From Faecalibacillus intestinalis (lineage in GTDB: Bacteria > Bacillota_I > Bacilli_A > Erysipelotrichales > Coprobacillaceae): a DNA stretch of 64,000 nt. Below are positions 1 to 64,000 of the stretch, in pieces (position 1 is the stretch's first letter; each line of letters opens with the position of its first letter). Made by a program: the position numbers and the translations under genes. The DNA lies in assembly GCF_003024685.1 (NCBI RefSeq), contig NZ_PYLQ01000001.1, forward strand, positions 186,001-250,000, written 5' to 3'. The notes under the pieces are model-generated. The model made no database searches and had not been told where the DNA came from. It saw only the letters and a program-made list of their open reading frames with translations.

Positions 1-164
1 TTTATAGAGGAAGTTCCAGGGAGGTCATGGAAAAGAGTGGTACAGGAATCGGACTTTTTCTATCGAGAGAAATTATCGAAAAACACGCAGGTACGATCAC
101 GGTAACCTCCGGCAAAAAGAAAAAAGGAAGCACGTTTGTAATTCAATTACCATATGTTGGTTAA
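1..164 (+). CDS. Sensor histidine kinase, C-terminal fragment (cut by window edge)
   Basis: The first complete codon is at base 3 and the frame runs to a TAA at 162-164. The peptide carries the G2 box of a HATPase_c domain (KSGTGIGLFLSREIIEKHAG) followed by the typical C-terminal strand pair ending in FVIQLPYVG. It is therefore the ATP-binding end of a two-component kinase whose remainder lies upstream of the window. It sits just before an ABC exporter pair, the usual layout for a peptide-responsive sensor and its transporter. Base composition matches the exporter genes and is richer in G and C than the region after 5477. Confidence 0.85.
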   Translation, partial: YRGSSREVMEKSGTGIGLFLSREIIEKHAGTITVTSGKKKKGSTFVIQLPYVG

Positions 165-173
165 ATTTTAAGT

Positions 174-216
174 GAGCAGAAATCTTACAATTCTGTAAGA
201 CTTCTGCTCGTTTTTT
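174..216 (+). terminator. Intrinsic terminator with an embedded TTACA-N4-TGTAA palindrome
   Basis: A 16-bp stem (174-189 with 194-209, one G-U pair, loop ATTC) is followed by six T. It ends the kinase unit. The top of the stem is the symmetric sequence TCTTACA-N4-TGTAAGA, which resembles the operator of Bce-type regulators, so the same bases could also be a DNA site for the ABC genes downstream. Confidence 0.8.
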
Positions 217-279
217 GAAAGTGAAATGAAAGATTGTCCTGATACAATTTGAATGTAGGATGAAAAGGAGGCAAAACAC

Positions 280-954
280 ATGAGTGTGATATTAGAAACT
301 AAGCAGCTTTGTAAGTTTTATGGCGCAGGTGAGAATCAGGTCAAAGCGGTCAATCAGGTGGATATTCAGATTGAGCGGGGAGAATTTGTTGCAATTGTTG
401 GAAAGTCAGGTTCCGGTAAAAGCACATTACTTCATATGCTTGGAGGGCTAGACACCCCGACAAAAGGCAATGTTACTTTAGCAAGGAAAGATTTATACAG
501 GATGAAGGAAGATGCCCTTGCTGTTTTCCGTAGAAGAAAAATCGGATTTGTTTTTCAGGCATTTAATCTGGTTTCATCTGTTAATGTCTGGGAAAATATT
601 GTACTGCCACTGGGGCTGGATGGAAGAAAAGTGGATGAAGCGTATATAAATGATATTATTGCAACTCTGGGGATTGAAAATCGGATTTATAATCTGCCAA
701 ATCAGTTATCCGGAGGACAGCAGCAGAGAGTAGCAATTGCAAGAGCACTGGTGAATCGTCCGGAAATTATATTTGCGGATGAGCCGACCGGAAATCTTGA
801 TTCTAAGACCAGTGATGAGGTAATCGCTCTGCTTAAGATGACAGCAAAAAAATATGGACAGACAATTGTAATGATTACCCATGATGACGAAATTGCACAG
901 GTCGCTGACCGTATTCTGGTGATTGAGGACGGACAGGTGGTGGATTTCAGATGA
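280..954 (+). CDS. ABC transporter ATP-binding protein (MacB/LolD type)
   Basis: ATPase subunit of an exporter that works with the permease encoded next. Walker A GKSGSGKST lies at residues 42-49, the Q-loop glutamine in VFQAFNLV near 93, the signature LSGGQQQR at 143-150, Walker B IIFADEPT at 163-170 and the H-loop histidine at 201. The length of 224 aa is normal for the family. An AAAGGAGG ribosome site precedes the ATG. Its TGA overlaps the permease start (ATGA), showing translational coupling. The upstream kinase fragment suggests control by a two-component system; the transported substrate cannot be read from the sequence. Confidence 0.93.
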   Translation: MSVILETKQLCKFYGAGENQVKAVNQVDIQIERGEFVAIVGKSGSGKSTLLHMLGGLDTPTKGNVTLARKDLYRMKEDALAVFRRRKIGFVFQAFNLVSSVNVWENIVLPLGLDGRKVDEAYINDIIATLGIENRIYNLPNQLSGGQQQRVAIARALVNRPEIIFADEPTGNLDSKTSDEVIALLKMTAKKYGQTIVMITHDDEIAQVADRILVIEDGQVVDFR

Positions 955-3395
955 AGACAATAAGCAGGATTGCATATAGAAATGACAAAAAGAACAGGAC
1001 AAGAAGTATACTGATCATGATGGCAATCTGTCTGACTACGATGCTGCTTGTGATTATCAGTACTGTGGGAAATGGAATGATCCGTTTGCAGAAAAGTCAG
1101 GCGGCAGGATCATATGGAAGCAATTATGGTCTGTTTGTTTCCGCAGACGGATCGCAGTTAAAAGAAGTAAACCGCCGTGCGGAAATAGATGCTACAGGCA
1201 CTATGTGCACCGAAGGTATCATAAAAGGCAATGAAAAAGGCGGGTTTGTCTGCATGGATGAGACTGCAAGAAAAATGCTTCCTTATAATAAAGAATATGA
1301 GTTGAAGGAAGGAAAGTATCCGGGGGGAACGCAGGAAATTGCCGCAGGAAGAGCATTCTTTCGTGCAATGGGATATGATGATGTAAAAATCGGAGATACG
1401 GTTACACTGGATTACCGCGCAGGGATGCAGTCAGAATATAAGCCGGAAGAATTTGTTGTCAGCGGAATCCTATATGATCGGGATGAGTATACCATCGAGG
1501 CATCTTATGTTGCTTTCGGGTCACAGGAGTTTTATGATGAGCACGTCGCAGAGAATGACAGACAGTATAATATTTATTTTACTTTAAATGATTCGGCAAA
1601 TGTATCTATGAATAATATTGATTCGGTTATAAAGCAGATTGCAGCAGCTTGTGGGATCGAAGAAAAAAACGTTACAGTCAATGATCTCTATTTGCAATGG
1701 GTCTTGCAGCCGAGTTATGAAATGATTGCGGTATGTGGAATTCTGATTCTTGCAATTGTACTTTTCTCTGTTGTGGTCATTTATAATATTTTTCAGGTCG
1801 GTATTGCCAACAAGATACAGGAGTATGGAAAAATTAAGGCTCTGGGAGCGACAAAAAAGCAGATGAAACAACTGATCTTCAGAGAGGGCATTTTTTTGAC
1901 AATTTTTTCAATACCAGTTGGATTGCTTTTTGGCTTTCTGATTGCAAAATGCGGTTTTAACTGGCTGGTAGAACAGGGAAACTTTGTATCAACCGGAATT
2001 GGCTCTATGGGAGTCCAAAATCAGCAGGTGCCACTATATTCCCTGCCTGTTATGCTTCTATGTATTTTCGTATCATTTCTTACCGTTGCTTTGGCACTGC
2101 GTAAACCAATGAAAATTGTTTCACGGATTTCACCTATCGAAGCAACACGGTATTTAGAAAATGCAGAAACACAAAAAAAGGGAAAGCGAATTGGCAGAAA
2201 AAATGTCACTGTGTTTTCTATGGCAATGGCAAATGTGACGGGTAATCCAAAAAGAACCATTGGTACCATCCTCACAATGGGGCTTTCTTGCACATTGTTT
2301 GTGATTATCTCTAATTATGTCGGAAATATTGACACGGAGCATGAAGCACGTCTTTCCGTTAATCATGGACAATTCGAACTGCAGCTTGACTATTCTGCTG
2401 AGTATGATGAAAGATATCCGGAGAATAATCTGGATACGATTCTGACGGACAATCCATTGAATGATTCGCTGATTGAAGAAATCAAAAGCATTCCGGGAGT
2501 GACAGATGTCATGACGAGAGAGATTGTCTCTGTAAATCTGAACGGAACGAGATTTCCGGGTGCTATTGTGAGTAAAAAGGATTTTGATTTTATGCACCAG
2601 GACGGGGATATTGGCTCTATGGACTATGAACAGGCGGTAAAGAATGGTGATATTTTCTTTGGCTGGTCGACGTGGATGGAACAAGATGGATATACTCCGG
2701 GAGAATCCATTGCATTTAACTTTGAGAATGGAAGTGGAACCTATACCTATCAGGGAAAGATTGCAGGATCCTTTGTAAGTGCGGACACTTATCTTGTCAT
2801 TCCGGAAGGTGTATACCGTTCCATGAATCTGAGAGGAACAGCCTATGGCTATCTGTGGGTGGACTGTGATAAAAAAGATGTAGCATCTGTGGAACAGAGT
2901 CTGAATACTTTGATTTCTAATGCTTCGCATATAAAAATGGATACCTATCATGCACAGTTACAATCTGCAGAATTAGCAGCTCGCATGATGAAGCTTGGCT
3001 GTTATCTGTTTATGGCGGTTGTAGGACTCATCGGTTTTATGAATATGGCAAACACCATGATTATGAATATTACGACAAAAAAGCAGGAATATGGTGTATT
3101 ACAGGCTGTGGGTATGACAAATAAACAATTAAATTTATGCCTGCAGTTACAGGGACTGATTTTTACGGTTGGCACCATATGCGTAGCTTTGATCATTGGT
3201 CTGCCGCTCGGTTATGCACTTTTTTCCTATGCAAAACATAATGGAATATTTGGAATGAATATCTATCATGTTCCAATTACACCAATTCTTGCTATGATTT
3301 TGCTGGTCGGTCTTTTGCAGATTGTGCTTTCCCTCGTTTTAAGCAGTAATCTGAAAAAGGAAACGCTGGTTGAAAGAATAAGGTATCAGGGATAG
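951..3395 (+). CDS. ABC transporter permease with two FtsX domains
   Basis: An 814-aa membrane protein paired with the preceding ATPase. It has an N-terminal membrane anchor near residues 18-42 and a large extracytoplasmic domain to about 255. Three membrane segments (about 258-283, 309-332, 365-386) form the first FtsX block. A further segment near 437-459, a second outside domain and a C-terminal FtsX block (about 680-800, with the QEYGVLQAVGM element) follow. The duplicated FtsX layout fits MacB-like peptide or lipoprotein exporters better than BceB-type permeases, which are shorter. Codon use matches the acquired left-end segment. Confidence 0.9.
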   Translation: MKTISRIAYRNDKKNRTRSILIMMAICLTTMLLVIISTVGNGMIRLQKSQAAGSYGSNYGLFVSADGSQLKEVNRRAEIDATGTMCTEGIIKGNEKGGFVCMDETARKMLPYNKEYELKEGKYPGGTQEIAAGRAFFRAMGYDDVKIGDTVTLDYRAGMQSEYKPEEFVVSGILYDRDEYTIEASYVAFGSQEFYDEHVAENDRQYNIYFTLNDSANVSMNNIDSVIKQIAAACGIEEKNVTVNDLYLQWVLQPSYEMIAVCGILILAIVLFSVVVIYNIFQVGIANKIQEYGKIKALGATKKQMKQLIFREGIFLTIFSIPVGLLFGFLIAKCGFNWLVEQGNFVSTGIGSMGVQNQQVPLYSLPVMLLCIFVSFLTVALALRKPMKIVSRISPIEATRYLENAETQKKGKRIGRKNVTVFSMAMANVTGNPKRTIGTILTMGLSCTLFVIISNYVGNIDTEHEARLSVNHGQFELQLDYSAEYDERYPENNLDTILTDNPLNDSLIEEIKSIPGVTDVMTREIVSVNLNGTRFPGAIVSKKDFDFMHQDGDIGSMDYEQAVKNGDIFFGWSTWMEQDGYTPGESIAFNFENGSGTYTYQGKIAGSFVSADTYLVIPEGVYRSMNLRGTAYGYLWVDCDKKDVASVEQSLNTLISNASHIKMDTYHAQLQSAELAARMMKLGCYLFMAVVGLIGFMNMANTMIMNITTKKQEYGVLQAVGMTNKQLNLCLQLQGLIFTVGTICVALIIGLPLGYALFSYAKHNGIFGMNIYHVPITPILAMILLVGLLQIVLSLVLSSNLKKETLVERIRYQG

Positions 3396-3399
3396 CAAA

Positions 3400-3573
3400 T
3401 ATTGCTGGGATATCCTCAGTAGCATAGTGGCGATAACGAGTACAGCTATTGCAATTTACCTTGGGGAATAGATAAAATCAGTTATTCCTATAAATCTCAT
3501 TACGTTGTTGCTGCTGGTACATATGGTTTATATCGGAATCAGATGTTATGTGAAAGAACGGGGACATTATTAG
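3400..3573 (+). pseudogene. Possible remnant of a membrane protein
   Basis: One frame reads two hydrophobic stretches (SSIVAITSTAIAIYLGE and INLITLLLLVHMVYIGIR) ending in a charged tail and a stop, but with a TAG at 3469-3471 between them and no start codon. It resembles the C-terminal end of a multi-spanning transporter that lost its 5' part. No family could be assigned, so this is an inference from hydrophobicity alone. Confidence 0.3.
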
Positions 3574-3632
3574 GGAATAAATAGGATATTGAGAAAACGA
3601 TGATGTAAACTGTCGTCTTCTCAATTTTTTAT

Positions 3633-3938
3633 ATGTTTAAAATACAGCTTGATGAACTTGCCTGTCCTAAAATTTTAAAGACAGTTATTGCTGACGGAAA
3701 AGGAATTGAGGTAAATACTTCCAGTTACAGATATGGATTGTCTGATCTCACTCCGTCAAGGGATATTTTAAAATTATATTGGGAATTGGGTGGGCAAATA
3801 CTCACCATCGGAAGCGACAGCCATAAACCAGAACACCTGGGAACGTTTATTAATGAGACAAAATAGGAATTAAAAGCACTTGGCTTCAAAAAGTTTTGTA
3901 CTTTTGATAAAATGCAACCGATTTATCATCAATTATAA
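3633..3938 (+). pseudogene. Histidinol-phosphatase (PHP family, HisK-like) C-terminal remnant
   Basis: The readable peptide contains LEVNTSSYRYGLSDLTPS-like sequence (here IEVNTSSYRYGLSDLTPS) and ILTIGSDSHKPEHLG, the last metal-binding strand and helix of PHP-family histidinol phosphatases. A TAG at 3864-3866 interrupts the frame, after which the same frame continues with the family's C-terminal end (ALGFKKFCTFDKMQ) to a TAA at 3936-3938. The first two thirds of the gene are absent. It is a dead fragment in a region of several such fragments and implies no histidine pathway here. Confidence 0.75.
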
Positions 3939-3949
3939 TAAATTTGATT

Positions 3950-3985
3950 AAGCAGCCTGTATGTAATGAAGCATACAGGCTGCTT
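3950..3985. terminator. Perfect 14-bp hairpin, weak terminator or insertion scar
   Basis: Arms 3950-3963 and 3972-3985 are perfectly complementary around an 8-base loop. There is no T-run on the plus side and only a mixed AT tail on the minus side. It lies between the converging ends of the histidinol-phosphatase remnant and the small minus-strand gene, where a bidirectional terminator is expected. Confidence 0.45.
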
Positions 3986-4029
3986 GCAGTTTATAACTCT
4001 AATGAATCTTCTGTATCTACCCACATCTG

Positions 4030-4227
4030 TCAATTGCCCTCAAGATATAATCTCGCATATTCAAGTGGTTCATCGGCTGCAAGTGAAGTCAATGCACAGT
4101 CTGATCCGGGTGTGGTTTTTAAATCCTTTTCGGCTTCCCAGCAGTCAATGCGAAGCATATAGCCGGCACTGGTATAAACATCAATACTGTTGCACTGTGG
4201 ATTGTATTCTGCAAATATTGTTCTCAT
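4030..4227 (-). CDS. Small DUF6061-like protein, possibly truncated
   Basis: A 65-aa protein starting MRTIFAEYNPQCNSIDVYTS, preceded by an AAGGAG ribosome site 9 bases upstream. It resembles small clostridial proteins grouped as DUF6061, which have a beta-rich start and a LxYAxLxLxG end (EPLEYARLYLEG here). The frame stops at TGA and then continues for 13 codons (QMWVDTEDSLEL) to a TAA. The TGA may therefore have replaced a sense codon and shortened the protein. Function is unknown. Family assignment is from memory of the pattern and is moderate. Confidence 0.5.
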   Translation of the reverse strand: MRTIFAEYNPQCNSIDVYTSAGYMLRIDCWEAEKDLKTTPGSDCALTSLAADEPLEYARLYLEGN

Positions 4228-4562
4228 CGTATCTTATCTCCTTATCGCTCAATCATCAGTTTCAAAAATCAGAAGCATTTCAATCAGTCCACCATGTCAC
4301 TTTTATTTTGTGTTATACTGTTTTATATAATTTTTTTGCCCTTGTATTTTCCCTTATCAGAGTTCGTAAACACTGGTGGGAAGATATAACACAAGGGAAA
4401 CAATAAGGGAAAGCTCACCTGCGACAAATCCAGTGTTTTCAAGGGTTTGCGGAGAATTTGATAACAAAATATAACAGTTATTAGCTCTCTTAAAACAGGT
4501 GAAATCTCAATCGGAAGTTGCAGGATGAAAGTTTAAGAATATGATGATTGTTTTTTTCAGTT
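4228..4562. other. Non-coding stretch with paired CCCTT/AAGGG motifs
   Basis: No gene is visible. CCCTTGT (4339-4345) pairs with ACAAGGG (4391-4397), and TTTCCCTTA (4348-4356) pairs with TAAGGGAAA (4404-4412). Two staggered inverted repeats about 50 bases apart look more like recombinase binding sites or an old element end than a transcription terminator. No integrase gene remains nearby. Confidence 0.35.
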
Positions 4563-4905
4563 ATGTTTTTACTGATATTGGTGATGATTCTAGTTATATT
4601 TATAAGTGGAACAAGAAGTTGGAATAAAAATAATAATTTTTCCTCTGTTTAAAGGTGGAAGCCAGAGTGGCTGCCAAGCGACAGAGTACGATCCAGGTTG
4701 AGGAGACATCTCAGCGGTCCACGGGTATCATAGTACCACCAGTACGTCTTATTACGTTATTTTTGAGGTGGAAAGTGGTGCTTGGATGGAGTTTTCTGTA
4801 TATGGAAAAAAGTATGGGATGCTTGCAGAAGGAGATGAAAGAAAGCTGATCTTTCAGGACAGTCGTTATCTGAGATTCGAGAGGACAATTTATAATAAGA
4901 AGTAG
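4563..4905 (+). pseudogene. DUF2500-family gene broken by frameshifts
   Basis: The pieces, read in three frames, give an N-terminal membrane helix (MFLLILVMILVIFISGTRSW), then VEARVAAKR, then a domain end with YYVIFEVESGAWMEFSVYGK, YGMLAEGDERKLIFQ and SRYLRFERT. This order is that of DUF2500 proteins, small membrane-anchored proteins of unknown function. A stop after about 29 codons and at least two single-base shifts separate the pieces, so no full product can be made. Only the final frame reaches a TAG at 4903-4905. Confidence 0.7.
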
Positions 4906-5476
4906 AACCTCCAGTTTGTAGAATTCAAAAATTTAATATGAAATGTGAGATAGAGCGTATGGAAATAAACAAGACGTTCTATTTTTTTGCCTTTTTGAAA
5001 AAAGTGATTAAAAAGCTATTGGCATTTTGTTACTGGAGTTTGAAAACTATCACAATCAGATAAATCAAAGCAAGTTGAAACGCAAGTGTACTCGTGATTT
5101 CATTGAAAGTCTATTAGGTGTTAGGCTTAAAAAATAGTTTTATAAAAATAGGGAGATGTGTTTTGGAACAGGAGGTAAGAGCTATCCTTGATAGATAAGG
5201 ACAATGCGAAGAAATGGGTTGCTAAAGGGGAATTATCCGAACTCATAACATTTAACGATAACTTTTCAATCGTTAAATAATGTAGTAGATACGATTGACC
5301 ATACGTACTTATCATATGTAAAAAGGGTAGGCGTATTTGCAGTTGTGTCGTTCCACATTGAAAATATTTTAAGATTTGAGAAATTCTAGTGATTTCTTTT
5401 TTTATAGCAAGTTATACAAATAATTATTTGTCATATTATAAAGAGTGATTTACAATAAAAATAGGAGGAAAAAGGA
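4906..5476. other. Junction between the foreign left end and the AT-rich chromosome; no intact gene
   Basis: Several short frames occur, for example one reading LLEFENYHNQINQSKLKRKCTRDF, but none has a start, ribosome site and length together. Composition shifts towards AT across this stretch. From about 5340 onward it is the promoter region of the next gene, whose AGGAGG site is at 5463-5468. I see relics here but cannot name them. Confidence 0.5.
4951..4988 (+). terminator. Intrinsic terminator
   Basis: Stem TAGAGCGT (4951-4958) with ACGTTCTA (4974-4981, one G-U pair), then seven T. It ends the DUF2500 remnant. Confidence 0.65.
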
Positions 5477-6094
5477 ATGAAAGTATTATTAGTTAATGGA
5501 GGAGCCCATCCTAAGGGGTGTACAAATAGAGCTTTAGAAGAGGTAGAAAAAGCATTAAAGGAAGAGGAAATAGAAACACTCATTTATCATATTCCTAATG
5601 TTCCATTACAAGATTGTATTGCTTGTGGAACTTGTGCTAAAATAGGTAAATGTGTTTTTGATGATTGTGTTAATGAATTTGTAGAAATGGCAAAGGAGGC
5701 AGATGGTTTTATTTTTGGAACACCTGTTTATTATGCTCATCCAACTGGAAAGGTTCAAAGTTTTATGGATCGTATTTTTTATAGTGGAAAAGCAGCTTTT
5801 GTTCATAAACCAGCTGCTACGATTTCTTCTTCAAGAAGAGCAGGGAGTGTTACAAGTATGGATGTTTTAAATAAATATTTTAGTATTTCACAGATGCCAA
5901 TTGTTTCTTCTATGTATTGGAATGAAGTTCATGGAAATACCGTAGAAGAAGTAGAACAAGACAAAGAAGGATTAGATACAATGTATGCTTTAGGTAAAAA
6001 TATGGCATGGATGTTAAAGTGTATTGAAGCTGGTAAAAAAGCAGGAATTGATATTCCTCAAAATACGAAAAGAAATACAAATTTTATAAGATAA
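5477..6094 (+). CDS. Flavodoxin-fold NAD(P)H-dependent oxidoreductase
   Basis: A 205-aa protein with an N-terminal flavodoxin-like fold: the FMN phosphate loop NGGAHPKGCTNRAL at 8-20 and the second flavin contact TPVYYAHPTG near 82-91. Cysteines at 47, 50, 53, 59 and 64 in the C-I-A-C-G-T-C segment match the iron-sulfur flavoprotein branch of the NADPH-dependent FMN reductase family, so an Fe-S cluster is possible. The start follows AGGAGGAAAAAGG. Two bases separate it from the HAD gene, which with the next gene forms a probable operon. Electron donor and acceptor are unknown. Confidence 0.85.
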   Translation: MKVLLVNGGAHPKGCTNRALEEVEKALKEEEIETLIYHIPNVPLQDCIACGTCAKIGKCVFDDCVNEFVEMAKEADGFIFGTPVYYAHPTGKVQSFMDRIFYSGKAAFVHKPAATISSSRRAGSVTSMDVLNKYFSISQMPIVSSMYWNEVHGNTVEEVEQDKEGLDTMYALGKNMAWMLKCIEAGKKAGIDIPQNTKRNTNFIR

Positions 6095-6095
6095 G

Positions 6096-6902
6096 ATGAA
6101 AATATTATATGTTTCTGATTTAGATGGAACACTTTTAAATAGTAAACAACATACTTCATCTTATACTAATCAAGTGATTAATCAATTAGTAGATGTAGGT
6201 ATGTTGTTTTCTTATGCTACAGCGCGATCTTATTATTCAGCCAAACCAGCAACAAAAGGATTAACTGCTAAAATTCCTTTAATTCTTTATAATGGGGCTT
6301 TTGTTATTGATAATCAAAGCCAAGAAATTCTTGTTTCTAATTTCTTTTTAAAAGAAGAAGTGGATGATTTATCTTTCTATTTTAAACAAAAAGACTTCTA
6401 TCCTATTGTCTATGCTTTTAGAAATAACTATGAAAAATTTAGTTATATACCTGATAAAATAACAAAACAACAACTTGATTTTATAAACACAAGAAATGAT
6501 CAAAGAAAAAATCCTATAAAAGACCATCTTTTTAAAGGAAATGTCTTTTATATAACATGCATTGCTTCAAAAGAGCTTTTAGAAGGTTTTTATCATGATT
6601 TAAAAGATTATTATCAATGCTTATTTTCTAAAGATATTTATAGCCAAGATTGGTGGTTAGAAATCTTACCAAAAAAGGCAACAAAAGCGCACGCTATTTT
6701 ACAATTAAAAGAATATTTAAACTGTGATAAAGTAGTTGTGTTTGGTGATGGTTTAAATGATCTTTCTATGTTTGAAATAGCTGATGAAAGTTATGCTGTT
6801 GAAAATGCTTGTCGAGAACTTAAAGAAAAGGCAACAGGTGTTATAGGACATCATGATCAAGAGAGTGTAGCTCAATATTTGAAGGAAAATTATAAGGGAT
6901 AA
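6096..6902 (+). CDS. Cof-type HAD-IIB phosphatase
   Basis: Cytosolic HAD hydrolase of 268 aa. Motif I DLDGTLLNS at residues 8-16 carries the nucleophile D8 and acid D10. Motif IV GDGLNDLSMFE near 212-222 binds Mg. The insert between them is the type IIB cap, which in this family acts on sugar phosphates, nucleotides or flavin precursors. The real substrate cannot be told. It sits in a tight run between the flavoprotein and the pseudouridine synthase, with gaps of only one base on each side. Confidence 0.85.
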   Translation: MKILYVSDLDGTLLNSKQHTSSYTNQVINQLVDVGMLFSYATARSYYSAKPATKGLTAKIPLILYNGAFVIDNQSQEILVSNFFLKEEVDDLSFYFKQKDFYPIVYAFRNNYEKFSYIPDKITKQQLDFINTRNDQRKNPIKDHLFKGNVFYITCIASKELLEGFYHDLKDYYQCLFSKDIYSQDWWLEILPKKATKAHAILQLKEYLNCDKVVVFGDGLNDLSMFEIADESYAVENACRELKEKATGVIGHHDQESVAQYLKENYKG

Positions 6903-6903
6903 T

Positions 6904-7602
6904 ATGAAAGATTTATATTATGTTTTAATGTATAATCATTTAGGTAATGTAAAACAATGCAAAACTCTCATTAAGCATGGCTTAATTAAAGTAAATGGCC
7001 TTGTTGAAACAGATGCTAAAAGAAAAATAACAGAAGATGATTGCATAGAATATCAAAATAGAATACTAAATAGTCAACCTTTTACTTATATCATGCTTAA
7101 TAAGACCCAAGGTTATATATGTGCAAATAAAGATGAAAAAGAAAAATGTGTTATTGATTTAATAGAAGAAAAAGATTGTTTTTGTTTAGGAAGATTAGAT
7201 AGAGATACGACAGGTTTACTTCTACTCACAAATGATAAAAGTTTAAAGAAACTCTTATTACCTCAAAATCATGTAGATAAGGTTTATTTGGTCGAAGCTA
7301 AAAGGAGACTAAGTAAAAAGGATAAAGAGATTTTTGCTAGGGGGATTGTTATTGATGAAAATATTCAATGTCTACCAGCAAAGATGGATATCATTGATGA
7401 TTATTGGTGTTATGTAACGATTCAAGAGGGGAAATATCATCAAATAAAGAAGATGTTTTTATCGTTAAATAATGAAGTGGTTTCTTTAAAAAGAATCTCT
7501 TTTGATCAAATACAATTAGATTCTTCATTAAAAGAGGGAAATTACCGTTTTCTAACAAAAGAAGAAAGAAATAAGCTTATAAAAAAAGCGGCTCAATGTT
7601 GA
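6904..7602 (+). CDS. Pseudouridine synthase, RsuA/RluB/RluE family
   Basis: Isomerises a specific uridine in rRNA to pseudouridine. An S4 RNA-binding domain covers residues 1-55, and the catalytic core has GRLDRDTTGLLLLTND at 96-111 with the catalytic D99. A KYHQIKKMF motif, usual in the RsuA family, appears near 180. The length of 232 aa fits RsuA-like enzymes; the exact rRNA position cannot be assigned. Last gene of the run begun at 5477. Its TGA lies inside the bidirectional terminator hairpin. Confidence 0.88.
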   Translation: MKDLYYVLMYNHLGNVKQCKTLIKHGLIKVNGLVETDAKRKITEDDCIEYQNRILNSQPFTYIMLNKTQGYICANKDEKEKCVIDLIEEKDCFCLGRLDRDTTGLLLLTNDKSLKKLLLPQNHVDKVYLVEAKRRLSKKDKEIFARGIVIDENIQCLPAKMDIIDDYWCYVTIQEGKYHQIKKMFLSLNNEVVSLKRISFDQIQLDSSLKEGNYRFLTKEERNKLIKKAAQC

Positions 7603-7613
7603 GTCGCTTAAAC
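7586..7613. terminator. Bidirectional intrinsic terminator
   Basis: Stem AAGCGGCTCA (7586-7595) with TGAGTCGCTT (7600-7609), one G-U pair, an A-run on the left and T-rich sequence on the right. It serves the converging pseudouridine synthase and MFS genes and contains the stop codons of both. Confidence 0.85.
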
Positions 7614-8792
7614 TTTTTCTGTCGTTAAAATAACAATAACAGCTCCTACAATAGATAAAATGATACCAGCAAGTAAAACATGACCAACACCTAAAGCATC
7701 AAGCATAATTCCTCCGGCGAAGTTTGCAAAAACACCAGATAAAGTCATTGAAGTAGTAACTAAAGATTGTCCTTTAACGCGATCTGCTAAGGCAATTTTT
7801 TCATTGACATAATAAACAGAAGCAGGAATAAATAAAGCATAGGCAAACATTTGACATACTTGGGCAAGGTAAATCATAATCATATTTGTCGCAAAATATG
7901 TAAGGGCATGTTTGACACAGAACATTAAAATTGAAAACTTGATAAGGGTTCCACAATTGATTTTTTCAGACATTTTAGAAAAGAATGCCATTGTTGGAAG
8001 TTCTAACATAGCTGCTACGAAAACAGCATTTCCCATATCTGCACTTGTACCACCAATATTTGTAATAATTTGAATAAAGAAGTTATTAATGATGGTATGA
8101 GCAAAATAAACAAGGACGAATCCTACTAAAAATAAGATGAATTTTTTATATTTCATACAGAATTTACCAAAAGAAAGTTGTTCAGTTTCTTCTTGTGGTG
8201 TTTCTACTTGTTCAACATCATTTTTAAACTCTTTTGGTAAAACAAACATTTTAACAACAATAAATAATAAAACAGTAAATAAAATATAGAAAAGAGGTAA
8301 AATACCTGGAGAAAAACTTTCAACAATATGTCCTAAAGCTAAAGAAGCAATGGCATAAGCTACCGAACCTAAACCTCTAGCAAGACCATAGTTAATTTCA
8401 ATACCATGTTGTTCAAAAGCAAAAGCAAGAGAATTCATCAGTGGCATAATTGATGACATAATTGAAAAGATAGTAACAACTAAAAATAAAACAAATAAAG
8501 CACTTCCTGGAATTAGATAAAGGATGGCTGATAATGCGATAACCACTAAAATGATAGGAGCCATAATATTTCTAATTTCAATATTTTTATGATTGTCAGC
8601 AAAAGAGGCAAGCATAGGTTGTAATAAAACAGCGATAATACTTGAAAGAGCTAAAGCAATCCCAATTTGTGAGTTAGAACAACCTTTATCTAATAAAAAG
8701 ACAGAGGCATAACCCATCATTGCTGCAAAAGCAGCAAAATAAAAGATTTGACTTCCCGCATATTTCAAGTTTAGACTACGATTTTTTTTCAT
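7608..8792 (-). CDS. MFS transporter (LacY/nucleoside-symporter-like)
   Basis: About 394 aa with twelve hydrophobic segments arranged in two halves around a cytoplasmic loop rich in Glu and Gln (about residues 200-215, VEQVETPQEETEQ). The loop DNHKNIEIRN near 68-77 stands where MFS proteins have their A-motif, as in the MFS_1-like/LacY branch. The substrate is unknown, although a sugar or nucleoside is plausible. The start chosen is the second in-frame ATG, 8 bases after AAGGAAGG; the first (8798) would be too close. A catabolite-response-like element lies in the divergent promoter region. Confidence 0.8.
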   Translation of the reverse strand: MKKNRSLNLKYAGSQIFYFAAFAAMMGYASVFLLDKGCSNSQIGIALALSSIIAVLLQPMLASFADNHKNIEIRNIMAPIILVVIALSAILYLIPGSALFVLFLVVTIFSIMSSIMPLMNSLAFAFEQHGIEINYGLARGLGSVAYAIASLALGHIVESFSPGILPLFYILFTVLLFIVVKMFVLPKEFKNDVEQVETPQEETEQLSFGKFCMKYKKFILFLVGFVLVYFAHTIINNFFIQIITNIGGTSADMGNAVFVAAMLELPTMAFFSKMSEKINCGTLIKFSILMFCVKHALTYFATNMIMIYLAQVCQMFAYALFIPASVYYVNEKIALADRVKGQSLVTTSMTLSGVFANFAGGIMLDALGVGHVLLAGIILSIVGAVIVILTTEKV

Positions 8793-8850
8793 AAACATTT
8801 CCTTCCTTGATTGATATTCGTTATCTTTATTTTATCATATAAACATAAAA

Positions 8851-8864
8851 TGTAAGCGCTTTTT
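8851..8864. promoter_or_regulatory. Candidate catabolite response element (CcpA site)
   Basis: TGTAAGCGCTTTTT matches the cre consensus TGWAARCGYTWNCW at all but one position. It lies between the divergent MFS transporter and SDR genes, so CcpA could repress either of them. No other copy was noticed in the window, so this is a single-site inference. Confidence 0.45.
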
Positions 8865-8906
8865 TATTTTATGAAAAAATTCATTCTCTTTTACCTGTTT
8901 GTAAAC

Positions 8907-8912
8907 TATAAT
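8907..8912 (+). promoter_or_regulatory. Minus-10 box TATAAT for the SDR gene
   Basis: A perfect TATAAT lies 15 bases before the ATG at 8928. Transcription would start near 8919, which rules out the upstream in-frame ATG at 8871 as the true start. Confidence 0.6.
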
Positions 8913-8927
8913 AAATGTGGTGATACA

Positions 8928-9719
8928 ATGAAAGAAATAATGATAATTACAGGTGCAAGTTCTGGTATGGGAAAAGAATTTGCTAGACAAATTGAAAAGA
9001 AATATCAAGTTGATGAATTGTGGGTTATTGCTAGAAGAAAGGAAAGACTGGAAAGTCTAAAAGAAATATTAGAAACAAAAGTAAAAGTACTTGCTTTAGA
9101 TTTAACACAAAAAGAATCATTTGAAATACTTCAGGAAGCTTTATTTAAAGAAAAACCAAGAGTGAAAGTTCTTGTTAATTGTTCAGGCTATGGAAAATTA
9201 GATCATTATGAAAATATGTCGTCAGAAACAATTGAAAATATGATGAATTTAAATATGCTGGCAGTTGTCAAAATGGTAAATACTATTTTACCTTATATGC
9301 ATAAAGAAAGTCATATTGTTAATTTTGCTTCATGTAGTGGCTACATGCCAATTCCTTATTTAAATATTTATGCTGCTTCTAAAGCTTTTGTTCTTAATTA
9401 TTCAAGGGCATTAAATGAAGAATTGAAGTATCGAGGGATTCATGTATTAGCTATTTGTCCTTATTGGGTTGAAACAGAATTCTTTGATCGTGCTGTTGAA
9501 AAAGATAAAAAGCCCGTGGTTATCCGTTATGGAAAAGTATATCAAGCAAAAGATGTCATAAAAAAAGCAATTAAAGATATGGAAAGTTCTAAAGATGTTT
9601 CCCTTTATGGAACGATAAATAAAATACAAATATTAGGGATGAAGGTTTTACCACATCGATTTGTTAAAAAGATTTGGATGGCTTATCAAAATTTAGATGG
9701 AACAAGGAAGATAAGATAG
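8928..9719 (+). CDS. Short-chain dehydrogenase/reductase (classical SDR)
   Basis: 263-aa cytosolic NAD(P)-dependent oxidoreductase. The cofactor motif TGASSGMG is near residues 7-14 and an NCSGYG element stands where classical SDRs have NNAG. The active-site Ser is in NFASCSGYMP and the YAASK motif (Tyr, Lys) follows about a dozen residues later. Arginines after the second strand (ARRKER) favour NADP(H). The C-terminal basic extension (PHRFVKKIWMAYQN) resembles the DltE/YqjQ-type SDRs. The start is set by a TATAAT and GGTGAT just upstream. Substrate unknown. Confidence 0.88.
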   Translation: MKEIMIITGASSGMGKEFARQIEKKYQVDELWVIARRKERLESLKEILETKVKVLALDLTQKESFEILQEALFKEKPRVKVLVNCSGYGKLDHYENMSSETIENMMNLNMLAVVKMVNTILPYMHKESHIVNFASCSGYMPIPYLNIYAASKAFVLNYSRALNEELKYRGIHVLAICPYWVETEFFDRAVEKDKKPVVIRYGKVYQAKDVIKKAIKDMESSKDVSLYGTINKIQILGMKVLPHRFVKKIWMAYQNLDGTRKIR

Positions 9720-9806
9720 ATTGTATTTAATTAAAAAAATCTTTAAAATTAGAGAATTTTTTATTAAAGTGTGATAAGATAAAATCAGTGAAATAGAGAG
9801 GTATGT

Positions 9807-11048
9807 ATGATGAAAAAATTTATTAGACAAAATATAGATCATCAACCAATTGTTGATAATGTTTTTAAAATCGTAAGTTTAGCAAATGATGCAATTGCTA
9901 AAAAAGGAAAAGAAAATATTGTCAATGCGACAATTGGTTCATTATATGATGAAGATGGAAATTTAGTTGCATTAGATACCGTATTTAATACGTATAACAG
10001 TTTAGATAATAGAACAAAAGCAAAATATGCTTCAAGTTTTAGTGGAAATCCTAACTTTAGACAACAGGTTTATAATTGGGTCGTACAAGATACAAAACTT
10101 GATTTATGTCATAGTGTTATCGGAACACCTGGAGGATCAGGAGCCGTTAGTTCTACTATTTTAAATGTTTTAGATGAAGGTCAAACTTTAATTATTCCTC
10201 ATATTGCTTGGGGTAATTATAAATCAATGGCAACGATTGCTAATTGTAAAGTACAAGCCTATCAAATGTTTGATGGGGATGCTTTCAATATTACAAGCTT
10301 TAAAGAAACTTGTCGTGAAGTAATGGCAAGACAAGGTAAAGTTTTAGCGATTATCAATGATCCATGTCATAACCCAACAGGATATTCTATGACAGTTGAA
10401 GAATGGAATCAAGTGATTGATTTTTGTAATGAATTATCAAATGAAGGACCTGTTATTATTTTAGATGATATTGCTTATATTGACTATTCTTATAACTTAG
10501 AAAGATCAAGAGATTATATGAATGCATTTAATCGTATGAATGATCAAGTCATGATTGTTGTAGCATTCTCTTGTTCTAAAACATTAACTTCTTATGGTTT
10601 AAGATGTGGTGGTGCTGTTATTTTAGCGAAAAATCATGAAGATGTAAGATCACTTGAAATCTTGATGGAAAAACATGCCAGAGCTTCTTGGTCAAATATT
10701 CCTAATGCAGCAATGGAAAACTTTGTTAAAGTAACAACAGAACATAAAGATGAATTTAATGCAGAAAAAGCAAAATATGTAGATTTATTAAGACAAAGAT
10801 GTGAAGTCTTTAAAAAAGAAGCAGATGAATGTGGTTTAGCGTATTATCCATATAAAGAAGGTTTCTTTGTGACTTTAAAAGTAGAAGATGATGATTTATT
10901 AACACGTTTCCATGAAGCAATGATTGCTCAAGATATTTATACAATTAAAGTAAATAAAGGTATTCGTGTTGCTTTATGTTCTCTTTCAATTGAAAAATGC
11001 CAAGGACTTGCCTTTAAAATGAAAGATATTTTAGATAGTTTAAAATAA
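9807..11048 (+). CDS. Class I/II pyridoxal-phosphate aminotransferase
   Basis: 413-aa fold-type I PLP enzyme. Visible elements are the cofactor-phosphate loop GTPGGSGAVSS (107-116), NDPCHNPTG (184-192) with the Asn that holds the cofactor O3', the Asp pair and Tyr in ILDDIAYIDY (218-227), and the Schiff-base lysine K258 in FSCSKTLTSYGLRCG. It transfers amino groups between amino acids and keto acids. Specificity cannot be read, although the general form is that of aromatic or aspartate-type enzymes. It is a single transcription unit closed by a hairpin overlapping the stop. Confidence 0.9.
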   Translation: MMKKFIRQNIDHQPIVDNVFKIVSLANDAIAKKGKENIVNATIGSLYDEDGNLVALDTVFNTYNSLDNRTKAKYASSFSGNPNFRQQVYNWVVQDTKLDLCHSVIGTPGGSGAVSSTILNVLDEGQTLIIPHIAWGNYKSMATIANCKVQAYQMFDGDAFNITSFKETCREVMARQGKVLAIINDPCHNPTGYSMTVEEWNQVIDFCNELSNEGPVIILDDIAYIDYSYNLERSRDYMNAFNRMNDQVMIVVAFSCSKTLTSYGLRCGGAVILAKNHEDVRSLEILMEKHARASWSNIPNAAMENFVKVTTEHKDEFNAEKAKYVDLLRQRCEVFKKEADECGLAYYPYKEGFFVTLKVEDDDLLTRFHEAMIAQDIYTIKVNKGIRVALCSLSIEKCQGLAFKMKDILDSLK

Positions 11049-11070
11049 TCGGGGAAACCGGTTATTTTTT
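11045..11070 (+). terminator. Terminator hairpin abutting the acylphosphatase start codon
   Basis: Stem ATAATCGG (11045-11052) with CCGGTTAT (11058-11065), one G-U pair, loop GGAAA, then six T ending at the base before the ATG at 11071. It closes the aminotransferase unit and leaves no room for a normal ribosome site for the next gene. Confidence 0.75.
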
Positions 11071-11340
11071 ATGGAAAGAAGAAAATATTTATTTAAAGGC
11101 AGAGTTCAAGGTGTTGGTTTTCGTTTTCGTTGCTTTTCTATCGCAAATGAATTAAAATTAACGGGGTTTGTAAAAAATGAATATGATGGTTCGGTTTCTA
11201 TGGAAGTTCAAGGAAAAGGTATGATTATTGAAAGAATGATAGAAAAATTGTATCAACAACCTTTTATTGAAATTGAACAAATTCATTATCATTTGTTAAG
11301 TATTAAAGAAAATGAAAAATCATTTGAAATACGCTATTAA
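11071..11340 (+). CDS. Acylphosphatase
   Basis: Small 89-aa enzyme that hydrolyses carboxyl-phosphate anhydrides such as acetyl phosphate. The family signature GRVQGVGFRFR is at residues 10-20 with the phosphate-binding R18, and the catalytic Asn is N36 in GFVKNEYDGSV. Length is normal. No Shine-Dalgarno sequence is visible before the ATG because a terminator hairpin and its T-run end there, so translation is probably weak or depends on read-through. The asparaginase gene follows after 9 bases with its own strong AAGGAGG site. Confidence 0.92.
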   Translation: MERRKYLFKGRVQGVGFRFRCFSIANELKLTGFVKNEYDGSVSMEVQGKGMIIERMIEKLYQQPFIEIEQIHYHLLSIKENEKSFEIRY

Positions 11341-11349
11341 GGAGGATAT

Positions 11350-12327
11350 ATGAAAACAATTGCTATTGTGGCAACAGGTGGTACGATTGCTGGTACAGGT
11401 AAAAAAGGAAAAACAGCAGCTTATCATGCAGGAGAAATTGATATTGATTCAATTATTGAAACAATTCCAGAAATTAATGAAGTCGCACATATTAAAGAAT
11501 ATCAATTAATGAATATTGATAGTAATGAAATGACACATGAAAAATGGTTGATTTTAAAAAATAACATCGAAGAAATCTTATCTGATGACACCATTGATGG
11601 TGCAGTCGTTACCCATGGGACAGATACTTTAGATGAAACAGCTTATTTTTTAACTTTGACATTAAATACACCAAAGCCTGTTGTTTTAACAGGAGCAATG
11701 CGTCCAGCAACAGCAACGAGTGCAGATGGTCCATTTAATCTTTATCAAGCTATTTGTTTAGCATGTCATGGAGAATCCTATAATCGAGGTGTTCTAGCAT
11801 TATTTTCTAATACGATTTATTCAGGAAGAGATATTGAAAAAGTCAATAACTTTAAAATCGATGCATTTGATCAAAGATCACTAGGATGTTTAGGATATAT
11901 GCAAGATCAAGAAGTCTATTTCTATACACAAACAAGTAAGATTCATACGGTAAAATCACGTTTTAATAAACGTATTGATTCGATTAAAAGTGTAGCGATT
12001 GCTTTTTATTACAGTGGTGCGGATGCTAAAATCTTATATGATCTTGCAAATAATCATGAAGGGATTGTTATTGCGGGATCAGGAAGTGGAAATTATAGCC
12101 AAGCATGGCTAAAAGCAATTGAAGAACTTTCAGAAAAAGGAACTATTTTTGTACGTTCTTCACGTATCTCACAAGGTATTGTGTTTGATGATGAAATTTT
12201 TGATCCACATCATTTATGTATTTCTTCAAATACATTATCACCACAAAAAGCAAGAGTTTTACTCATGCTTGCTTTAACACAAACACATGATCGTGATGAA
12301 ATTAGAGAAATCTTTTTACAATATTAG
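11350..12327 (+). CDS. ansA: L-asparaginase
   Basis: Hydrolyses L-asparagine to aspartate and ammonia. TGGTIAGTG at 9-17 supplies the nucleophile T12, and THGTDTLDETA at 88-98 supplies the T91-D92 pair. The DGPFNLYQA segment (about 129-137) is nearer to the type II lineage, yet there is no signal peptide, so the enzyme should be cytoplasmic. At 325 aa it is full length. TAAGGAGGATAT precedes the ATG. Its last codons and its terminator are duplicated exactly 1.7 kb downstream. Confidence 0.9.
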   Translation: MKTIAIVATGGTIAGTGKKGKTAAYHAGEIDIDSIIETIPEINEVAHIKEYQLMNIDSNEMTHEKWLILKNNIEEILSDDTIDGAVVTHGTDTLDETAYFLTLTLNTPKPVVLTGAMRPATATSADGPFNLYQAICLACHGESYNRGVLALFSNTIYSGRDIEKVNNFKIDAFDQRSLGCLGYMQDQEVYFYTQTSKIHTVKSRFNKRIDSIKSVAIAFYYSGADAKILYDLANNHEGIVIAGSGSGNYSQAWLKAIEELSEKGTIFVRSSRISQGIVFDDEIFDPHHLCISSNTLSPQKARVLLMLALTQTHDRDEIREIFLQY

Positions 12328-12350
12328 AAGGAGAAATCCTTCTTTTTTTA
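12320..12350 (+). repeat. Direct repeat, left copy (ansA 3' end plus terminator)
   Basis: A 31-base sequence identical to 14038-14068. It includes the last ansA codons, the stop and the complete terminator: stem AGAAGGA (12326-12332), loop GAAA, TCCTTCT (12337-12343), seven T. The two copies bracket the MazG-like and epimerase genes like the ends of an integrated segment. Confidence 0.85.
12326..12349 (+). terminator. Intrinsic terminator of ansA
   Basis: Perfect 7-bp stem with a GAAA loop and seven T, starting inside the stop codon region of ansA. Confidence 0.88.
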
Positions 12351-12620
12351 TATGTTTCTAATTGTTAGTCAGTATTAATATAAAATTAAACATGTTTATA
12401 TTAAGAATAATTGATAGCTATGATACAATTTATGTTTAGAGAAAATCAATTAATTTTGGTGAATATTAGATCAAAATTTATCAATTAACAGTAAGACAAT
12501 TTTTTAGATAAAAAACTATTTTATGTTATTTATTCAACTTTATGCATTGTCTGGAGTATAATGAACTTATAAAGCAAAGTATTATTTTAATTTTATGTGA
12601 AAAAGAGGGGGGAGAGTAAT
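12351..12620. promoter_or_regulatory. Island leader with promoter for the MazG-like gene
   Basis: No gene is visible. Near its end lies a promoter: TTCAAC (12533-12538), an 18-base spacer and a perfect TATAAT (12557-12562). Transcription would start near 12569. The rest is AT-rich and without clear structure. Confidence 0.5.
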
Positions 12621-12971
12621 ATGAAAACTCAAGAAGAATATTTCAATGATTTAAAGAAAGGTACATCATTAGTGGAACTACAAAATTATATTAATAATGT
12701 TTTAGAAATTAGAGGATTCAACAATCAGTCAATAGAATTAAAATTAATGTTATTAATGGAAGAAGTGGGTGAGTTAGCAAAGTCTATTAGAAAGGATTCA
12801 ACAAGTTTACCAATTGATAGATGCAAAATAAATAATTATTCTCCTATTGAAGAAGAAATTGCGGATGTATTAATAGTTTTATTTTCAATAGCTAATAAAT
12901 TACAAATTGATTTGTATGATGCATTTTTAAAAAAGGAAAGGGAAAATATAAAAAGAAAATGGAAGAAATAA
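12621..12971 (+). CDS. MazG-like nucleotide pyrophosphohydrolase
   Basis: 116-aa all-alpha protein of the MazG/dUTPase-like superfamily. These enzymes cleave NTPs or modified nucleotides to monophosphate and pyrophosphate. The metal-binding acids are seen in EEVGE (47-51) and in E-I-A-D-V (79-83), the EExxE/ExxD pattern. The start is chosen at the ATG 5-6 bases after a long GGGGGGAGAG purine run; an in-frame ATG 24 bases upstream has no ribosome site. It shares the island with an epimerase gene, 103 bases away. The physiological nucleotide is unknown. Confidence 0.75.
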   Translation: MKTQEEYFNDLKKGTSLVELQNYINNVLEIRGFNNQSIELKLMLLMEEVGELAKSIRKDSTSLPIDRCKINNYSPIEEEIADVLIVLFSIANKLQIDLYDAFLKKERENIKRKWKK

Positions 12972-13074
12972 ATAAAAAACAAATGTATTATCTTTTAATA
13001 TCAACGATATTTCATCAATCACAAAATACAAATACTACACTACAAAATAGTCTTAAATTAAAGGAGAAAGTAAG

Positions 13075-13941
13075 ATGAAAGTTTTAGTTTTAGGTGGTAC
13101 GAGATTCTTTGGTATTCATTTGGTTGATGAATTATTAAAAAGTAATTGTGATGTAACAATAGCAACTAGAGGGTTAACTAGTGATTCTTTTGGAAATAAA
13201 GTTAAAAGAATTAGATTGGATAGACATGATGAATTAAGTATAATTAATAACCTTAGTGACAAATATTTTGATGTAATATATGATAACTTGGCATATTGTT
13301 CCAATGATATAGAAATATTATTACCACATATTCATTGTGGAAAATATATTGTTACGTCTTCTACATCTGTTTACAATCCTTTAAAAGGAGATGTAAAAGA
13401 AACTGATTTTGATTCAATAACTTATCCATATATTAATTGTAAACGAAATGAAGTTGAATATGCAGAAGGGAAACGTCTTGTTGAGGCTGCAATATTACAA
13501 AAATTTAATGATATAAACTATATTTGTGTTAGATTCCCATTTGTTATAGGAAAAGATGATTATACAGGAAGATTGATTAAGTATATAAAATGTTATAGAG
13601 AAAAGAAAAATTTATATGTAAATAATATAAAAAATAAGATGAGTTTCGTAGATTCTAAAGAAGCTGGGAAATTTCTAGCATTTTTAAAAGATGTAAATAA
13701 TTTTAAGGGATGTATTAATGCTGCTAGCGATGGGGTTTTATCAATGTATGAGATTTTATCAATACTAGAGCCGAATAAAAATGTTCTTGATAAAAATATT
13801 TCTGAGTTATTTTTAAAAAAGACTACAGAAATTGCTCCGTACAATGATGTAGAAAGTTACCAAATAAATACAGCTCTTGCTAAAAAATTAGGTTTTAGAT
13901 TTTCAAATATTAATTCATTAATTAAAGAATATACAAAATAA
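13075..13941 (+). CDS. NAD-dependent epimerase/dehydratase (extended SDR)
   Basis: 288-aa Rossmann protein. The cofactor loop GGTRFFGIHL is at 7-16, the active-site Ser/Thr is in YVTSSTSVYNP (about 97), and a YxxxK pair occurs in EYAEGKR (about 126-130). The GGTRFFG form is typical of atypical or extended SDRs that reduce or epimerise nucleotide-sugar-like substrates. It carries more ATA, TTA and AAT codons than its core neighbours, in keeping with acquisition. AAAGGAGAAAG precedes the ATG. It is the second gene of the terminator-bounded island and may work with the MazG-like protein on a nucleotide substrate, which is inference. Confidence 0.75.
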   Translation: MKVLVLGGTRFFGIHLVDELLKSNCDVTIATRGLTSDSFGNKVKRIRLDRHDELSIINNLSDKYFDVIYDNLAYCSNDIEILLPHIHCGKYIVTSSTSVYNPLKGDVKETDFDSITYPYINCKRNEVEYAEGKRLVEAAILQKFNDINYICVRFPFVIGKDDYTGRLIKYIKCYREKKNLYVNNIKNKMSFVDSKEAGKFLAFLKDVNNFKGCINAASDGVLSMYEILSILEPNKNVLDKNISELFLKKTTEIAPYNDVESYQINTALAKKLGFRFSNINSLIKEYTK

Positions 13942-14037
13942 ATTATTAGTTAGGTAAATTGGGTAAAAGATAGTAATAATAACAAGAACGATACATCTAG
14001 CACAACGATATTTTTGATTTTAAATATAGAGCTTTAT

Positions 14038-14068
14038 AATATTAGAAGGAGAAATCCTTCTTTTTTTA
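14038..14068 (+). repeat. Direct repeat, right copy (terminator duplicate)
   Basis: Identical over 31 bases to 12320-12350, including the 7-bp stem, GAAA loop and T-run (14044-14067). Here it follows no complete gene end of its own: the epimerase stops about 95 bases earlier. The copy therefore looks like the far junction of an inserted segment. Confidence 0.85.
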
Positions 14069-14117
14069 GCATAAAGTATGTTGAAATTATGTTAGCTAAA
14101 GCTAATGGAGGAATTCT

Positions 14118-14903
14118 ATGAAAGTTTATACATTTGGAGATCAATCAAAGCCAGTAATGATGTTGTTTCCAGGAACGTGTTGTTATTGGAAAAATAATTT
14201 TGGACATGTTATAGAAGGGTTAAAAGAATATTTTTATGTCACAATTGTCAGTTATAGTGGTTTTGATGAAACAGAACACTCTACTTTTATCTCTGAATTA
14301 GATGAAACAAAAAAGATTGAACAATATATTCAAGAATATTTTAATGGTCATATTTTTGCTGTCTATGGTTGTTCACTTGGCGGATCTTTTGTATCTTTAC
14401 TGTTAAGTAGAGAAAACATTCATATCGATCATGCGATTATTGGTTCAAGTGATATGGATCAAACTTCTAAGCTTCTTGCAAAACTACAAACTGCACTTGT
14501 AATGTCCATTATTTATCCTTTAATTACAGGCAAAGGAAGTAGACTAGCTAAAAAATTTATTTCTAAAAGAATGAATACTCAAGATGAAAATGCAAATTAT
14601 CGAAAGAAATTCATGGAACTCATGGGTATAGGAAGTGGCATTGATTTTTTTTTTATTTCTAAAGAATCAATGAAAAATCAATTTTGTAGTGACTTATATA
14701 CAAAAGTGGGTCAACAAATCCAAGTACCTCATACAACAATTCATGTATTCTATTCAAAAAAGATGGGTGAAAAGTATCGAAAACGTTATGAAAAATATTT
14801 CAAACAACCTGATATCATTGAATTTGATTTAAGACATGAAGAATTGTTGTTGGATGCTTCTCGTTGGGTCAAAGAAGTATGTAAGGCTTGTCAGATTGTT
14901 TGA
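14118..14903 (+). CDS. Alpha/beta hydrolase
   Basis: 261-aa hydrolase with the oxyanion-hole region LFPGTCCYWKNNF (16-28) and the nucleophile elbow YGCSLGGS (83-90) with S86. A late HEE motif (RHEELLLDASRW, about 239-250) supplies the probable catalytic histidine. There is no signal peptide or membrane segment. The substrate is not predictable. The ribosome site GGAGGAATTCT lies just before the ATG. It would have been the direct neighbour of ansA before the island inserted. Confidence 0.78.
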   Translation: MKVYTFGDQSKPVMMLFPGTCCYWKNNFGHVIEGLKEYFYVTIVSYSGFDETEHSTFISELDETKKIEQYIQEYFNGHIFAVYGCSLGGSFVSLLLSRENIHIDHAIIGSSDMDQTSKLLAKLQTALVMSIIYPLITGKGSRLAKKFISKRMNTQDENANYRKKFMELMGIGSGIDFFFISKESMKNQFCSDLYTKVGQQIQVPHTTIHVFYSKKMGEKYRKRYEKYFKQPDIIEFDLRHEELLLDASRWVKEVCKACQIV

Positions 14904-14986
14904 TATTTAAAATAAATTAAATGTGTTGATTAAAAAAATAATCATGCTTCAAGTATAAATACGTAATATTAAAAAGGAGAAAGAGT

Positions 14987-15250
14987 ATGAAATTATATTA
15001 TCCTGCCATTTTCTTAAAAGAAAACGATGGAAGATATTCAGTTTCATTTTCTGATGTTTTAGAAGCAATAATATGTGGGCATGATTTTGAAAATGTTGAT
15101 ATAAAAGAAACTGTTGTAAAGATTGAATTGAATTTAACTGGATTAGATGACAAAAAAACTAATTTTATAATTATAAAAAAGAGTAATGAATCAGGAAAAC
15201 TGAATCATTACTCTTTTACGTATACAGCAAAGTTTTTATCCTCACAATAA
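14987..15250 (+). CDS. Orphan HicB-like antitoxin domain protein, probably degenerate
   Basis: The first 40 residues (LYYPAIFLKENDGRYSVSFSD, then VLEAIICGHDF) follow the HicB pattern YYPAIF-x-DG-Y-V-FPDLPG, but the PDLPGC core is changed to SDVLEA. After about residue 62 the frame runs into the terminator hairpin of the converging amylase gene, and its last 43 bases overlap that gene. No HicA toxin or DNA-binding C-terminus is visible. It has a good AAAGGAGAAAG ribosome site, so a short protein may still be made. A working toxin-antitoxin pair is unlikely. Confidence 0.5.
   Translation: MKLYYPAIFLKENDGRYSVSFSDVLEAIICGHDFENVDIKETVVKIELNLTGLDDKKTNFIIIKKSNESGKLNHYSFTYTAKFLSSQ
15178..15216 (-). 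terminator. Terminator of the amylase gene
   Basis: A 16-position stem (15178-15193 with 15201-15216, one mismatch) followed on the minus strand by six T. It lies inside the 3' part of the HicB-like frame. Confidence 0.75.
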
Positions 15251-16632
15251 AAATCACCATAACCATCTTCATTAATAAGAACTCTTTGATAACCATTAAA
15301 GACATTGACATAATAACAATGGCTATATTCTTTACCAACATACATTGATTTAATACCACCATTTGAATTCGTCATAATAATTGCCATTGCTTTTGTTTGG
15401 GTACGCCTAATCCAACCAATTAAATGAGGATAATCAAAATAATCTTCTTGATTTCCTTCGTTATATTGTTTTCTTAAAGAAAGGAGTTGTTGAAGCATTT
15501 CTTTTTTTGAAGAAACATTTTCATAATCAATACCTTCTAAATCACCATAGAAAACACAAGGATACCCTGCTTTTCTTAAAAGAGTTAAACAATAAGCATG
15601 TCCTTTAAACCAATCAGGAATGAAAGAAGCTAATGATTGACTTGGTTCCGTATCATGATTATCGACAAAAGTAACTGCATTTGAAGGATACATGGAAACA
15701 AGCGTTTGATCAAAAATATGAGAAAAATCATAATTTTCATTATGACTTGCATCATAAAAATGATAGTGAAGAGGAACATCAAATAAAGACATTTCAAAAT
15801 TGACTTCTTTTAAATACTTTTCTAAATGATACACATCTCCGTGCCAATACTCACCAACCGTAAATAATTCTTTATTAAAATCGTGATATATTTTTGGCAA
15901 GAGGTTTTTATAAAAAGAAGCGGGAATATGTTTAACAGCATCGAGACGTAAGCCGTTGATTTTAGTAAAATTTATATACCAATAAAGCCATGAGGTAACT
16001 TCTTGAACGGTTTCTTCATTTCCAAAATCTAAATCCGCTCCCATTAAATAATCATAATTGCCATTTTCATCATCGACTTCTTGATCCCAACTTTTTTGAT
16101 CAAAAAGGAAAATGGTATTACGATGGGTCTTTTCATCATAATCAATCCCATCAAAATGATACCAATGCCAAATAAAATCAGAATATTTTTTATTTCTACC
16201 AGGAAAAGTAAAAAGAGTATAGACTTTAATTTGTTCATCACCAGAAATGATTTCATTAGTATTTTGACGATTGACTTCTTTTGCATTAACAATTTCAGTA
16301 CCGTCAGCCCCCATTTTATGATTCAAGACAATGTCTCCATAGACATCGATTCCTGCTTTTTGAAAAGCTTGAATACACGCTAAATAATCTTCTTTTGTTC
16401 CATATTTTGTTTCAATACTTCCTTTTTGATTAAATTCTCCTAAATCATAAAGATCATAAACACCATAACCATTATCATGAATACCGCCAACGCCTTTATA
16501 AGCAGGTGGTAACCAAATAGCTGAAAAACCCATTTCTTTATAAGATTTTACTTTTTCTTGAAGTTGTTTCCAAAGTTTTTCTTCAGGTTTTATATACCAA
16601 TGAAACCCTTGTAATAAAACACCATTTTCCAT
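15208..16632 (-). CDS. Cytoplasmic alpha-amylase (GH13)
   Basis: 474-aa glycoside hydrolase that cleaves internal alpha-1,4 bonds of starch or glycogen. The catalytic Asp is in INGLRLDAVKH (about 229-239), the acid Glu in LFTVGEYWHG (about 262), and the transition-state Asp in TFVDNHDTEPSQS (about 328). The N-terminal (beta/alpha)8 entry GVLLQGFHWYI and the absence of a signal peptide match the liquefying-type cytoplasmic enzymes. The start at 16632 is set by GAGGTGAAAAAA and by a TATAAT at 16654-16659 that lies inside the longer upstream frame. It probably acts on imported maltodextrin or glycogen. Confidence 0.9.
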   Translation of the reverse strand: MENGVLLQGFHWYIKPEEKLWKQLQEKVKSYKEMGFSAIWLPPAYKGVGGIHDNGYGVYDLYDLGEFNQKGSIETKYGTKEDYLACIQAFQKAGIDVYGDIVLNHKMGADGTEIVNAKEVNRQNTNEIISGDEQIKVYTLFTFPGRNKKYSDFIWHWYHFDGIDYDEKTHRNTIFLFDQKSWDQEVDDENGNYDYLMGADLDFGNEETVQEVTSWLYWYINFTKINGLRLDAVKHIPASFYKNLLPKIYHDFNKELFTVGEYWHGDVYHLEKYLKEVNFEMSLFDVPLHYHFYDASHNENYDFSHIFDQTLVSMYPSNAVTFVDNHDTEPSQSLASFIPDWFKGHAYCLTLLRKAGYPCVFYGDLEGIDYENVSSKKEMLQQLLSLRKQYNEGNQEDYFDYPHLIGWIRRTQTKAMAIIMTNSNGGIKSMYVGKEYSHCYYVNVFNGYQRVLINEDGYGDFYCEDKNFAVYVKE

Positions 16633-16723
16633 TTTTTTCACCTCATTGAAACTATTATACACCATTTTATTTCATTTTCCTAAAAGATGCGTTAAAATAA
16701 AGGAAATTAGGGGGATTATATAT

Positions 16724-18022
16724 ATGTATGAATTAATATCAAATTTAATTCTTTATGGGAATTTACCAAAGGATGAAATTTTAGTACAACTTGCTAAGTT
16801 GTTATCAGATGATGAAAAATCAAATCATGAACTTCGTCAAGAAATTTATGGTCAGATAAAAAGATTATTAGAACTTGCAACTCAATATGGATTTAATGAT
16901 AATTTATGGCATAATTATTTGACTTATTTATTAATGACAAATGAAAATCCATTTAGTATGACTTGTGAAAAACAAGGTGCAAGAGAAGGTACGGTCAATC
17001 ATTTTGCTTTAAATGATTTTAAAGTATTTTATGATCTTTTCCATTATGATTTTAGGAGTATTGAAAAAGAATTAAATATTGATTGTTTTTCAACGCTTGC
17101 TGATTATCACGCTTTATCTAAACCAGAATTGATGTACAACAAGAATGTTTCTTTAAAAGTTCAAGAACTTTCAAAGAAACTAGAAGAAACAAAGAATGAA
17201 CAAGAATTCTTTGATGTTGTAACACAATTCTACAAAGATTATGGAGTAGGTATGTTTGGTTTAAATAAAGCCTTTAGAATTGCGACAAGTCATGAAAACT
17301 ATGTAGAATTAAAACCAATTAATAATATGGATGAAGTTGTTTTAGATGATTTAGTTGGTTATGAAATTCAAAAGAAAAAGTTATTAGATAATACTGTAGC
17401 TTTTGTTGAAGGAAGAAAAGCAAATAATGTTTTACTTTATGGGGATAGTGGAACAGGTAAATCAACAAGTATTAAAGCAATTGTAAATGAATTTTATGAT
17501 CAAGGTTTAAGAATGATTGAAATCTATAAACATCAGTTTAAAGATTTATCAAATATTATTGCGATGATTAAAAATAGAAATTATCGTTTTATTATCTATA
17601 TGGATGATTTATCATTTGAAGAATTTGAAATTGAATATAAATTCTTAAAAGCAGTAATTGAAGGTGGGGTTGAAACAAAACCTGAAAATATTCTTATTTA
17701 TGCAACAAGTAATAGAAGACATCTTATTAAAGAAAACTGGTCTGATCGTAATGATGTTGTTCAAGAAAATGGAATGCATCAATCAGATACCATGGAAGAA
17801 AAACTTTCATTAGTTAATCGTTTTGGAGTTAAAATCAATTATTCTAAACCAATGAAAAAAGAATTCAATCATATTGTTTTAGAATTAGCACATAAAAATA
17901 ATATCCAAATGGATGAAAAAGAACTATTATTAGAAGCAAATAAATGGGAACTTTCTCATGGTGGAACATCAGGAAGAACAGCGCAACAATTTGTTAACTA
18001 TATTTTAGGATTGGAGAGATAA
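16724..18022 (+). CDS. DUF815-family AAA+ ATPase
   Basis: 432-aa P-loop protein with Walker A YGDSGTGKSTS (about 237-247), a FIIYMDDLSFE Walker B (about 293) and an ATSNRRHL sensor-1 element. The N-terminal 180 residues are helical and unique to the family. DUF815 proteins are AAA+ ATPases of unknown cellular role. The start is taken at the ATG after GGAAATTAGGGGGATT; an in-frame ATG 78 bases upstream lies in the divergent promoter. Two bases separate it from the nitroreductase, so the two genes and the next form an operon. Confidence 0.88.
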   Translation: MYELISNLILYGNLPKDEILVQLAKLLSDDEKSNHELRQEIYGQIKRLLELATQYGFNDNLWHNYLTYLLMTNENPFSMTCEKQGAREGTVNHFALNDFKVFYDLFHYDFRSIEKELNIDCFSTLADYHALSKPELMYNKNVSLKVQELSKKLEETKNEQEFFDVVTQFYKDYGVGMFGLNKAFRIATSHENYVELKPINNMDEVVLDDLVGYEIQKKKLLDNTVAFVEGRKANNVLLYGDSGTGKSTSIKAIVNEFYDQGLRMIEIYKHQFKDLSNIIAMIKNRNYRFIIYMDDLSFEEFEIEYKFLKAVIEGGVETKPENILIYATSNRRHLIKENWSDRNDVVQENGMHQSDTMEEKLSLVNRFGVKINYSKPMKKEFNHIVLELAHKNNIQMDEKELLLEANKWELSHGGTSGRTAQQFVNYILGLER

Positions 18023-18024
18023 AA

Positions 18025-18534
18025 ATGGATGCAATTGAAGCACTTACAACTAGAAGAAGTTGTCGTAGTTTTAAACAAGAACAAATCAAAGATGAAGAAT
18101 TAAAAACTATCCTTGATTGTGGTTTAAATGCCCCAAGTGGTAAAAATAAACAATCAAGTAAAATTGTGGTTGTTCAAAATCAAGAAGAAATCAAAGAACT
18201 TTCAAAACTCAATGCGATTATTTTTGGAAAAGATGTTGATCCTTTCTATGGGGCACCAACAGTATGTTTTATTTTTGTCCCAAAAGATGAAAGTAATGGT
18301 ATAAAAGATGGTTCATTAGTGATTGGGGCTATGCAAACAGGAGCGTATGCATTAAATATAGGTTCTTGTTGGATCAATCGTTGTAAAGAAATGTTTGAAT
18401 TAGAAAAAGGCCAAGAATATCTTCGAAAATGGCATTTAGAGGATTATGTTGGTATTGGATGTTGTATTTTAGGATATGTTGAAAAAACATTACCTGAAAA
18501 GAAAATTTTAGAAAATCGTATTATTCAAGGATAG
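18025..18534 (+). CDS. Nitroreductase-family protein
   Basis: 169-aa flavoprotein of the nitroreductase fold. RRSCRSFKQEQIKDEEL (10-26) is the conserved FMN-phosphate binding start, and APSGKNKQSSKIVVV (37-51) the second flavin contact. Length is at the short end of the family. It probably uses FMN and NAD(P)H as a dimer; its natural substrate is unknown. Middle gene of the DUF815-nitroreductase-BI-1 operon, and its TAG overlaps the ribosome site of the next gene. Confidence 0.85.
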   Translation: MDAIEALTTRRSCRSFKQEQIKDEELKTILDCGLNAPSGKNKQSSKIVVVQNQEEIKELSKLNAIIFGKDVDPFYGAPTVCFIFVPKDESNGIKDGSLVIGAMQTGAYALNIGSCWINRCKEMFELEKGQEYLRKWHLEDYVGIGCCILGYVEKTLPEKKILENRIIQG

Positions 18535-18544
18535 GAGAATGAAT

Positions 18545-19231
18545 ATGGATAACAAAACTTATGAATATGTTGAAGATTGTTCAATGACGATACAACAATA
18601 CATTAACAATATTTTTAAATGGATGGTTATTGGTGTTTTAACAACTTTTGTGACAGCTTTTGCTTTAGAAAAATCATCATTTATGTCTTATGCAGGAATG
18701 CTTCCTTTCATTTTAATTATTTTTCAATTTGCGGTTGTTATTGGTTTATCAAGACGTTTAATGACAATGAAACCAATTACAGCAAAAGTTCTTTATATGA
18801 TCTATTCAGTCATTACTGGTGTGACATTTTCTTATGTTATTGCAAGCTATACTTCCTTTAGCGTGGCACTTGCTTTTTTAGTAGCAGCCATCTACTTTGG
18901 TGTGCTTGTTGTACTAGGAACAGTGATTAAAATGGATCTAACAAGAATTGGAACAATCTGTCTAGCAGGATTATTTGTTTATATTATTTTTTCAGTTATT
19001 GTGATGATTTTTAATTTAGGTGTGGGAACACTTATTATGCCACTGATTTCACTTGCGTTATTTGCAGGAATTACAGCATATGATATGCAAAAATCATTAC
19101 AACTTTATAATTATGCTTCATCTAATCCAGAAATGTTAGAAAAATTAAGTATTTATGGAGCATTTAATCTTTATTTAGACTTTGTTAATATCTTCTTAGA
19201 TATTCTTCAATTATTAGGAGATAATAAGTAG
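18545..19231 (+). CDS. Bax inhibitor-1/YccA-family membrane protein
   Basis: 228 aa with seven hydrophobic segments between about residues 25 and 225. The family's TM region around AGITAYDMQKSLQLY (about 182-196) contains the conserved Tyr-Asp pair that in BsYetJ-type proteins forms the pH sensor of the calcium leak. The C-terminal YGAFNLYLDFVNIFLDILQLLG also fits the family. It is probably an integral membrane protein tied to calcium leak or protease quality control. The start is the second in-frame ATG, 7 bases from AGGAG. Confidence 0.88.
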   Translation: MDNKTYEYVEDCSMTIQQYINNIFKWMVIGVLTTFVTAFALEKSSFMSYAGMLPFILIIFQFAVVIGLSRRLMTMKPITAKVLYMIYSVITGVTFSYVIASYTSFSVALAFLVAAIYFGVLVVLGTVIKMDLTRIGTICLAGLFVYIIFSVIVMIFNLGVGTLIMPLISLALFAGITAYDMQKSLQLYNYASSNPEMLEKLSIYGAFNLYLDFVNIFLDILQLLGDNK

Positions 19232-19233
19232 TC

Positions 19234-19257
19234 AAAAGAGCGAAAGCTCTTTTTTTT
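19234..19257 (+). terminator. Intrinsic terminator
   Basis: Stem AAAAGAGC (19234-19241), loop GAAA, GCTCTTTT (19246-19253) and further T. It closes the DUF815 operon. Confidence 0.88.
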
Positions 19258-19301
19258 AAATGCATAATCGATTATAATATCTTTTACACATAGGAGGGAA
19301 T

Positions 19302-20666
19302 ATGAAAAAACTAATTGGAAGTAAAGGATTTTATAAAATGGTTCTTGCGATTTGTATACCCATTGTTATTCAAAATGGTTTTACAAATCTTGCAAGTTTA
19401 TTAGATAATATTATGATTGGACAATTAGGAACACTTTCTATGTCAGGAGTTTCTATTACCAATCAATTATTACAAGTATTTAATGTCACGATTTTTGGAG
19501 CTATGTCAGGCCCAGGAATCTTTATGGCACAGTTTTATGGAAAGAAAAATAAAGAAGGAGTGGAGAATTGTTTTAGGATCAAATTGATTATAGGAATTAT
19601 AATTACACTGCTAGCTATTTTTTTATTCTATACATTTGGACAACAATTGATTTCTTTATATTTAAATGATAATCCTACTGATAGTTTAAAAACTTTAAAT
19701 TATGGAATGGATTATTTAAAAATTATGCTCATTGGACTGATTCCTTTTGTAATTACACAAGTTTATTCATCGTCACTTAGAGAAACAGGAAATACGGTTT
19801 TACCAATGATTGCCAGTGTGGTCGCCGTGATTGTCAATTTCTGTATTAATTATATTTTGATCTTTGGACATTTTGGATTTCCACAATTAGGTGTTTCAGG
19901 AGCGGCGATTGGAACGGTTGTTTCTCGTGTGATTGAAATGAGTATTAATATTATAGGGGGTTCTCGAAATCTTTATTTAAAAGATGCTATTAAGATGAAG
20001 AAAGTTCCTTTTGATACAACTAAAGAAATGTTGAAAAGAGGATTACCTCTTTTATGTAATGAAATCTTATGGTCTATTTCTATTGCTTTGATTTCTCAAA
20101 GCTATTCTACAAGAGGAATTATAGCGGTAGCTGCCATTAACATAACAACAACAGTAACAAACTTCTTTATGATCGTATGTTATGCTATGGGTAACTCTAT
20201 TTCTATTGTAGTTGGTCAACAACTTGGAGCAGGAGAAATTGAAAAAGCCAAAGATTACGATTTAAAAATGTTATTTATGAATTTTGTGATGTGTTTGGCT
20301 ATAGGTATTGTATTATTCAATGTTTCATCACTCATACCACAAATCTATAATACTTCATTAGAAGTAAAAGCTTTAGCCTCACAACTTTTAAAAATTGCGG
20401 CATGTATGTTACCAATTATTTCTATTTATTACAGTAGTTATTTTACAATGCGAGCAGGAGGCAAAACTTTTCTAACCTTCTTATTTGATAGTGGTTATAC
20501 TTTTGTTTTTACTTTCATGAGTGCTTTATTACTTACACGCTTAACATCATTACCAATATTGACTATATATTTACTTGTTCAATGTGTTGATATTCCTAAA
20601 GCAACACTTGGTCTTATTCTTGTAAGAAAAGGAATATGGGTACATAATATTGTAAGTGATCTCTAA
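19302..20666 (+). CDS. MATE-family multidrug efflux transporter
   Basis: 454-aa integral membrane protein with twelve segments in two similar halves, each starting with a MATE repeat (MVLAICIPIVIQNGFTNLAS near 11, and LKRGLPLLCNEILWS near 244). It exports cationic compounds using a Na+ or H+ gradient. The start follows CATAGGAGGGAAT. The gene stands alone between the BI-1 terminator and the type III toxin-antitoxin relic. Substrates are unknown; a second, distinct MATE gene occurs at 51658. Confidence 0.88.
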   Translation: MKKLIGSKGFYKMVLAICIPIVIQNGFTNLASLLDNIMIGQLGTLSMSGVSITNQLLQVFNVTIFGAMSGPGIFMAQFYGKKNKEGVENCFRIKLIIGIIITLLAIFLFYTFGQQLISLYLNDNPTDSLKTLNYGMDYLKIMLIGLIPFVITQVYSSSLRETGNTVLPMIASVVAVIVNFCINYILIFGHFGFPQLGVSGAAIGTVVSRVIEMSINIIGGSRNLYLKDAIKMKKVPFDTTKEMLKRGLPLLCNEILWSISIALISQSYSTRGIIAVAAINITTTVTNFFMIVCYAMGNSISIVVGQQLGAGEIEKAKDYDLKMLFMNFVMCLAIGIVLFNVSSLIPQIYNTSLEVKALASQLLKIAACMLPIISIYYSSYFTMRAGGKTFLTFLFDSGYTFVFTFMSALLLTRLTSLPILTIYLLVQCVDIPKATLGLILVRKGIWVHNIVSDL

Positions 20667-20670
20667 AACA

Positions 20671-20699
20671 TTGTTTTAAAAATGAAAATATGATATATT
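20671..20699 (+). promoter_or_regulatory. Promoter of the repeat RNA
   Basis: TTGTTT (20671-20676), a 17-base spacer and TATATT (20694-20699). The expected start site near 20706 coincides with the first repeat unit. Confidence 0.65.
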
Positions 20700-20705
20700 T
20701 TCTTT

Positions 20706-20835
20706 AGAGAATCCATGCTTTAGTTGGATTAAATCGGAGAACCAGAGCCTTAGTTGGAAACTCTAAATCAGAGAACCAGAGCCTTAGTTGGAAAGTATTT
20801 ACGACAGAGATTGCAACTTGTAAATCTCTGTTTTA
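20706..20835 (+). ncRNA. Type III antitoxin RNA candidate (ToxI-like repeats plus hairpin)
   Basis: Tandem units begin at 20707, 20737 and 20771. The second and third share the 24-base core GAGAACCAGAGCCT-TAGTTGGAAA exactly; the first is a diverged copy with the same CTTTAGTTGGA end. Periods are 30 and 34 bases, close to the 34-36 base units of ToxI-type RNAs. A hairpin follows (ACAGAGATT 20804-20812 with AATCTCTGT 20823-20831, then TTTTAC), just before a GAGGAGG site and a toxin-like gene. This promoter-repeats-hairpin-toxin order is diagnostic of type III systems, where the RNA units bind and block the nuclease. Confidence 0.7.
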
Positions 20836-20856
20836 CTTTATACGAGGAGGATTGTT

Positions 20857-21318
20857 ATGAAATTTTATTATGTTAGAAAACAGTATTTAAAATATTTAAA
20901 TGGACTAGATACACATATAATTAATAATGTTCAAATAATTGGCTTTCCTTTAAGAATAAATAAGCGAGGATATTTTATTCCTATAAGTTTATCAAAAAAA
21001 GAAGATCCACAAAAAAATCATCACCAACAATTTTTAGAATGTATGATTTTCATAGAAATAAATATTATGGAAAATGTTTATTTTTAAATATGTTTTGCAT
21101 TCCTTATAAAGAGTTAAGTGAAATAAAAAATAAAACAATAGAAATGGAAGAAGTGAGTCAATTTATAGACGATAATAAAAAAAGAATACAAATTTCAGCA
21201 GAAAGACTCTATAAACAAAAAAATAAAAATTATCAACAAAATTATTTACAACATACTGTTAATTTTAAAAAAAATAGAAGATGCTGCACTTTCATGGGAG
21301 ATTGAAAAATATGGAAAA
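20857..21318 (+). pseudogene. ToxN/AbiQ-family type III toxin, broken by two frameshifts
   Basis: The first frame reads MKFYYVRKQYLKYLNGLD, then IIGFPLRINKRGYFIPIS, matching the N-terminal strands of ToxN/AbiQ endoribonucleases (YLxYLxxxD, then IGxxLxxxxxxYFxPL). Near 21039 the reading frame shifts and continues as YYGKCLFLNMFCIPYKELSEI and later SAERLYKQKNK. A second shift in an eight-A run (21267-21274) restores HTVNFKKIEDAALSWE, the usual C-terminal helix. The sum of about 150 residues is near the family length. AbiQ-type toxins cut cellular or phage RNA; this copy cannot make the full protein. The second A-run shift could be a sequencing or slippage event. Confidence 0.72.
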
Positions 21319-21528
21319 CATTCTAATCGTTTTCCTGATGAACATTATTTCCTAGTTAATCCATTTAATAATGGATTAGCTGAATATGATTTAATGAATA
21401 AAAATAAACAGGTTTGTTGAGTAGATTATGATAATACAAACAATAGAATAATTGATATTAAAGAAATTTATAATGAATCTTATGCACCTTTAGAATGTTT
21501 TAAAGAAGGAAAGCTAAATGTTGTTGAG

Positions 21529-22575
21529 ATGAATTCATGGTTTAGAGGAAGAGGAATTCCTTCTTGGCGTGATGGACTTGATGATTTTTTAGATAATTTA
21601 GGACTTGATAATCAAGATGTTTTATTAAATAAAGCATATGGGTTATCGTTATCTGATCAATATTGGATGAATCCTGTTGAATCTAAGTTAAAATGGGAAG
21701 ATATTAACTTTTTTGATCATGATTTTAATAGTCAAAGCTATATTGAAGCTATATTTGAAAATAAACTGGTAGAGGATGAAAAAATTGATTTTTATTCACC
21801 AAATAATACGTCAGATGGAATGTTAAAAAAGGCATGGGTCGTAGATAAAGATAAAAAGAGATATCTTTTAAAGAGTTCTTTTAAAAATAGAGAATTAGAA
21901 CCTTTCAATGAAGTTTTAGGTTGTTTGATAAGTCAAGCAATTCATCTTGATTATACTGAATATGTGATAGAGCTTTTAAATAAAGCACCTTTATCTAAAT
22001 GTGAGTGTTTTATCGATAATCATACAGAATTTATTTCTGCTTATGCGCTTTTAAAAAAAGAAAACATCAATTTCAAAGATAACAGGCTAAGTCTTTATAA
22101 AGCATATATTACTTTATTAGAAAATAATGGTATTAAAAATGCAAAAGAGAGCATAGGAAAAATGTTTATACTTGATTATTTGATGATTAATCAAGATAGA
22201 CATTTAGGTAATTTTGGTATTATTAGGGATGTTGAAACATTAAAATGGTTAAAAATTGCACTTAACTTTGATAGTGGACAGGCGATGTATTCACAAAAAG
22301 AAGTTTATGAAATGAATTTTGAAAATGCAACAGGATGCTTTTTCAATGATAAAAATATAGATTTTGAAAAGATACTTGATTTCGCCTGTGATGAAAAATT
22401 AATTGGAAATCTTGATTTTATAGCTTTGGAAAAAGTACCGGATTTGTGGGAAAAGGAGTTATTAAAGTATCAAGAAATAACAATGATACCTGATGAAAAA
22501 ATACAAATATTGATTAATGGACTTCAAACAAGAATTCATAAATTAAAAGCAAAAAAAGACTTAATGATCAAATGA
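21529..22575 (+). CDS. HipA-like serine/threonine kinase, 5' end interrupted
   Basis: Kinase-like domain of the HipA/CtkA type: the ATP-lysine strand KKRYLLKSSF (about 107), the catalytic loop NQDRHLGNFGII (about 222-233) and the metal-binding NFDSGQ (about 250). An N-terminal FRGRGIPSWRDGLDDFL segment is typical of the Firmicutes branch. The same frame extends upstream to an ATG at 21394 (MNKNKQVC) but is cut by a TGA at 21418-21420. From the ATG at 21529 there is no good ribosome site. The full-length kinase is therefore probably lost, although a 348-aa product is possible. No HipB gene is seen. Confidence 0.7.
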   Translation: MNSWFRGRGIPSWRDGLDDFLDNLGLDNQDVLLNKAYGLSLSDQYWMNPVESKLKWEDINFFDHDFNSQSYIEAIFENKLVEDEKIDFYSPNNTSDGMLKKAWVVDKDKKRYLLKSSFKNRELEPFNEVLGCLISQAIHLDYTEYVIELLNKAPLSKCECFIDNHTEFISAYALLKKENINFKDNRLSLYKAYITLLENNGIKNAKESIGKMFILDYLMINQDRHLGNFGIIRDVETLKWLKIALNFDSGQAMYSQKEVYEMNFENATGCFFNDKNIDFEKILDFACDEKLIGNLDFIALEKVPDLWEKELLKYQEITMIPDEKIQILINGLQTRIHKLKAKKDLMIK

Positions 22576-22590
22576 TGGTTAAGTCTTTTT
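22553..22590. terminator. Bidirectional terminator
   Basis: Perfect 12-bp stem AAAAAGACTTAA (22553-22564) with TTAAGTCTTTTT (22579-22590) between the converging HipA-like and permease genes. Confidence 0.88.
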
Positions 22591-22596
22591 AACATG

Positions 22597-24510
22597 TTAT
22601 TTTTTCACAATACGATAATAAGCTTTAGAAGTGATTAAATAAATAATCGTATAAATAATAATTAAACCTGTAATACAACTGATTGTAGAAATAAGATAGA
22701 TATTTTCATTACATAACAATAAACCATTTAATACCTTTAAAATAAGCGGATAAGCAAATAATAAATGAATAATTGCGACAATCAATGGAACAAAGAAGAA
22801 AATCAATACTTGGAATTGAATCGTTTGTTTTACTTCTTTTTGTGACATACCTACATTTTGTAAGATTTCAAATTTATTTTGATCTTCAAATCCTTCAGAA
22901 ATTTGTTTATTGTAAATAATGATAATGGCTGCTACTAAAAACATAATTGATAAGAAAATACCGATAAAGAGAATGCTTCCATACATTTCATAGATAAATT
23001 CTTGATCTTCAATCCCATTTTGAGTAGTAAAATAATAATTCTTTTCACCAAGTTGACTATAATCTATTTTTATAAGTTGATTTGTAACATTCTTAACAAC
23101 TTCTTTTGATGCATTGAAACCAATAAAGAATATTTGTGGTTTTAATTGATATTGATCAAGATTATTTTGATTCATAATAATAGTTATAGCATTAAAAGCA
23201 TAACTATTACCAGTTTGAACTTGACGGTTTTTGATTTGATCTTTAATGACATAAGAATTGCCATTTAAAGAAAGAGAACGGTAATTATATTTTCCATAAC
23301 TATAGAGATAGATTTCATTTTTATCTAAAGAAAGATTTTTATCAAAATAATGATTATAATCTTCTAAAGAAACAAGATTAATGCAAGAAAGATGTTTATA
23401 ATCATAATCATCAAGTTTAGCATGATTCTTTTTTAAACTCCCAGAATACTCATAAACAGGTAAAGCATAAAGAGAATCATATTTTTCATCTTTTAATAAT
23501 TCTTTTGTTTTATCAAAAACATAACTTGGATTTTTAAAACCATTCAACTTAATATTACCAGCCATATAACATTGACGGTCTATACTATCTTGAATTCCAT
23601 TATATAAACAGATTGTTGAAGAAAGAGTAACCAAAACACAAGTACATAAAATACAAATATTTGCTAGTCCGACCGCATTTTGTTTCATACGGTATAAAAG
23701 ACCAGAAATAGAAGTAAAGTGTGTTGGTTGATAATAAAAGTTTCTTCTTGATTTTAAGAATTTTAATAAAGCAATACTTCCTGCTGTAAATAAACTATAA
23801 GTTCCTAGCATGACTAAAATAACTGCAACAAAGAACAAAGTCATTGCTTTCATTGGATCAGTGATAGATAAGGCAAGGTAGTAACCAGCCCCTAAAGTAA
23901 TCATTCCAAAAAGCGTTAAGATTATTTTTGTTTTAGGTTCTTTTTCACCAATGTTTTGTCCTTTTAAAAGTTCAATAGGATTACTTCTTACAACAATAGT
24001 AATATTGTATATTAAAGAAATTAAGAAAATGATACTAAAAATAATAATAGTTTGTATAAAAGCGTTCAATGAAAAGTTTAAAGAAAATTGAACACTTTTA
24101 TGAATCAATCTTAAGATAACAACCGATGTTATTTGCGAAAGAAGAACACCTATTAAAATACCTGATGAAAGAGAAATAAGGGCAATAATGAGTGTTTCTA
24201 GAAACATCATCGAACGTATATTTCTTTTTTCCATCCCTAAGATATGATAAAGACTAATTTCTTTTTTTCTATTTTTTATAACAAAACTATTGGTATAAAG
24301 TAAAAATATAAAAGAGAAAATACTTATTACACCACTGCCTAATCCTAAAAACATCGTCATTTCTTGATGATCTTTTAAAGTAGGACTTTGTCCAATATTT
24401 CTAACAATAAAATATAAGGCAATAGAAAAGATTGTTGAAACAAAATATGATGTATAAAGCTTCTTATTCTTTTTGATATTTCCTAAAGCCAATTTTAAAT
24501 AAAATTTCAT
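22597..24510 (-). CDS. BceB-type ABC transporter permease
   Basis: 637-aa permease with ten predicted membrane segments: an N-terminal segment (about 19-38), FtsX-type blocks, and a large outside domain of about 200 residues between segments VII and VIII (roughly 305-510). The last three segments follow. This is the BceB/VraG layout, in which the big loop binds the peptide antibiotic and the transporter frees its lipid target while signalling to the kinase. One base separates it from the ATPase gene. It should form a sensory complex with the kinase encoded upstream. The exact antibiotic is unknown. Confidence 0.9.
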   Translation of the reverse strand: MKFYLKLALGNIKKNKKLYTSYFVSTIFSIALYFIVRNIGQSPTLKDHQEMTMFLGLGSGVISIFSFIFLLYTNSFVIKNRKKEISLYHILGMEKRNIRSMMFLETLIIALISLSSGILIGVLLSQITSVVILRLIHKSVQFSLNFSLNAFIQTIIIFSIIFLISLIYNITIVVRSNPIELLKGQNIGEKEPKTKIILTLFGMITLGAGYYLALSITDPMKAMTLFFVAVILVMLGTYSLFTAGSIALLKFLKSRRNFYYQPTHFTSISGLLYRMKQNAVGLANICILCTCVLVTLSSTICLYNGIQDSIDRQCYMAGNIKLNGFKNPSYVFDKTKELLKDEKYDSLYALPVYEYSGSLKKNHAKLDDYDYKHLSCINLVSLEDYNHYFDKNLSLDKNEIYLYSYGKYNYRSLSLNGNSYVIKDQIKNRQVQTGNSYAFNAITIIMNQNNLDQYQLKPQIFFIGFNASKEVVKNVTNQLIKIDYSQLGEKNYYFTTQNGIEDQEFIYEMYGSILFIGIFLSIMFLVAAIIIIYNKQISEGFEDQNKFEILQNVGMSQKEVKQTIQFQVLIFFFVPLIVAIIHLLFAYPLILKVLNGLLLCNENIYLISTISCITGLIIIYTIIYLITSKAYYRIVKK

Positions 24511-24511
24511 T

Positions 24512-25270
24512 TTATTGACCTCCTGAAAGAAGCATTGTTAGAGTATCGCTAATAGCTTGATACATTTCTTGATTAGACATATCTCCTTTATAAAGTTGAT
24601 GGAAGATTTGTCCATCTTTAATAAATAAGACACGACTGGCATAACTTGCTGCTTTACTACTATGAGTCACCATTAAAATAGTTTGTCCACTTTGATGAAT
24701 TTGATCAAAGATTGATAAAAGCTGATCAGTTGATTTAGAATCAAGAGCTCCTGTTGGTTCATCGGCAAGAATGATTTTAGGATTTGTTATGAAGGCTCTT
24801 GCGACAGCAACTCTTTGTTTTTGACCACCAGATATTTCATAGGGATATTTTTCTAATAAATGATCTATTCCTAGAGGTTTAGCTAGTTTGTCTAGTTTTG
24901 GTTTCATTAAAGCATAAGGCTCTTTGGATAAAACAAGGGGTAAATAAATATTATCAGCAACATTAAAAGTATCTAATAAGTTAAAATCTTGAAATACAAA
25001 GCCTAAATTATCTCTTCTAAAAGCTGAAATATGTTTATCAGAGATTTTAGTAAGATCTTGATTATCTAGTAATACTTCGCCACTTGTTGGTTTATCTAAA
25101 GAAGCTAAAATGTTTAAAAGTGTCGTTTTCCCACTTCCAGATTCACCCATAATAGCAATATATTCACCTTCTTCAACGTCAAAAGAGACATCTTTTAAAG
25201 CTTCTACCTTTTGACTTGAAAAACGTGTTGAATAAATTTTTTGTAAATGTTTAACTTGTAATAATGACAT
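24512..25270 (-). CDS. BceA-type ABC transporter ATP-binding protein
   Basis: 252-aa ATPase for the adjoining BceB-like permease. Walker A GESGSGKTT at 41-49, the Q-loop in VFQDFNLLDTFNV (about 91-103), the signature ISGGQKQR near 145-152, Walker B IILADEPTGALD (about 164-175) and the H-loop histidine in MVTHSSKAA are all present. GGAGGAGA lies before the ATG. A weak TAGAAT (minus strand, 25297-25302) may be its minus-10 box. The upstream TTACA-N4-TGTAA palindrome suggests induction by the BceR-like regulator. Confidence 0.92.
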   Translation of the reverse strand: MSLLQVKHLQKIYSTRFSSQKVEALKDVSFDVEEGEYIAIMGESGSGKTTLLNILASLDKPTSGEVLLDNQDLTKISDKHISAFRRDNLGFVFQDFNLLDTFNVADNIYLPLVLSKEPYALMKPKLDKLAKPLGIDHLLEKYPYEISGGQKQRVAVARAFITNPKIILADEPTGALDSKSTDQLLSIFDQIHQSGQTILMVTHSSKAASYASRVLFIKDGQIFHQLYKGDMSNQEMYQAISDTLTMLLSGGQ

Positions 25271-25350
25271 TTTTGTCTCCTCCTTTTTACACCTATATTC
25301 TATGCTTTTAATAAAAGATGACCTATCGATTTATCTTACAAATAAGCAAA

Positions 25351-25376
25351 ATAATCTTACATTATTGTAAGATTAT
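25351..25376 (-). promoter_or_regulatory. BceR-type operator upstream of bceAB
   Basis: Perfect 11-bp inverted repeat ATAATCTTACA-N4-TGTAAGATTAT overlapping the end of the kinase gene. It contains the TNACA-N4-TGTAA pattern known for BceR-family regulators and lies about 25 bases before the weak minus-35 of the ABC genes. An extra half site ATCTTACA follows near 25333. As RNA it could also fold as a hairpin ending the regulator-kinase transcript. Confidence 0.75.
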
Positions 25377-26338
25377 TCAATAAATATTTCTTTTTTAGTA
25401 AAATCAAGACATACCGTTGTTCCTTTACCAATAGTCGATTCAATAGAAATTAGATGACCTAATTTATCAAAAATATTCTTACATAAATAAAGACCTAAAC
25501 CACTCGCTTTTTTATCATTTCTTCCTTGAAACCCCGTAAATCCTCTTTCAAAAACACGAGGAAGATTACTTTCTTTAATACCAATACCACTATCTTGAAT
25601 ATAAAGTTTTTCATGATCATTATAAAATTTAATACTTCCTTGTTGAGTATATTTTAAGGCATTAGAAAGTATTTGTTCAATGACAAAAGCACTCCATTTT
25701 TCATCCGTCAATATTTGTATATCTTTGATTTGATAATCTACTTTTATATCTTTTTCAAAGAAGAAAAGGGATTGTTTTTTTATCTCTTGTGATACGAGAT
25801 AATCTAAAGATATTTTTTGAAAAGAAAGATCATGATGAATGTGATCTAAACGGATATATTGTAAAGCCATATTGACATATTGTTCTATTTTTAATAATTC
25901 AACGAGCATTCTTTCATCTTGGTAATCATTTTGAATAATGAGTTTTAATCCTGCGATAGGTGTTTTAATTTGATGGACCCATTTTGTATAATAATCCATC
26001 ATTTCATTATATTTAATTTGATTTTCTTTTTTTAAATCATTCATTATATTTTGAAGTCTTTGAATATATTCTTGATATGTTTTTTCTTCAAGATAACGTA
26101 TTTTAGGAAAATGAAGTTCCCTGTCTTCTTGTAAATATTGAAGATAACGATGATGGTTTTTATATTTTGTATAATCAATAATAAAGTAAATCAAGACGAT
26201 TACTAAATCGACAATCAAGATATAAATCATCAAATCTTGTAAAACCTGACATAGAAGTAAAATCAGAAAATTTGTTAGCATAAAGAAAAGATAAAGAAGA
26301 TAAACAGTAGAAGTTTTCTTTAAATATTCTCTAAGCAT
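25373..26338 (-). CDS. BceS-type intramembrane-sensing histidine kinase
   Basis: 321 aa with only two membrane helices at the N-terminus (about 13-33 and 36-53), separated by a very short outside turn, so it cannot bind ligand itself and must sense through the ABC transporter. The phosphorylated histidine is in YYTKWVHQIKTPIAGLK (about 137). The ATP domain shows N-box IEQILSNALKYT and G boxes DSGIGI and ASGLGLYLCK. There is no HAMP domain. Its start overlaps the regulator gene by 19 bases. The 3' end overlaps the operator for bceAB. Confidence 0.9.
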   Translation of the reverse strand: MLREYLKKTSTVYLLYLFFMLTNFLILLLCQVLQDLMIYILIVDLVIVLIYFIIDYTKYKNHHRYLQYLQEDRELHFPKIRYLEEKTYQEYIQRLQNIMNDLKKENQIKYNEMMDYYTKWVHQIKTPIAGLKLIIQNDYQDERMLVELLKIEQYVNMALQYIRLDHIHHDLSFQKISLDYLVSQEIKKQSLFFFEKDIKVDYQIKDIQILTDEKWSAFVIEQILSNALKYTQQGSIKFYNDHEKLYIQDSGIGIKESNLPRVFERGFTGFQGRNDKKASGLGLYLCKNIFDKLGHLISIESTIGKGTTVCLDFTKKEIFIE

Positions 26339-27003
26339 AATAAATACCCTAAACCTTTCTTTGTATGAATAAAGTTAAAAAGTCCAATATCTTCAAGTTT
26401 CTTTCTTAAGCGATTCATATTAACACTTAAAGTGTTATCATCAATAAACTGATGATCGTCCCATAAATGATTCATTAAATCAACGCGTGATACAATCACT
26501 TCAGCGTGTTCAAACATAAATTCTAATATTTTAAGTTCATTTTTTGTTAGAACAAGTTCTTTTTGATGATAAGTTATCTTTCCTTGTAATAAATCTAAAT
26601 AGACATCTTGATAGGATAAAAGATGAAATTCTTTAGAAAAACTATAGGTTCTTCTAAGAAGTGCTTGAATTTTAGCTTGAACGACTTGTAAGTCAAAAGG
26701 TTTATTAATAAAATCATCACCACCCATGTTCATCGCTAAAACAATATTCATGTTTTCATTTGATGAAGATATAAAGACGATAGGAACTTGAGAAATCTTT
26801 CGTATTTCTTGACACCAATAGTAGCCATCAAAAAAAGGTAAATGAATATCAAGTAAGACAAGATCAGGTTTATATTGAATAAAATCATCTAAGACATTTT
26901 CAAAGTTTTCAACACAAGAAACCTCATAATGATATTTTTCAAAATGTTTTTGTAACCCTTGGGCGATGATTAAATCATCTTCTACAATTAATAATTTATA
27001 CAT
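26320..27003 (-). CDS. BceR-type OmpR-family response regulator
   Basis: 227-aa regulator. The receiver domain has the acidic pair at residues 8-9, the phosphorylated Asp in LVLLDIHLPFFDG (about 52), the switch Thr/Ser in FISSSNEN and the conserved Lys in FINKPFD. The winged helix at 130-225 includes LTKNELKILEFMF and the recognition region DDNTLSVNMNRLRKKLE. AAGAAGGTGAT precedes the ATG. A matching palindrome abuts its own minus-35 box, which suggests autoactivation. It should activate bceAB upon phosphorylation by the adjacent kinase. Confidence 0.92.
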   Translation of the reverse strand: MYKLLIVEDDLIIAQGLQKHFEKYHYEVSCVENFENVLDDFIQYKPDLVLLDIHLPFFDGYYWCQEIRKISQVPIVFISSSNENMNIVLAMNMGGDDFINKPFDLQVVQAKIQALLRRTYSFSKEFHLLSYQDVYLDLLQGKITYHQKELVLTKNELKILEFMFEHAEVIVSRVDLMNHLWDDHQFIDDNTLSVNMNRLRKKLEDIGLFNFIHTKKGLGYLLCLENI

Positions 27004-27045
27004 AAAATCACCTTCTTTAAATATTATATAGAAAAATATTTAATT

Positions 27046-27079
27046 CGTCATCTTACATTTATGTAAGGTATGTTATAAT
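27046..27079. promoter_or_regulatory. Divergent promoters sharing one BceR-type operator
   Basis: CTTACA-N4-TGTAAG (27052-27067) lies between the regulator and cupin genes. On the minus strand it directly abuts a minus-35 ATGACG (27046-27051), 17 bases before a TATAAT, the position for an activator. On the plus strand it overlaps a weak minus-35 (CTTACA) 16 bases before TATAAT (27074-27079) of the cupin gene, the position for repression or shared control. Confidence 0.68.
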
Positions 27080-27102
27080 AAAAGCGAATGGGGGATATAA
27101 AA

Positions 27103-27432
27103 ATGATTTTTGAATATGATGAAAATAATTTAGAAAAATATAAAAACTTTAAAGGCGGAGAAAAATACATTGAAGCTAAGATGTATTTTGATGGTTTAAA
27201 CCGTTTTATGATTGGTCATGTTCCTAGTGGTGGAAGTGTTGGTGAACATGTTCATGAAACAAATAGTGAAATAATTTATGTCATTTCTGGTAATGGTTAT
27301 GTTATTTATGATGGACAAAGAGAAGAACTTCATAAAGGAAGTGTTCATTATTGTCCTAAAGGTCATAAACATACAATGGTTAATGATCATGAAGAAGATC
27401 TTGTTTATTTTGCAGTTGTACCTGAACAATAA
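27103..27432 (+). CDS. Cupin-domain protein
   Basis: 109-aa single-domain cupin. The two metal-binding boxes are visible: G(X)5HXH(X)3-6E as GGSVGEHVHETNSEIIYVISG (about 45-65) and the second box as PKGHKHTMVN (about 86-95), so a bound metal ion is likely. Small stand-alone cupins bind sugars or act as isomerases or dioxygenases; this one cannot be assigned. The start is set by GGGGGA 7 bases upstream; the upstream in-frame ATG at 27088 has no ribosome site. Its promoter overlaps the Bce-type operator. Confidence 0.85.
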   Translation: MIFEYDENNLEKYKNFKGGEKYIEAKMYFDGLNRFMIGHVPSGGSVGEHVHETNSEIIYVISGNGYVIYDGQREELHKGSVHYCPKGHKHTMVNDHEEDLVYFAVVPEQ

Positions 27433-27463
27433 TTCTTGTTTATCAAGAATTATTGTTTTTTTT
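27427..27463 (+). terminator. Intrinsic terminator
   Basis: Perfect 12-bp stem CAATAATTCTTG (27427-27438) with CAAGAATTATTG (27444-27455), followed by eight T. It closes the cupin gene. Confidence 0.9.
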
Positions 27464-27501
27464 AAAGTTTAAATTCGTTATAATAGAGGCGAGGTGAGAC
27501 T

Positions 27502-28896
27502 ATGGATTCTTTTTTAAAAGAGATTGATACAGCTTTATTAAAAAGATGGTTGCTTAACCAAAATGAAGAGAATTGGGATGTTAAAGAAGTCAATGATAAT
27601 ATTATCATTGAAACAAAATATGGAATTGGAGCCATTAACTTTTATCCTGATTGTATGATTGAATTAGATGTTGAAAATAAAATAACCAAAGAAAAAGTGT
27701 TTTTTATTCATTTTCAAATGAATAATTTTCATCATGCTTTAGGTTTACTTTATGATATGCGATTTTGTTTACAAACCTTAACAACTACTAAAAAAACAAG
27801 AGTTCTTTTATCATGTACAAGTGGTTTGACAACTGGATTCTTTGCGCAAAAGTTAAATGAAGGAGTACAACTTTTAAATAAAGATTTTGAATTTAATGCG
27901 GTTTCTTATGGCAATCTCTATGATGAAGCCAAAGACTATGATGTGATTCTTCTTGCCCCACAAGTTTCTTTTCGTTTATCAGAAGTAGAAGGGGTTTTAA
28001 AAGATAAACGTGTTTATGCTTTGTCATCTGCTTTATTTGGTAAATATGATGTAGGAAATACGATTACTTTTTTAGAAGAAGAATTATATAAAGAAAAGAA
28101 AATCCAAAGTCATCAAGAAAGTCCTTTACCAATTAAGCAAACCTTAAAAAAACATCAACAAGTTTTAGCCCTTGCTTTTATTCAACTTGATCAAAAAGTA
28201 AGACTCGTCAGTCGACTTTATGATGAAAATGATGTGATTTTAGAAGATTTTGAAGTCTATAAAAATACGATTTCAGTAGATGATATTGTAGATTTGTTGA
28301 ATACGATTCTTTATGAATATCCTGATATTCAACTGATTAGTTTATCACTTCCTGGTGTGGTTTATAATGGCATTGTAACATTAAAGAAATATGGATTAGA
28401 AGAGTGTCATTTACAAGCTTATCTTGAAGAAAAATATACTCAAAAGATTGTTATTAATAATGATGTCAATACGATTGTCATGGGATATTTTGCTTCTCAA
28501 GATGAATATGAATCTATTTCATTTTTATATCAAGCACGTATTGGTGGAACAGGTGGCGTTGGCCATATTCATCGAGAACATTTAATCAAGGGTAGACATA
28601 ATATTGCCGGTGAAATTCAATATTTACCTATTTCTTTTAGTGAAAATTATCAAGAAATGAAAAAAACACCAGAAGGAGCACTGGAATGGACAACAAAGTA
28701 TTGTTTAGGAATTACTTCGATGGTGGCTCCTGAAGCTATTATTATTTATAATAAATTGATTTCTAAAAGTGATGATGTCAAAAAGGAAATGGAAAAATAT
28801 ATGCCTGAAAGTTATTTACCAGATTTAATCAAGATAGAAAGTTTAAAAGAGTATATGTTGATTGGCTGTATTTTATTAGGGTTAAAAGAAATGTAA
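27502..28896 (+). CDS. PTS EIIB-like/ROK domain fusion protein
   Basis: 464 aa in three parts. Residues 1-95 form an unassigned domain with no evident helix-turn-helix. Residues 99-205 (TRVLLSCTSGLTTGFFAQKLNE) look like a lactose/cellobiose-type EIIB domain with the phosphorylatable C105. Residues 215-464 form an actin-like ROK domain with SLPGVV, VINNDVNTIVMG and the sugar-site ARIGGTGGVG stretch. ROK proteins are sugar kinases or repressors. The EIIB part suggests a sensor that reads PTS phosphorylation. TATAAT (27478-27483) and GAGGTGAG precede the ATG. Monocistronic, closed by a terminator. Confidence 0.7.
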   Translation: MDSFLKEIDTALLKRWLLNQNEENWDVKEVNDNIIIETKYGIGAINFYPDCMIELDVENKITKEKVFFIHFQMNNFHHALGLLYDMRFCLQTLTTTKKTRVLLSCTSGLTTGFFAQKLNEGVQLLNKDFEFNAVSYGNLYDEAKDYDVILLAPQVSFRLSEVEGVLKDKRVYALSSALFGKYDVGNTITFLEEELYKEKKIQSHQESPLPIKQTLKKHQQVLALAFIQLDQKVRLVSRLYDENDVILEDFEVYKNTISVDDIVDLLNTILYEYPDIQLISLSLPGVVYNGIVTLKKYGLEECHLQAYLEEKYTQKIVINNDVNTIVMGYFASQDEYESISFLYQARIGGTGGVGHIHREHLIKGRHNIAGEIQYLPISFSENYQEMKKTPEGALEWTTKYCLGITSMVAPEAIIIYNKLISKSDDVKKEMEKYMPESYLPDLIKIESLKEYMLIGCILLGLKEM

Positions 28897-28897
28897 G

Positions 28898-28926
28898 AGG
28901 TATCTTTGAAAAAAGATACCTTTTTT
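28898..28926 (+). terminator. Intrinsic terminator
   Basis: Perfect 9-bp stem AGGTATCTT (28898-28906) with AAGATACCT (28913-28921), then T-run. It ends the EIIB-ROK gene. Confidence 0.9.
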
Positions 28927-28939
28927 ACATTTATTTTTT

Positions 28940-28977
28940 ACAACTGTCTTGTCAGATGTAAACAAAAGGAGTATACT
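28940..28977 (+). promoter_or_regulatory. nad operon promoter with probable NiaR operator
   Basis: Minus-35 TTGTCA (28949-28954), 17-base spacer and minus-10 TATACT (28972-28977). The imperfect palindrome ACAACTGTCTTGTCAGATGT (28940-28959) covers the minus-35 box and resembles NiaR sites with their TGTC/GACA core. The operon encodes NiaR as its last gene, so niacin-dependent autorepression is expected. Confidence 0.7.
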
Positions 28978-29002
28978 CTCCTCGTAAAAAGGGAGAAGTT
29001 TT

Positions 29003-29908
29003 ATGAATACAGTAGAAAAGATTAAAAAATTAAAAGAAGAAAAAAAGGCAATTATTTTAGCTCATTATTATGTAGATGAAGAAGTACAAAAGATTGCTGA
29101 TTATATTGGGGATTCATTTTATCTAGCCAAAGTAGCTAGCCAAACAGATGCTGATCGTATTGTTTTTGCAGGAGTTGAGTTTATGGGGGAAAGTGCAAAA
29201 ATATTAAATCCTGAAAAAAAGGTATTTATGCCAGATGCTTTTGCAGATTGTCCAATGGCTCATATGATTACAATTAAAGAAATTAAAGAAATGAAAGAAA
29301 AATATGAAGATTTAGCGGTGGTATGTTATATCAATTCAACAGCTGAAATTAAACAATATGCAGATGTTTGTGTAACCTCATCAAATGCAGTTAAGATTGT
29401 TAAAGCATTACCACAAAAAAATATTTTCTTTATACCAGATCAAAACTTAGGAGATTTTGTAAGAAGACAAGTTCCTGAAAAAAATGTGATAACAAACTAT
29501 GGACACTGTCCTCGTCATACCAATATTACTTTAGAAAAATTAAATGAAGCAAAAGAAAAATATCCAGAAGCAAAAGTGGCTGTTCATCCTGAATGTAAAA
29601 GAGAAATCGTTGAAGCTGCTGATTTTGTAGGAAGCACATCAGCGATTATTGACTATGTTGTCCAAAGTGATGCAAAAGATTTTATTATTGGGACAGTAGA
29701 CGGTGTTTTCGCAAAAATCAAAGAATTAGCACCAAATAAAGAGTTACATACAATTATGGATGTTCAAGTATGTCCAAATATGAAAAAAGTAACATTAGAA
29801 AAAATTCTAGATGTTTTAGAAAATGAAACAAATGAAGTCATTTTAAATGATGAATTTATGCAAAAGGCATTAAGTCCTTTAGAAAAAATGTTAGAACTTG
29901 CAAAGTAG
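29003..29908 (+). CDS. nadA: Quinolinate synthase
   Basis: 301-aa Fe-S enzyme that condenses iminoaspartate with dihydroxyacetone phosphate to quinolinate in de novo NAD synthesis. The start AIILAHYYVDEEVQKIADYIGDS is the typical NadA entry. Cluster-ligand cysteines are visible in FADCPMAHM (about 82), NYGHCPRHTN (about 169) or HPECKREIVE (about 194), and VQVCPNMKK (about 257). The length fits the three-domain short NadA. It is the first gene of a three-gene NAD operon, with GGGAGAAG before the ATG and 9 bases to the next gene. Confidence 0.95.
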   Translation: MNTVEKIKKLKEEKKAIILAHYYVDEEVQKIADYIGDSFYLAKVASQTDADRIVFAGVEFMGESAKILNPEKKVFMPDAFADCPMAHMITIKEIKEMKEKYEDLAVVCYINSTAEIKQYADVCVTSSNAVKIVKALPQKNIFFIPDQNLGDFVRRQVPEKNVITNYGHCPRHTNITLEKLNEAKEKYPEAKVAVHPECKREIVEAADFVGSTSAIIDYVVQSDAKDFIIGTVDGVFAKIKELAPNKELHTIMDVQVCPNMKKVTLEKILDVLENETNEVILNDEFMQKALSPLEKMLELAK

Positions 29909-29917
29909 GTAGAAAAA

Positions 29918-31945
29918 ATGAAAACAGATGTATTAATAGTAGGTAGTGGATGTTCAGCCCTTTATATGGCTTTACATTTACCAGAAGATTTAAATATTTT
30001 AATGGTTACTAAAAAAGAGGCGGAATTAAGTGATTCATTTTTAGCACAAGGTGGAATTTGTATGCTTAGAAATGAAGATGACTATGATAGTTATTTTGAA
30101 GATACGATGAAAGCAGGTCATTATGAAAATGATGCTTATTCAGTTGAATTAATGATTAAATCATCACCAGATGTTATTCAAGATTTAATTAGTTATGGGG
30201 TTGATTTTGAAAGAAATGAAGACGGAAGCCTTGCTTTTACAAGAGAAGGGGCTCATAGCCAAAAACGTATTCTTTATCATGAAGATATTACAGGTAAAGA
30301 AATTACGAGACATTTATTAGAAAAAGTAAGACAAAAAAAGAATGTGACACTTTTAGAAAATACACCTCTTGTTGATTTAATTGTTCGAGGAAATGTTGCT
30401 TTAGGTGGAGTGATTAAAAGAAATAATCAAGAAGAAAAGGTATACGCTAAAAAAGTTGTTTTAGCTACTGGAGGAATCGGAGGACTTTATAAACATTCTA
30501 CAAATTATCCTCATTTAACAGGAGATGGTATTGAACTTTCTAAAAAATATCAAATTGAACTTAAGAATTTAGATTATGTACAAATTCATCCAACAACTTT
30601 ATATACAACAGATCATGAAAGAAGCTTTTTGATTTCTGAATCTGTACGTGGTGAAGGGGCTATTCTTTTAGATAAAAATGGAAATCGTTTTGTCAATGAA
30701 CTTCTTCCAAGAGATGTTGTGGCAGAAGCCATCTTTAAACAAATGGAAAAAGATCAAACAGATTATGTTTATGAAGATTTAAGACCAATTGGTAAAGAAG
30801 AAATTGCTAGTCATTTCCCTCATATCGTTGAACATTGTAAAGAAAAAGGTTATGACGTTTTTAAAGAACCTATTCCTGTTGTACCTGCACAACATTATTT
30901 TATGGGTGGTATCAAAGTAGACTATGATAGTCATACCAGTATGAAACATTTATATGCTATTGGAGAAACAGCATGCAATGGCGTTCATGGTAAAAATAGA
31001 CTTGCAAGTAATTCATTATTAGAAAGTCTTGTTTTTGCTAAAAGAGCGGCTAAACGTATTGAAAAAAGTTTAAAGGAGAGAAATCATTATATGTTTGATC
31101 AAACAACATTAAAACTTAATGTAGATCCACTTATTATCAGTGCTTTAAAAGAAGATATTACTAGTGAAGATGTTTCTACTAATAGTGTGATGCCTTTTTC
31201 TAAAACAGGAGTTGTTGATTTGATTTGTAAAGAAGATGGTATCATTTGTGGCTTACAAATTTTTGAACGTACTTTTGAATTGTTAGATGAAGCTTGTGAT
31301 GTTGAATTCTTTGCTAGTGATGGAGATCACGTAGAAAAAGGACAACTTTTAGGACGTATTAAAGGCGATGTCCGTGTTTTACTAAGTGGAGAACGTGTTG
31401 CTTTAAATTATTTACAAAGAATGAGTGGAATTGCCACTTATACAGCGAATGTTCAAGAATATTTAAAAGATTCTTCTATTCGTTTATTAGATACACGTAA
31501 GACAACACCAAATAATCGTATCTTTGAAAAATATGCAGTAAGAGTCGGTGGTGGACATAATCACCGTTATAATTTAAGTGATGGTGTTTTATTAAAAGAT
31601 AATCATATTGGTGCTGCTGGTGGTGTTAAGGAAGCCATTATGCTTGCTAAAGAGTATGCACCATTTGTTAGAAAAATTGAAATTGAAGTAGAAAATATGG
31701 AAATGGTCAAGGAAGCTGTAGAAGCAGGTGCGGATATTATCATGTTAGATAATATGGATGATGATATGTTAAAAGAAGCTATTGCTTATATTGATCATCG
31801 TGCTGAGATTGAAGTTTCAGGAAATGTCACAAAAGAAAACATTGCAAGACTTACAAATTTAGGAGTAGATTATGTTTCAAGTGGTGCTCTAACACATTCT
31901 GCACCAATATTAGACCTTTCATTGAAGAATTTACATGTGATATAA
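29918..31945 (+). CDS. nadBC: Fused L-aspartate oxidase/nicotinate-nucleotide pyrophosphorylase
   Basis: 675-aa bifunctional protein. Residues 1-390 are a flavin aspartate oxidase: FAD loop VGSGCSALYMALHL at 8-21, LAQGGICM, HPTTLYT, the active-site SVRGEGAILLDKNGNRFVNELLPRD and GETACNGVHGKNRLASNSLLE. Its C-terminal helical domain, present in the usual 530-aa NadB, is missing. Residues 392-675 are quinolinate phosphoribosyltransferase with LDTRKTTP, GGGHNHRYNLSDGVLLKDNH and the IMLDNMD barrel strand. Together with NadA it gives the full aspartate-to-NaMN route. Met392 still has AAAGGAG about 12 bases upstream, so separate NadC synthesis is possible. Confidence 0.92.
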   Translation: MKTDVLIVGSGCSALYMALHLPEDLNILMVTKKEAELSDSFLAQGGICMLRNEDDYDSYFEDTMKAGHYENDAYSVELMIKSSPDVIQDLISYGVDFERNEDGSLAFTREGAHSQKRILYHEDITGKEITRHLLEKVRQKKNVTLLENTPLVDLIVRGNVALGGVIKRNNQEEKVYAKKVVLATGGIGGLYKHSTNYPHLTGDGIELSKKYQIELKNLDYVQIHPTTLYTTDHERSFLISESVRGEGAILLDKNGNRFVNELLPRDVVAEAIFKQMEKDQTDYVYEDLRPIGKEEIASHFPHIVEHCKEKGYDVFKEPIPVVPAQHYFMGGIKVDYDSHTSMKHLYAIGETACNGVHGKNRLASNSLLESLVFAKRAAKRIEKSLKERNHYMFDQTTLKLNVDPLIISALKEDITSEDVSTNSVMPFSKTGVVDLICKEDGIICGLQIFERTFELLDEACDVEFFASDGDHVEKGQLLGRIKGDVRVLLSGERVALNYLQRMSGIATYTANVQEYLKDSSIRLLDTRKTTPNNRIFEKYAVRVGGGHNHRYNLSDGVLLKDNHIGAAGGVKEAIMLAKEYAPFVRKIEIEVENMEMVKEAVEAGADIIMLDNMDDDMLKEAIAYIDHRAEIEVSGNVTKENIARLTNLGVDYVSSGALTHSAPILDLSLKNLHVI

Positions 31946-31967
31946 TATCAATTAAGGAGGGCGAGTT

Positions 31968-32513
31968 ATGGATGGAAATAAAAGAAGACAAGCCATTATT
32001 GATATTTTAAAAAACAGTTTACAACCTGTATCAGGAACATATTTAGCGAAAACCCTCCAAGTAAGTCGGCAAGTCATTGTTCAAGACATTGCTTTACTTC
32101 GTGCTGGTGATTATGATATTTATTCAACACATAAAGGATATGTTTTAAATACACAAAAAGTTTGTAAACGTATTTTTAAGGTACATCATGATGATAATGA
32201 AGTAGAAAAAGAACTTTCTTTAATTGTTGACTTAGGTGGTTATGTTGAAGATGTCTTTGTTTATCATAAAGTTTATAATATTGTAAAAGCAACATTAAAT
32301 ATTGCCTCAAGAAGAGATATTAAAAATTATATGACAAATCTACAAACAGGACATTCAAGCTTACTAAAAAATGTCACATCAGGATATCATTATCATACAG
32401 TTCATGCAGACAGTGAAGAGATTCTTGATGAAATTCAAGAAGAACTTCAAAAAGCTGGATTTCTTGCACAGTTACAAGAATATGAACCGGTTGATTTTTG
32501 GAAAGATAAGTAA
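31968..32513 (+). CDS. niaR: NiaR transcriptional repressor of NAD synthesis
   Basis: 181-aa regulator with an N-terminal winged helix (RRQAIIDILKNSLQPVSGTYLAKTLQVSRQVIVQDI, about 6-40) and a C-terminal 3H domain whose metal-binding histidines appear in YVEDVFVYHKVYN (about 98), QTGHSSLLK and GYHYHTVHAD. NiaR binds nicotinic acid and then represses NAD and niacin-uptake genes. It is the third gene of the operon and probably acts on the palindrome over the nadA promoter. AAGGAGGGCGAG precedes the ATG. Confidence 0.92.
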   Translation: MDGNKRRQAIIDILKNSLQPVSGTYLAKTLQVSRQVIVQDIALLRAGDYDIYSTHKGYVLNTQKVCKRIFKVHHDDNEVEKELSLIVDLGGYVEDVFVYHKVYNIVKATLNIASRRDIKNYMTNLQTGHSSLLKNVTSGYHYHTVHADSEEILDEIQEELQKAGFLAQLQEYEPVDFWKDK

Positions 32514-32519
32514 AATAAA

Positions 32520-32550
32520 AACATCAATATTTTGTTATTGATGTTTTTTT
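32520..32550. terminator. Terminator of the nad operon
   Basis: Perfect 10-bp stem AACATCAATA (32520-32529) with TATTGATGTT (32536-32545) and a T-run. The same hairpin stands at the end of the converging transposase remnant. Confidence 0.9.
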
Positions 32551-33444
32551 AAGCTCTTTTTTAATTCTTCAATACTTGTATAATCAAATAAACGATCTTG
32601 AATATCAAGAATTTGTTGTTTAGAAAGGGTGCTTATAAAATTACTGATATCTTCGTGAAATTGCATTTTAATATAATTAATAATATTTTCATTTGCTTTA
32701 CTAAGCAAACTATCTATTTCATTACTTGCTTTTTCAAATTTTTTATTTGCTTCCTAAATCTTTCTATCATGAGAATGAAGTAATATCTCATTATCCAAAC
32801 GATCTAGATATTCTTGGTATGATTCATCAGAAGATATATATCTGTCATGCATTTGTATCGCTTCCTTTATTCTATAATCTATCTCAATTTTATCATATGG
32901 TTTTTTCATTTTTAAAGAGATACATTAACTGATTAAAACTCGTCATTTCATTGATTGCTTGATTGATATATTCAAGTTGAATAATTGTTATCTCAGCACA
33001 ATTAAAGGGATAGACAATATGATGTTCGTCATCAACTATTCTAAAGTGATATTTATAAAGAGGAGCATTGTCTAAAATATGCCCATAACTAATAATTAAT
33101 GATCTTACAACATGAGCACTAGTATAATCTTCTCCCTGTTTTACTTGTTGTCTTAAAAGTTCAGCATTATAAAGTTCAAAACGAACAAGTATCTCTTCGT
33201 TTAAACCATAGCTTTGTAGTTCAATGTTGTAGATATCACCGATATCATCAATAGCTAAAATAAATTTCTTTTCGTAATAGCTTTTACCATAATGTTGCGC
33301 ATTCTTTAATTTAATAGAAATAATTTTCCTGTCTGAAACGAGTTCTTGACAAATAAGAGTCCTTATTCTTTCGTTTTCTACAAGCAAATGATGAAAACAT
33401 AAATCATTTGAATATTTTATAAAATTCTCTCTATTTTTGTTCAT
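32524..33444 (-). pseudogene. PD-(D/E)XK nuclease-family transposase (PDDEXK_2), broken
   Basis: The intact first part of about 180 aa shows the family start KNRENFIKYSNDLCFHHLL-like helix, the nuclease core FILAIDDIGDIYNIELQ and the LRQQVKQGEDY segment typical of Rpn-like recombination-promoting nucleases. One extra A near 32902 shifts the frame (stop at 32893). The correct frame then continues through KPYDKIEIDYRIKEAIQMHD and YQEYLDRLDNEILLHS, meets a TAG, and goes on through a helical tail to 32524. Two lesions make it a pseudogene. The start with GGAAGAA before the second ATG is preferred. Confidence 0.78.
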
Positions 33445-33547
33445 ATAGATTTCTTCCATATATATATTGTCTTTTTTTGAGGAGTTTTCTTCTTTTTAGT
33501 AAAAATAAATGATAAAATTTTAGAAATAGAAGCTTTGGAGGTAAAGT

Positions 33548-34096
33548 ATGAATCAAGAAGTTAAAATGAAGCCATCCTATTTAAAAATTGCTTTTTTGGA
33601 TAGAGATGGAACTATTATTAAAGATTATCCAGATGAAAAATGGAGAGAAATTAAAGAACCTGAATTTTTAAAAGGTTCAATAGAAGGACTCAAGAGATTA
33701 AAAGAGATGGGATATGATTTTATCATTATAACAAATCAATATCTTATTAATGATGGAATTATTTCATTGAATGATTATCAACAGTTTACAGGAAAATTTC
33801 TAAAAAAATTAAAAGAAGAAAATATAGATATTCTAAAAATCTACTTTTGTCCACATAATGAAAAAGATCATTGTCACTGTAAAAAGCCAAAACAAGGGAT
33901 GATAGAACAAGCTAAAAAAGATTTTTTAATTGATATGAATAACTCTATCTATATAGGGGATAGTCATGTTGATTATTTACTAGCAAAACATTTTAATTTA
34001 ACTTTTTATAGGATAAATTATAATGGTGATAATGTTAAAAGTTATCGTAGTATTTTAGAAATTTCCAAACAAATAAAAAAGATTCAAAATAAATGA
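33548..34096 (+). CDS. HAD-IIIA phosphatase (GmhB/HisB-N-like)
   Basis: 182-aa HAD enzyme with DRDGTIIKDY at about 15-24 (nucleophile and acid Asp), TNQYLI (motif II), a zinc-binding loop C-P-H-N and C-H-C-KKP at about 107-119, and YIGDSHVDYLLAK (motif IV). The zinc loop marks the heptose-bisphosphate or histidinol-phosphate phosphatase group. Without LPS or his genes nearby, its substrate is unknown. TTGGAGGTAAAGT gives a good start. The downstream hairpin is shared with the next, converging HAD gene. Confidence 0.82.
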   Translation: MNQEVKMKPSYLKIAFLDRDGTIIKDYPDEKWREIKEPEFLKGSIEGLKRLKEMGYDFIIITNQYLINDGIISLNDYQQFTGKFLKKLKEENIDILKIYFCPHNEKDHCHCKKPKQGMIEQAKKDFLIDMNNSIYIGDSHVDYLLAKHFNLTFYRINYNGDNVKSYRSILEISKQIKKIQNK

Positions 34097-34103
34097 ATCT
34101 TTT
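34077..34103. terminator. Bidirectional terminator
   Basis: Perfect 10-bp stem AAAAGATTCA (34077-34086) with TGAATCTTTT (34094-34103), between two converging HAD phosphatase genes. Confidence 0.85.
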
Positions 34104-34962
34104 ATAAGTTTTCTAAAGCATATTCAATAGCTTCACTAACAGCTCCATCTTCACAGCTACAAACAACTTGATAAGCTTTTTCTTGTATTGCTTTTTCACC
34201 GTTGCTAGGTGCAAAGGAATAAGGAAAACGTTCAAAGAGAGTTATATCATTCATGCCATCTCCTAAAACAATAACTTCTTCTTTTTTGATTTTTAATTGA
34301 TCAATTACTTTTTCTAAAATCAATCCTTTTTGAGCATATTCGTTGGTAATTTCTACATTATCAGGATATGAAGATAAATAAGCAATATTTTTCATATCTT
34401 TAAAATAAGGTAGAACACGTTGTATTTCATCTGCATCATGAGAAAAAGCTTCAACCTTAATAATTTCTAAGTCTCTTTTAATAAATTCATCAATAGAATC
34501 AAATTGTTGAATTTGACAGGCAGGGGAATCACTCATTGGACCTCCTGGTAAAAAATCTTCCATTTTATTGCCAAAGCGTACCTTACCACGATAAGCAAAA
34601 CGATCTCTAACTACTTCCGGTTTTAAAGTACTATAAAAACCATTTGTTGTAAAAATCATATAAGGGGTTTGATGTTCTATGAAAATAGGAAGTATTTCTT
34701 TAAGCTTTTCTTTATCCAAGTAACAATTCATTAATACTTCTCCATTTTTATTACAATATTGGGCCCCATTTCCTAAAATCATTGAACATTTAATATCAAA
34801 AGGATCTAAAATACTTGTCACGCCATAATAATCTCTTCCTGAAGCCACAACAAATTCAATTCCTTTTTTTTGTGCTTTTTTTATGCTTTCAATACATTTA
34901 GGATTGATGTAACCATGAGATAATAAGGTTCCATCAACATCACTGACAATCATTTTAATCAT
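34102..34962 (-). CDS. Cof-type HAD-IIB phosphatase
   Basis: 286-aa HAD hydrolase. Motif I SDVDGTLLSHG at about 7-17, motif II VVASGRDYY, motif IV GDGMNDITLFERFPYS near 240. The IIB cap lies between. It probably removes phosphate from sugar phosphates or cofactors in the cytosol. The start chosen is the third in-frame ATG because GGAGGA lies 7 bases before it; the first ATG overlaps that site. One of three Cof-type genes in the window (others at 6096 and 50502). Confidence 0.86.
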   Translation of the reverse strand: MIKMIVSDVDGTLLSHGYINPKCIESIKKAQKKGIEFVVASGRDYYGVTSILDPFDIKCSMILGNGAQYCNKNGEVLMNCYLDKEKLKEILPIFIEHQTPYMIFTTNGFYSTLKPEVVRDRFAYRGKVRFGNKMEDFLPGGPMSDSPACQIQQFDSIDEFIKRDLEIIKVEAFSHDADEIQRVLPYFKDMKNIAYLSSYPDNVEITNEYAQKGLILEKVIDQLKIKKEEVIVLGDGMNDITLFERFPYSFAPSNGEKAIQEKAYQVVCSCEDGAVSEAIEYALENL

Positions 34963-35037
34963 ATTCATTTCCTCCATAGTTCTATTATAAAAAAAATAGA
35001 TGATAAGAAATGGTTTTTTCTTAAAAAGAAAAAGAGT

Positions 35038-35670
35038 CTAAACTCTTTCTAAAATTTGTTTATAATTTGGAAAATTAGTCTTTGATACTTTTTCTAAAAT
35101 ATCTTGTCCATATTTTTTTACTAAAAGATAACCAGCATCATTTGCAAGAATATTAAAGCCTCTTGGTAAAGTGATTTCTAAGGAATCACACATGTTTTGA
35201 TAATATTGAAGATAAGCATATTGTGATAATATTTTTGCGCACATCATGGCTGGTGATATATCCTCTTTTTTAAATTCAAGGTGACGTACTACAATGGTTT
35301 TGTGTTTTAAATAACGATAGTATTTTTTAGGTGCTAAAAAAGCATCGATTGTTTTTATTGAAATAGGATGACTGATTCTTTGAATGACATTGATCATTGC
35401 TTGATTATAGAGATTTGCTTTCATACAAGAAAGTTTTTGTCCTTCACTAACATATTGATTATAATGGCTATTATCTAATAAAAGTAAACTATAAGTAAGT
35501 TTTTCTTTTAACACTTTTCCAAGCTGTATTATTTCTTCATTGCTTGTAACTTCTAAATTTAGCTTATTTAACCAAAATTCATCTTTTTGATCAACATAAC
35601 AAGCCACAACGCATAATGGTCCAAAAAAATCGAGTGATCCTGTTTCATAACATCCAACGTGATTTTCCAT
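35038..35670 (-). CDS. RNase HIII paralogue lacking the first catalytic aspartate
   Basis: 210-aa protein clearly homologous to the RNase HIII at 62895. The family active-site start DE(V/T)GxGD is altered to GCYETGSLDFFGPL, so the first acid is Tyr8 (codon TAT). The second acid (Glu), the central Asp in KTIDAFLAPKKYYRYL and the Glu in FKKEDISPAMMCAKILSQYA are kept. The N-terminal TBP-like binding domain of ordinary RNase HIII (about 80 aa) is absent. Loss of a metal-binding acid predicts weak or no RNA-DNA hybrid cleavage. It may be a regulator, a partner of the other copy, or a decaying gene. Confidence 0.8.
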   Translation of the reverse strand: MENHVGCYETGSLDFFGPLCVVACYVDQKDEFWLNKLNLEVTSNEEIIQLGKVLKEKLTYSLLLLDNSHYNQYVSEGQKLSCMKANLYNQAMINVIQRISHPISIKTIDAFLAPKKYYRYLKHKTIVVRHLEFKKEDISPAMMCAKILSQYAYLQYYQNMCDSLEITLPRGFNILANDAGYLLVKKYGQDILEKVSKTNFPNYKQILERV

Positions 35671-35718
35671 ATTATCCCTCCCATAATTTATTATAACATA
35701 TCTTTTTTTAATTATTCA

Positions 35719-36369
35719 CTAATCGAGTTTTGCTAGATAATGATTATAGAGTTTTTGACGTTCAAGTACTTGAATATGACCGTATTGAATATCAATGAGT
35801 CCTTCTTCTTTAAACTGATTAAGTACTTTAGTAACGGTCACTCGAGATATAGCTAAAGAATCAGCAATTTCTTGATGCGTATAAGGAATACGACCAAAAA
35901 GTAAATTTTTTTCTTTATTATTATCTTTTGATAAATCATAAAGAAAAGCGGCTACTTTTTCATAACGATTATAGGTTTGTGCCCATTTGAGTAATTGCGT
36001 TAAATGATTACAATTATCATTTAACATTTTTAATAAAGAAATCGTTAAATCTAGTGAAGATGATAAATAAGGATAAAGATCTTGTAAATGACAAGTAATA
36101 ATTTCAACATCATTAATTGCGGAAACTGTAGTAGGACGATAAGCATTTTCATAAAGGGAAGACTCCCCAAAAATACGTCCTTTATCAAGAACATCGTAAT
36201 TGATTTCATCACCATTTTTTTTAATATGATAAACTCGTACTCTGCCTTTTAAAACAAGACATAACTCATCGGCACAATCATCTTGCATATAAATAATCTC
36301 ATTTTTTTGATAATGTTTAATAGTTCCTACTTGTTTAAAGTAGTCAAATAGTTCTTCATTAATTTTCAT
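35719..36369 (-). CDS. Crp/Fnr-family transcriptional regulator
   Basis: 216-aa regulator with an N-terminal cyclic-nucleotide-type beta barrel (GRIFGESSLYENAYRPTTVSA near 70-90), a long dimer helix and a C-terminal helix-turn-helix (HQEIADSLAISRVTVTKVLNQFKEEGLI, about 170-197). No cysteine set for an Fe-S cluster is seen. The effector is unknown. The start is at the ATG after AAGGTGAAAAA. A perfect palindrome lies 23 bases upstream, between this gene and the divergent YitT gene, and is the likely operator for both. Confidence 0.87.
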   Translation of the reverse strand: MKINEELFDYFKQVGTIKHYQKNEIIYMQDDCADELCLVLKGRVRVYHIKKNGDEINYDVLDKGRIFGESSLYENAYRPTTVSAINDVEIITCHLQDLYPYLSSSLDLTISLLKMLNDNCNHLTQLLKWAQTYNRYEKVAAFLYDLSKDNNKEKNLLFGRIPYTHQEIADSLAISRVTVTKVLNQFKEEGLIDIQYGHIQVLERQKLYNHYLAKLD

Positions 36370-36391
36370 TTTTTCACCTTCTTTGTTAAAT

Positions 36392-36407
36392 TGTAACATA
36401 GGTTACA
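36392..36407. promoter_or_regulatory. Operator palindrome between crp-like and yitT-like genes
   Basis: TGTAAC-ATAG-GTTACA has perfectly complementary arms and the TGT-N10-ACA geometry usual for Crp/Fnr dimers (TGTGA-N6-TCACA type). Its place in the divergent gap suggests autoregulation and control of the YitT-like gene. Confidence 0.62.
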
Positions 36408-36453
36408 TTCTGATAAAAGAAAAACTGTTATTATTTCTTGCGAGGTGAGAGAT

Positions 36454-37299
36454 ATGAAAAAAGTGATTCAAATTATTATTGGAAATGTTTTAATGGCGTT
36501 TGCGGTTAGCGCATTAATTTTAGATCATTCTATTGTGGCAGGAGGGGTTTCTGGTATTAGTACAGTTTTTCATTTTTATACAGGAATTTCTGTTTCTTTA
36601 TGTGTCGCAATTATTAATATTGCTTTATTTTTAATAGGCCTTTGTTTTTTAGGAAAGACATTTGCAATGAAAACATTGATTTCAACATTTTTATTTCCTG
36701 TTTTATTAGAGTTTTTTAATCAACAAACTTATTTACATGGTTTATTAGATGATCAACTTCTTGTTTGTATTTTAGGTGGTTTTTTATTAGGACTTGGAAT
36801 TGGTCTTGTTTTAAAAGCTGGAGGATCAACGGGGGGATTTGATATTTTAGCGCTTATTGTTGAAAAACATTTTAAAGTTCCCGTAACTTTACTTGTTAAT
36901 GGTATTGATGCGACAATTCTTATTTTACAAATTTCTTTCCATAGTGTTCCTGAAATTGTTTATGGGATTATGACAATTTTGATTACAGCTTATATGATGA
37001 ATTATTTATTATCATCAGGTAAAGGTTGTGTTCAAGTTCTTGTCATGACAAAAGAAATTGAAAAGATGAAAATAATGATTTTAAATGATATGGATGCGGG
37101 AGTAACTTTATTAGATGGTAAAACAGGGTTTTTAAAAGAAAATACAGAAGTTGTTTTAACAATTTTACCATATCGTAAACTTCCTGATTTAAAAGATAAG
37201 ATTAAAGAGATTGATGATAAAGCATTTATTATTGTTTCTCATGTAGAAGAAGTTAGTGGAAATGGTTTTACATATACAAAAGAAATGCGAGAAGCTTAA
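36454..37299 (+). CDS. YitT-family membrane protein (DUF161/DUF2179)
   Basis: 281 aa with five or six membrane segments in the first 190 residues, including AGGVSGISTVFHFYTGIS and the GGSTGGFDILALIVEKHF motif typical of YitT. A cytosolic DUF2179 domain (about 205-275, with LDGKTGFLKENTEVVLTILPYRKLPDLKDKI) follows. The molecular role is unknown. The start is chosen at the second ATG, after GAGGTGA. It faces the Crp-like regulator across a shared palindrome, so it may be its main target. Confidence 0.87.
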   Translation: MKKVIQIIIGNVLMAFAVSALILDHSIVAGGVSGISTVFHFYTGISVSLCVAIINIALFLIGLCFLGKTFAMKTLISTFLFPVLLEFFNQQTYLHGLLDDQLLVCILGGFLLGLGIGLVLKAGGSTGGFDILALIVEKHFKVPVTLLVNGIDATILILQISFHSVPEIVYGIMTILITAYMMNYLLSSGKGCVQVLVMTKEIEKMKIMILNDMDAGVTLLDGKTGFLKENTEVVLTILPYRKLPDLKDKIKEIDDKAFIIVSHVEEVSGNGFTYTKEMREA

Positions 37300-37303
37300 T
37301 CTT

Positions 37304-37332
37304 AGATGTTCATTTAGGTGGACATCTTTTTT
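37304..37332 (+). terminator. Intrinsic terminator
   Basis: 9-bp stem AGATGTTCA (37304-37312) with TGGACATCT (37319-37327), one G-U pair, and a T-run after the YitT-like gene. Confidence 0.85.
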
Positions 37333-37369
37333 ATTTTGATAGATAATAAGGAAAACGGGGGAATGAGTT

Positions 37370-37951
37370 ATGAAAATTGAAATTGCATCTTTAGAAGACG
37401 CACAAGAATTAGTAGAGATTTATCGCTATTATGTTGAAAAAACAGCGATTACTTTTGAATATGAGGTACCATCTGTTGAAGAATTTAAACAAAGAATGGT
37501 TCATGTTATGGAAAAATATCCCTATTTGATTGCTAAAGAGAATGATCAAATTGTCGGTTATGCTTATGCAAGTTGTTTTAAAAATAGGGCCGCTTATGAT
37601 TGGTGTGTTGAGACATCAATTTATGTTAATTATGATTTAAAAAGATGTGGGATTGGTAAAAAACTTTATTTAGCCTTAGAAAAAGCATTAAAAGCACAAC
37701 ATATTACAAATTTAAATGCGTGTATTTCTTCACCTATTGAAAATGATGAATATTTGGATACTAATAGTATTGATTATCATCATCATTTGGGATATCAAAT
37801 GATAGGTAAGTTTCATCAATGTGGCTATAAATTTAATCGTTGGTATGATATGGTATGGATGGAAAAATTTATAGGGGAACATTTAGAAAATCAATTGCCA
37901 ATTATTGAATTTAATAAAATCAAAGATCAAATAGATTTAAATGAGGAATAA
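37370..37951 (+). CDS. GNAT N-acetyltransferase (phosphinothricin-acetyltransferase-like)
   Basis: 193 aa. The start MKIEIASLEDAQELVEIYRYYVEKTAITFEYE follows the PAT/Bar family, where the TxxTF(E) element precedes the substrate loop. The acetyl-CoA P-loop is KRCGIGKKL (about 104-112). A C-terminal extension of about 25 residues goes beyond the domain. It probably acetylates an amino group of a small molecule or amino acid. GGGGGAATGAGTT precedes the ATG. Three bases separate it from the next gene, first of a tight four-gene run to 39756. Confidence 0.83.
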   Translation: MKIEIASLEDAQELVEIYRYYVEKTAITFEYEVPSVEEFKQRMVHVMEKYPYLIAKENDQIVGYAYASCFKNRAAYDWCVETSIYVNYDLKRCGIGKKLYLALEKALKAQHITNLNACISSPIENDEYLDTNSIDYHHHLGYQMIGKFHQCGYKFNRWYDMVWMEKFIGEHLENQLPIIEFNKIKDQIDLNEE

Positions 37952-37954
37952 CAA

Positions 37955-38491
37955 ATGGAATTAAAACAAGGCAGACCACAAGAAAAAAGAATAGCTAAAG
38001 AAGAAAGAGTTTATGATTTGTTAGAAAAACTACATATTGATTATCAACGCATAGACCATGAAAAAGCAGATACGATGGAAATATGTTTAGAAATAGAAAA
38101 ATCTTTACAAGCAACGATATGCAAAAATTTATTTTTAGTAAATTCCAATAAAAGCCAATATTATTTATTAATGTTAAAAGGACATAAAAAATTCAAAACA
38201 AAAAATATATCGAAACAAATCAACAGTTCCCGTCTTTCTTTTGGAAGTGATGAAAAAATGCATGAATATTTAGATATTACACCTGGTTCTGTTAGTGTTT
38301 TAGGACTAATGAACGACGTTAAAAACAATGTTCAATTATTAATGGATCAAGATTTATTAGAAGATGAATACCTAGGTTGTCATCCATGCATTAATACAAG
38401 TAGTCTAAAAATTAAAATGCAAGATGTTTTTGATAAAATTTTACCAGCCATTAATCATCAAGCAATCTTTGTGGAGGTTCAAGATGGATAA
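37955..38491 (+). CDS. YbaK/ProX-type aminoacyl-tRNA deacylase
   Basis: 178-aa trans-editing domain that hydrolyses mischarged tRNA, most like ProXp-ala (Ala-tRNA-Pro). Visible elements are DYQRIDHEKADTMEICLEIE (about 29-48), the catalytic-lysine strand CKNLFLVNSNKSQYYLLMLKGHKKF (about 60-84), SFGSDEKMHEYLDITPGSVSVLGLMND and the family-specific LGCHPCINTSSLKI near the end. It is a stand-alone protein, as in many Bacillota. Its TAA overlaps the start of the following hydrolase. Confidence 0.88.
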   Translation: MELKQGRPQEKRIAKEERVYDLLEKLHIDYQRIDHEKADTMEICLEIEKSLQATICKNLFLVNSNKSQYYLLMLKGHKKFKTKNISKQINSSRLSFGSDEKMHEYLDITPGSVSVLGLMNDVKNNVQLLMDQDLLEDEYLGCHPCINTSSLKIKMQDVFDKILPAINHQAIFVEVQDG

Positions 38492-39041
38492 AGAAGGAAT
38501 CATGATTTATTTGTGCATGAAAGGACAAAATGAATGGCTAGAAGAAGTTAAAGCCTATTTTCAAAAGAGTTCTTATGTCTTAAAAGTAATTGAAATTGAT
38601 GATTGGCAAAATGAACTTTCTTTAACAAATCAAAAAGGGAAAATTCTTTTAGAAAAAATTAAGCAAATACAATTAAAAAACAAATATTTAAAATGTTATA
38701 TTAGCGGTTATTCTTTAGCAGGTTTATTTAGTCTTTATTCACTTCATGAACTTGATTTAGATGAGGCTATCAGTGTATCTGGGTCTTTATGGCAAGAAGG
38801 GTGGTTAGAGTATTTAAAGAATCATCCTATAAAAAACAAAAGAATCTATTTAAGTTTAGGAAGTAAGGAACATAAAACAAGAAATGCATTGATGAAAAAT
38901 GTATTGAAAAACACCTTAGAAGCTTATAAAATCTATCAAAAAGAAAATGATTGTTTCTTTCAAAAAAATAATGGAAATCATTTTTTTGAAAGTGAACTAA
39001 GAATGAAGAAAGGATGGGATTGGTTTTTTTATGAAAAATAA
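38484..39041 (+). CDS. Putative esterase (alpha/beta hydrolase)
   Basis: 185 aa. The nucleophile elbow is ISGYSLAGLFSLYSL (about 73-87) with Ser in GYSLAG, as in the Fes/esterase-D-like family. A late NGNHFFESE (about 165) gives the probable catalytic His. There is no signal peptide. The start at 38484 follows GTGGAGGTTCAAG and overlaps the deacylase by 8 bases; a longer upstream frame is unsupported. It may act on a small ester, but none can be named. Confidence 0.75.
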   Translation: MDKEGIMIYLCMKGQNEWLEEVKAYFQKSSYVLKVIEIDDWQNELSLTNQKGKILLEKIKQIQLKNKYLKCYISGYSLAGLFSLYSLHELDLDEAISVSGSLWQEGWLEYLKNHPIKNKRIYLSLGSKEHKTRNALMKNVLKNTLEAYKIYQKENDCFFQKNNGNHFFESELRMKKGWDWFFYEK

Positions 39042-39756
39042 GAAATTAACAGAAAAAAGACTTTTGCTTATTAAAAAAATACTATTTATATTAACGATTT
39101 TATTATTGATTTATCATGTAGGCTGGACAATTTTTATTATTGCTTTCCGCCATCATATTGGTGATGTTTACATAAAATATGTGACAACTATGATTTTTCG
39201 TATTCTTCAATTTAGTGCGATGTTACTTGTATTATCAGCACCTAGAATTTTACAAAAATGGTTTAAGATGCAAGTACCTTTAACACTTTATATAGTTATT
39301 GCATTTTTTGCCTTTAATGCTTTAGTTTTAGGAGATGGACTTGATTTTTATGGAAGATATCCATGGTGGGATTCTTTTTTACATTTCCATTCGGGTATAA
39401 TTTTATCTTTTGTAGCCTTATGGTTTATTCATGTGATGATGGCTGAAAAAAGCAAATATATTTATATGAATAAATATTTTACATGTTTATTTTTAGTTGT
39501 GTTTTCTCTAGGAATAGGGGCTTTTTGGGAATTATTAGAATATAGTTGTGATGGGCTCTTTCATACCAATGCTCAACAATATATGGCTTCTACAAAAGGA
39601 ACACTTGTTTCTAAAAAAGATATTCCTTTAAAAGGACATGAAGCTTTAAAGGATACAATGAAAGATTTAGCTCTTGATTTAGGAGGCTCTTTAATTGTAG
39701 CAACTTATGGTTTTATTAAACATGATGAAATATTAGAAAAAAGAAACGAGAGATAA
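39031..39756 (+). CDS. DUF2238/YjdF-like membrane protein
   Basis: 241 aa with six hydrophobic segments (about 14-37, 51-72, 82-101, 115-135, 150-170, 218-235). Conserved polar motifs within or near membranes include GDGLDFYGRYPWWDSFLHFHSG and GAFWELLEYSCDGLF, which are characteristic of DUF2238-type proteins of unknown function. It overlaps the esterase gene by 11 bases and ends the run. The His/Asp/Glu placement suggests a buried metal or lipid site, which is inference. Confidence 0.72.
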   Translation: MKNKKLTEKRLLLIKKILFILTILLLIYHVGWTIFIIAFRHHIGDVYIKYVTTMIFRILQFSAMLLVLSAPRILQKWFKMQVPLTLYIVIAFFAFNALVLGDGLDFYGRYPWWDSFLHFHSGIILSFVALWFIHVMMAEKSKYIYMNKYFTCLFLVVFSLGIGAFWELLEYSCDGLFHTNAQQYMASTKGTLVSKKDIPLKGHEALKDTMKDLALDLGGSLIVATYGFIKHDEILEKRNER

Positions 39757-39767
39757 ATTATCTCTCG
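39747..39767. terminator. Short hairpin between converging genes
   Basis: CGAGAGAT (39747-39754) pairs with ATCTCTCG (39760-39767). It overlaps the stop codons of both converging genes, but there is no strong T-run on either side, so termination may be partial. Confidence 0.5.
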
Positions 39768-41518
39768 ATGATATTTTGAGCTAGAGATTCTAAATGATTT
39801 TTAGAATCTTTTATTTTTTGAATTTCATCTGGCGAAGCTGTTTCATAATTGAATTTTCTAGTTATTTTCATTAAAGAAGCAAGTTCACCTTTAATTTGTT
39901 TTCTTAAAGCTTTATCCATTTCTTTTTTATGCGTTGCAAGACCATTTTGAACATTGATTATCAATGTTTCAACTTCATTTTTTAAAAGCATATTTTCTTT
40001 AGTAACTTGGTCTTGGCTTTCATACATTTTCGCTTGTTTAATGGCTTCTTCAATATCTGCATCAGACATTTTAGAAGAACCTTCAATTGTCATACTTTGA
40101 CTATTTCCAGAAGCTAAGTCTTTAGCAGAAACGTGAACAATACCATTACTATCAATATCAAAAGTAACTTCAATTTGTGGAACTCCACGCATCGCACGTT
40201 TGATTTTTTTAAGCTTAAATTTACCTAAAGATTGATTATCTTTAGCGAGTGGTCTTTCTCCTTGTAAAACATTGATTTCAACTTGTGTTTGAAAGTTTGC
40301 TGATGTCGTAAAGACTTGACTGTGACTGGTTGGAATCGTTGTGTTTCTTGGAATTAATGGTGTAGCAACACCACCAACAGTTTCAATAGAAAGTGTCAAA
40401 GGTGTAACATCTAATAATAAAACATCATTATCTTCACCATATAAAACCATTTCACCGCTTAGTTTTCCTGCTTGGATTGCAGCTCCTAAAGCTACACATT
40501 CATCAGGATTTAAGGATTTACTTGGTTCCATTTGAGTAATTTCTTTTACTTTTTCTTGAACTGCTAAAATACGTGATGAACCTCCCACTAAAATGACTTT
40601 ATTTAAGTCTTGTGGTGTTAATCTTGCATCATTTAAGGCTGTTTGCATTGGTAAAACAAGACGATCAATTAAAGATTTTGTCAGTTCATTCATTTTTTGT
40701 CTTGTTAAGGTGATTTCTAAATTTTTTGGACCATTTACATCTTGATAAATAAAAGGTAAATTAATGATGGTACTTGATTGACTTGAAAGTTCTATTTTAG
40801 CTTGTTCACTAGCTTCTAAAATACGAGATAAAGCAATTTGATCTTTTCTTAAATCAATTCCTTCTTGTCTTGAAAAAGTATCAAGGACGTAGTCACTAAT
40901 GGCTTTATTAAAATCATCTCCACCTAAATGATTATCCCCAGCTGTTGATAAAACTTCAATAACACCACTACCAATTTCAATAATCGAAACATCAAAAGTT
41001 CCACCACCTAAATCAAAAACCATCACTTTTTGCCCATAAGCATTTTCAAGCCCATAAGCCAATGCTGCAGCGGTTGGTTCATTAATGATTCTTAAAACTT
41101 CTAATCCCGCAATTTTTCCAGCATCTTTTGTTGCTTGCCTTTGGGCATCATTAAAATATGCTGGAACAGTAATAACCGCTTGGTTGACTTCTTCTTGTAA
41201 GTAAGCTTCGGCATCATTTTTTAATTTTTGTAAGATCATTGAAGAAATAAGCTGTGGAGAAAGTTGTTTTCCATCAATTTCTACATGATAATTTTGTCCC
41301 ATTTCTCTTTTAATAGATGAAATCGTACGTTTTGGATTCATTGATTGTTGACGTTTAGCCAGTTCTCCAACAAGTTTCTTTCCATCTTTATCAAAAGCAA
41401 CAATACTTGGTGTTGTCTTTTGGTTTTCTTTATTTTCAATAATTTTAGCTTTTCCATTTTCATAAAAAGCCATACAACTATTTGTTGTTCCTAAGTCAAT
41501 TCCAATAACCTTTGCCAT
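39758..41518 (-). CDS. dnaK: Hsp70/DnaK-family chaperone
   Basis: 586-aa ATP-dependent chaperone. The nucleotide domain carries [14 protein letters not shown] (5-18), [26 protein letters not shown] and [10 protein letters not shown]. The substrate domain has the [16 protein letters not shown] entry and GERPLAKDN. The protein lacks the disordered acidic tail of housekeeping DnaK and is shorter than it. No CIRCE element precedes the operon, and neither GrpE nor HrcA is nearby. It is therefore probably a specialised second Hsp70 working with the J-protein encoded just before it. Confidence 0.92.
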
Positions 41519-41530
41519 AATTTTCTCCTT

Positions 41531-42154
41531 CTAACAACATAAAATAGGATAATGATATCCGCCACCACAACAACATGACATCATACAATTTAAAAGCATA
41601 ATCGAATAACAACAATTCATCATACTTGCTGGATTACCATATTGTTGACTGGTTTGACGATATTGTCTTGTATTTCCTTGTAATTGATTTAATAATAAAA
41701 TATATTGCATATTCATGGGTTCCATTTGAACAGCTGTTTGAGCATATTCTTGAGCACGTATATTATTTCCTAAACCATTTTCGGCAATGGCAGATAAATA
41801 AAACCACATACTTGATTTATTACGTATTTGATTTAAAACGTTGATTGCTTCTTGATAACGCCCGCCTTGAATAAATCCTTGTGCTTCTTGATAAGCTTCT
41901 TGATCATTACCTGTATATTGATAACCACCAGTTGTTTGACCACCATAACTTTGTTGTCTAAAACCTTTTTTTCTTTCATCCATAATAGTTTTATATGCAT
42001 TTTGGACTTCTTTAAATTTTTCAGTGTATTCTGCTTGATGAGGATTTCCAATATTAGCGTCAGGATGATATTTTTTAGAAAGTGTACGATAAGCTTTTTT
42101 GACTTCATCATCACTGGCGCTAGGGGAAATTCCTAGTATTTGATAAGGATTCAT
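41531..42154 (-). CDS. J-domain protein with TPR-like middle and cysteine-rich tail
   Basis: 207 aa. The J domain (1-65) has the HPD motif in [11 protein letters not shown]. It is followed by a Gly/Gln/Tyr-rich linker and a TPR-like helical part (about 92-165: [27 protein letters not shown]). The C-terminus is unusual: [22 protein letters not shown] and then CC, about nine cysteines in thirty residues. The zinc-finger and substrate domains of true DnaJ are absent. The tail may be acylated, bind metal or sit at the membrane. It overlaps the DUF5685 gene by 4 bases. Confidence 0.85.
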
Positions 42155-42984
42155 GATTTTTCCTCCATTCTTTTCTTTTTAATCAGTTCAAATTTTGTCC
42201 AAATACCACTATAGATAATATTTCGTAAAAGTTCAACATTTTCAATCAAAGGAAGCTTTTCAAAATAAAAACTGCTTCTAGAAATCATCATTTCTAAAAT
42301 ATTAAAACAATATTCTTGAAAGTGTTCCTCTTTAAATTTATTTTTAAAAGGATTATAAGTTTGTTTTTTGATATCTTCTTCTACATCTTCAAAAGCATCA
42401 ATCAAATAAATAAATTTTCCTAAATAAAATCCCATTTGATAAAGATCATCTTTAAAAACATCTTCTTGATAAACACAAATACTTGCCATGATATGACCAA
42501 AATGACCAGCAACTTCATCTAAATCTAAACAATGTGATTTTTCTAGATAATGAATTTGGTCTAAATGTTCTTTAATTTTTTCTACTTTATCAGGATATTT
42601 CTTTTTAATTCTATTAAATTCTTTTTTTAAAAGTTGTTTAAAAGTTTTACTTTTTAAAGAATTTTCATCTAAAACATCGTCTTCTAATTTATAGTACGTT
42701 AAAACAATATTCATATCACTGACATAATTCATATATTGATTAGTACGTACACTCTTTTTATGAAAAGGATGTAATGGGCAACGAATTAAATATTGTTTAT
42801 CTGTTGGTTCATACAGACTAGAAAGCAAAATTCCTACAAAGTTTAGATCATAATTTAAAGTCAATTGACCACGGCGACCATGATTTTGTTTTAAAGATTG
42901 ACATAAACCACAATAATATTCTTGATATTTATCATAATCTTTAATTTTTAATTCTGGTTTATTAATAACGACATAGCCAAACAT
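42151..42984 (-). CDS. DUF5685-family protein
   Basis: 277-aa mostly helical protein. The start [35 protein letters not shown] has the CGLC pair, joined later by RCPLH. The segment [28 protein letters not shown] is the most conserved part of the family and recalls the aspartate-rich helices of trans-isoprenyl synthase folds. The family has no known function. It lies between the zinc-ribbon and J-domain genes, with gaps of 2 bases and minus 4 bases, so all four genes are one operon. Confidence 0.8.
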
Positions 42985-42986
42985 AA

Positions 42987-43379
42987 TTAAGTTCTCTTTT
43001 CAAATTTTTGATGACAACTTGGACAAGTTACAATAATTTTTCCTTTTCCTTTAGGAAGTCTTACCATTTGTTTACAAGAGGGACAACGGTAGTATTTATG
43101 ACTACGATCGGAAAATCTTTTCTTTTGAAGGTTAAAAAATTGTTGAACAGGCGTAATTGCTTTTAAGTATTTTTCATTTTCTTGATAACGTTTATATGTT
43201 TGTCTAGAAAACATACGATAGATAACTAAAAGCCAAATAAGATATCCAAGTAACATAATGATTCTATTATTAAAGAATATATTAAGGATAAATAAAGTGA
43301 TGACAAAAAATAATGCATGATTATTTAAAGTATCTATCCCATATCTTCCTTGCATGAATTGAATTAATTTTTCTTTCAT
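42987..43379 (-). CDS. Small membrane protein with a C-terminal zinc ribbon
   Basis: 130 aa. Two hydrophobic segments (about 22-38 and 40-56: HALFFVITLFILNIFF, IIMLLGYLIWLLVIY) form a hairpin anchor. A basic linker follows, then a CxxC...CxxC zinc ribbon (YYRCPSCKQMVRLPKGKGKIIVTCPSCHQ). It would place the ribbon in the cytosol. First gene of the Hsp70 operon. The start is the second ATG, 8 bases after AAGGAG. The ribbon could recruit the J-protein/Hsp70 pair to the membrane, which is inference from gene order. Confidence 0.78.
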   Translation of the reverse strand: MKEKLIQFMQGRYGIDTLNNHALFFVITLFILNIFFNNRIIMLLGYLIWLLVIYRMFSRQTYKRYQENEKYLKAITPVQQFFNLQKKRFSDRSHKYYRCPSCKQMVRLPKGKGKIIVTCPSCHQKFEKRT

Positions 43380-43412
43380 AAACATCTCTCCTTACTTTGA
43401 TGAGGTGATTAT

Positions 43413-43445
43413 ATGCTTGAATTATGTATTGAACATGAACTCTAA
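43413..43445 (+). other. Ten-codon frame with a strong ribosome site
   Basis: GAGGTGATT precedes an ATG that opens MLELCIEHEL and a TAA. It is either a leader peptide upstream of the surface-protein gene or the stub of a lost gene. No terminator/antiterminator pair is evident after it. Confidence 0.3.
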
Positions 43446-43468
43446 AAAATACGATAAATTGAAAATCT

Positions 43469-43504
43469 TTGACATCTTCTTACAAGATAGGACATAGCTT
43501 GTAA
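43469..43504 (+). promoter_or_regulatory. Minus-35 box next to an inverted repeat
   Basis: A perfect TTGACA (43469-43474) is followed by TTACAAG-N11-CTTGTAA (43480-43504). No good minus-10 box stands at the right distance, so promoter activity may depend on a regulator bound to the repeat. The gene served would be the vWA surface protein. Confidence 0.4.
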
Positions 43505-43592
43505 AAATATTTTTAATAATTATTTAAAAAGGCAATCAATCGACATGATTTGTATTTTTTTCTTTTTATTGTAGAGATGGAAAGGAGAAAAA

Positions 43593-45182
43593 ATGAAAAA
43601 ATTAATATGTCTTTTAACAGTTTTTGTAAGTTTATTTTTTATGCAAGTTCCTGTTAAAGCAAGTGACATCAATTGGGATATTTCTAAATCAAAAACAGCC
43701 ACACAACTAGATAAAAATTATCGAAGCCAGGTGACACTCTCGCTTCCTGCTAAAAGTGAAAAACTTGTTTCAGATGTTGTTTTTGTTTTAGATAAATCAA
43801 CAAGTACACAAATTGAAAATCAAACTTTAGATATGTTGGAAAATTTACAAACACAAATTTCACAAACAAATGCTAAAGTAAAAGTCGGGATTGTTATTTT
43901 TAATAAAGAGGCAAATGTTTTTGGATGGTTTGATCTAGAAAATGATTTGGATGATATCAAAAAGGCGATTTTTAAAGAAATAACATCTGGAACGAATTGT
44001 CATGCAGGATTATTAGCAGGAAAAGAATTATTGGATCAAGATCAAGAGATAGCAGCTAAACGTAAGTATATGGTCTTTGTTAGTGATGGTATTACTTATA
44101 TGTATAATCAAAAAGCAACGGTTACAGCTTGGTCATTTGAAAATGATGGCATTGTTGCAAGTTGGCCAGGACCTGATAATTGGAATTTAAAATATGGTCA
44201 AGAAGCTCTCCCTGATTGGGATAATTATTTAACAGATGTAAAAGAAAAATTAGCCATTCAAGGAGATCAGTATGATTATCTTTATGGTGAGGCTCCAACA
44301 AATATAATGTCTCTAGAAGAATCTAAAGAAGGGTTAAATTCTGTTGATAAAGCTCTTTATTATACTGTTTCTACTTACCAAGCAATGAAAGATGAAGGAT
44401 ATCATTGTTATTCAATGCTTGCTAATGGATATAGTAATTATCCATGGGCAACATCTTTTATGAATTATTTATCTAAAGGGCAAGAAATTTCTTTTAAAGA
44501 TATTCAAAATGATATTTATTATTTATTGGATCAAGGAACTTATGTAGAAGACTTTATGGGTAAAGGAAAAGACAATTATGGAAATGATTATGATTTTGAC
44601 TTTATAACGGATACAAAACAATTTTATATGATGGTTGGAAATCACAAATATGTTCCAGAATTCATCGAAGAAAATCATTATGGTTTTAATCATCAAGAAA
44701 ATGGTTATGCTTATGAATTATTCTATTATCCTGATGAAAAGGAACATTTTATTTGGAAAATGAATGTACCTGTGAGTCAATTCGAACATGTTCAACTTGT
44801 TTATACTTTACAACTTATAAATCCTCAAAAAAAAGCAGGAGAATATGGGGAATACGATGAAGATGGTCATCTTTTTAAAGAAGGATTAAAGACAAATACG
44901 CAAGCTATTTTACATCCTATTGATAGTTTTTCTAAAGAATTAGAACCTGAAGAATTTTTGTCCCCAACAGTTTCATACAAAGTAATAGAAACTAATGTTG
45001 ATGAACCTGAAAAGCCAAGTGAAACAATTAAAACGGAAGTTAAAAAGTCAACACCTGTAACGACAAGTCCTGTTGCTACGGGAGATGATACAAAACAAGA
45101 ATTTTGGTATGTATTATTGGGATTATCAATTTCAACACTTCTTCTTTTATTAATAAAACATTTCAAGACAAGACGCGAGTAG
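43593..45182 (+). CDS. Surface vWA-domain protein
   Basis: 529 aa. The signal peptide (MKKLICLLTVFVSLFFMQVPVKA) is followed by a mature secreted region. A von Willebrand A domain begins near 65 with the complete MIDAS: VFVLDKSTSTQ (DxSxS), the Thr in SGTNCHAGLLAG and VFVSDGITYM. After about 470 a Pro/Thr/Glu linker leads to SPVATGDD, a membrane helix (WYVLLGLSISTLLLLLI) and KHFKTRRE. The tail has sorting-signal form, but with ATGD in place of LPxTG. It probably is a wall- or membrane-anchored adhesion or pilus-tip-like protein. GGAAAGGAGAA precedes the ATG. Confidence 0.82.
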   Translation: MKKLICLLTVFVSLFFMQVPVKASDINWDISKSKTATQLDKNYRSQVTLSLPAKSEKLVSDVVFVLDKSTSTQIENQTLDMLENLQTQISQTNAKVKVGIVIFNKEANVFGWFDLENDLDDIKKAIFKEITSGTNCHAGLLAGKELLDQDQEIAAKRKYMVFVSDGITYMYNQKATVTAWSFENDGIVASWPGPDNWNLKYGQEALPDWDNYLTDVKEKLAIQGDQYDYLYGEAPTNIMSLEESKEGLNSVDKALYYTVSTYQAMKDEGYHCYSMLANGYSNYPWATSFMNYLSKGQEISFKDIQNDIYYLLDQGTYVEDFMGKGKDNYGNDYDFDFITDTKQFYMMVGNHKYVPEFIEENHYGFNHQENGYAYELFYYPDEKEHFIWKMNVPVSQFEHVQLVYTLQLINPQKKAGEYGEYDEDGHLFKEGLKTNTQAILHPIDSFSKELEPEEFLSPTVSYKVIETNVDEPEKPSETIKTEVKKSTPVTTSPVATGDDTKQEFWYVLLGLSISTLLLLLIKHFKTRRE

Positions 45183-45197
45183 TCGCGTTTTGTTTTT
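45169..45197 (+). terminator. Intrinsic terminator
   Basis: 10-bp stem CAAGACGCGA (45169-45178) with TCGCGTTTTG (45183-45192), one G-U pair, then five T. It overlaps the end of the vWA gene. Confidence 0.85.
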
Positions 45198-45227
45198 GTT
45201 TGTGGTATGATAGCGTGGGTGATGAAA

Positions 45228-46979
45228 ATGTTAGTGTCAATGACAGATTTAACAAAATATAATGGAGAAAAGTGTATTTTAGATCATATAGAATTACATA
45301 TAGAAGATAAAGATAAAGTAGGAATCTTAGGAGTTAATGGGACAGGAAAATCTACGCTTTTGAAGATTATTTCAGGTATTGAAGATTATCAAGGGAAAAT
45401 GACTTATCAAAAGGATTTACGTATTAATTATTTACCACAAACACCTTTGTATAATGAAATGGATACAATTATGGAAACAGTTTATAAACAAATTGATTCA
45501 AAAGATATTCATGATTTTGAAATAAAGGCTCAATTAGGTAAGTTTGGTATTTTAGATGAAACACAAAAGATTAAAGAACTTTCAGGAGGTCAACTTAAAA
45601 GAGTAGCTTTAGCGATTGCTTTAATTAAACCTTGTGATTTACTTATTTTAGATGAACCAACAAACCATTTAGATAATGGTATGATAGAATATTTAGAGAA
45701 GTTTTTAATTAAATGGTCTAAAGGCTTACTCATGGTAACGCATGATCGTTATTTTTTAGAAAGAGTAGTAAATCGTATTGTTGAAATAGATCATGGACAA
45801 GTTTATAACTATGAAGCCAATTATTCAAAATATTTAGAACTGAAACAATTAAGATTAGAAACACAACTTTCTAGTCAAAGAAAAAGAAAACTCTTTTTAA
45901 AGAAAGAACTTGAATGGGTACGCGCTGGTGTACAAGCACGTACAACTAAAAGTAAAGACCGTCTGCAAAGATTTGAAGAATTATCAAAAGTAAAAGATAT
46001 AGAAGTGAATGGAAAAATTGAAATGATTCATACGTTCTCTCGTCTTGGTAAAAAGACGATCGAACTTCATGAAATTTCTAAAAGTTTTGAACAAAAGAAA
46101 CTCTTTGATGAATTTTCTTATATGTTTAAACAACATGATCGTATTGGAATGTTAGGAGATAATGGAACAGGTAAATCAACATTATTAAATATTCTTACAG
46201 GAAGTTTAAAAAGTGATACAGGGTATGTTGAAATTGGAGAAACTGTACGTTTTGGTTATTTTAAACAAGGATATGATGATTTACAAATGAATAAAAAAGT
46301 CATTGATTATATTCAAGAAATTTCTAATGATTTTAAGGTGGATGGACAAGGATTATCAGCTAAAGATATGTTAGAAAGATTTTTGTTTGATGCTAGATTA
46401 CAACATACACCAATTTCTCGTTTATCTGGTGGAGAAAGAAGAAGACTTTATTTATTACGTGTATTAATGATGATGCCAAATGTTCTTGTTTTAGATGAAC
46501 CAACGAATGATTTAGATATTGATACACTTAATATATTAGAAGATTATTTAGATCATTTTGAAGGAATTATTATTACAGTTAGTCATGATCGTTACTTCTT
46601 AGATCGTATTTGTGATGGTTTATTTATTTTACAAAATCAACATTTAAGATATGTTAATGGGGGTTATAGTCAAAATCTAGATACTTCTACTAAAGAAGAA
46701 AAAGAAAAAGGACAAGGGGCTTTGGCTTATAAACAAAGTAAGCAAAATAAAATCAAAATGACATATATGGAAAAGAAAGAATTTGAAGGAATTGAAGATG
46801 TCATTATGGATTTAGAAACAAAATTAAATGAAGTTGAAGAAAAGATGAATGGTGTTACTGATTTTAAAGAAATTGATGAGCTTTCTAAACAAAGAGATGA
46901 AATTCAAAATCAAATTGATGAAAAGAATGAACGTTATCTTTATTTGTTAGAATTACAAGAACAAATTGAAAATCAATAA
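45228..46979 (+). CDS. ABC-F ATPase (Uup-like)
   Basis: About 583 aa with two ATPase domains in tandem and no membrane part. The first has Walker A GVNGTGKST and signature LSGGQLKR, the second GDNGTGKST and LSGGERRR; each has a DEPTN(H/D)LD Walker B. The linker helix pair contains ELEWVRAGVQARTTKSKDRLQRFEEL, the Uup mark, and a C-terminal coiled coil (about 525-583) binds DNA or ribosomes in that group. ABC-F proteins act on the ribosome. The start is uncertain among three in-frame ATGs; the one after GGGTGATGAAA is preferred because a TATGAT lies just before it. Confidence 0.88.
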   Translation: MLVSMTDLTKYNGEKCILDHIELHIEDKDKVGILGVNGTGKSTLLKIISGIEDYQGKMTYQKDLRINYLPQTPLYNEMDTIMETVYKQIDSKDIHDFEIKAQLGKFGILDETQKIKELSGGQLKRVALAIALIKPCDLLILDEPTNHLDNGMIEYLEKFLIKWSKGLLMVTHDRYFLERVVNRIVEIDHGQVYNYEANYSKYLELKQLRLETQLSSQRKRKLFLKKELEWVRAGVQARTTKSKDRLQRFEELSKVKDIEVNGKIEMIHTFSRLGKKTIELHEISKSFEQKKLFDEFSYMFKQHDRIGMLGDNGTGKSTLLNILTGSLKSDTGYVEIGETVRFGYFKQGYDDLQMNKKVIDYIQEISNDFKVDGQGLSAKDMLERFLFDARLQHTPISRLSGGERRRLYLLRVLMMMPNVLVLDEPTNDLDIDTLNILEDYLDHFEGIIITVSHDRYFLDRICDGLFILQNQHLRYVNGGYSQNLDTSTKEEKEKGQGALAYKQSKQNKIKMTYMEKKEFEGIEDVIMDLETKLNEVEEKMNGVTDFKEIDELSKQRDEIQNQIDEKNERYLYLLELQEQIENQ

Positions 46980-47008
46980 TTGACCTTTGTATATACATAT
47001 AGGATAAT
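46980..47008 (+). promoter_or_regulatory. Promoter of the DUF7916-like gene
   Basis: TTGACC (46980-46985), a 17-base spacer and GATAAT (47003-47008), five of six matches in each box. Confidence 0.65.
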
Positions 47009-47035
47009 AGAAATATGAAAAGGAAGGTTTGAGGA

Positions 47036-47929
47036 ATGAAAAGATTATTAAGTTGTACAAGTAGTGAAATGTTGAAAATGGATGGTCAAGAATTAAAACA
47101 AGCAATTCTTGCTAGTGAAGGAAGAACTGTGATGACAGAAACAGTTGTTGCGATTGAACCTTTATTAGGAGATCTTACAAATGCTGAACTTGCTGTTTCA
47201 TTTGGAAGTGACATGGTTTTATTAAATTGTTTTGATTGTAATAATCCAGAAATCAAAGGGTTACCAGAATGTGATAATCCTGTAGAAAAATTAAAAGAAA
47301 TCGTTGGTCGTCCAATTGGATGTAATCTAGAACCAGTTGATTTAGAGGCTGAATTAATGGAAGAAAGACGTGTGATTTCTACAGGTAGACAAGCAAGAAA
47401 AGAAACTTATATTAAAGCTCAAGAATTAGGTTTCAACTTTATTTGTTTAACAGGAAATCCAGGAGTTGGAGTTTCAAATCATTCAATTTGCGAAGCAATC
47501 AAAGAAGCTAAAAAATATTTTAAAGGATTAATTATTGCAGGGAAAATGCATGCAGCTGGAATCGATGAACCAATCGTTGATATGAATAGTATCAAAGAGT
47601 TCATTGAAGCAGGGGCAGATGTTATTTTAATGCCAGCAGTTAATACAGTTCCAGGTTTATCTGAACAAGAAGTGACTGAAGCTTGTCGTTATATTAAAGC
47701 TCATGGGGCTTTATCATTAAGTGCGATTGGAACAAGCCAAGAAGGTGCAGATGAAGGAACAATTCGTGAAATTGCTTTATTAAATAAAAGATGTGGAATT
47801 GATATTCAACATATTGGGGATGCAGGATTCTGTGGTATTGCTTTACCTGAAAACATTATGGCATTATCAATTGCGATTCGTGGTAAAAGACATACATATC
47901 ATAAGATTGCTTCATCTATTAATAGATAA
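47036..47929 (+). CDS. TIM-barrel protein of the DUF7916 type (PEP-phosphonomutase-like annotation)
   Basis: 297 aa with the alternating strand-helix pattern of a (beta/alpha)8 barrel. Strand ends show DMVLLNCFDCNNP, FICLTGNPGVGVSNHSI, GLIIAGKMHAAGID, ADVILMPAVNTVPG, LSLSAIGTSQEGAD and IDIQHIGDAGFCGIALP. The conserved start MKRLLSCTSSEMLKMDGQELKQAI and GRTVMTE identify a family found near PTS genes in Bacillota. It is sometimes named PEP phosphonomutase or HAD-like without proof. No function is established. It is monocistronic with its own promoter and terminator. Confidence 0.65.
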   Translation: MKRLLSCTSSEMLKMDGQELKQAILASEGRTVMTETVVAIEPLLGDLTNAELAVSFGSDMVLLNCFDCNNPEIKGLPECDNPVEKLKEIVGRPIGCNLEPVDLEAELMEERRVISTGRQARKETYIKAQELGFNFICLTGNPGVGVSNHSICEAIKEAKKYFKGLIIAGKMHAAGIDEPIVDMNSIKEFIEAGADVILMPAVNTVPGLSEQEVTEACRYIKAHGALSLSAIGTSQEGADEGTIREIALLNKRCGIDIQHIGDAGFCGIALPENIMALSIAIRGKRHTYHKIASSINR

Positions 47930-47978
47930 AGTGTTATTTATGTTTGAAAGATGTCGTTTAAGTTGTAGATAATGAAAG

Positions 47979-48021
47979 AACGGTTGATTTATAATACATT
48001 AATCATAGATCAATCGTTTTT
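47979..48021 (+). terminator. Terminator with a long loop
   Basis: AACGGTTGAT (47979-47988) pairs with ATCAATCGTT (48009-48018, one G-U pair) followed by T-rich sequence. It ends the DUF7916-like gene and reaches nearly to the ribosome site of the next small gene. Confidence 0.7.
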
Positions 48022-48035
48022 ATATGGAGGTCATT

Positions 48036-48209
48036 ATGAAAAAGGCTCTTATTATTGTATTTATAATGTGTTTATTAGGGATGATTTTTTTATCAGGAAG
48101 TATTGGGATATTTTATGAACCTGTGGAAGTTTCATTAGTAAGCATTCTTTTTGTTGTTTTAATTTTTCTTATCATCGCTTATAAGCTATATAAAAAGAAA
48201 AGAAGATAG
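48036..48209 (+). CDS. Small two-helix membrane protein
   Basis: 57 aa with two hydrophobic stretches (KALIIVFIMCLLGMIFLSGSIGIFY and VSLVSILFVVLIFLIIAY) and a very basic tail KLYKKKRR that should stay in the cytosol. GGAGGT stands 4 bases before the chosen ATG; the in-frame ATG 12 bases earlier overlaps that site. No family could be named. It is bounded by terminators on both sides and so is probably transcribed alone or by read-through. Confidence 0.6.
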   Translation: MKKALIIVFIMCLLGMIFLSGSIGIFYEPVEVSLVSILFVVLIFLIIAYKLYKKKRR

Positions 48210-48213
48210 TTGG

Positions 48214-48238
48214 GAGAGTGTCAAAGACATTCTCTTTT
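48214..48238 (+). terminator. Intrinsic terminator
   Basis: 9-bp stem GAGAGTGTC (48214-48222) with GACATTCTC (48226-48234), loop AAA, one G-U pair, and four T. Confidence 0.8.
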
Positions 48239-48264
48239 ATGTTATAATGGATAAGGTGATAAAC

Positions 48265-49125
48265 ATGAAACATATCTTTATATTAAAACCAGATACTTCT
48301 AAAAGTTTAATTAATTGTATAGTAACAATGATGCAAGGAAAACGTTATGAATTACGCTATACCAAAGATTTAGATGATGCAAGAAAGATAGCCTTATCTT
48401 ATCAAGATGAAAAGGAAGTTTGTCGTTTATACGCGATAGGTGGCGATGGTTTTGTTCATAAGGTGGTCAATGGCATGGTAGGGTCTTTTCATGAACTTGT
48501 TGTCATTCCGCAAGGAACAGGTAATGATTTTGCTAGAAGTATCTACAAAAATTTAGATGCGATAAAGATTTTTAAAGAGTCATTAAATAAGCAAGCCAAA
48601 GCAATTGATGTGATTCAATGTCGAGATGATCTTTATTGTATCAATGTCTTTTGTTGTGGTTTAGATGCTGATGTTGGGAATTTAGTGAATACAAATCGTA
48701 AGACAACCTTATTCCCAAGGATTATGCAGTATAGTTTAACGATTTTAGATAAGATCTTTCATTTAAAATTTTATCCAACTGATATTTATACATATAATAA
48801 AGATATTTATCAAGGTAATGTTTTGATTTGTACCTTTTGTAATGGTCATTATTTTGGTGGTGGCTATCAAGCTGGTTATTATTCATCTTTAGAAGATGGT
48901 ATGATTGATATGTCGGTGGTACCAGAAATATCTAAAAAAGAATTACCATATTATTTAAAAGGACTGATCACCAATACATTACATAAAACAAAAAAATTTC
49001 AACATTTTAAAGAAGATGATGTTTGGGTCAAAACCAATCAATATGTTAATATTGATGGTGAAAAATATGAACCAGGAACATATCACTTAAAATGTTTACA
49101 TAAAAAAATTCAATTAGTTTATTAA
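48265..49125 (+). CDS. Diacylglycerol/lipid kinase (DagK/YegS family)
   Basis: 286 aa. The DAGK catalytic domain shows the nucleotide loop YAIGGDGFVHKVVNGM (about 62-77) and VIPQGTGNDFARS (about 86-98). A C-terminal beta-sandwich includes LEDGMIDMSVV and VNIDGEKYEPGTYHL. These enzymes phosphorylate diacylglycerol or related lipids at the membrane surface. The start at 48265 follows AAGGTGATAAAC; the upstream in-frame ATG has no site. It stands directly before murE with an 10-base gap and may be co-transcribed. Confidence 0.85.
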   Translation: MKHIFILKPDTSKSLINCIVTMMQGKRYELRYTKDLDDARKIALSYQDEKEVCRLYAIGGDGFVHKVVNGMVGSFHELVVIPQGTGNDFARSIYKNLDAIKIFKESLNKQAKAIDVIQCRDDLYCINVFCCGLDADVGNLVNTNRKTTLFPRIMQYSLTILDKIFHLKFYPTDIYTYNKDIYQGNVLICTFCNGHYFGGGYQAGYYSSLEDGMIDMSVVPEISKKELPYYLKGLITNTLHKTKKFQHFKEDDVWVKTNQYVNIDGEKYEPGTYHLKCLHKKIQLVY

Positions 49126-49135
49126 GGAGATTACT

Positions 49136-50509
49136 ATGGAAATAGATTTAAAAACAGATTCACGTAAGGTTAAACCAGGAGATACTTTTATTGCGATTAG
49201 AAATGTTAATCGTGATGGACATGATTATATTCCTCAAGCTATTAAAAACGGGGCAACAAAAGTAATTGTTGAAGAAGGAAATTATGATGTTGAAACTGTT
49301 GTTGTTGAAGATACAAGAGCATATTTAAAAGATTATTTGTATGAACATTATTACCCTTATTTCAAAGATATGAAACTAATTGGAGTTACTGGAACAAATG
49401 GTAAAACAACGATTGGTTATATGATGTATCAAATGATGACGATGCTTGATATTCCTTGTGCATATATGGGGACTATAGGTTTTTATTATTGTGGGAACTT
49501 TATTAAAATGGTTAATACCACACCAGATGTTGATGTACTTTATGATTATTTTATTAAAGCAAAAGATGCCGGGTGTAAAGTATTAGTGATGGAAGTTTCT
49601 TCACATGCGCTTGCGAAAGATCGTATTCATGGCTTAGAATTTGATGAAGTGGCTTTTACAAACTTAACACAAGACCATTTAGATTTTCATAAAACATTAG
49701 AAAACTATGCGAATGCTAAACAACTCTTATTTAAAAAGACAAGAGGAAATAAAATTGCTGTCATAAATGGTGATGATCCACATGCTTCACATTTTGAATT
49801 AGAAGGTAATCAAAATCTTTTGATTTCTGATCAAAAAGGTGATGTTCTCATTCAAAATATTGAATTTTCTCACTTAGGGACAACCTTTACCTTTAAATAT
49901 CAAGAAAAAGAATATCAAACACATATTCAAATGGTAGGAAGATACAATGTTTATAACTATCTTACAGCGATGCTTTTAATTCATGAATTAGGATATGAAA
50001 TTGATGCTATTTTAGCCTTAAATACAAAATTAAAAGCCCCTAAAGGAAGAATGGAACTTATTGTTTATGGAACAAATGGTATCTTTGTAGATTATGCCCA
50101 TACCCCTGATGCCACTTTAAATGTTTTAGAAAGTGCTCAAGAATTTAAAAAAGGAAAAATTATTACGATTATTGGTTGTGGTGGGGATCGTGATACGACC
50201 AAACGACCAATCATGGGGGAAATTGCCTGCAAACATAGTGACCACGTGATTATTACAGATGATAATCCGCGAACAGAAGATCCTCAAAAAATCATTAATG
50301 ATATTTTAGTAGGTGTTAGTGGGAATTATGAAGTTATTAATGATCGTCATCTTGCCATTGTTAAGGGAATGAGTTTATTGAAAGAAAATGACATTTTAAT
50401 GATTTTAGGAAAAGGACATGAAGATTATCAAATTATTGGAACAGAAAAGATTCATTTTTCTGACCAAGAAGAAGTAGAAAAATATATTAAGGAGCATCAA
50501 GATGACTAA
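49136..50509 (+). CDS. murE: UDP-MurNAc-tripeptide synthetase (MurE), probably meso-diaminopimelate specific
   Basis: 457-aa Mur ligase that adds the third residue of the peptidoglycan stem peptide. The short UDP-binding domain has TDSRKVKPGDTFIAI (8-22). The ATP loop is GVTGTNGKTT (about 83-92), with MEVSSHAL and FTNLTQDHLDFH in the middle domain. The C-terminal domain has GCGGDRDTTKRP and TDDNPRTEDP. The DNPR motif is the one that holds the free carboxylate of meso-diaminopimelate, against the lysine-adding enzymes. TTAAGGAGATTACT precedes the ATG. The next gene overlaps by 8 bases. Confidence 0.92.
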   Translation: MEIDLKTDSRKVKPGDTFIAIRNVNRDGHDYIPQAIKNGATKVIVEEGNYDVETVVVEDTRAYLKDYLYEHYYPYFKDMKLIGVTGTNGKTTIGYMMYQMMTMLDIPCAYMGTIGFYYCGNFIKMVNTTPDVDVLYDYFIKAKDAGCKVLVMEVSSHALAKDRIHGLEFDEVAFTNLTQDHLDFHKTLENYANAKQLLFKKTRGNKIAVINGDDPHASHFELEGNQNLLISDQKGDVLIQNIEFSHLGTTFTFKYQEKEYQTHIQMVGRYNVYNYLTAMLLIHELGYEIDAILALNTKLKAPKGRMELIVYGTNGIFVDYAHTPDATLNVLESAQEFKKGKIITIIGCGGDRDTTKRPIMGEIACKHSDHVIITDDNPRTEDPQKIINDILVGVSGNYEVINDRHLAIVKGMSLLKENDILMILGKGHEDYQIIGTEKIHFSDQEEVEKYIKEHQDD

Positions 50510-51302
50510 AATTGCTTTTTTTGATGTCGATGGCACATTGATTAATGTACCTCATCAATTATTAAAACCAACAAAAAGAACAATAGAAGCCTTAAAAGAT
50601 TTTCAAAAACAAGGAAATTATATTGTCGTAGCAAGTGCTAGAGGAGCAATGCCAGATTGTTTAAAGAAAATTCCTTTTGATGGCTTTATTGGTTGTGATG
50701 GTGGATATATTGAATTTCATCAAGAAGTTTTACTCAATAATATCTTTACTGTTAAAGAGTTAAATCTACAAAATAGTGTCTATGAAGCAACAAATGGACA
50801 ATATATTATCAGTGAAAGAAATCAAAGTTATTTCAGTGATATGAATGGTGAACTTATCAAAAAACATTTAAGGCTTTATACAGGAACAGATAAGCTTCCT
50901 GATGATTATGATGATAACTGGCGCTTTCAAAATATCAAAGCCAATACGGTTACAGCACTTTTTTATAGTGCAAAAGACTTACATGAAGCCTTAGATATGT
51001 TACCAAAAGAATGGTCTATCAATACTTATGATACAGGACATATTCGTATGGATGTCCATCCTCAAGGTTACACAAAGGGGACAGCGTGTGAATATTTATA
51101 TCAAAAATTAAATATTCCTAAAGAAAATACGTATGCTTTTGGTGATGGAGAAAATGATATTGAAATGTTGCATCTTGGAGGAACTTCTATTGCGATGGGT
51201 AATGCGGATGATGAAGTTAAAAAACATGCTTCTACAGTGACTTTAACAGTGGATGAAGATGGTATTGCTGATTTTTTTGAAAAGGAATTTAAAATCAAAT
51301 GA
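50502..51302 (+). CDS. Cof-type HAD-IIB phosphatase
   Basis: 266 aa. Motif I FFDVDGTLINVPH at about 5-17, motif IV FGDGENDIEMLHLGGTSIAMGNADDEVK at about 208-235, with a type IIB cap between. It overlaps murE by 8 bases and the ParB-like gene by 4 bases, so it is translationally coupled in this operon. Substrate unknown. It differs from the Cof-type proteins at 6096 and 34102 and has no obvious cell-wall role beyond its position. Confidence 0.86.
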   Translation: MTKIAFFDVDGTLINVPHQLLKPTKRTIEALKDFQKQGNYIVVASARGAMPDCLKKIPFDGFIGCDGGYIEFHQEVLLNNIFTVKELNLQNSVYEATNGQYIISERNQSYFSDMNGELIKKHLRLYTGTDKLPDDYDDNWRFQNIKANTVTALFYSAKDLHEALDMLPKEWSINTYDTGHIRMDVHPQGYTKGTACEYLYQKLNIPKENTYAFGDGENDIEMLHLGGTSIAMGNADDEVKKHASTVTLTVDEDGIADFFEKEFKIK

Positions 51303-51583
51303 GAATTAGAAAAATAAATTTTCAAGAAATAAATTTTGAGTATTGTCCTTATCCTCAATCAATGTATGATTCCATAAAAAGAATAGGACTTTCTTTTCCT
51401 ATTAAAGTGAATATTATTGATGGTCAATATTATTGTAAAGATGGACATAAACGTCTTTCTATTATTCAAGATTTATTAAAAAATGAAGAAGGTTATGAAA
51501 AAAGAAGGGATGTTCCCTATATTATTTATAATGATGGAAGTTCTAGATCTAATGATTGTTGGCGTGATCGCAACATGCATTAG
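51299..51583 (+). CDS. Small ParB/Srx-like domain protein
   Basis: 94 aa. YPQSMYDSIKRIGLSFPIKVNIIDGQYYCKDGHKRLSII matches the ParB N-terminal fold: a 'return to the pool' strand, then DGHKRL, where ParB has GxHR(R/L) for its CTP/phosphate site. There is no DNA-binding or dimer domain. Stand-alone ParB-like domains include nucleases and sulfiredoxin-type enzymes, and a role cannot be given. It overlaps the HAD gene (ATGA) as the last gene of the murE operon. Confidence 0.65.
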   Translation: MRIRKINFQEINFEYCPYPQSMYDSIKRIGLSFPIKVNIIDGQYYCKDGHKRLSIIQDLLKNEEGYEKRRDVPYIIYNDGSSRSNDCWRDRNMH

Positions 51584-51657
51584 ATCTTTTTTCATTTTTT
51601 GAAAGTGGAAAGTATGAAAATTTTAGAGGTATATAATAGCTTTGAGGAAGTGAAGTT

Positions 51658-52986
51658 ATGTTATTTAGTAATCGAGATTTAAAAAAATTAATTATTCCGT
51701 TAGTGATTGAACAAGTTCTAGCATTAACAATTGGGATGTTTGATACCATGATGGTCTCTCAATGTGGTCAAAGTGCAGTATCAGGTGTCAGTATTGTTGA
51801 TGGCTTGAATGTATTGATCATTAACATCTTTTCAGCCTTAGCAACAGGTGGAGCTGTTGTTTGTGCGCAGTATATTGGTAAAAAGGATAAAAAGATGGCA
51901 AGTCATAGTGCTAAACAACTTTTATTTACGATATTAGGTTTATCACTTGTTATTATGGGATTATGTATTTTATTGAATGGAAAGATTTTAAATTTGATTT
52001 TTGGACATATTGGTCATGATGTTATGGCTTATGCTAAAACGTATTTTTTCTTTTCTGCTTTGTCTTATCCTTTTATTGGTTTGTTTAATGGAGGAGCTGC
52101 TTTATTTAGATCGATGGGAAATAGTAAAGTAGCAATGACAAATTCATTTTATATGAATATTGGAAATATTGTTTTAAACTATATCTTTATTTTTATTTTA
52201 AATATGTCTGTTAAAGGGGCAGCTATTGCAACCTTACTTTCAAGAATGTTCTGTTCGTTTATTATTTTATATATGTTATTAAATAAGGAACATACAATTT
52301 ATATTGATACATATTTTAAATATCATTTTGATTTTGCAACAGTGAAAAAGATTTTACAAATAGGGATTCCTAATGGTTTAGAAAATGGAATGTTTCAAAT
52401 GGGGAAAATTCTTGTTCAAAGACTCGTTTCTACTTTTGGAACAGCAGCGATTGCTGCTCATGCGGTAGCGTTTAGTTTAACATCTATTGCAGTTGTTCCA
52501 GGAATGGCTTTAGGACTTGCTATTTTAACAGTGGTTGGACAATGTATAGGAGCTAATGATTATCAACAAGCTAAATATTATACAAAGAAACTGATGATTA
52601 TTGCTTATTTATCAACAATCGTAGCAGCTGGTATTTTATTAGTGGGTGTAAGATACATATTAAAACTTTATGCCTTACCACAAGCAACAGCCAATCTTGC
52701 AGTTTCAATGGTTTCACTCCATTGTGTATTTGATTTCTTTATTTGGCCGATGGCATTTTCTTTCCCAAATACTTTACGTGCAGCCAATGATGCCACTTAT
52801 ACAATGATTGTTTCTACATTTTCAATGTGGACATTCCGTTTTGCTTTAAGCTATGTTTTTGCTTTGTATTTACACATGGGTGTCATTGGTGTTTGGTGGG
52901 CCATGATTGTTGACTGGATTTTTAGAGCTATTTGTTTTATGATTAGATATAAATCCAATAAATGGATGAATAGAACATTAGTATAG
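51658..52986 (+). CDS. MATE-family multidrug efflux transporter
   Basis: 442 aa with twelve hydrophobic segments in two MATE repeats (LIIPLVIEQVLALTIGMFDTMMVS near 11 and ILQIGIPNGLENGMFQMGKIL near 237). It is distinct in sequence from the MATE at 19302. It should export drugs or metabolites using an ion gradient. AGGAAGTGAAGTT precedes the ATG. Ten bases separate it from pepD, and a joint transcript with the peptidase and exonuclease genes is likely. Confidence 0.88.
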   Translation: MLFSNRDLKKLIIPLVIEQVLALTIGMFDTMMVSQCGQSAVSGVSIVDGLNVLIINIFSALATGGAVVCAQYIGKKDKKMASHSAKQLLFTILGLSLVIMGLCILLNGKILNLIFGHIGHDVMAYAKTYFFFSALSYPFIGLFNGGAALFRSMGNSKVAMTNSFYMNIGNIVLNYIFIFILNMSVKGAAIATLLSRMFCSFIILYMLLNKEHTIYIDTYFKYHFDFATVKKILQIGIPNGLENGMFQMGKILVQRLVSTFGTAAIAAHAVAFSLTSIAVVPGMALGLAILTVVGQCIGANDYQQAKYYTKKLMIIAYLSTIVAAGILLVGVRYILKLYALPQATANLAVSMVSLHCVFDFFIWPMAFSFPNTLRAANDATYTMIVSTFSMWTFRFALSYVFALYLHMGVIGVWWAMIVDWIFRAICFMIRYKSNKWMNRTLV

Positions 52987-52996
52987 GGGAATATAT

Positions 52997-54409
52997 ATGG
53001 AAAAAGTAGAATATTATTTTAGAGAAATTTCAAAGATTCCAAGAGGATCTTACAATGAAAAAGCAATTTGTGATTATGTGGAAAACTTTGCTAAAGAAAG
53101 AAATATAAAATATGTAAGGGACAAAATGCATAATATCGTGCTTTTTAAAGAAGCAACAAAAGGCTATGAAGATCATGAAACAGTCATGTTAGAAGGACAT
53201 ATGGATATGGTCTGTGAAAAAAATAATGATAGTGATCATGATTTTTCAAAAGATTCCATTGAACTTATTGAAGAAGATGGTTTTTTACATGCCAATAAAA
53301 CAACATTAGGAGCGGATGATGGTGTTGGTGTTTGTTATATGCTTGCTTTACTAGATGATGAAAGCTTAAAACATCCAGCTTTAGAATGTGTTTTTACCGT
53401 TCAAGAAGAAGTAGGACTTAATGGAGCAATGGGTCTTGATAAAAGTATTTTAAAAGCGAAAAAGATGGTTGGACTTGATAGGGGGAAAGAAAAAATTATT
53501 ACTGTAAGCTGTTCTGGAGGAAGAAGAGCTGTTGTTGAAAAAGAACTTTCTTATCTAAAAAACGAATCACCTTGTTATCAACTTTATGTGGGTGGCTTAC
53601 AAGGAGGACATTCAGGAGGCGTTATTCATTTAGAAAGAGGAAACGCTAATGTGATTATGACACGTGTCTATTATCATCTTTCTTTAAATAACATTGAATT
53701 TTTATTAGGAAGTTTTAAAGGTGGTTTAAAAGATAATGCGATTCCTAGAGAATGTGTCAGTATCTTTGCTTCAAATGATGATTTTAAAAAAATCAAAGAA
53801 GTTGTTTTAAAAGTAGAAAATGATTTAAAAGAAGAATTAAAAGAAAGTGATGAACATGTATTTGTTCGTTTAGAAAAAGTAGATTCTTTAAATGAAGTGA
53901 TTTCAGTTAAAGAAAGCCAAGATATTATTTCAATGATGTATTTAATGCCTAATGGCTTTATGCATAAATCTTTAAAAATGGATCTTACCAATATTTCTTT
54001 AAATATGGGTGTAGTGGAAATGAATGAAAAATTCAATATTTATTTTTCAATTCGTTCTCCAATGGAATCGGCTAAAGATGAATTATCAAACAAATTGAGT
54101 TTAATTGCATCAATGTTTCAGGCAAAATATGTTTTAGATAATAACTATCCAGGATGGAATTACGATGAAGGTTCAAAACTTAGAAAACAATATGTTGATT
54201 TTGTAAAAGAAACAGAAGGAGTTACTTTAAAAGAAGAAGGAACTCACAGTGGATTAGAAACAGGTATTTTTAAAGGAGCACTTGGTAATCTCGATATTAT
54301 TACTTTAGGACCTGATATGTTTGATATTCATACACCTGATGAAAGATTAAATATGAATTCATTTTATAAATGTTATCAAAGATTAATTCATTTTTTAGAG
54401 AGATTATAA
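52997..54409 (+). CDS. pepD: Aminoacyl-histidine dipeptidase (PepD, M20 family)
   Basis: 470-aa zinc peptidase that splits Xaa-His and related dipeptides in the cytosol. Metal and active-site elements: LEGHMDMVCEKNND (about 64-77), TLGADDGVGVCYMLALL (about 101-117), TVQEEVGLNGAMGLD (about 134-148) and the late HSGLETGIFKGALG (about 415-428) with a zinc-binding HS. The insert for dimerisation is present, and the length is normal. One base separates it from the exonuclease gene. It contributes to use of imported peptides. Confidence 0.92.
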   Translation: MEKVEYYFREISKIPRGSYNEKAICDYVENFAKERNIKYVRDKMHNIVLFKEATKGYEDHETVMLEGHMDMVCEKNNDSDHDFSKDSIELIEEDGFLHANKTTLGADDGVGVCYMLALLDDESLKHPALECVFTVQEEVGLNGAMGLDKSILKAKKMVGLDRGKEKIITVSCSGGRRAVVEKELSYLKNESPCYQLYVGGLQGGHSGGVIHLERGNANVIMTRVYYHLSLNNIEFLLGSFKGGLKDNAIPRECVSIFASNDDFKKIKEVVLKVENDLKEELKESDEHVFVRLEKVDSLNEVISVKESQDIISMMYLMPNGFMHKSLKMDLTNISLNMGVVEMNEKFNIYFSIRSPMESAKDELSNKLSLIASMFQAKYVLDNNYPGWNYDEGSKLRKQYVDFVKETEGVTLKEEGTHSGLETGIFKGALGNLDIITLGPDMFDIHTPDERLNMNSFYKCYQRLIHFLERL

Positions 54410-54410
54410 G

Positions 54411-54980
54411 ATGTTAGAACTTATTAAAGTAAAATATGATCAAGATGTCAAAAAACAATTAGAAAAAAGATTTATTGCTTTTGACGTAGAAACAACAGGT
54501 TTGAATCCAAAAGAGGAAAGAATTATTGAATTAGGAGCTGTTCTTTTTGAAAATGGACAAGCTGTTCAAAAATTTAATACACTTGTCAATGCTGAAGTAG
54601 AAGTCTCTGAGTTTATTTCTAATTTGACACATATTACCAATGAGATGTTAGAAAATCAACCACGAGAAGAAAAAGCATACGAGATGTTCCAAGAGTTTAT
54701 GAAAGAGGCTCTTGAAGGCAAAGTGATTGTTTGTGCGCATAATGCGAAATTTGATATGTCGTTTTTAAGAGAAACTTTTTATAGATTAGACTTAGATGGA
54801 AAAATTTGTTATGTAGATACTTTACAACTTTCAAGAAAATATATCCATGGACCATATAATTATAAGCAAGGAACAATAGCTCATTATTTGCATATAAAAA
54901 ATGAAAATGCACATCGTGCTTATGATGACGCTTATGTGTGTGGTCAAATATTAAACTATATACTAAAGGGAAGCAATTAA
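54411..54980 (+). CDS. DEDDh-type 3'-5' exonuclease (DNA polymerase III epsilon-like)
   Basis: 189 aa. Exo I FIAFDVETTGLNPKEERIIELGAV (about 22-45) supplies the first Asp and Glu. Exo II is HNAKFDMSFLRETF (about 110-123), and Exo III is HRAYDDAYVCGQILNYIL (about 167-184) with the His and Asp of the DEDDh class. It degrades single-stranded DNA or RNA ends; whether it proofreads cannot be told, since it is not fused to PolC. The last codons and terminator are duplicated 1.4 kb downstream. Confidence 0.88.
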   Translation: MLELIKVKYDQDVKKQLEKRFIAFDVETTGLNPKEERIIELGAVLFENGQAVQKFNTLVNAEVEVSEFISNLTHITNEMLENQPREEKAYEMFQEFMKEALEGKVIVCAHNAKFDMSFLRETFYRLDLDGKICYVDTLQLSRKYIHGPYNYKQGTIAHYLHIKNENAHRAYDDAYVCGQILNYILKGSN

Positions 54981-54984
54981 GCTT
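54949..54984 (+). repeat. Direct repeat, left copy (exonuclease 3' end plus terminator)
   Basis: 36 bases that match 56369-56404 with two mismatches; the last 27 (54958-54984) are identical. The repeat covers the final codons (ILKGSN), the stop and the left arm, loop and half the right arm of the terminator. The copies bracket the Mrr-like gene. Confidence 0.85.
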
Positions 54985-54993
54985 TCCTCTTTT
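54967..54993 (+). terminator. Terminator of the pepD-exonuclease unit
   Basis: Stem AGGGAAGC (54967-54974) with GCTTTCCT (54981-54988), one G-U pair, and a short T-run. Confidence 0.75.
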
Positions 54994-55356
54994 AAATTAA
55001 ATAATAATTTCATAAATTAACGGATAGTAGTAATCAAAGTTGTTAAGAAAATTTTATATTTAAGGTACAAAATCTATGATATATGAAAAATTATTAATAT
55101 AAAAAATTTCCATATTTGTACAATAAATCATATGCAAGAGAGAAATAATATGTAAAAATAGATATAGGTGTAAATATTAATTGCATAGAGAGTATAATTA
55201 TGCAGGTTCAGTTTACAAAGAAAGCTGATACATCAAAATCTATATATCAAGCGAATTATTAAGAAGAATGATAATGTTGAAAAAAGAGTTTGCTCGCATG
55301 ATAGAAGAATTAGATTATGATGTTGGGCCTGTTTATGTAAAAAATGGGGGGATAAT
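54994..55356. other. Island leader without a recognisable gene
   Basis: AT-rich sequence with short frames only: a 20-codon frame from 55201 (MQVQFTKKADTSKS) and a 33-codon frame at 55274-55375 (MLKKEFARMIEELDYD) that overlaps the start of the Mrr-like gene. Neither has a convincing ribosome site. They may be scraps of genes lost from the island. No tRNA or integrase is seen. Confidence 0.5.
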
Positions 55357-56271
55357 ATGTATTATGACACATTAAATTCTGAACAACAAATTTCTTTTTT
55401 AATTAAACCTATTATTGAAGTTCTACAAGAAGCAGGTGGTCAATTAGAGCGTTCTGAGATAAGAGATAGAATTAGTGAAAAAGACGAGCATATTGCTGAA
55501 TTTGAACAAAAACTTTATACATCTATTAAGACAGGTAATCAGTATAAAAAGTTTGATTTTAAGTTCAATTTTGCTCTTAAAGAACTAAGTTACGTTGGTT
55601 TCCTTGTGTATGAAAAGTATAAACCTCTTGTTACTTTAACGGCAAAAGGGTCCGCTCTGGATTTAGATAATTTCGACGTTAAAACAGAAGTGCGTGAAAA
55701 GGCAGCAATTTATTGGGAAGAAAAAGCTTCTAAAAATAAAAATAAAGATAAAGTAGTCAATGTAGAAGATGAATTTGAAGATGATATCAAATCTAATGAA
55801 GATGATATTCTGGATGATGTAAAGGTTAAACTCCAAAGTGCTATTGCTAATATGACACCTAAGAAGTTTGAACAGTTTTCTAGAGCATTACTTACAAAGA
55901 TGGGGGTACAGTTTACCGATAAAGGAATAAAAGTTTCAAATGACGGAGGTATTGATGGTTATGGGTATCATATGGATGATGATGACTTTAGAACAACTCG
56001 AGTGGTAATTCAATGTAAGAGATATAATACTGCACCTGTAAGTGAACCTGATATTAATCAATTTTTGGGTGCTATGAATAAGTTTCAAGCTGATTATGGT
56101 GTTTTTATTACAAATAGTAGATTTACAAATGCTGCGAGAATAGCTGCAAGAGAAGGAACACCGATAACATTGATTGATGGGAATGATCTTATAAGATTAA
56201 TAATAAAATATGAGTTGTTCATTACTCCAATTACAACTTATGTATTAGATGAATTTTATAACGAAGAGTAG
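55357..56271 (+). CDS. Mrr-type restriction endonuclease (type IV-like)
   Basis: 304 aa. An N-terminal winged-helix Mrr_N domain (about 1-110: FLIKPIIEVLQEAGGQLERSEIRDRI) probably reads DNA. An acidic linker follows (VEDEFEDDIKSNEDDIL). The C-terminal PD-(D/E)XK domain (about 165-300) has MTPKKFEQFSRALLTKMG, the catalytic Asp in SNDGGIDGYG and the QxK in VVIQCKRY, and GVFITNSRFTNAARIAAR. Such enzymes cut methylated DNA and need no methylase; none is present. GGGGGGATAAT precedes the ATG. It is the only intact gene of the second terminator-bounded island. Confidence 0.88.
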   Translation: MYYDTLNSEQQISFLIKPIIEVLQEAGGQLERSEIRDRISEKDEHIAEFEQKLYTSIKTGNQYKKFDFKFNFALKELSYVGFLVYEKYKPLVTLTAKGSALDLDNFDVKTEVREKAAIYWEEKASKNKNKDKVVNVEDEFEDDIKSNEDDILDDVKVKLQSAIANMTPKKFEQFSRALLTKMGVQFTDKGIKVSNDGGIDGYGYHMDDDDFRTTRVVIQCKRYNTAPVSEPDINQFLGAMNKFQADYGVFITNSRFTNAARIAAREGTPITLIDGNDLIRLIIKYELFITPITTYVLDEFYNEE

Positions 56272-56368
56272 TTGAAAAAATATTTGAAGTAGTTGGTAAA
56301 AATATGTAAAGTTGTACAAGTAAATTTTTTAACGATATGTTCTATTTCTATTGCTTAAGTTTTTTTGT

Positions 56369-56404
56369 TATTAAATCATATACTAAAGGGAAGCAATTAA
56401 GCTT
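56369..56404 (+). repeat. Direct repeat, right copy
   Basis: Matches 54949-54984 over 36 bases with two mismatches. It contains exonuclease-derived codons with no exonuclease gene in front, so it appears to be the far junction of an inserted segment. Confidence 0.85.
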
Positions 56405-56409
56405 CCCTT
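56386..56409. terminator. Bidirectional terminator serving metH
   Basis: Perfect 9-bp stem AAGGGAAGC (56386-56394) with GCTTCCCTT (56401-56409) built from the right repeat copy and overlapping the metH stop codon. Confidence 0.75.
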
Positions 56410-58753
56410 ATATAATATCATTTAATAAATTAACAGCAGCCATAGCATCTTTTGTATAGTAGTCTGCTTGGATATCTTGAGCGATATCTTCTGTTAAGAC
56501 AGCACCACCAACAAAGATAGGACACATCTTTTCTTCTTGTTTTAAAAGATGAATAGTTTCTTCCATAGAAACAACAGTTGTTGTCATTAAAGCAGATAAT
56601 CCAATGGCTTTAGGTTGATGTTTATGATAAGCTTCTAAGATTGTTTTAGAAGGAACATCTTTTCCTAAATCAATCACTTGATAACCATAACTTTCTAAAA
56701 CAACTTTTACTATATTTTTTCCAATATCATGGATATCTCCATGAACAGTTGCAATTAAAACAGGGCCTTTAGAAGATTCAGTTGTTTTAAAAGTTTGTTT
56801 GATAACATCAAAAGCAATTTTACTTGCTTCTGCAGATTGAATAAGCTGAGGTAAAAAGATTTTACCTGTTTCATAATCTTTTCCTATTTGATCTAAAGCA
56901 GGAATAAGTATTTCATTGACGATTGCTAAACCATCTTGTTTTTCTAAAGCAAGTTCCGTTGCTTTTTTGACTTCATCTTTTAATCCATGTAAAACAACAT
57001 CATTTAATGAAAATGAAGTAGTTTGTTTTGGTAATACAACTTGACTTTGAGCTTGTTTTTGAATGTAATTTGTTGCATCTTGATCATAATTATAAAGTAC
57101 ATTAAATGCATCAATTGTATTCATTAATTCTTGATCTAATGGGTTGATAATTGGTAAATCAAGTCCAGCAGACATAGCCATTGCTAAAAATGTTTTATTA
57201 AGTAATGGTCGATTAGGTAAACCAAAGGAAACATTACTGACACCTAAAACAGTATGGACACCCAATGTTTTAACCATAGAAACAGCTTTGATTGTTTCCA
57301 TGACTTCTTTTTGTTGAGCAGAAGCGGTTAAAACAAGACAGTCAATAATGATATCTTTTTTGTCAATGCCATATTCTTTTGCTTTGTTAATAATCTTTTT
57401 AGCGATTTCAAATCTTTGCTCAGCCTTTGGAGGAATGCCATTTTCATCTAAGGCTAAGCCAATGACAACACCACCATATTTTTTTACAACGGGGAAGACG
57501 GCTTCCATGGTTTCATCTTTCCCGTTGACAGAGTTAATAAGTGGTTTTCCATTATAATAACGACAAGCTTCTTCAATTGCTTGGAAATTAGAACTATCAA
57601 TTTGTAAAGGAAGTTGAATAACTTCTTGTAATAATTTAATAACATGCTTCATAACTTTTGGTTCATCAATACCAGGTAAACCGACATTGACATCTAAAAC
57701 ATGAGCTCCTGCTTGTTCTTGTTTGATGGCTTCTACAACAAGTTCATCATAACGTTCTTCTTTTAAAGCCGTTTTTAATTTTTTCTTTCCTGTTGGATTT
57801 AATCTTTCTCCACAAACAACAACATGTTTTCCAAATTCAACAGTTGTTGTTCCTGAAGAGACACGTGTCAACGAAGAAACTTCTCTTGGAGTCACTGTTG
57901 TTGGGCAGTTTTCTTTTAATTTTTGAATAAATTCAGGGGTTGTTCCACAACATCCACCAACGATAGCGATTCCTTTTTTGACAAGAGGAACGATTGCCTC
58001 AATAAATTTATCTGCTTTCATTGGATAAACGGTTTGTCCGTCTTCTAAAAGAGGGAGACCCGCATTTGGTTGAATCATCACAGGGAAAGAGGTACTTTCT
58101 AAAATATTTTCAATAATAGGAGCCATTTCATTTGGTCCTAAAGAACAGTTAATTCCTAAAGCGTCCACTTTTAATCCTTCTAAGACATTGACCATTGTAA
58201 GAGGATCACAGCCTGATAAACTACGACCATTTGTTTCAAAGGTCATTGTTGCAAAAACAGGAAGATCACTACATTCTTTGACAGCTAAAATACTCGCTTT
58301 TAATTCATAAATATCTGTCATTGTTTCAAATAAAACAACATCAATATCCTCTTTTACAAGTTCTACCATTTGCTTAACGCTTTGATAAACTTCATCAAAA
58401 GTTAAAGTTCCCATCGGTTCCATCAGTTTTCCAATAGGACCAATATCTAAAGCAATATAAGCTTCTGGTTTGATTTTTTTAGCTTCTTTTGCATTTTGAA
58501 TAGCCGCTAAAATCACTTCTTGATAACTATATTTATGTTGTTCTAATTTAAGGGGATTTGCGCCAAATGTATTGGTTGTAATAAAATCAGCTCCTGCTTT
58601 TAAATAACGATGATGGATATCAATAATTATTTTAGGATGTTCAATATTATAATATTCTGGAATTTCTCCAGCCTTCATTCCTAGTTCTTGAAGTTGTGAA
58701 CCAAAACCACCATCAAAAATAAGAAGATCTTTATTTAATCTTTCGCGTAACAT
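56408..58753 (-). CDS. metH: Cobalamin-dependent methionine synthase without activation domain
   Basis: 781 aa. It transfers the methyl group of 5-methyl-THF through cobalamin to homocysteine. The Hcy domain (1-290) has the zinc cysteines in LGINCSLGP and VGGCCGTTPEF. The pterin domain (about 310-560) has GERLNPTGKKK and HVLDVNVGLPGIDEP. The B12 cap and binding domains (about 585-781) have GDIHDIGKNIV, whose His ligates cobalt, and IGLSALMTTTV. The SAM-binding reactivation domain of long MetH is absent, and the adjacent gene supplies it. Starts inside the 3' end of that gene (19-base overlap). Confidence 0.93.
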   Translation of the reverse strand: MLRERLNKDLLIFDGGFGSQLQELGMKAGEIPEYYNIEHPKIIIDIHHRYLKAGADFITTNTFGANPLKLEQHKYSYQEVILAAIQNAKEAKKIKPEAYIALDIGPIGKLMEPMGTLTFDEVYQSVKQMVELVKEDIDVVLFETMTDIYELKASILAVKECSDLPVFATMTFETNGRSLSGCDPLTMVNVLEGLKVDALGINCSLGPNEMAPIIENILESTSFPVMIQPNAGLPLLEDGQTVYPMKADKFIEAIVPLVKKGIAIVGGCCGTTPEFIQKLKENCPTTVTPREVSSLTRVSSGTTTVEFGKHVVVCGERLNPTGKKKLKTALKEERYDELVVEAIKQEQAGAHVLDVNVGLPGIDEPKVMKHVIKLLQEVIQLPLQIDSSNFQAIEEACRYYNGKPLINSVNGKDETMEAVFPVVKKYGGVVIGLALDENGIPPKAEQRFEIAKKIINKAKEYGIDKKDIIIDCLVLTASAQQKEVMETIKAVSMVKTLGVHTVLGVSNVSFGLPNRPLLNKTFLAMAMSAGLDLPIINPLDQELMNTIDAFNVLYNYDQDATNYIQKQAQSQVVLPKQTTSFSLNDVVLHGLKDEVKKATELALEKQDGLAIVNEILIPALDQIGKDYETGKIFLPQLIQSAEASKIAFDVIKQTFKTTESSKGPVLIATVHGDIHDIGKNIVKVVLESYGYQVIDLGKDVPSKTILEAYHKHQPKAIGLSALMTTTVVSMEETIHLLKQEEKMCPIFVGGAVLTEDIAQDIQADYYTKDAMAAVNLLNDII

Positions 58754-59385
58754 GTTTGACCTCTCTTTCTAAAATTACAATCTTTTATATGTAAACAATT
58801 CTGACATGTTTTTTCTTTTCTGTTATCACCTAAACCAATCAAACCAATCATTGATTTTTGTGGTAATAAAATATTACTTTCTTGGACAGTCAAACCAATT
58901 TTTTTAGAACTTTCGATAATGAAAGCAAGCTCTTTATTGAGTTCAATAGGGACACGACCATAACCAGGACAAAAACGAAACGTTCTTTTACCAATCAGTT
59001 GTTCATTTTCATATTCATCACATTTCACTTCTAAAAAACTACTGGCGACAGCATCAAAAATCGTCGCTTTGGTCATGTCAATATGACTGTAATAATGAGA
59101 TCTTTTTTCTACCTGTAATCCTAAAGTACAGCCAATAATAACAACATTATGACAATTTTGAAATAAATCATTCAAGTCTGGGTAATCGAGATTTAAAGAA
59201 ATTTCATCAATTCTTAAAGGATGAAAAGAAAGAGGAAATTTACGATAAGTTACTCTAAAAGAACTCATTTTTTCAATTTCCTCTATGCATTCATCAATCA
59301 AAACATTCATTTTTTCATCAAGTATTTGATGATGATATCCTAAATACTTTAAAGCATTTTCTTTAAGCTTTGAAAAATTCATCAC
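58735..59385 (-). CDS. Methionine synthase activation subunit
   Basis: 216-aa protein of the vitamin B12-dependent methionine synthase activation-domain type, made as a separate polypeptide. FRFCPGYGRVPIELNKEL (about 140-157) is the RxxxGY-like SAM-binding part of the activation domain, followed by LLPQKSMIGLIGLGD. The C-terminus carries CQNCLHIKDCNFRKRGQTC, a possible metal site. It should reductively remethylate oxidised cobalamin on the MetH protein encoded next. It overlaps both neighbours, metF by 23 bases and metH by 19, which implies equal synthesis. Confidence 0.85.
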   Translation of the reverse strand: MMNFSKLKENALKYLGYHHQILDEKMNVLIDECIEEIEKMSSFRVTYRKFPLSFHPLRIDEISLNLDYPDLNDLFQNCHNVVIIGCTLGLQVEKRSHYYSHIDMTKATIFDAVASSFLEVKCDEYENEQLIGKRTFRFCPGYGRVPIELNKELAFIIESSKKIGLTVQESNILLPQKSMIGLIGLGDNRKEKTCQNCLHIKDCNFRKRGQTCYAKD

Positions 59386-60250
59386 GAATATATTCTGTTC
59401 TTTTTAAAATTTCTTTTGCAATCTCTGGTTTATTCATTGTATAAATATGTATTCCATCTACACCATGAGTCATTAAATCGATGATTTGATAAGTTGCATA
59501 GTGTAAACCAACTTCCCTTCCCGCTTTAGGATTTCCAGCAAAACGATCAATCATCGCTGCTAAATCAAACGGAACAGAACAATTTGACATTTTTGCGATA
59601 TTTTTTAACTGTTTTGGATTATGAGCAGGCATAATTCCTGCAAGAATAGGGACATGGATTCCAATTTTTCTTGCTTCTCTGACTAGACGATAATAATATT
59701 GATTGTCATAAAAAATTTGTGTAACGAGGTATTTTGCACCAGCATCGACTTTTTTCTTTAGGTTTAAAAGATCTTCTTCAAAGTTTTTAGCTTCATAATG
59801 TGTTTCTGGATAACATCCACCAGATAAACAAAAATCATTAGGAAAGTTTTCTTCAATGAATTCATTTAATTCACTGGCATATTTAAAATCACCATGATTA
59901 ATACCATCACTATCTTTAGGATAGTCGCCACGTAAAGAAAGGACATTTTCGATACCATTTTCTTTAAGTTCTTCTAGAATTTCTTTGATTTCATCTTTTG
60001 TATTATTCATACATGTTAAATGAGCTACAGATTCAATACCATATTTCTTTTTAATAGTAGAAGCAATTTTACAAGTATTTTTAGATGTAGAACCATTTGC
60101 TCCATATGTAACAGAAATAAAATCTGGATTTAATTTTGCTAGTTCATCAATGGTTGCATAAATAGATGTGATATCATTTTCATTGTTTTTTGGTGGGAAT
60201 ATTTCAAAAGACAATGTAGGTCTTTTATTTAATAATTCATTAATTTTCAT
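59363..60250 (-). CDS. metF: 5,10-methylenetetrahydrofolate reductase
   Basis: 295-aa FAD enzyme that makes the methyl-THF used by MetH. The barrel shows LSFEIFPPKN (14-23) with the catalytic Glu, ISVTYGANGSTSK, AHLTCMN, NVLSLRGDYP (FAD contact Arg-Gly-Asp) and YLVTQIFYDN. Length is typical. First gene of a three-gene methionine operon. The 93-base region upstream holds no recognisable SAM, T-box or cobalamin riboswitch. Confidence 0.95.
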   Translation of the reverse strand: MKINELLNKRPTLSFEIFPPKNNENDITSIYATIDELAKLNPDFISVTYGANGSTSKNTCKIASTIKKKYGIESVAHLTCMNNTKDEIKEILEELKENGIENVLSLRGDYPKDSDGINHGDFKYASELNEFIEENFPNDFCLSGGCYPETHYEAKNFEEDLLNLKKKVDAGAKYLVTQIFYDNQYYYRLVREARKIGIHVPILAGIMPAHNPKQLKNIAKMSNCSVPFDLAAMIDRFAGNPKAGREVGLHYATYQIIDLMTHGVDGIHIYTMNKPEIAKEILKRTEYIRDEFFKA

Positions 60251-60343
60251 ACAGCTACCTCACTTTTATTGATTATTATATTGAAAAAAGAATAAATAGT
60301 AAATGATTAAATAATTGTAGTTTGTTATAGCTTAAATCTATAA

Positions 60344-60877
60344 CTATTTTTCTTCTATTATTGATTCAGCAATGTTGTTTAAAGAATAACTTAGTGTTGA
60401 AAGAGAAGCAATAAGTAAAAATAAATCATGATATTGATTTATATCTAATTGATAATCTTTAATTATTTGTTGAATCATTTTTTGCAGTTGTTGATTTATA
60501 GAATGTTTGATTTCAATAAAATGATCATATAACTTTGATAAATCAGTATTACTTTCATAAATAGGAATAAGTAAATCTTTAATTTCTTGAATGGATAGAT
60601 TGTTTTTTAATTGATAAATCATTAACATTTGAATAATTTGTTCCTTAGTGTATTTTTTCCCTTTTACAGGCGTAATGACTTTTGCTTTGGAATAATTATT
60701 GATCATGGTTTTAGTAAGTAATTTATCATCTTCATTTTTTTTATGATTTGCTAGATGGATTTCAAAAAGAGTCATAATTTGATCCATATAGAGATCTAAA
60801 TCAGGAATATCTTTAGACATAATAGAACTTTTTTGACTTTCTTTTTCAACAAGAGTTTCTAGTGTTTCTTTATTCAT
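60344..60877 (-). CDS. DUF1836 protein (MerR-like helix-turn-helix)
   Basis: 177 aa. The N-terminal half (LTKTMINNYSKAKVITPVKGKKYTKEQIIQMLMIYQLKNNLSIQEIKDLL, about 53-102) follows the winged-helix plus wing pattern of DUF1836, which is related to MerR regulators. The rest is helical and may form a dimer or ligand domain. The function is unknown, though DNA binding is likely. It is transcribed alone, divergent from lspA. Confidence 0.82.
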   Translation of the reverse strand: MNKETLETLVEKESQKSSIMSKDIPDLDLYMDQIMTLFEIHLANHKKNEDDKLLTKTMINNYSKAKVITPVKGKKYTKEQIIQMLMIYQLKNNLSIQEIKDLLIPIYESNTDLSKLYDHFIEIKHSINQQLQKMIQQIIKDYQLDINQYHDLFLLIASLSTLSYSLNNIAESIIEEK

Positions 60878-61018
60878 AATTTCACCTCATATTTATTTTA
60901 TAGATTATCATATTTTTTTGCAATATAAACTATTTGAAATGGTTTTAAATACTACATATTTAAAAAAGTCATACTAGGATTTTAAAAAGCTTTATTGTAT
61001 AATGTCCTTGGTGATTAG

Positions 61019-61519
61019 ATGAAAAATATAAGTAAGAAAAATTGGGTTTTATATATTGTTACTTTTTTGGTGATTGTTATTGGAGATCAACTTACAAAAA
61101 TATTAGTGTCTTCTTCGATGATGCTAGGGCAATCGCAAGCGATTATTGATAATTTCTTTTATTATACATATTCGCATAATCAAGGAGCAGCTTGGGGAAT
61201 GTTATCAGGACATATTAGTTTGTTTGTAGTTGTTTCGCTTGCTGCAGCAATTTTTATGTTTTATTACTTTAGTAAGACAACCAAAGCTCAAAGATTAACA
61301 CGTTATGGAATTGTTTTAACTTTTGCAGGTCTTGTTGGAAATCTAACAGATCGTCTTTATTTTGGATATGTGAGAGATTTTATTGATTTTATTATTTTTG
61401 GTTATGATTTTCCTATTTTTAATATTGCTGATATGGCAGTAGTAATAGGAGTAGGATTGATTATTTTAGAGATTATATTTGAGGATTATATTAATGGAAA
61501 AAAGAAAATTAGAGATTAA
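61019..61519 (+). CDS. lspA: Lipoprotein signal peptidase (signal peptidase II)
   Basis: 166-aa membrane aspartyl protease that removes signal peptides from diacylglyceryl-prolipoproteins. Four membrane helices are present. Conserved boxes are DQLTKILV (about 22-29), YTYSHNQGAAWGML (about 50-63), GLVGNLTDRLYFGYVRDFIDF with catalytic Asp, and FPIFNIADMAVVIG with the second catalytic Asp. Length is standard. The rluD-like gene starts inside its 3' end (26-base overlap), a pairing common in Bacillota. Confidence 0.95.
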   Translation: MKNISKKNWVLYIVTFLVIVIGDQLTKILVSSSMMLGQSQAIIDNFFYYTYSHNQGAAWGMLSGHISLFVVVSLAAAIFMFYYFSKTTKAQRLTRYGIVLTFAGLVGNLTDRLYFGYVRDFIDFIIFGYDFPIFNIADMAVVIGVGLIILEIIFEDYINGKKKIRD

Positions 61520-62399
61520 TGAAGAAAATGTACGTTTAGATAAGTTTATTATGAATTCAATTTCTGATTTATCAAGAACACTTATTCAAGAATATATTAA
61601 AGAAGGGCATGTTCTTGTAAATGGAAAAATTGAAAAAGCAAGTTATAAAATTAAAATGAATGATGCTATTGAAATCACGATTCCTGATAATAAGGAGATG
61701 GATGTTTTACCAGAAGATATTCCTTTAGATATCGTTTATGAAGATCAAGATGTCATCGTTGTCAATAAACCTTCAGGGATGATCGTTCATCCAAGTGCGG
61801 GAATTTATAGTGGTACTTTAGTAAATGCTTTACTTTATCATTGTAAAGATTTATCAGGAATCAATGGTGTGAATCGTCCTGGTATTGTTCATCGTATAGA
61901 TAAAGAAACAAGTGGTTTATTAATGGTAGCAAAAAATGATAAAGCTCATAAATCATTGAGTGAACAGTTAAAAGAACATAGTGTTACACGTCGTTATGTG
62001 GCTTTAGTTCATGGTGTTATTCCACATGTTCATGGTAAAGTCAATGCACCAATTGGTAGAGATGTCAATGATCGTCAAAAAATGGCTGTCACAAAAAACA
62101 ACAGTAAAGAGGCAATTACTAATTTTACAGTATTAGAAAGATATGATGATATGTCTTTAATTGAATGTCGACTTGAAACAGGAAGAACGCATCAAATTAG
62201 GGTGCATATGTCTTATATTGGTTATCCAGTTTATGGAGATCCTAAGTATGGAAAGAAAAAAGATGATCAAAGTCATGGACAATTCTTGCATGCTAAAAAA
62301 TTAGGATTTATTCATCCTACAACAGGTGAATATTTAGAGTTTGAATGTCCTTTACCTGATTATTTTCAAGCAAAACTTGATGAATTGAAAGGAGAATAA
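61494..62399 (+). CDS. rluD: RluD-like pseudouridine synthase
   Basis: 301 aa. An N-terminal S4 domain (RLDKFIMNSISDLSRTLIQEYIKEGHVLVNG, about 14-44) leads to the RluA-family core with DQDVIVVNKPSGMIVHPS, the catalytic GIVHRIDKETSGLLMVAKND (Asp in HRID) and ETGRTHQIRVHM. It modifies uridines in 23S rRNA, probably helix 69, by homology. The start is at the ATG with GAGG before it, inside lspA; an ATG 15 bases upstream lacks a site. One base separates it from the deaminase gene. Confidence 0.9.
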   Translation: MEKRKLEINEENVRLDKFIMNSISDLSRTLIQEYIKEGHVLVNGKIEKASYKIKMNDAIEITIPDNKEMDVLPEDIPLDIVYEDQDVIVVNKPSGMIVHPSAGIYSGTLVNALLYHCKDLSGINGVNRPGIVHRIDKETSGLLMVAKNDKAHKSLSEQLKEHSVTRRYVALVHGVIPHVHGKVNAPIGRDVNDRQKMAVTKNNSKEAITNFTVLERYDDMSLIECRLETGRTHQIRVHMSYIGYPVYGDPKYGKKKDDQSHGQFLHAKKLGFIHPTTGEYLEFECPLPDYFQAKLDELKGE

Positions 62400-62400
62400 A

Positions 62401-62868
62401 ATGTCTAAAAAGATTATTAGTTGGCAACAATATTTTATGGGAGTTGCTAAGCTTTCAGCTTATCGTTCAAAAGATCCTAATACACAAGTAGGAGCGTGTA
62501 TTGTTTCTCCAGAAAATAAGATCGTAGGAGTAGGATATAATGGACTTCCATGGGGATGCGAAGATGATCAGTTTCCATGGGCGGCAAGAGAAGGAGATTT
62601 GTATGATACAAAATATCCTTACGTTGTTCATGCAGAATTGAATGCCATCTTAAATAGTATTTCTCATTTACAAGGATGTACGATCTATGTTTCTTTATTT
62701 CCATGTCATGAATGTGTGAAAGCCATTATTCAAAGTGGTATTAAAGAAATTATTTATGAAGATGATAAATATAATGGAACAGACAGTGATCGCGCTGCAA
62801 AACGTATGTTAGATGCCGCAGGTGTCAAATACACAAAAATTCCAGCATTTGAATTAAATATTTTATAA
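62401..62868 (+). CDS. dCMP deaminase-like zinc deaminase
   Basis: 155 aa of the cytidine/deoxycytidylate deaminase fold. The zinc site is HAELNAIL (about 79-86) with PCHECVKAI (about 101-109). The start SWQQYFMGVAKLSAYRSKDPNTQVGACIV is the dCMP-deaminase pattern, and a middle insert around FPWAAREGDLYDTKYPY is also typical. It makes dUMP for thymidylate synthesis. GGAGAATAA precedes the ATG. Third gene of the lspA-rluD run. Confidence 0.9.
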   Translation: MSKKIISWQQYFMGVAKLSAYRSKDPNTQVGACIVSPENKIVGVGYNGLPWGCEDDQFPWAAREGDLYDTKYPYVVHAELNAILNSISHLQGCTIYVSLFPCHECVKAIIQSGIKEIIYEDDKYNGTDSDRAAKRMLDAAGVKYTKIPAFELNIL

Positions 62869-62874
62869 AATAAA

Positions 62875-62900
62875 AAGGTCTTCTTTGGAAGACCTTAAAT
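62875..62900 (-). terminator. Terminator of the RNase HIII gene
   Basis: Perfect 9-bp stem AAGGTCTTC (62875-62883) with GAAGACCTT (62888-62896), loop TTTG. The T-run is on the minus-strand side (five T), so it mainly serves the minus-strand gene. Confidence 0.8.
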
Positions 62901-63653
62901 TACATCTTTAATACGCTTATAATTAGTCATATTAGTTTTTGTTACTTTAAGTAACATTTTTTTACCATACTTTTTAGCAATACTTACAGCAACATGATCG
63001 ACAACTGAGCTTGTATTACCACGAGGCAATTTTACTTTCAAGCTTCTAGACATGTTATTAAAATATTGGTAAAAGGCATATTTTGAAAGAATAGACGAAC
63101 ACATAATTGCAAAGTATTGTTCTTCTCCTTTTTGTTCAAAAGATAAATCCTTAACAACGATTACTTCACTCTTTAAATAATTATAATACGTTTTAGGTGA
63201 AACAAATTGATTTACGACTTTTTTATCAACTTTTATTGCAACTTTTTGCATTACATTTGTAACGGCCTGATTATAAAGTTTTGCTTTAATGTTTGCTAGA
63301 TTATTACCAGCAACTGCCATTTGATTGTAGTGAGAATTATCAAGAATCAACAAACTATAAACAAGTCGATCTTTGATCTCTCTAGCAATTTCAATAACTT
63401 CTTGAGGTGTCATGAGTTTAGGATCACGAACATTTAAGCTCGCTAACCAATCATAATCGCGTTCATCGATATAGCATGCAACAACACATAATGGTCCAAA
63501 AAAATCACCTGATCCTGTTTCATCACAACCAATGTGAGAATAAGGATAATATTGTTTTTCTTGGTTTGATGGACCACCATCACTTAAAGGGGCGTAGTTT
63601 TCAACATGCATATCTATAATATTCATTGGTTTGTTATTATTTGCTACATTCAT
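62895..63653 (-). CDS. rnhC: RNase HIII with D-to-N change in the active site
   Basis: 252-aa hybrid-specific ribonuclease homologue. The first motif is intact: SHIGCDETGSGDFFGPLCVVACYID. The Glu in EEQYFAIMCSSILSKYAF is kept. The central Asp of the family (IDQF in typical members) is Asn here, in KKVVNQFVSPKTYYNYL (codon AAT). The N-terminal substrate-binding domain is cut to about 35 residues. The position next to cvpA is the conserved one for rnhC in Bacillota, so this is the true orthologue. The paralogue at 35038 keeps this Asp but lacks the first one. A TATAAT lies on the minus strand near 63684. Confidence 0.85.
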   Translation of the reverse strand: MNVANNNKPMNIIDMHVENYAPLSDGGPSNQEKQYYPYSHIGCDETGSGDFFGPLCVVACYIDERDYDWLASLNVRDPKLMTPQEVIEIAREIKDRLVYSLLILDNSHYNQMAVAGNNLANIKAKLYNQAVTNVMQKVAIKVDKKVVNQFVSPKTYYNYLKSEVIVVKDLSFEQKGEEQYFAIMCSSILSKYAFYQYFNNMSRSLKVKLPRGNTSSVVDHVAVSIAKKYGKKMLLKVTKTNMTNYKRIKDVI

Positions 63654-63705
63654 GTCATTTCTTTCCTCCTACCATATATATTAATTATAGCATATTTTTC
63701 AAATT

Positions 63706-63734
63706 TTGACACTATATTTTTGTTTTGATACAAT
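63706..63734 (+). promoter_or_regulatory. Consensus promoter for the cvpA gene
   Basis: TTGACA (63706-63711), a 17-base spacer and TACAAT (63729-63734), the best housekeeping promoter in the window. Confidence 0.8.
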
Positions 63735-63752
63735 AATTGCAAGGAGGTATTT

Positions 63753-64000
63753 ATGGCTTTATTAAATAATCCCTACATAATCGATATAATTATAGGTCTA
63801 TTCCTTATTATATATACATTTATTGGTTATCTAAAAGGATTCATTATTCGACTTTATGACTTTTTTAGTCTTTTTATAGCTTATTTTCTAACAATTAATT
63901 TTTCTTTTCCTTTATCTAAATTGATTATACTTTATCAATTAGAAGGTTTATTAGAACCAATTGGTATAAAGGTAAATCAATTGTTAGTTGCTGTTATTTT
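63753..64000 (+). CDS. CvpA-family membrane protein, N-terminal part (cut by window edge)
   Basis: The 82 visible residues begin MALLNNPYIIDIIIGLFLIIYTFIGYLKGFIIRLYDF and continue with further hydrophobic segments. The pattern of a first helix, then GxxxG/KGF and a second helix is the CvpA/colicin V production family start. These are small four-helix membrane proteins whose role in Bacillota is unclear. AAGGAGGTATTT precedes the ATG, and a consensus promoter is upstream. Its location beside rnhC agrees with the usual rnhC-cvpA-mutS2 order. Confidence 0.85.
   Translation, partial: MALLNNPYIIDIIIGLFLIIYTFIGYLKGFIIRLYDFFSLFIAYFLTINFSFPLSKLIILYQLEGLLEPIGIKVNQLLVAVI

Follow-up and report, generated by a model that had tools for sequence, protein, structure and literature searches.

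How did an Mrr-type restriction gene come to lie between two converging housekeeping genes, and did the hairpin that recurs on both of its sides determine where it landed? The question arose from an earlier note on the 64,000-nt window (the whole stretch of Faecalibacillus intestinalis DNA that was analysed), which described a small restriction island and proposed a class of defence hotspots that use terminators as landing sites. The gene (55357..56271, + strand) was intact and encoded a protein of 304 aa. Its identification as an Mrr-type restriction endonuclease held up, with Pfam matches to Mrr_cat (E=2e-30) and Mrr_N (E=3.3e-10); the best PADLOC matches, PDC-S02 and mREase_IV (2e-20), had moderate scores. 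Presumably, the encoded protein is a modification-dependent nuclease; the note's term methyl-directed calls for caution. To its left was an intact gene for a DnaQ-like 3'-5' exonuclease (54411..54980, + strand; RNase_T, 2.8e-32), 93-96% identical to its counterparts in the genomes G004 and G003. To its right was an intact and convergent metH-like gene for a cobalamin-dependent methionine synthase (56408..58753, - strand; Pfam S-methyl_trans, Pterin_bind and B12-binding), 96-97% identical to its counterparts in the same two genomes.

Alignment of the two sides of the island confirmed a direct repeat of 36 nt (54949-54984 and 56369-56404) with exactly 2 mismatches, as the note had reported. Without gaps the repeat extended to 47 nt at 87%, and with gaps it reached 54949-55021 and 56369-56434 (73 and 66 nt), with 82% identity over 73 columns. 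It ran from the coding end of the exonuclease gene, through a hairpin, into the coding end of metH. Thus, the exonuclease 3' end and the terminator were indeed included, but so were the last metH codons, which had gone unmentioned. The left copy (54949..55021, + strand) contained the last ~32 nt of the exonuclease gene, the terminator hairpin and a fragment similar to the metH 3' end, and the intact exonuclease frame read into this copy. In the right copy (56369..56434, + strand), a fragment of the exonuclease 3' end preceded the hairpin, and this was followed by metH's own 3' end, the gene ending at 56408. In other words, a complete exonuclease was followed by a metH fragment on the left, and an exonuclease fragment was followed by a complete metH on the right.

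The gapped similarity score between the two junctions was 90, while the maximum in 500 dinucleotide shuffles was 42. At distances of >20 kb on contig C1 (294 kb), a control whose pair area was 6.4 times that of the local search, there was no non-coding repeat scoring 50 or more. The outer flanks beyond the 73/66 nt had no significant similarity to exonuclease or metH. The repeat core was found at only these two sites in the 2.79-Mb genome and was absent from the viral contigs searched. The edges of the island had no terminal inverted repeats, and its list of open reading frames included no recombinase.

The exonuclease gene ended in a terminator hairpin with an 8-bp stem followed by CTTTT (54967..54988, + strand; -10.9 kcal/mol, z -2.8), which was detected by the terminator scan. 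The metH gene ended in a hairpin with a perfect 9-bp stem and a weak T-tail (56385..56411, - strand; -17.2 kcal/mol, z -4.7), which the scan missed. The claim that a working terminator remained on both sides was therefore right insofar as each neighbour had a hairpin; however, a classic terminator (hairpin and T-tract) was predicted only in the left copy on the + strand, whereas the right copy formed a strong 9-bp hairpin on either strand with weak tails. The Rfam search at the exonuclease-metH junction gave no match.

As the note had suggested, the empty exonuclease-metH junction was sought in relatives, and it was found in G004, a genome of the same genus, where the exonuclease gene was directly followed by one hairpin and then by metH. 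The flanks of the island aligned to this single-copy junction at 94% and 90%, and overlapped there by 25 bp. This supported the claim of an insertion between two converging housekeeping genes. The junction of G003 was also single-copy; its sole interruption was a multicopy IS-like element that lay within the hairpin, with an 8-bp duplication (GAAGTTTT). The Mrr gene was not found in either genome at E<=1e-40. The junction was compared across three genomes (the window genome, G003 and G004). In 13 columns the two window copies agreed with each other and differed from both relatives, whose hairpins were near-identical; private changes numbered 6 in the left copy and 3 in the right. Since these 13 shared positions differ from G003 and G004, the alignment indicates that both copies descend from the lineage's own junction and not from an imported att site, unless the copies were homogenised by gene conversion, which could also account for the 13 common changes. 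Only two comparators carried the junction, and therefore the polarity of these changes rests on few genomes.

Rather than being conserved at this place in all relatives, the Mrr gene had matches at E<=1e-40 in 4 of the 43 family genomes, two of them broken by stop codons. In comparison with Longibaculum muris, another genus of the same family (Coprobacillaceae), the protein was 89-90% identical. The substitution estimates (pS 0.59 against pN 0.06, dN/dS of about 0.05) indicate that Mrr is under strong purifying selection. Its upstream partner had a different fate. The region 55090..55356 (+ strand) contained a decayed XRE/HigA-like helix-turn-helix (HTH) gene together with its upstream region, recognised by a DNA alignment to L033 (score 126 versus a shuffle maximum of 64), and all three frames were broken. 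An intact 96-aa version of this gene was present in L. muris, where two large serine recombinases at the edge of a prophage-like region were immediately followed by the HTH-Mrr unit, and this in turn by Type I restriction-modification genes. Other relatives of Mrr were located after HsdR, after a Type IIG enzyme, or between PglZ and BrxL. The description of a solitary nuclease was thus true of the window locus but not of the close relatives, which were parts of Type I, Type IIG and BREX loci. In this respect the protein also differed from E. coli Mrr (Type IV), with which it shared the order of Mrr_N followed by Mrr_cat; the two proteins are similar in length. We looked for flanking repeats around the Mrr relatives in other hosts and saw none of note. 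No plasmid, phage or viral carrier of Mrr was found in three collections at the limits used, and a single-sequence search gave no relative with a solved structure. As a separate observation, the Mrr relative between PglZ and BrxL belonged to a BREX-like locus (L040, 1302-6991), and its frame was interrupted in that MAG.

The window contained a second repeat-flanked island at ansA, which the note had cited together with the Mrr island, with a 36-nt repeat at 12315-12350 and 14033-14068. Its cargo was a MazG-domain protein and an NAD-dependent epimerase. G003 represented the empty site of this island, and G004 carried the island, but there the right copy was a decayed piece of ansA, disrupted by frameshifts and stop codons, that matched ansA in two blocks spanning about 620 bp. 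This fragment was closest to the ansA of the same genus and not of other genera. The last 89 bp of the G004 repeat (C1 178646-178734 and 181051-181139) were 97% identical, while the interior was 75% identical, which points to gene conversion or to separate maintenance of this terminal segment. Since the G004 right copy was a decayed fragment of such length, this comparison indicates that a long ansA duplication eroded in the window genome until only the terminator part of the repeat was left. The G004 island also had an extra 162-aa gene (C1 179330-179818) without a Pfam match, which was deleted in the window genome (window 12972-13074).

The note had also proposed a genome-wide repeat scan with inspection of the enclosed genes. 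We scanned contigs C1 and C2 of the window genome (G000) and C1 of G004. In the self-scan of C1, a further clean case was an S66 peptidase gene enclosed by a 36-nt repeat (156200-156235 and 157320-157355) that lacked a hairpin; at a Sir2-like gene, a repeat of 113 bp formed a more complex case. When G000 and G004 were compared along C1, about 15 indel junctions emerged, of which only the Mrr island scored well above background; most indels had no flanking repeat. On C2 (294 kb), the scan revealed no additional insertion of this type; the repeats there were tandem paralogue-like and CRISPR-type, as judged by layout, with one weak pair. Since the S66 peptidase insertion lacked a hairpin and C2 yielded no further case, terminator specificity was not supported. 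The proposed class of defence hotspots was also weak: neither the ansA nor the S66 peptidase insertion carried restriction genes. Apart from these cases, C1 156000-170700 of G000 (L048, L049) contained a cluster of indels relative to G004 and looks like a nested insertion hotspot; the start of the Sir2-like gene was duplicated there over 113 bp, and that of an M24-like gene over 77 bp.

We consider it rather likely that the Mrr island is an insertion with long target duplication, as described for restriction-modification genes of Helicobacter (PMC1643837). Long and variable target duplications upon insertion have been linked to such genes (PMC1643837; PMC3031569), and this type of insertion goes back to Nobusato et al. 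2000 (Gene 259:99), as recounted in these two papers. The insert was present in one genome and absent from a close relative, in which the repeat occurred once; there was no identifiable recombinase or transposon end, and a restriction gene was associated. The patchy distribution of Mrr, its 89-90% identity to the counterpart in another genus and the two further repeat-flanked insertions on the contig were in line with this reading. Insofar as the type is described in those accounts, our case resembled it in a restriction gene missing from a close relative, a long target repeat of variable length and no recombinase; unlike it, our case concerned a gut bacterium from Coprobacillaceae and a lone Mrr with a decayed HTH gene instead of a complete restriction-modification pair.

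In this model, whose outline is shown by the comparison with the empty site, about 1.35 kb with the HTH-Mrr operon entered the exonuclease-metH junction in the window lineage, and a stretch of about 70 bp there was duplicated, which left one copy on each side. Both genes escaped damage, since the left copy supplies the end of the exonuclease and the right copy that of metH, and each retained a hairpin. Later, the two copies diverged and the HTH gene fell into decay, whereas selection continued to act on the nuclease. As for the molecular step, foreign DNA may have been captured at a widely staggered break with its ends filled in, or a circle bearing the junction stretch may have integrated by a single crossover (Campbell-type). 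The duplicates would in principle permit precise RecA-dependent excision. Ku-dependent end joining as the capture route was disfavoured and rejected because no match to Ku was found in the genome, while the positive control matched. A transposon or IS was rejected as well, since the edges had no inverted repeats and the duplication was about 70 bp, compared with 2-14 bp for transposons and IS elements.

Several other histories could produce cargo between direct repeats. Gene 3' ends are common targets of integrases, and the island might accordingly be a CIME-like remnant of an integrase-driven element, with the repeats as attL and attR and the integrase lost. Like such att-flanked islands, it was passive cargo enclosed by direct repeats at the 3' end of a gene; the two large serine recombinases next to the L. 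muris unit and the well conserved terminal 89 bp of the G004 ansA repeat also agree with this origin. We find it unlikely, however, since no recombinase was present in the island, no integrase-bearing partner with the core was found, and the core occurred neither elsewhere in the genome nor in viral contigs. Moreover, an imported att site would give only a short core match, whereas the changes specific to this lineage were present in both copies and extended over the two gene ends. No such repeats flanked the relatives of Mrr in other hosts, and the ansA repeat had formerly spanned about 620 bp. It is very unlikely that the island was ancient and was precisely lost in G003 and G004 through recombination between its repeats. 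The repeats would allow such excision, and their divergence of roughly 18% is in line with it; yet the 13 shared changes place the duplication after the split from G003 and G004, unless conversion occurred, and the hairpins of these two genomes were near-identical.

It appears highly improbable that terminators are recognised as the sites where small passive defence cassettes land. Both the Mrr and the ansA islands had a terminator inside the repeat, and an unrelated IS-like element had entered the very same hairpin in G003. Against this, the Mrr repeat reached into the metH coding sequence, the ansA repeat was left over from a long duplication of coding sequence, the S66 peptidase insertion had no hairpin, and C2 contributed no additional insertion. 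A related and quite unlikely idea is that, in this lineage, DNA preferentially breaks and captures small cassettes at hairpins of gene ends; widely staggered breaks would duplicate the junction and both neighbours would keep their terminators, and the insertions would thus be selectively neutral and accumulate. Under insertion with long target duplication, the terminator is probably a bystander, included because insertions are tolerated between gene ends and not because it is recognised.

These loci provide new empty-site cases outside Helicobacter for a known but poorly explained route of restriction gene movement. They also illustrate that decay can make a long target duplication resemble a terminator-specific repeat, as the hairpin survives longest.

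Finally, the multicopy IS-like element had imperfect terminal inverted repeats and was found at the end of C143 and the start of C34 in G003, and on C2, C5, C15, C23, C25, C27 and C34 in G000 (L100-L106). No transposase was recognised in the internal copy that we examined. The flanks of the element in G000, inspected by eye, mostly started within about 35 bases past a stop codon, which suggests a preference for gene 3' ends.
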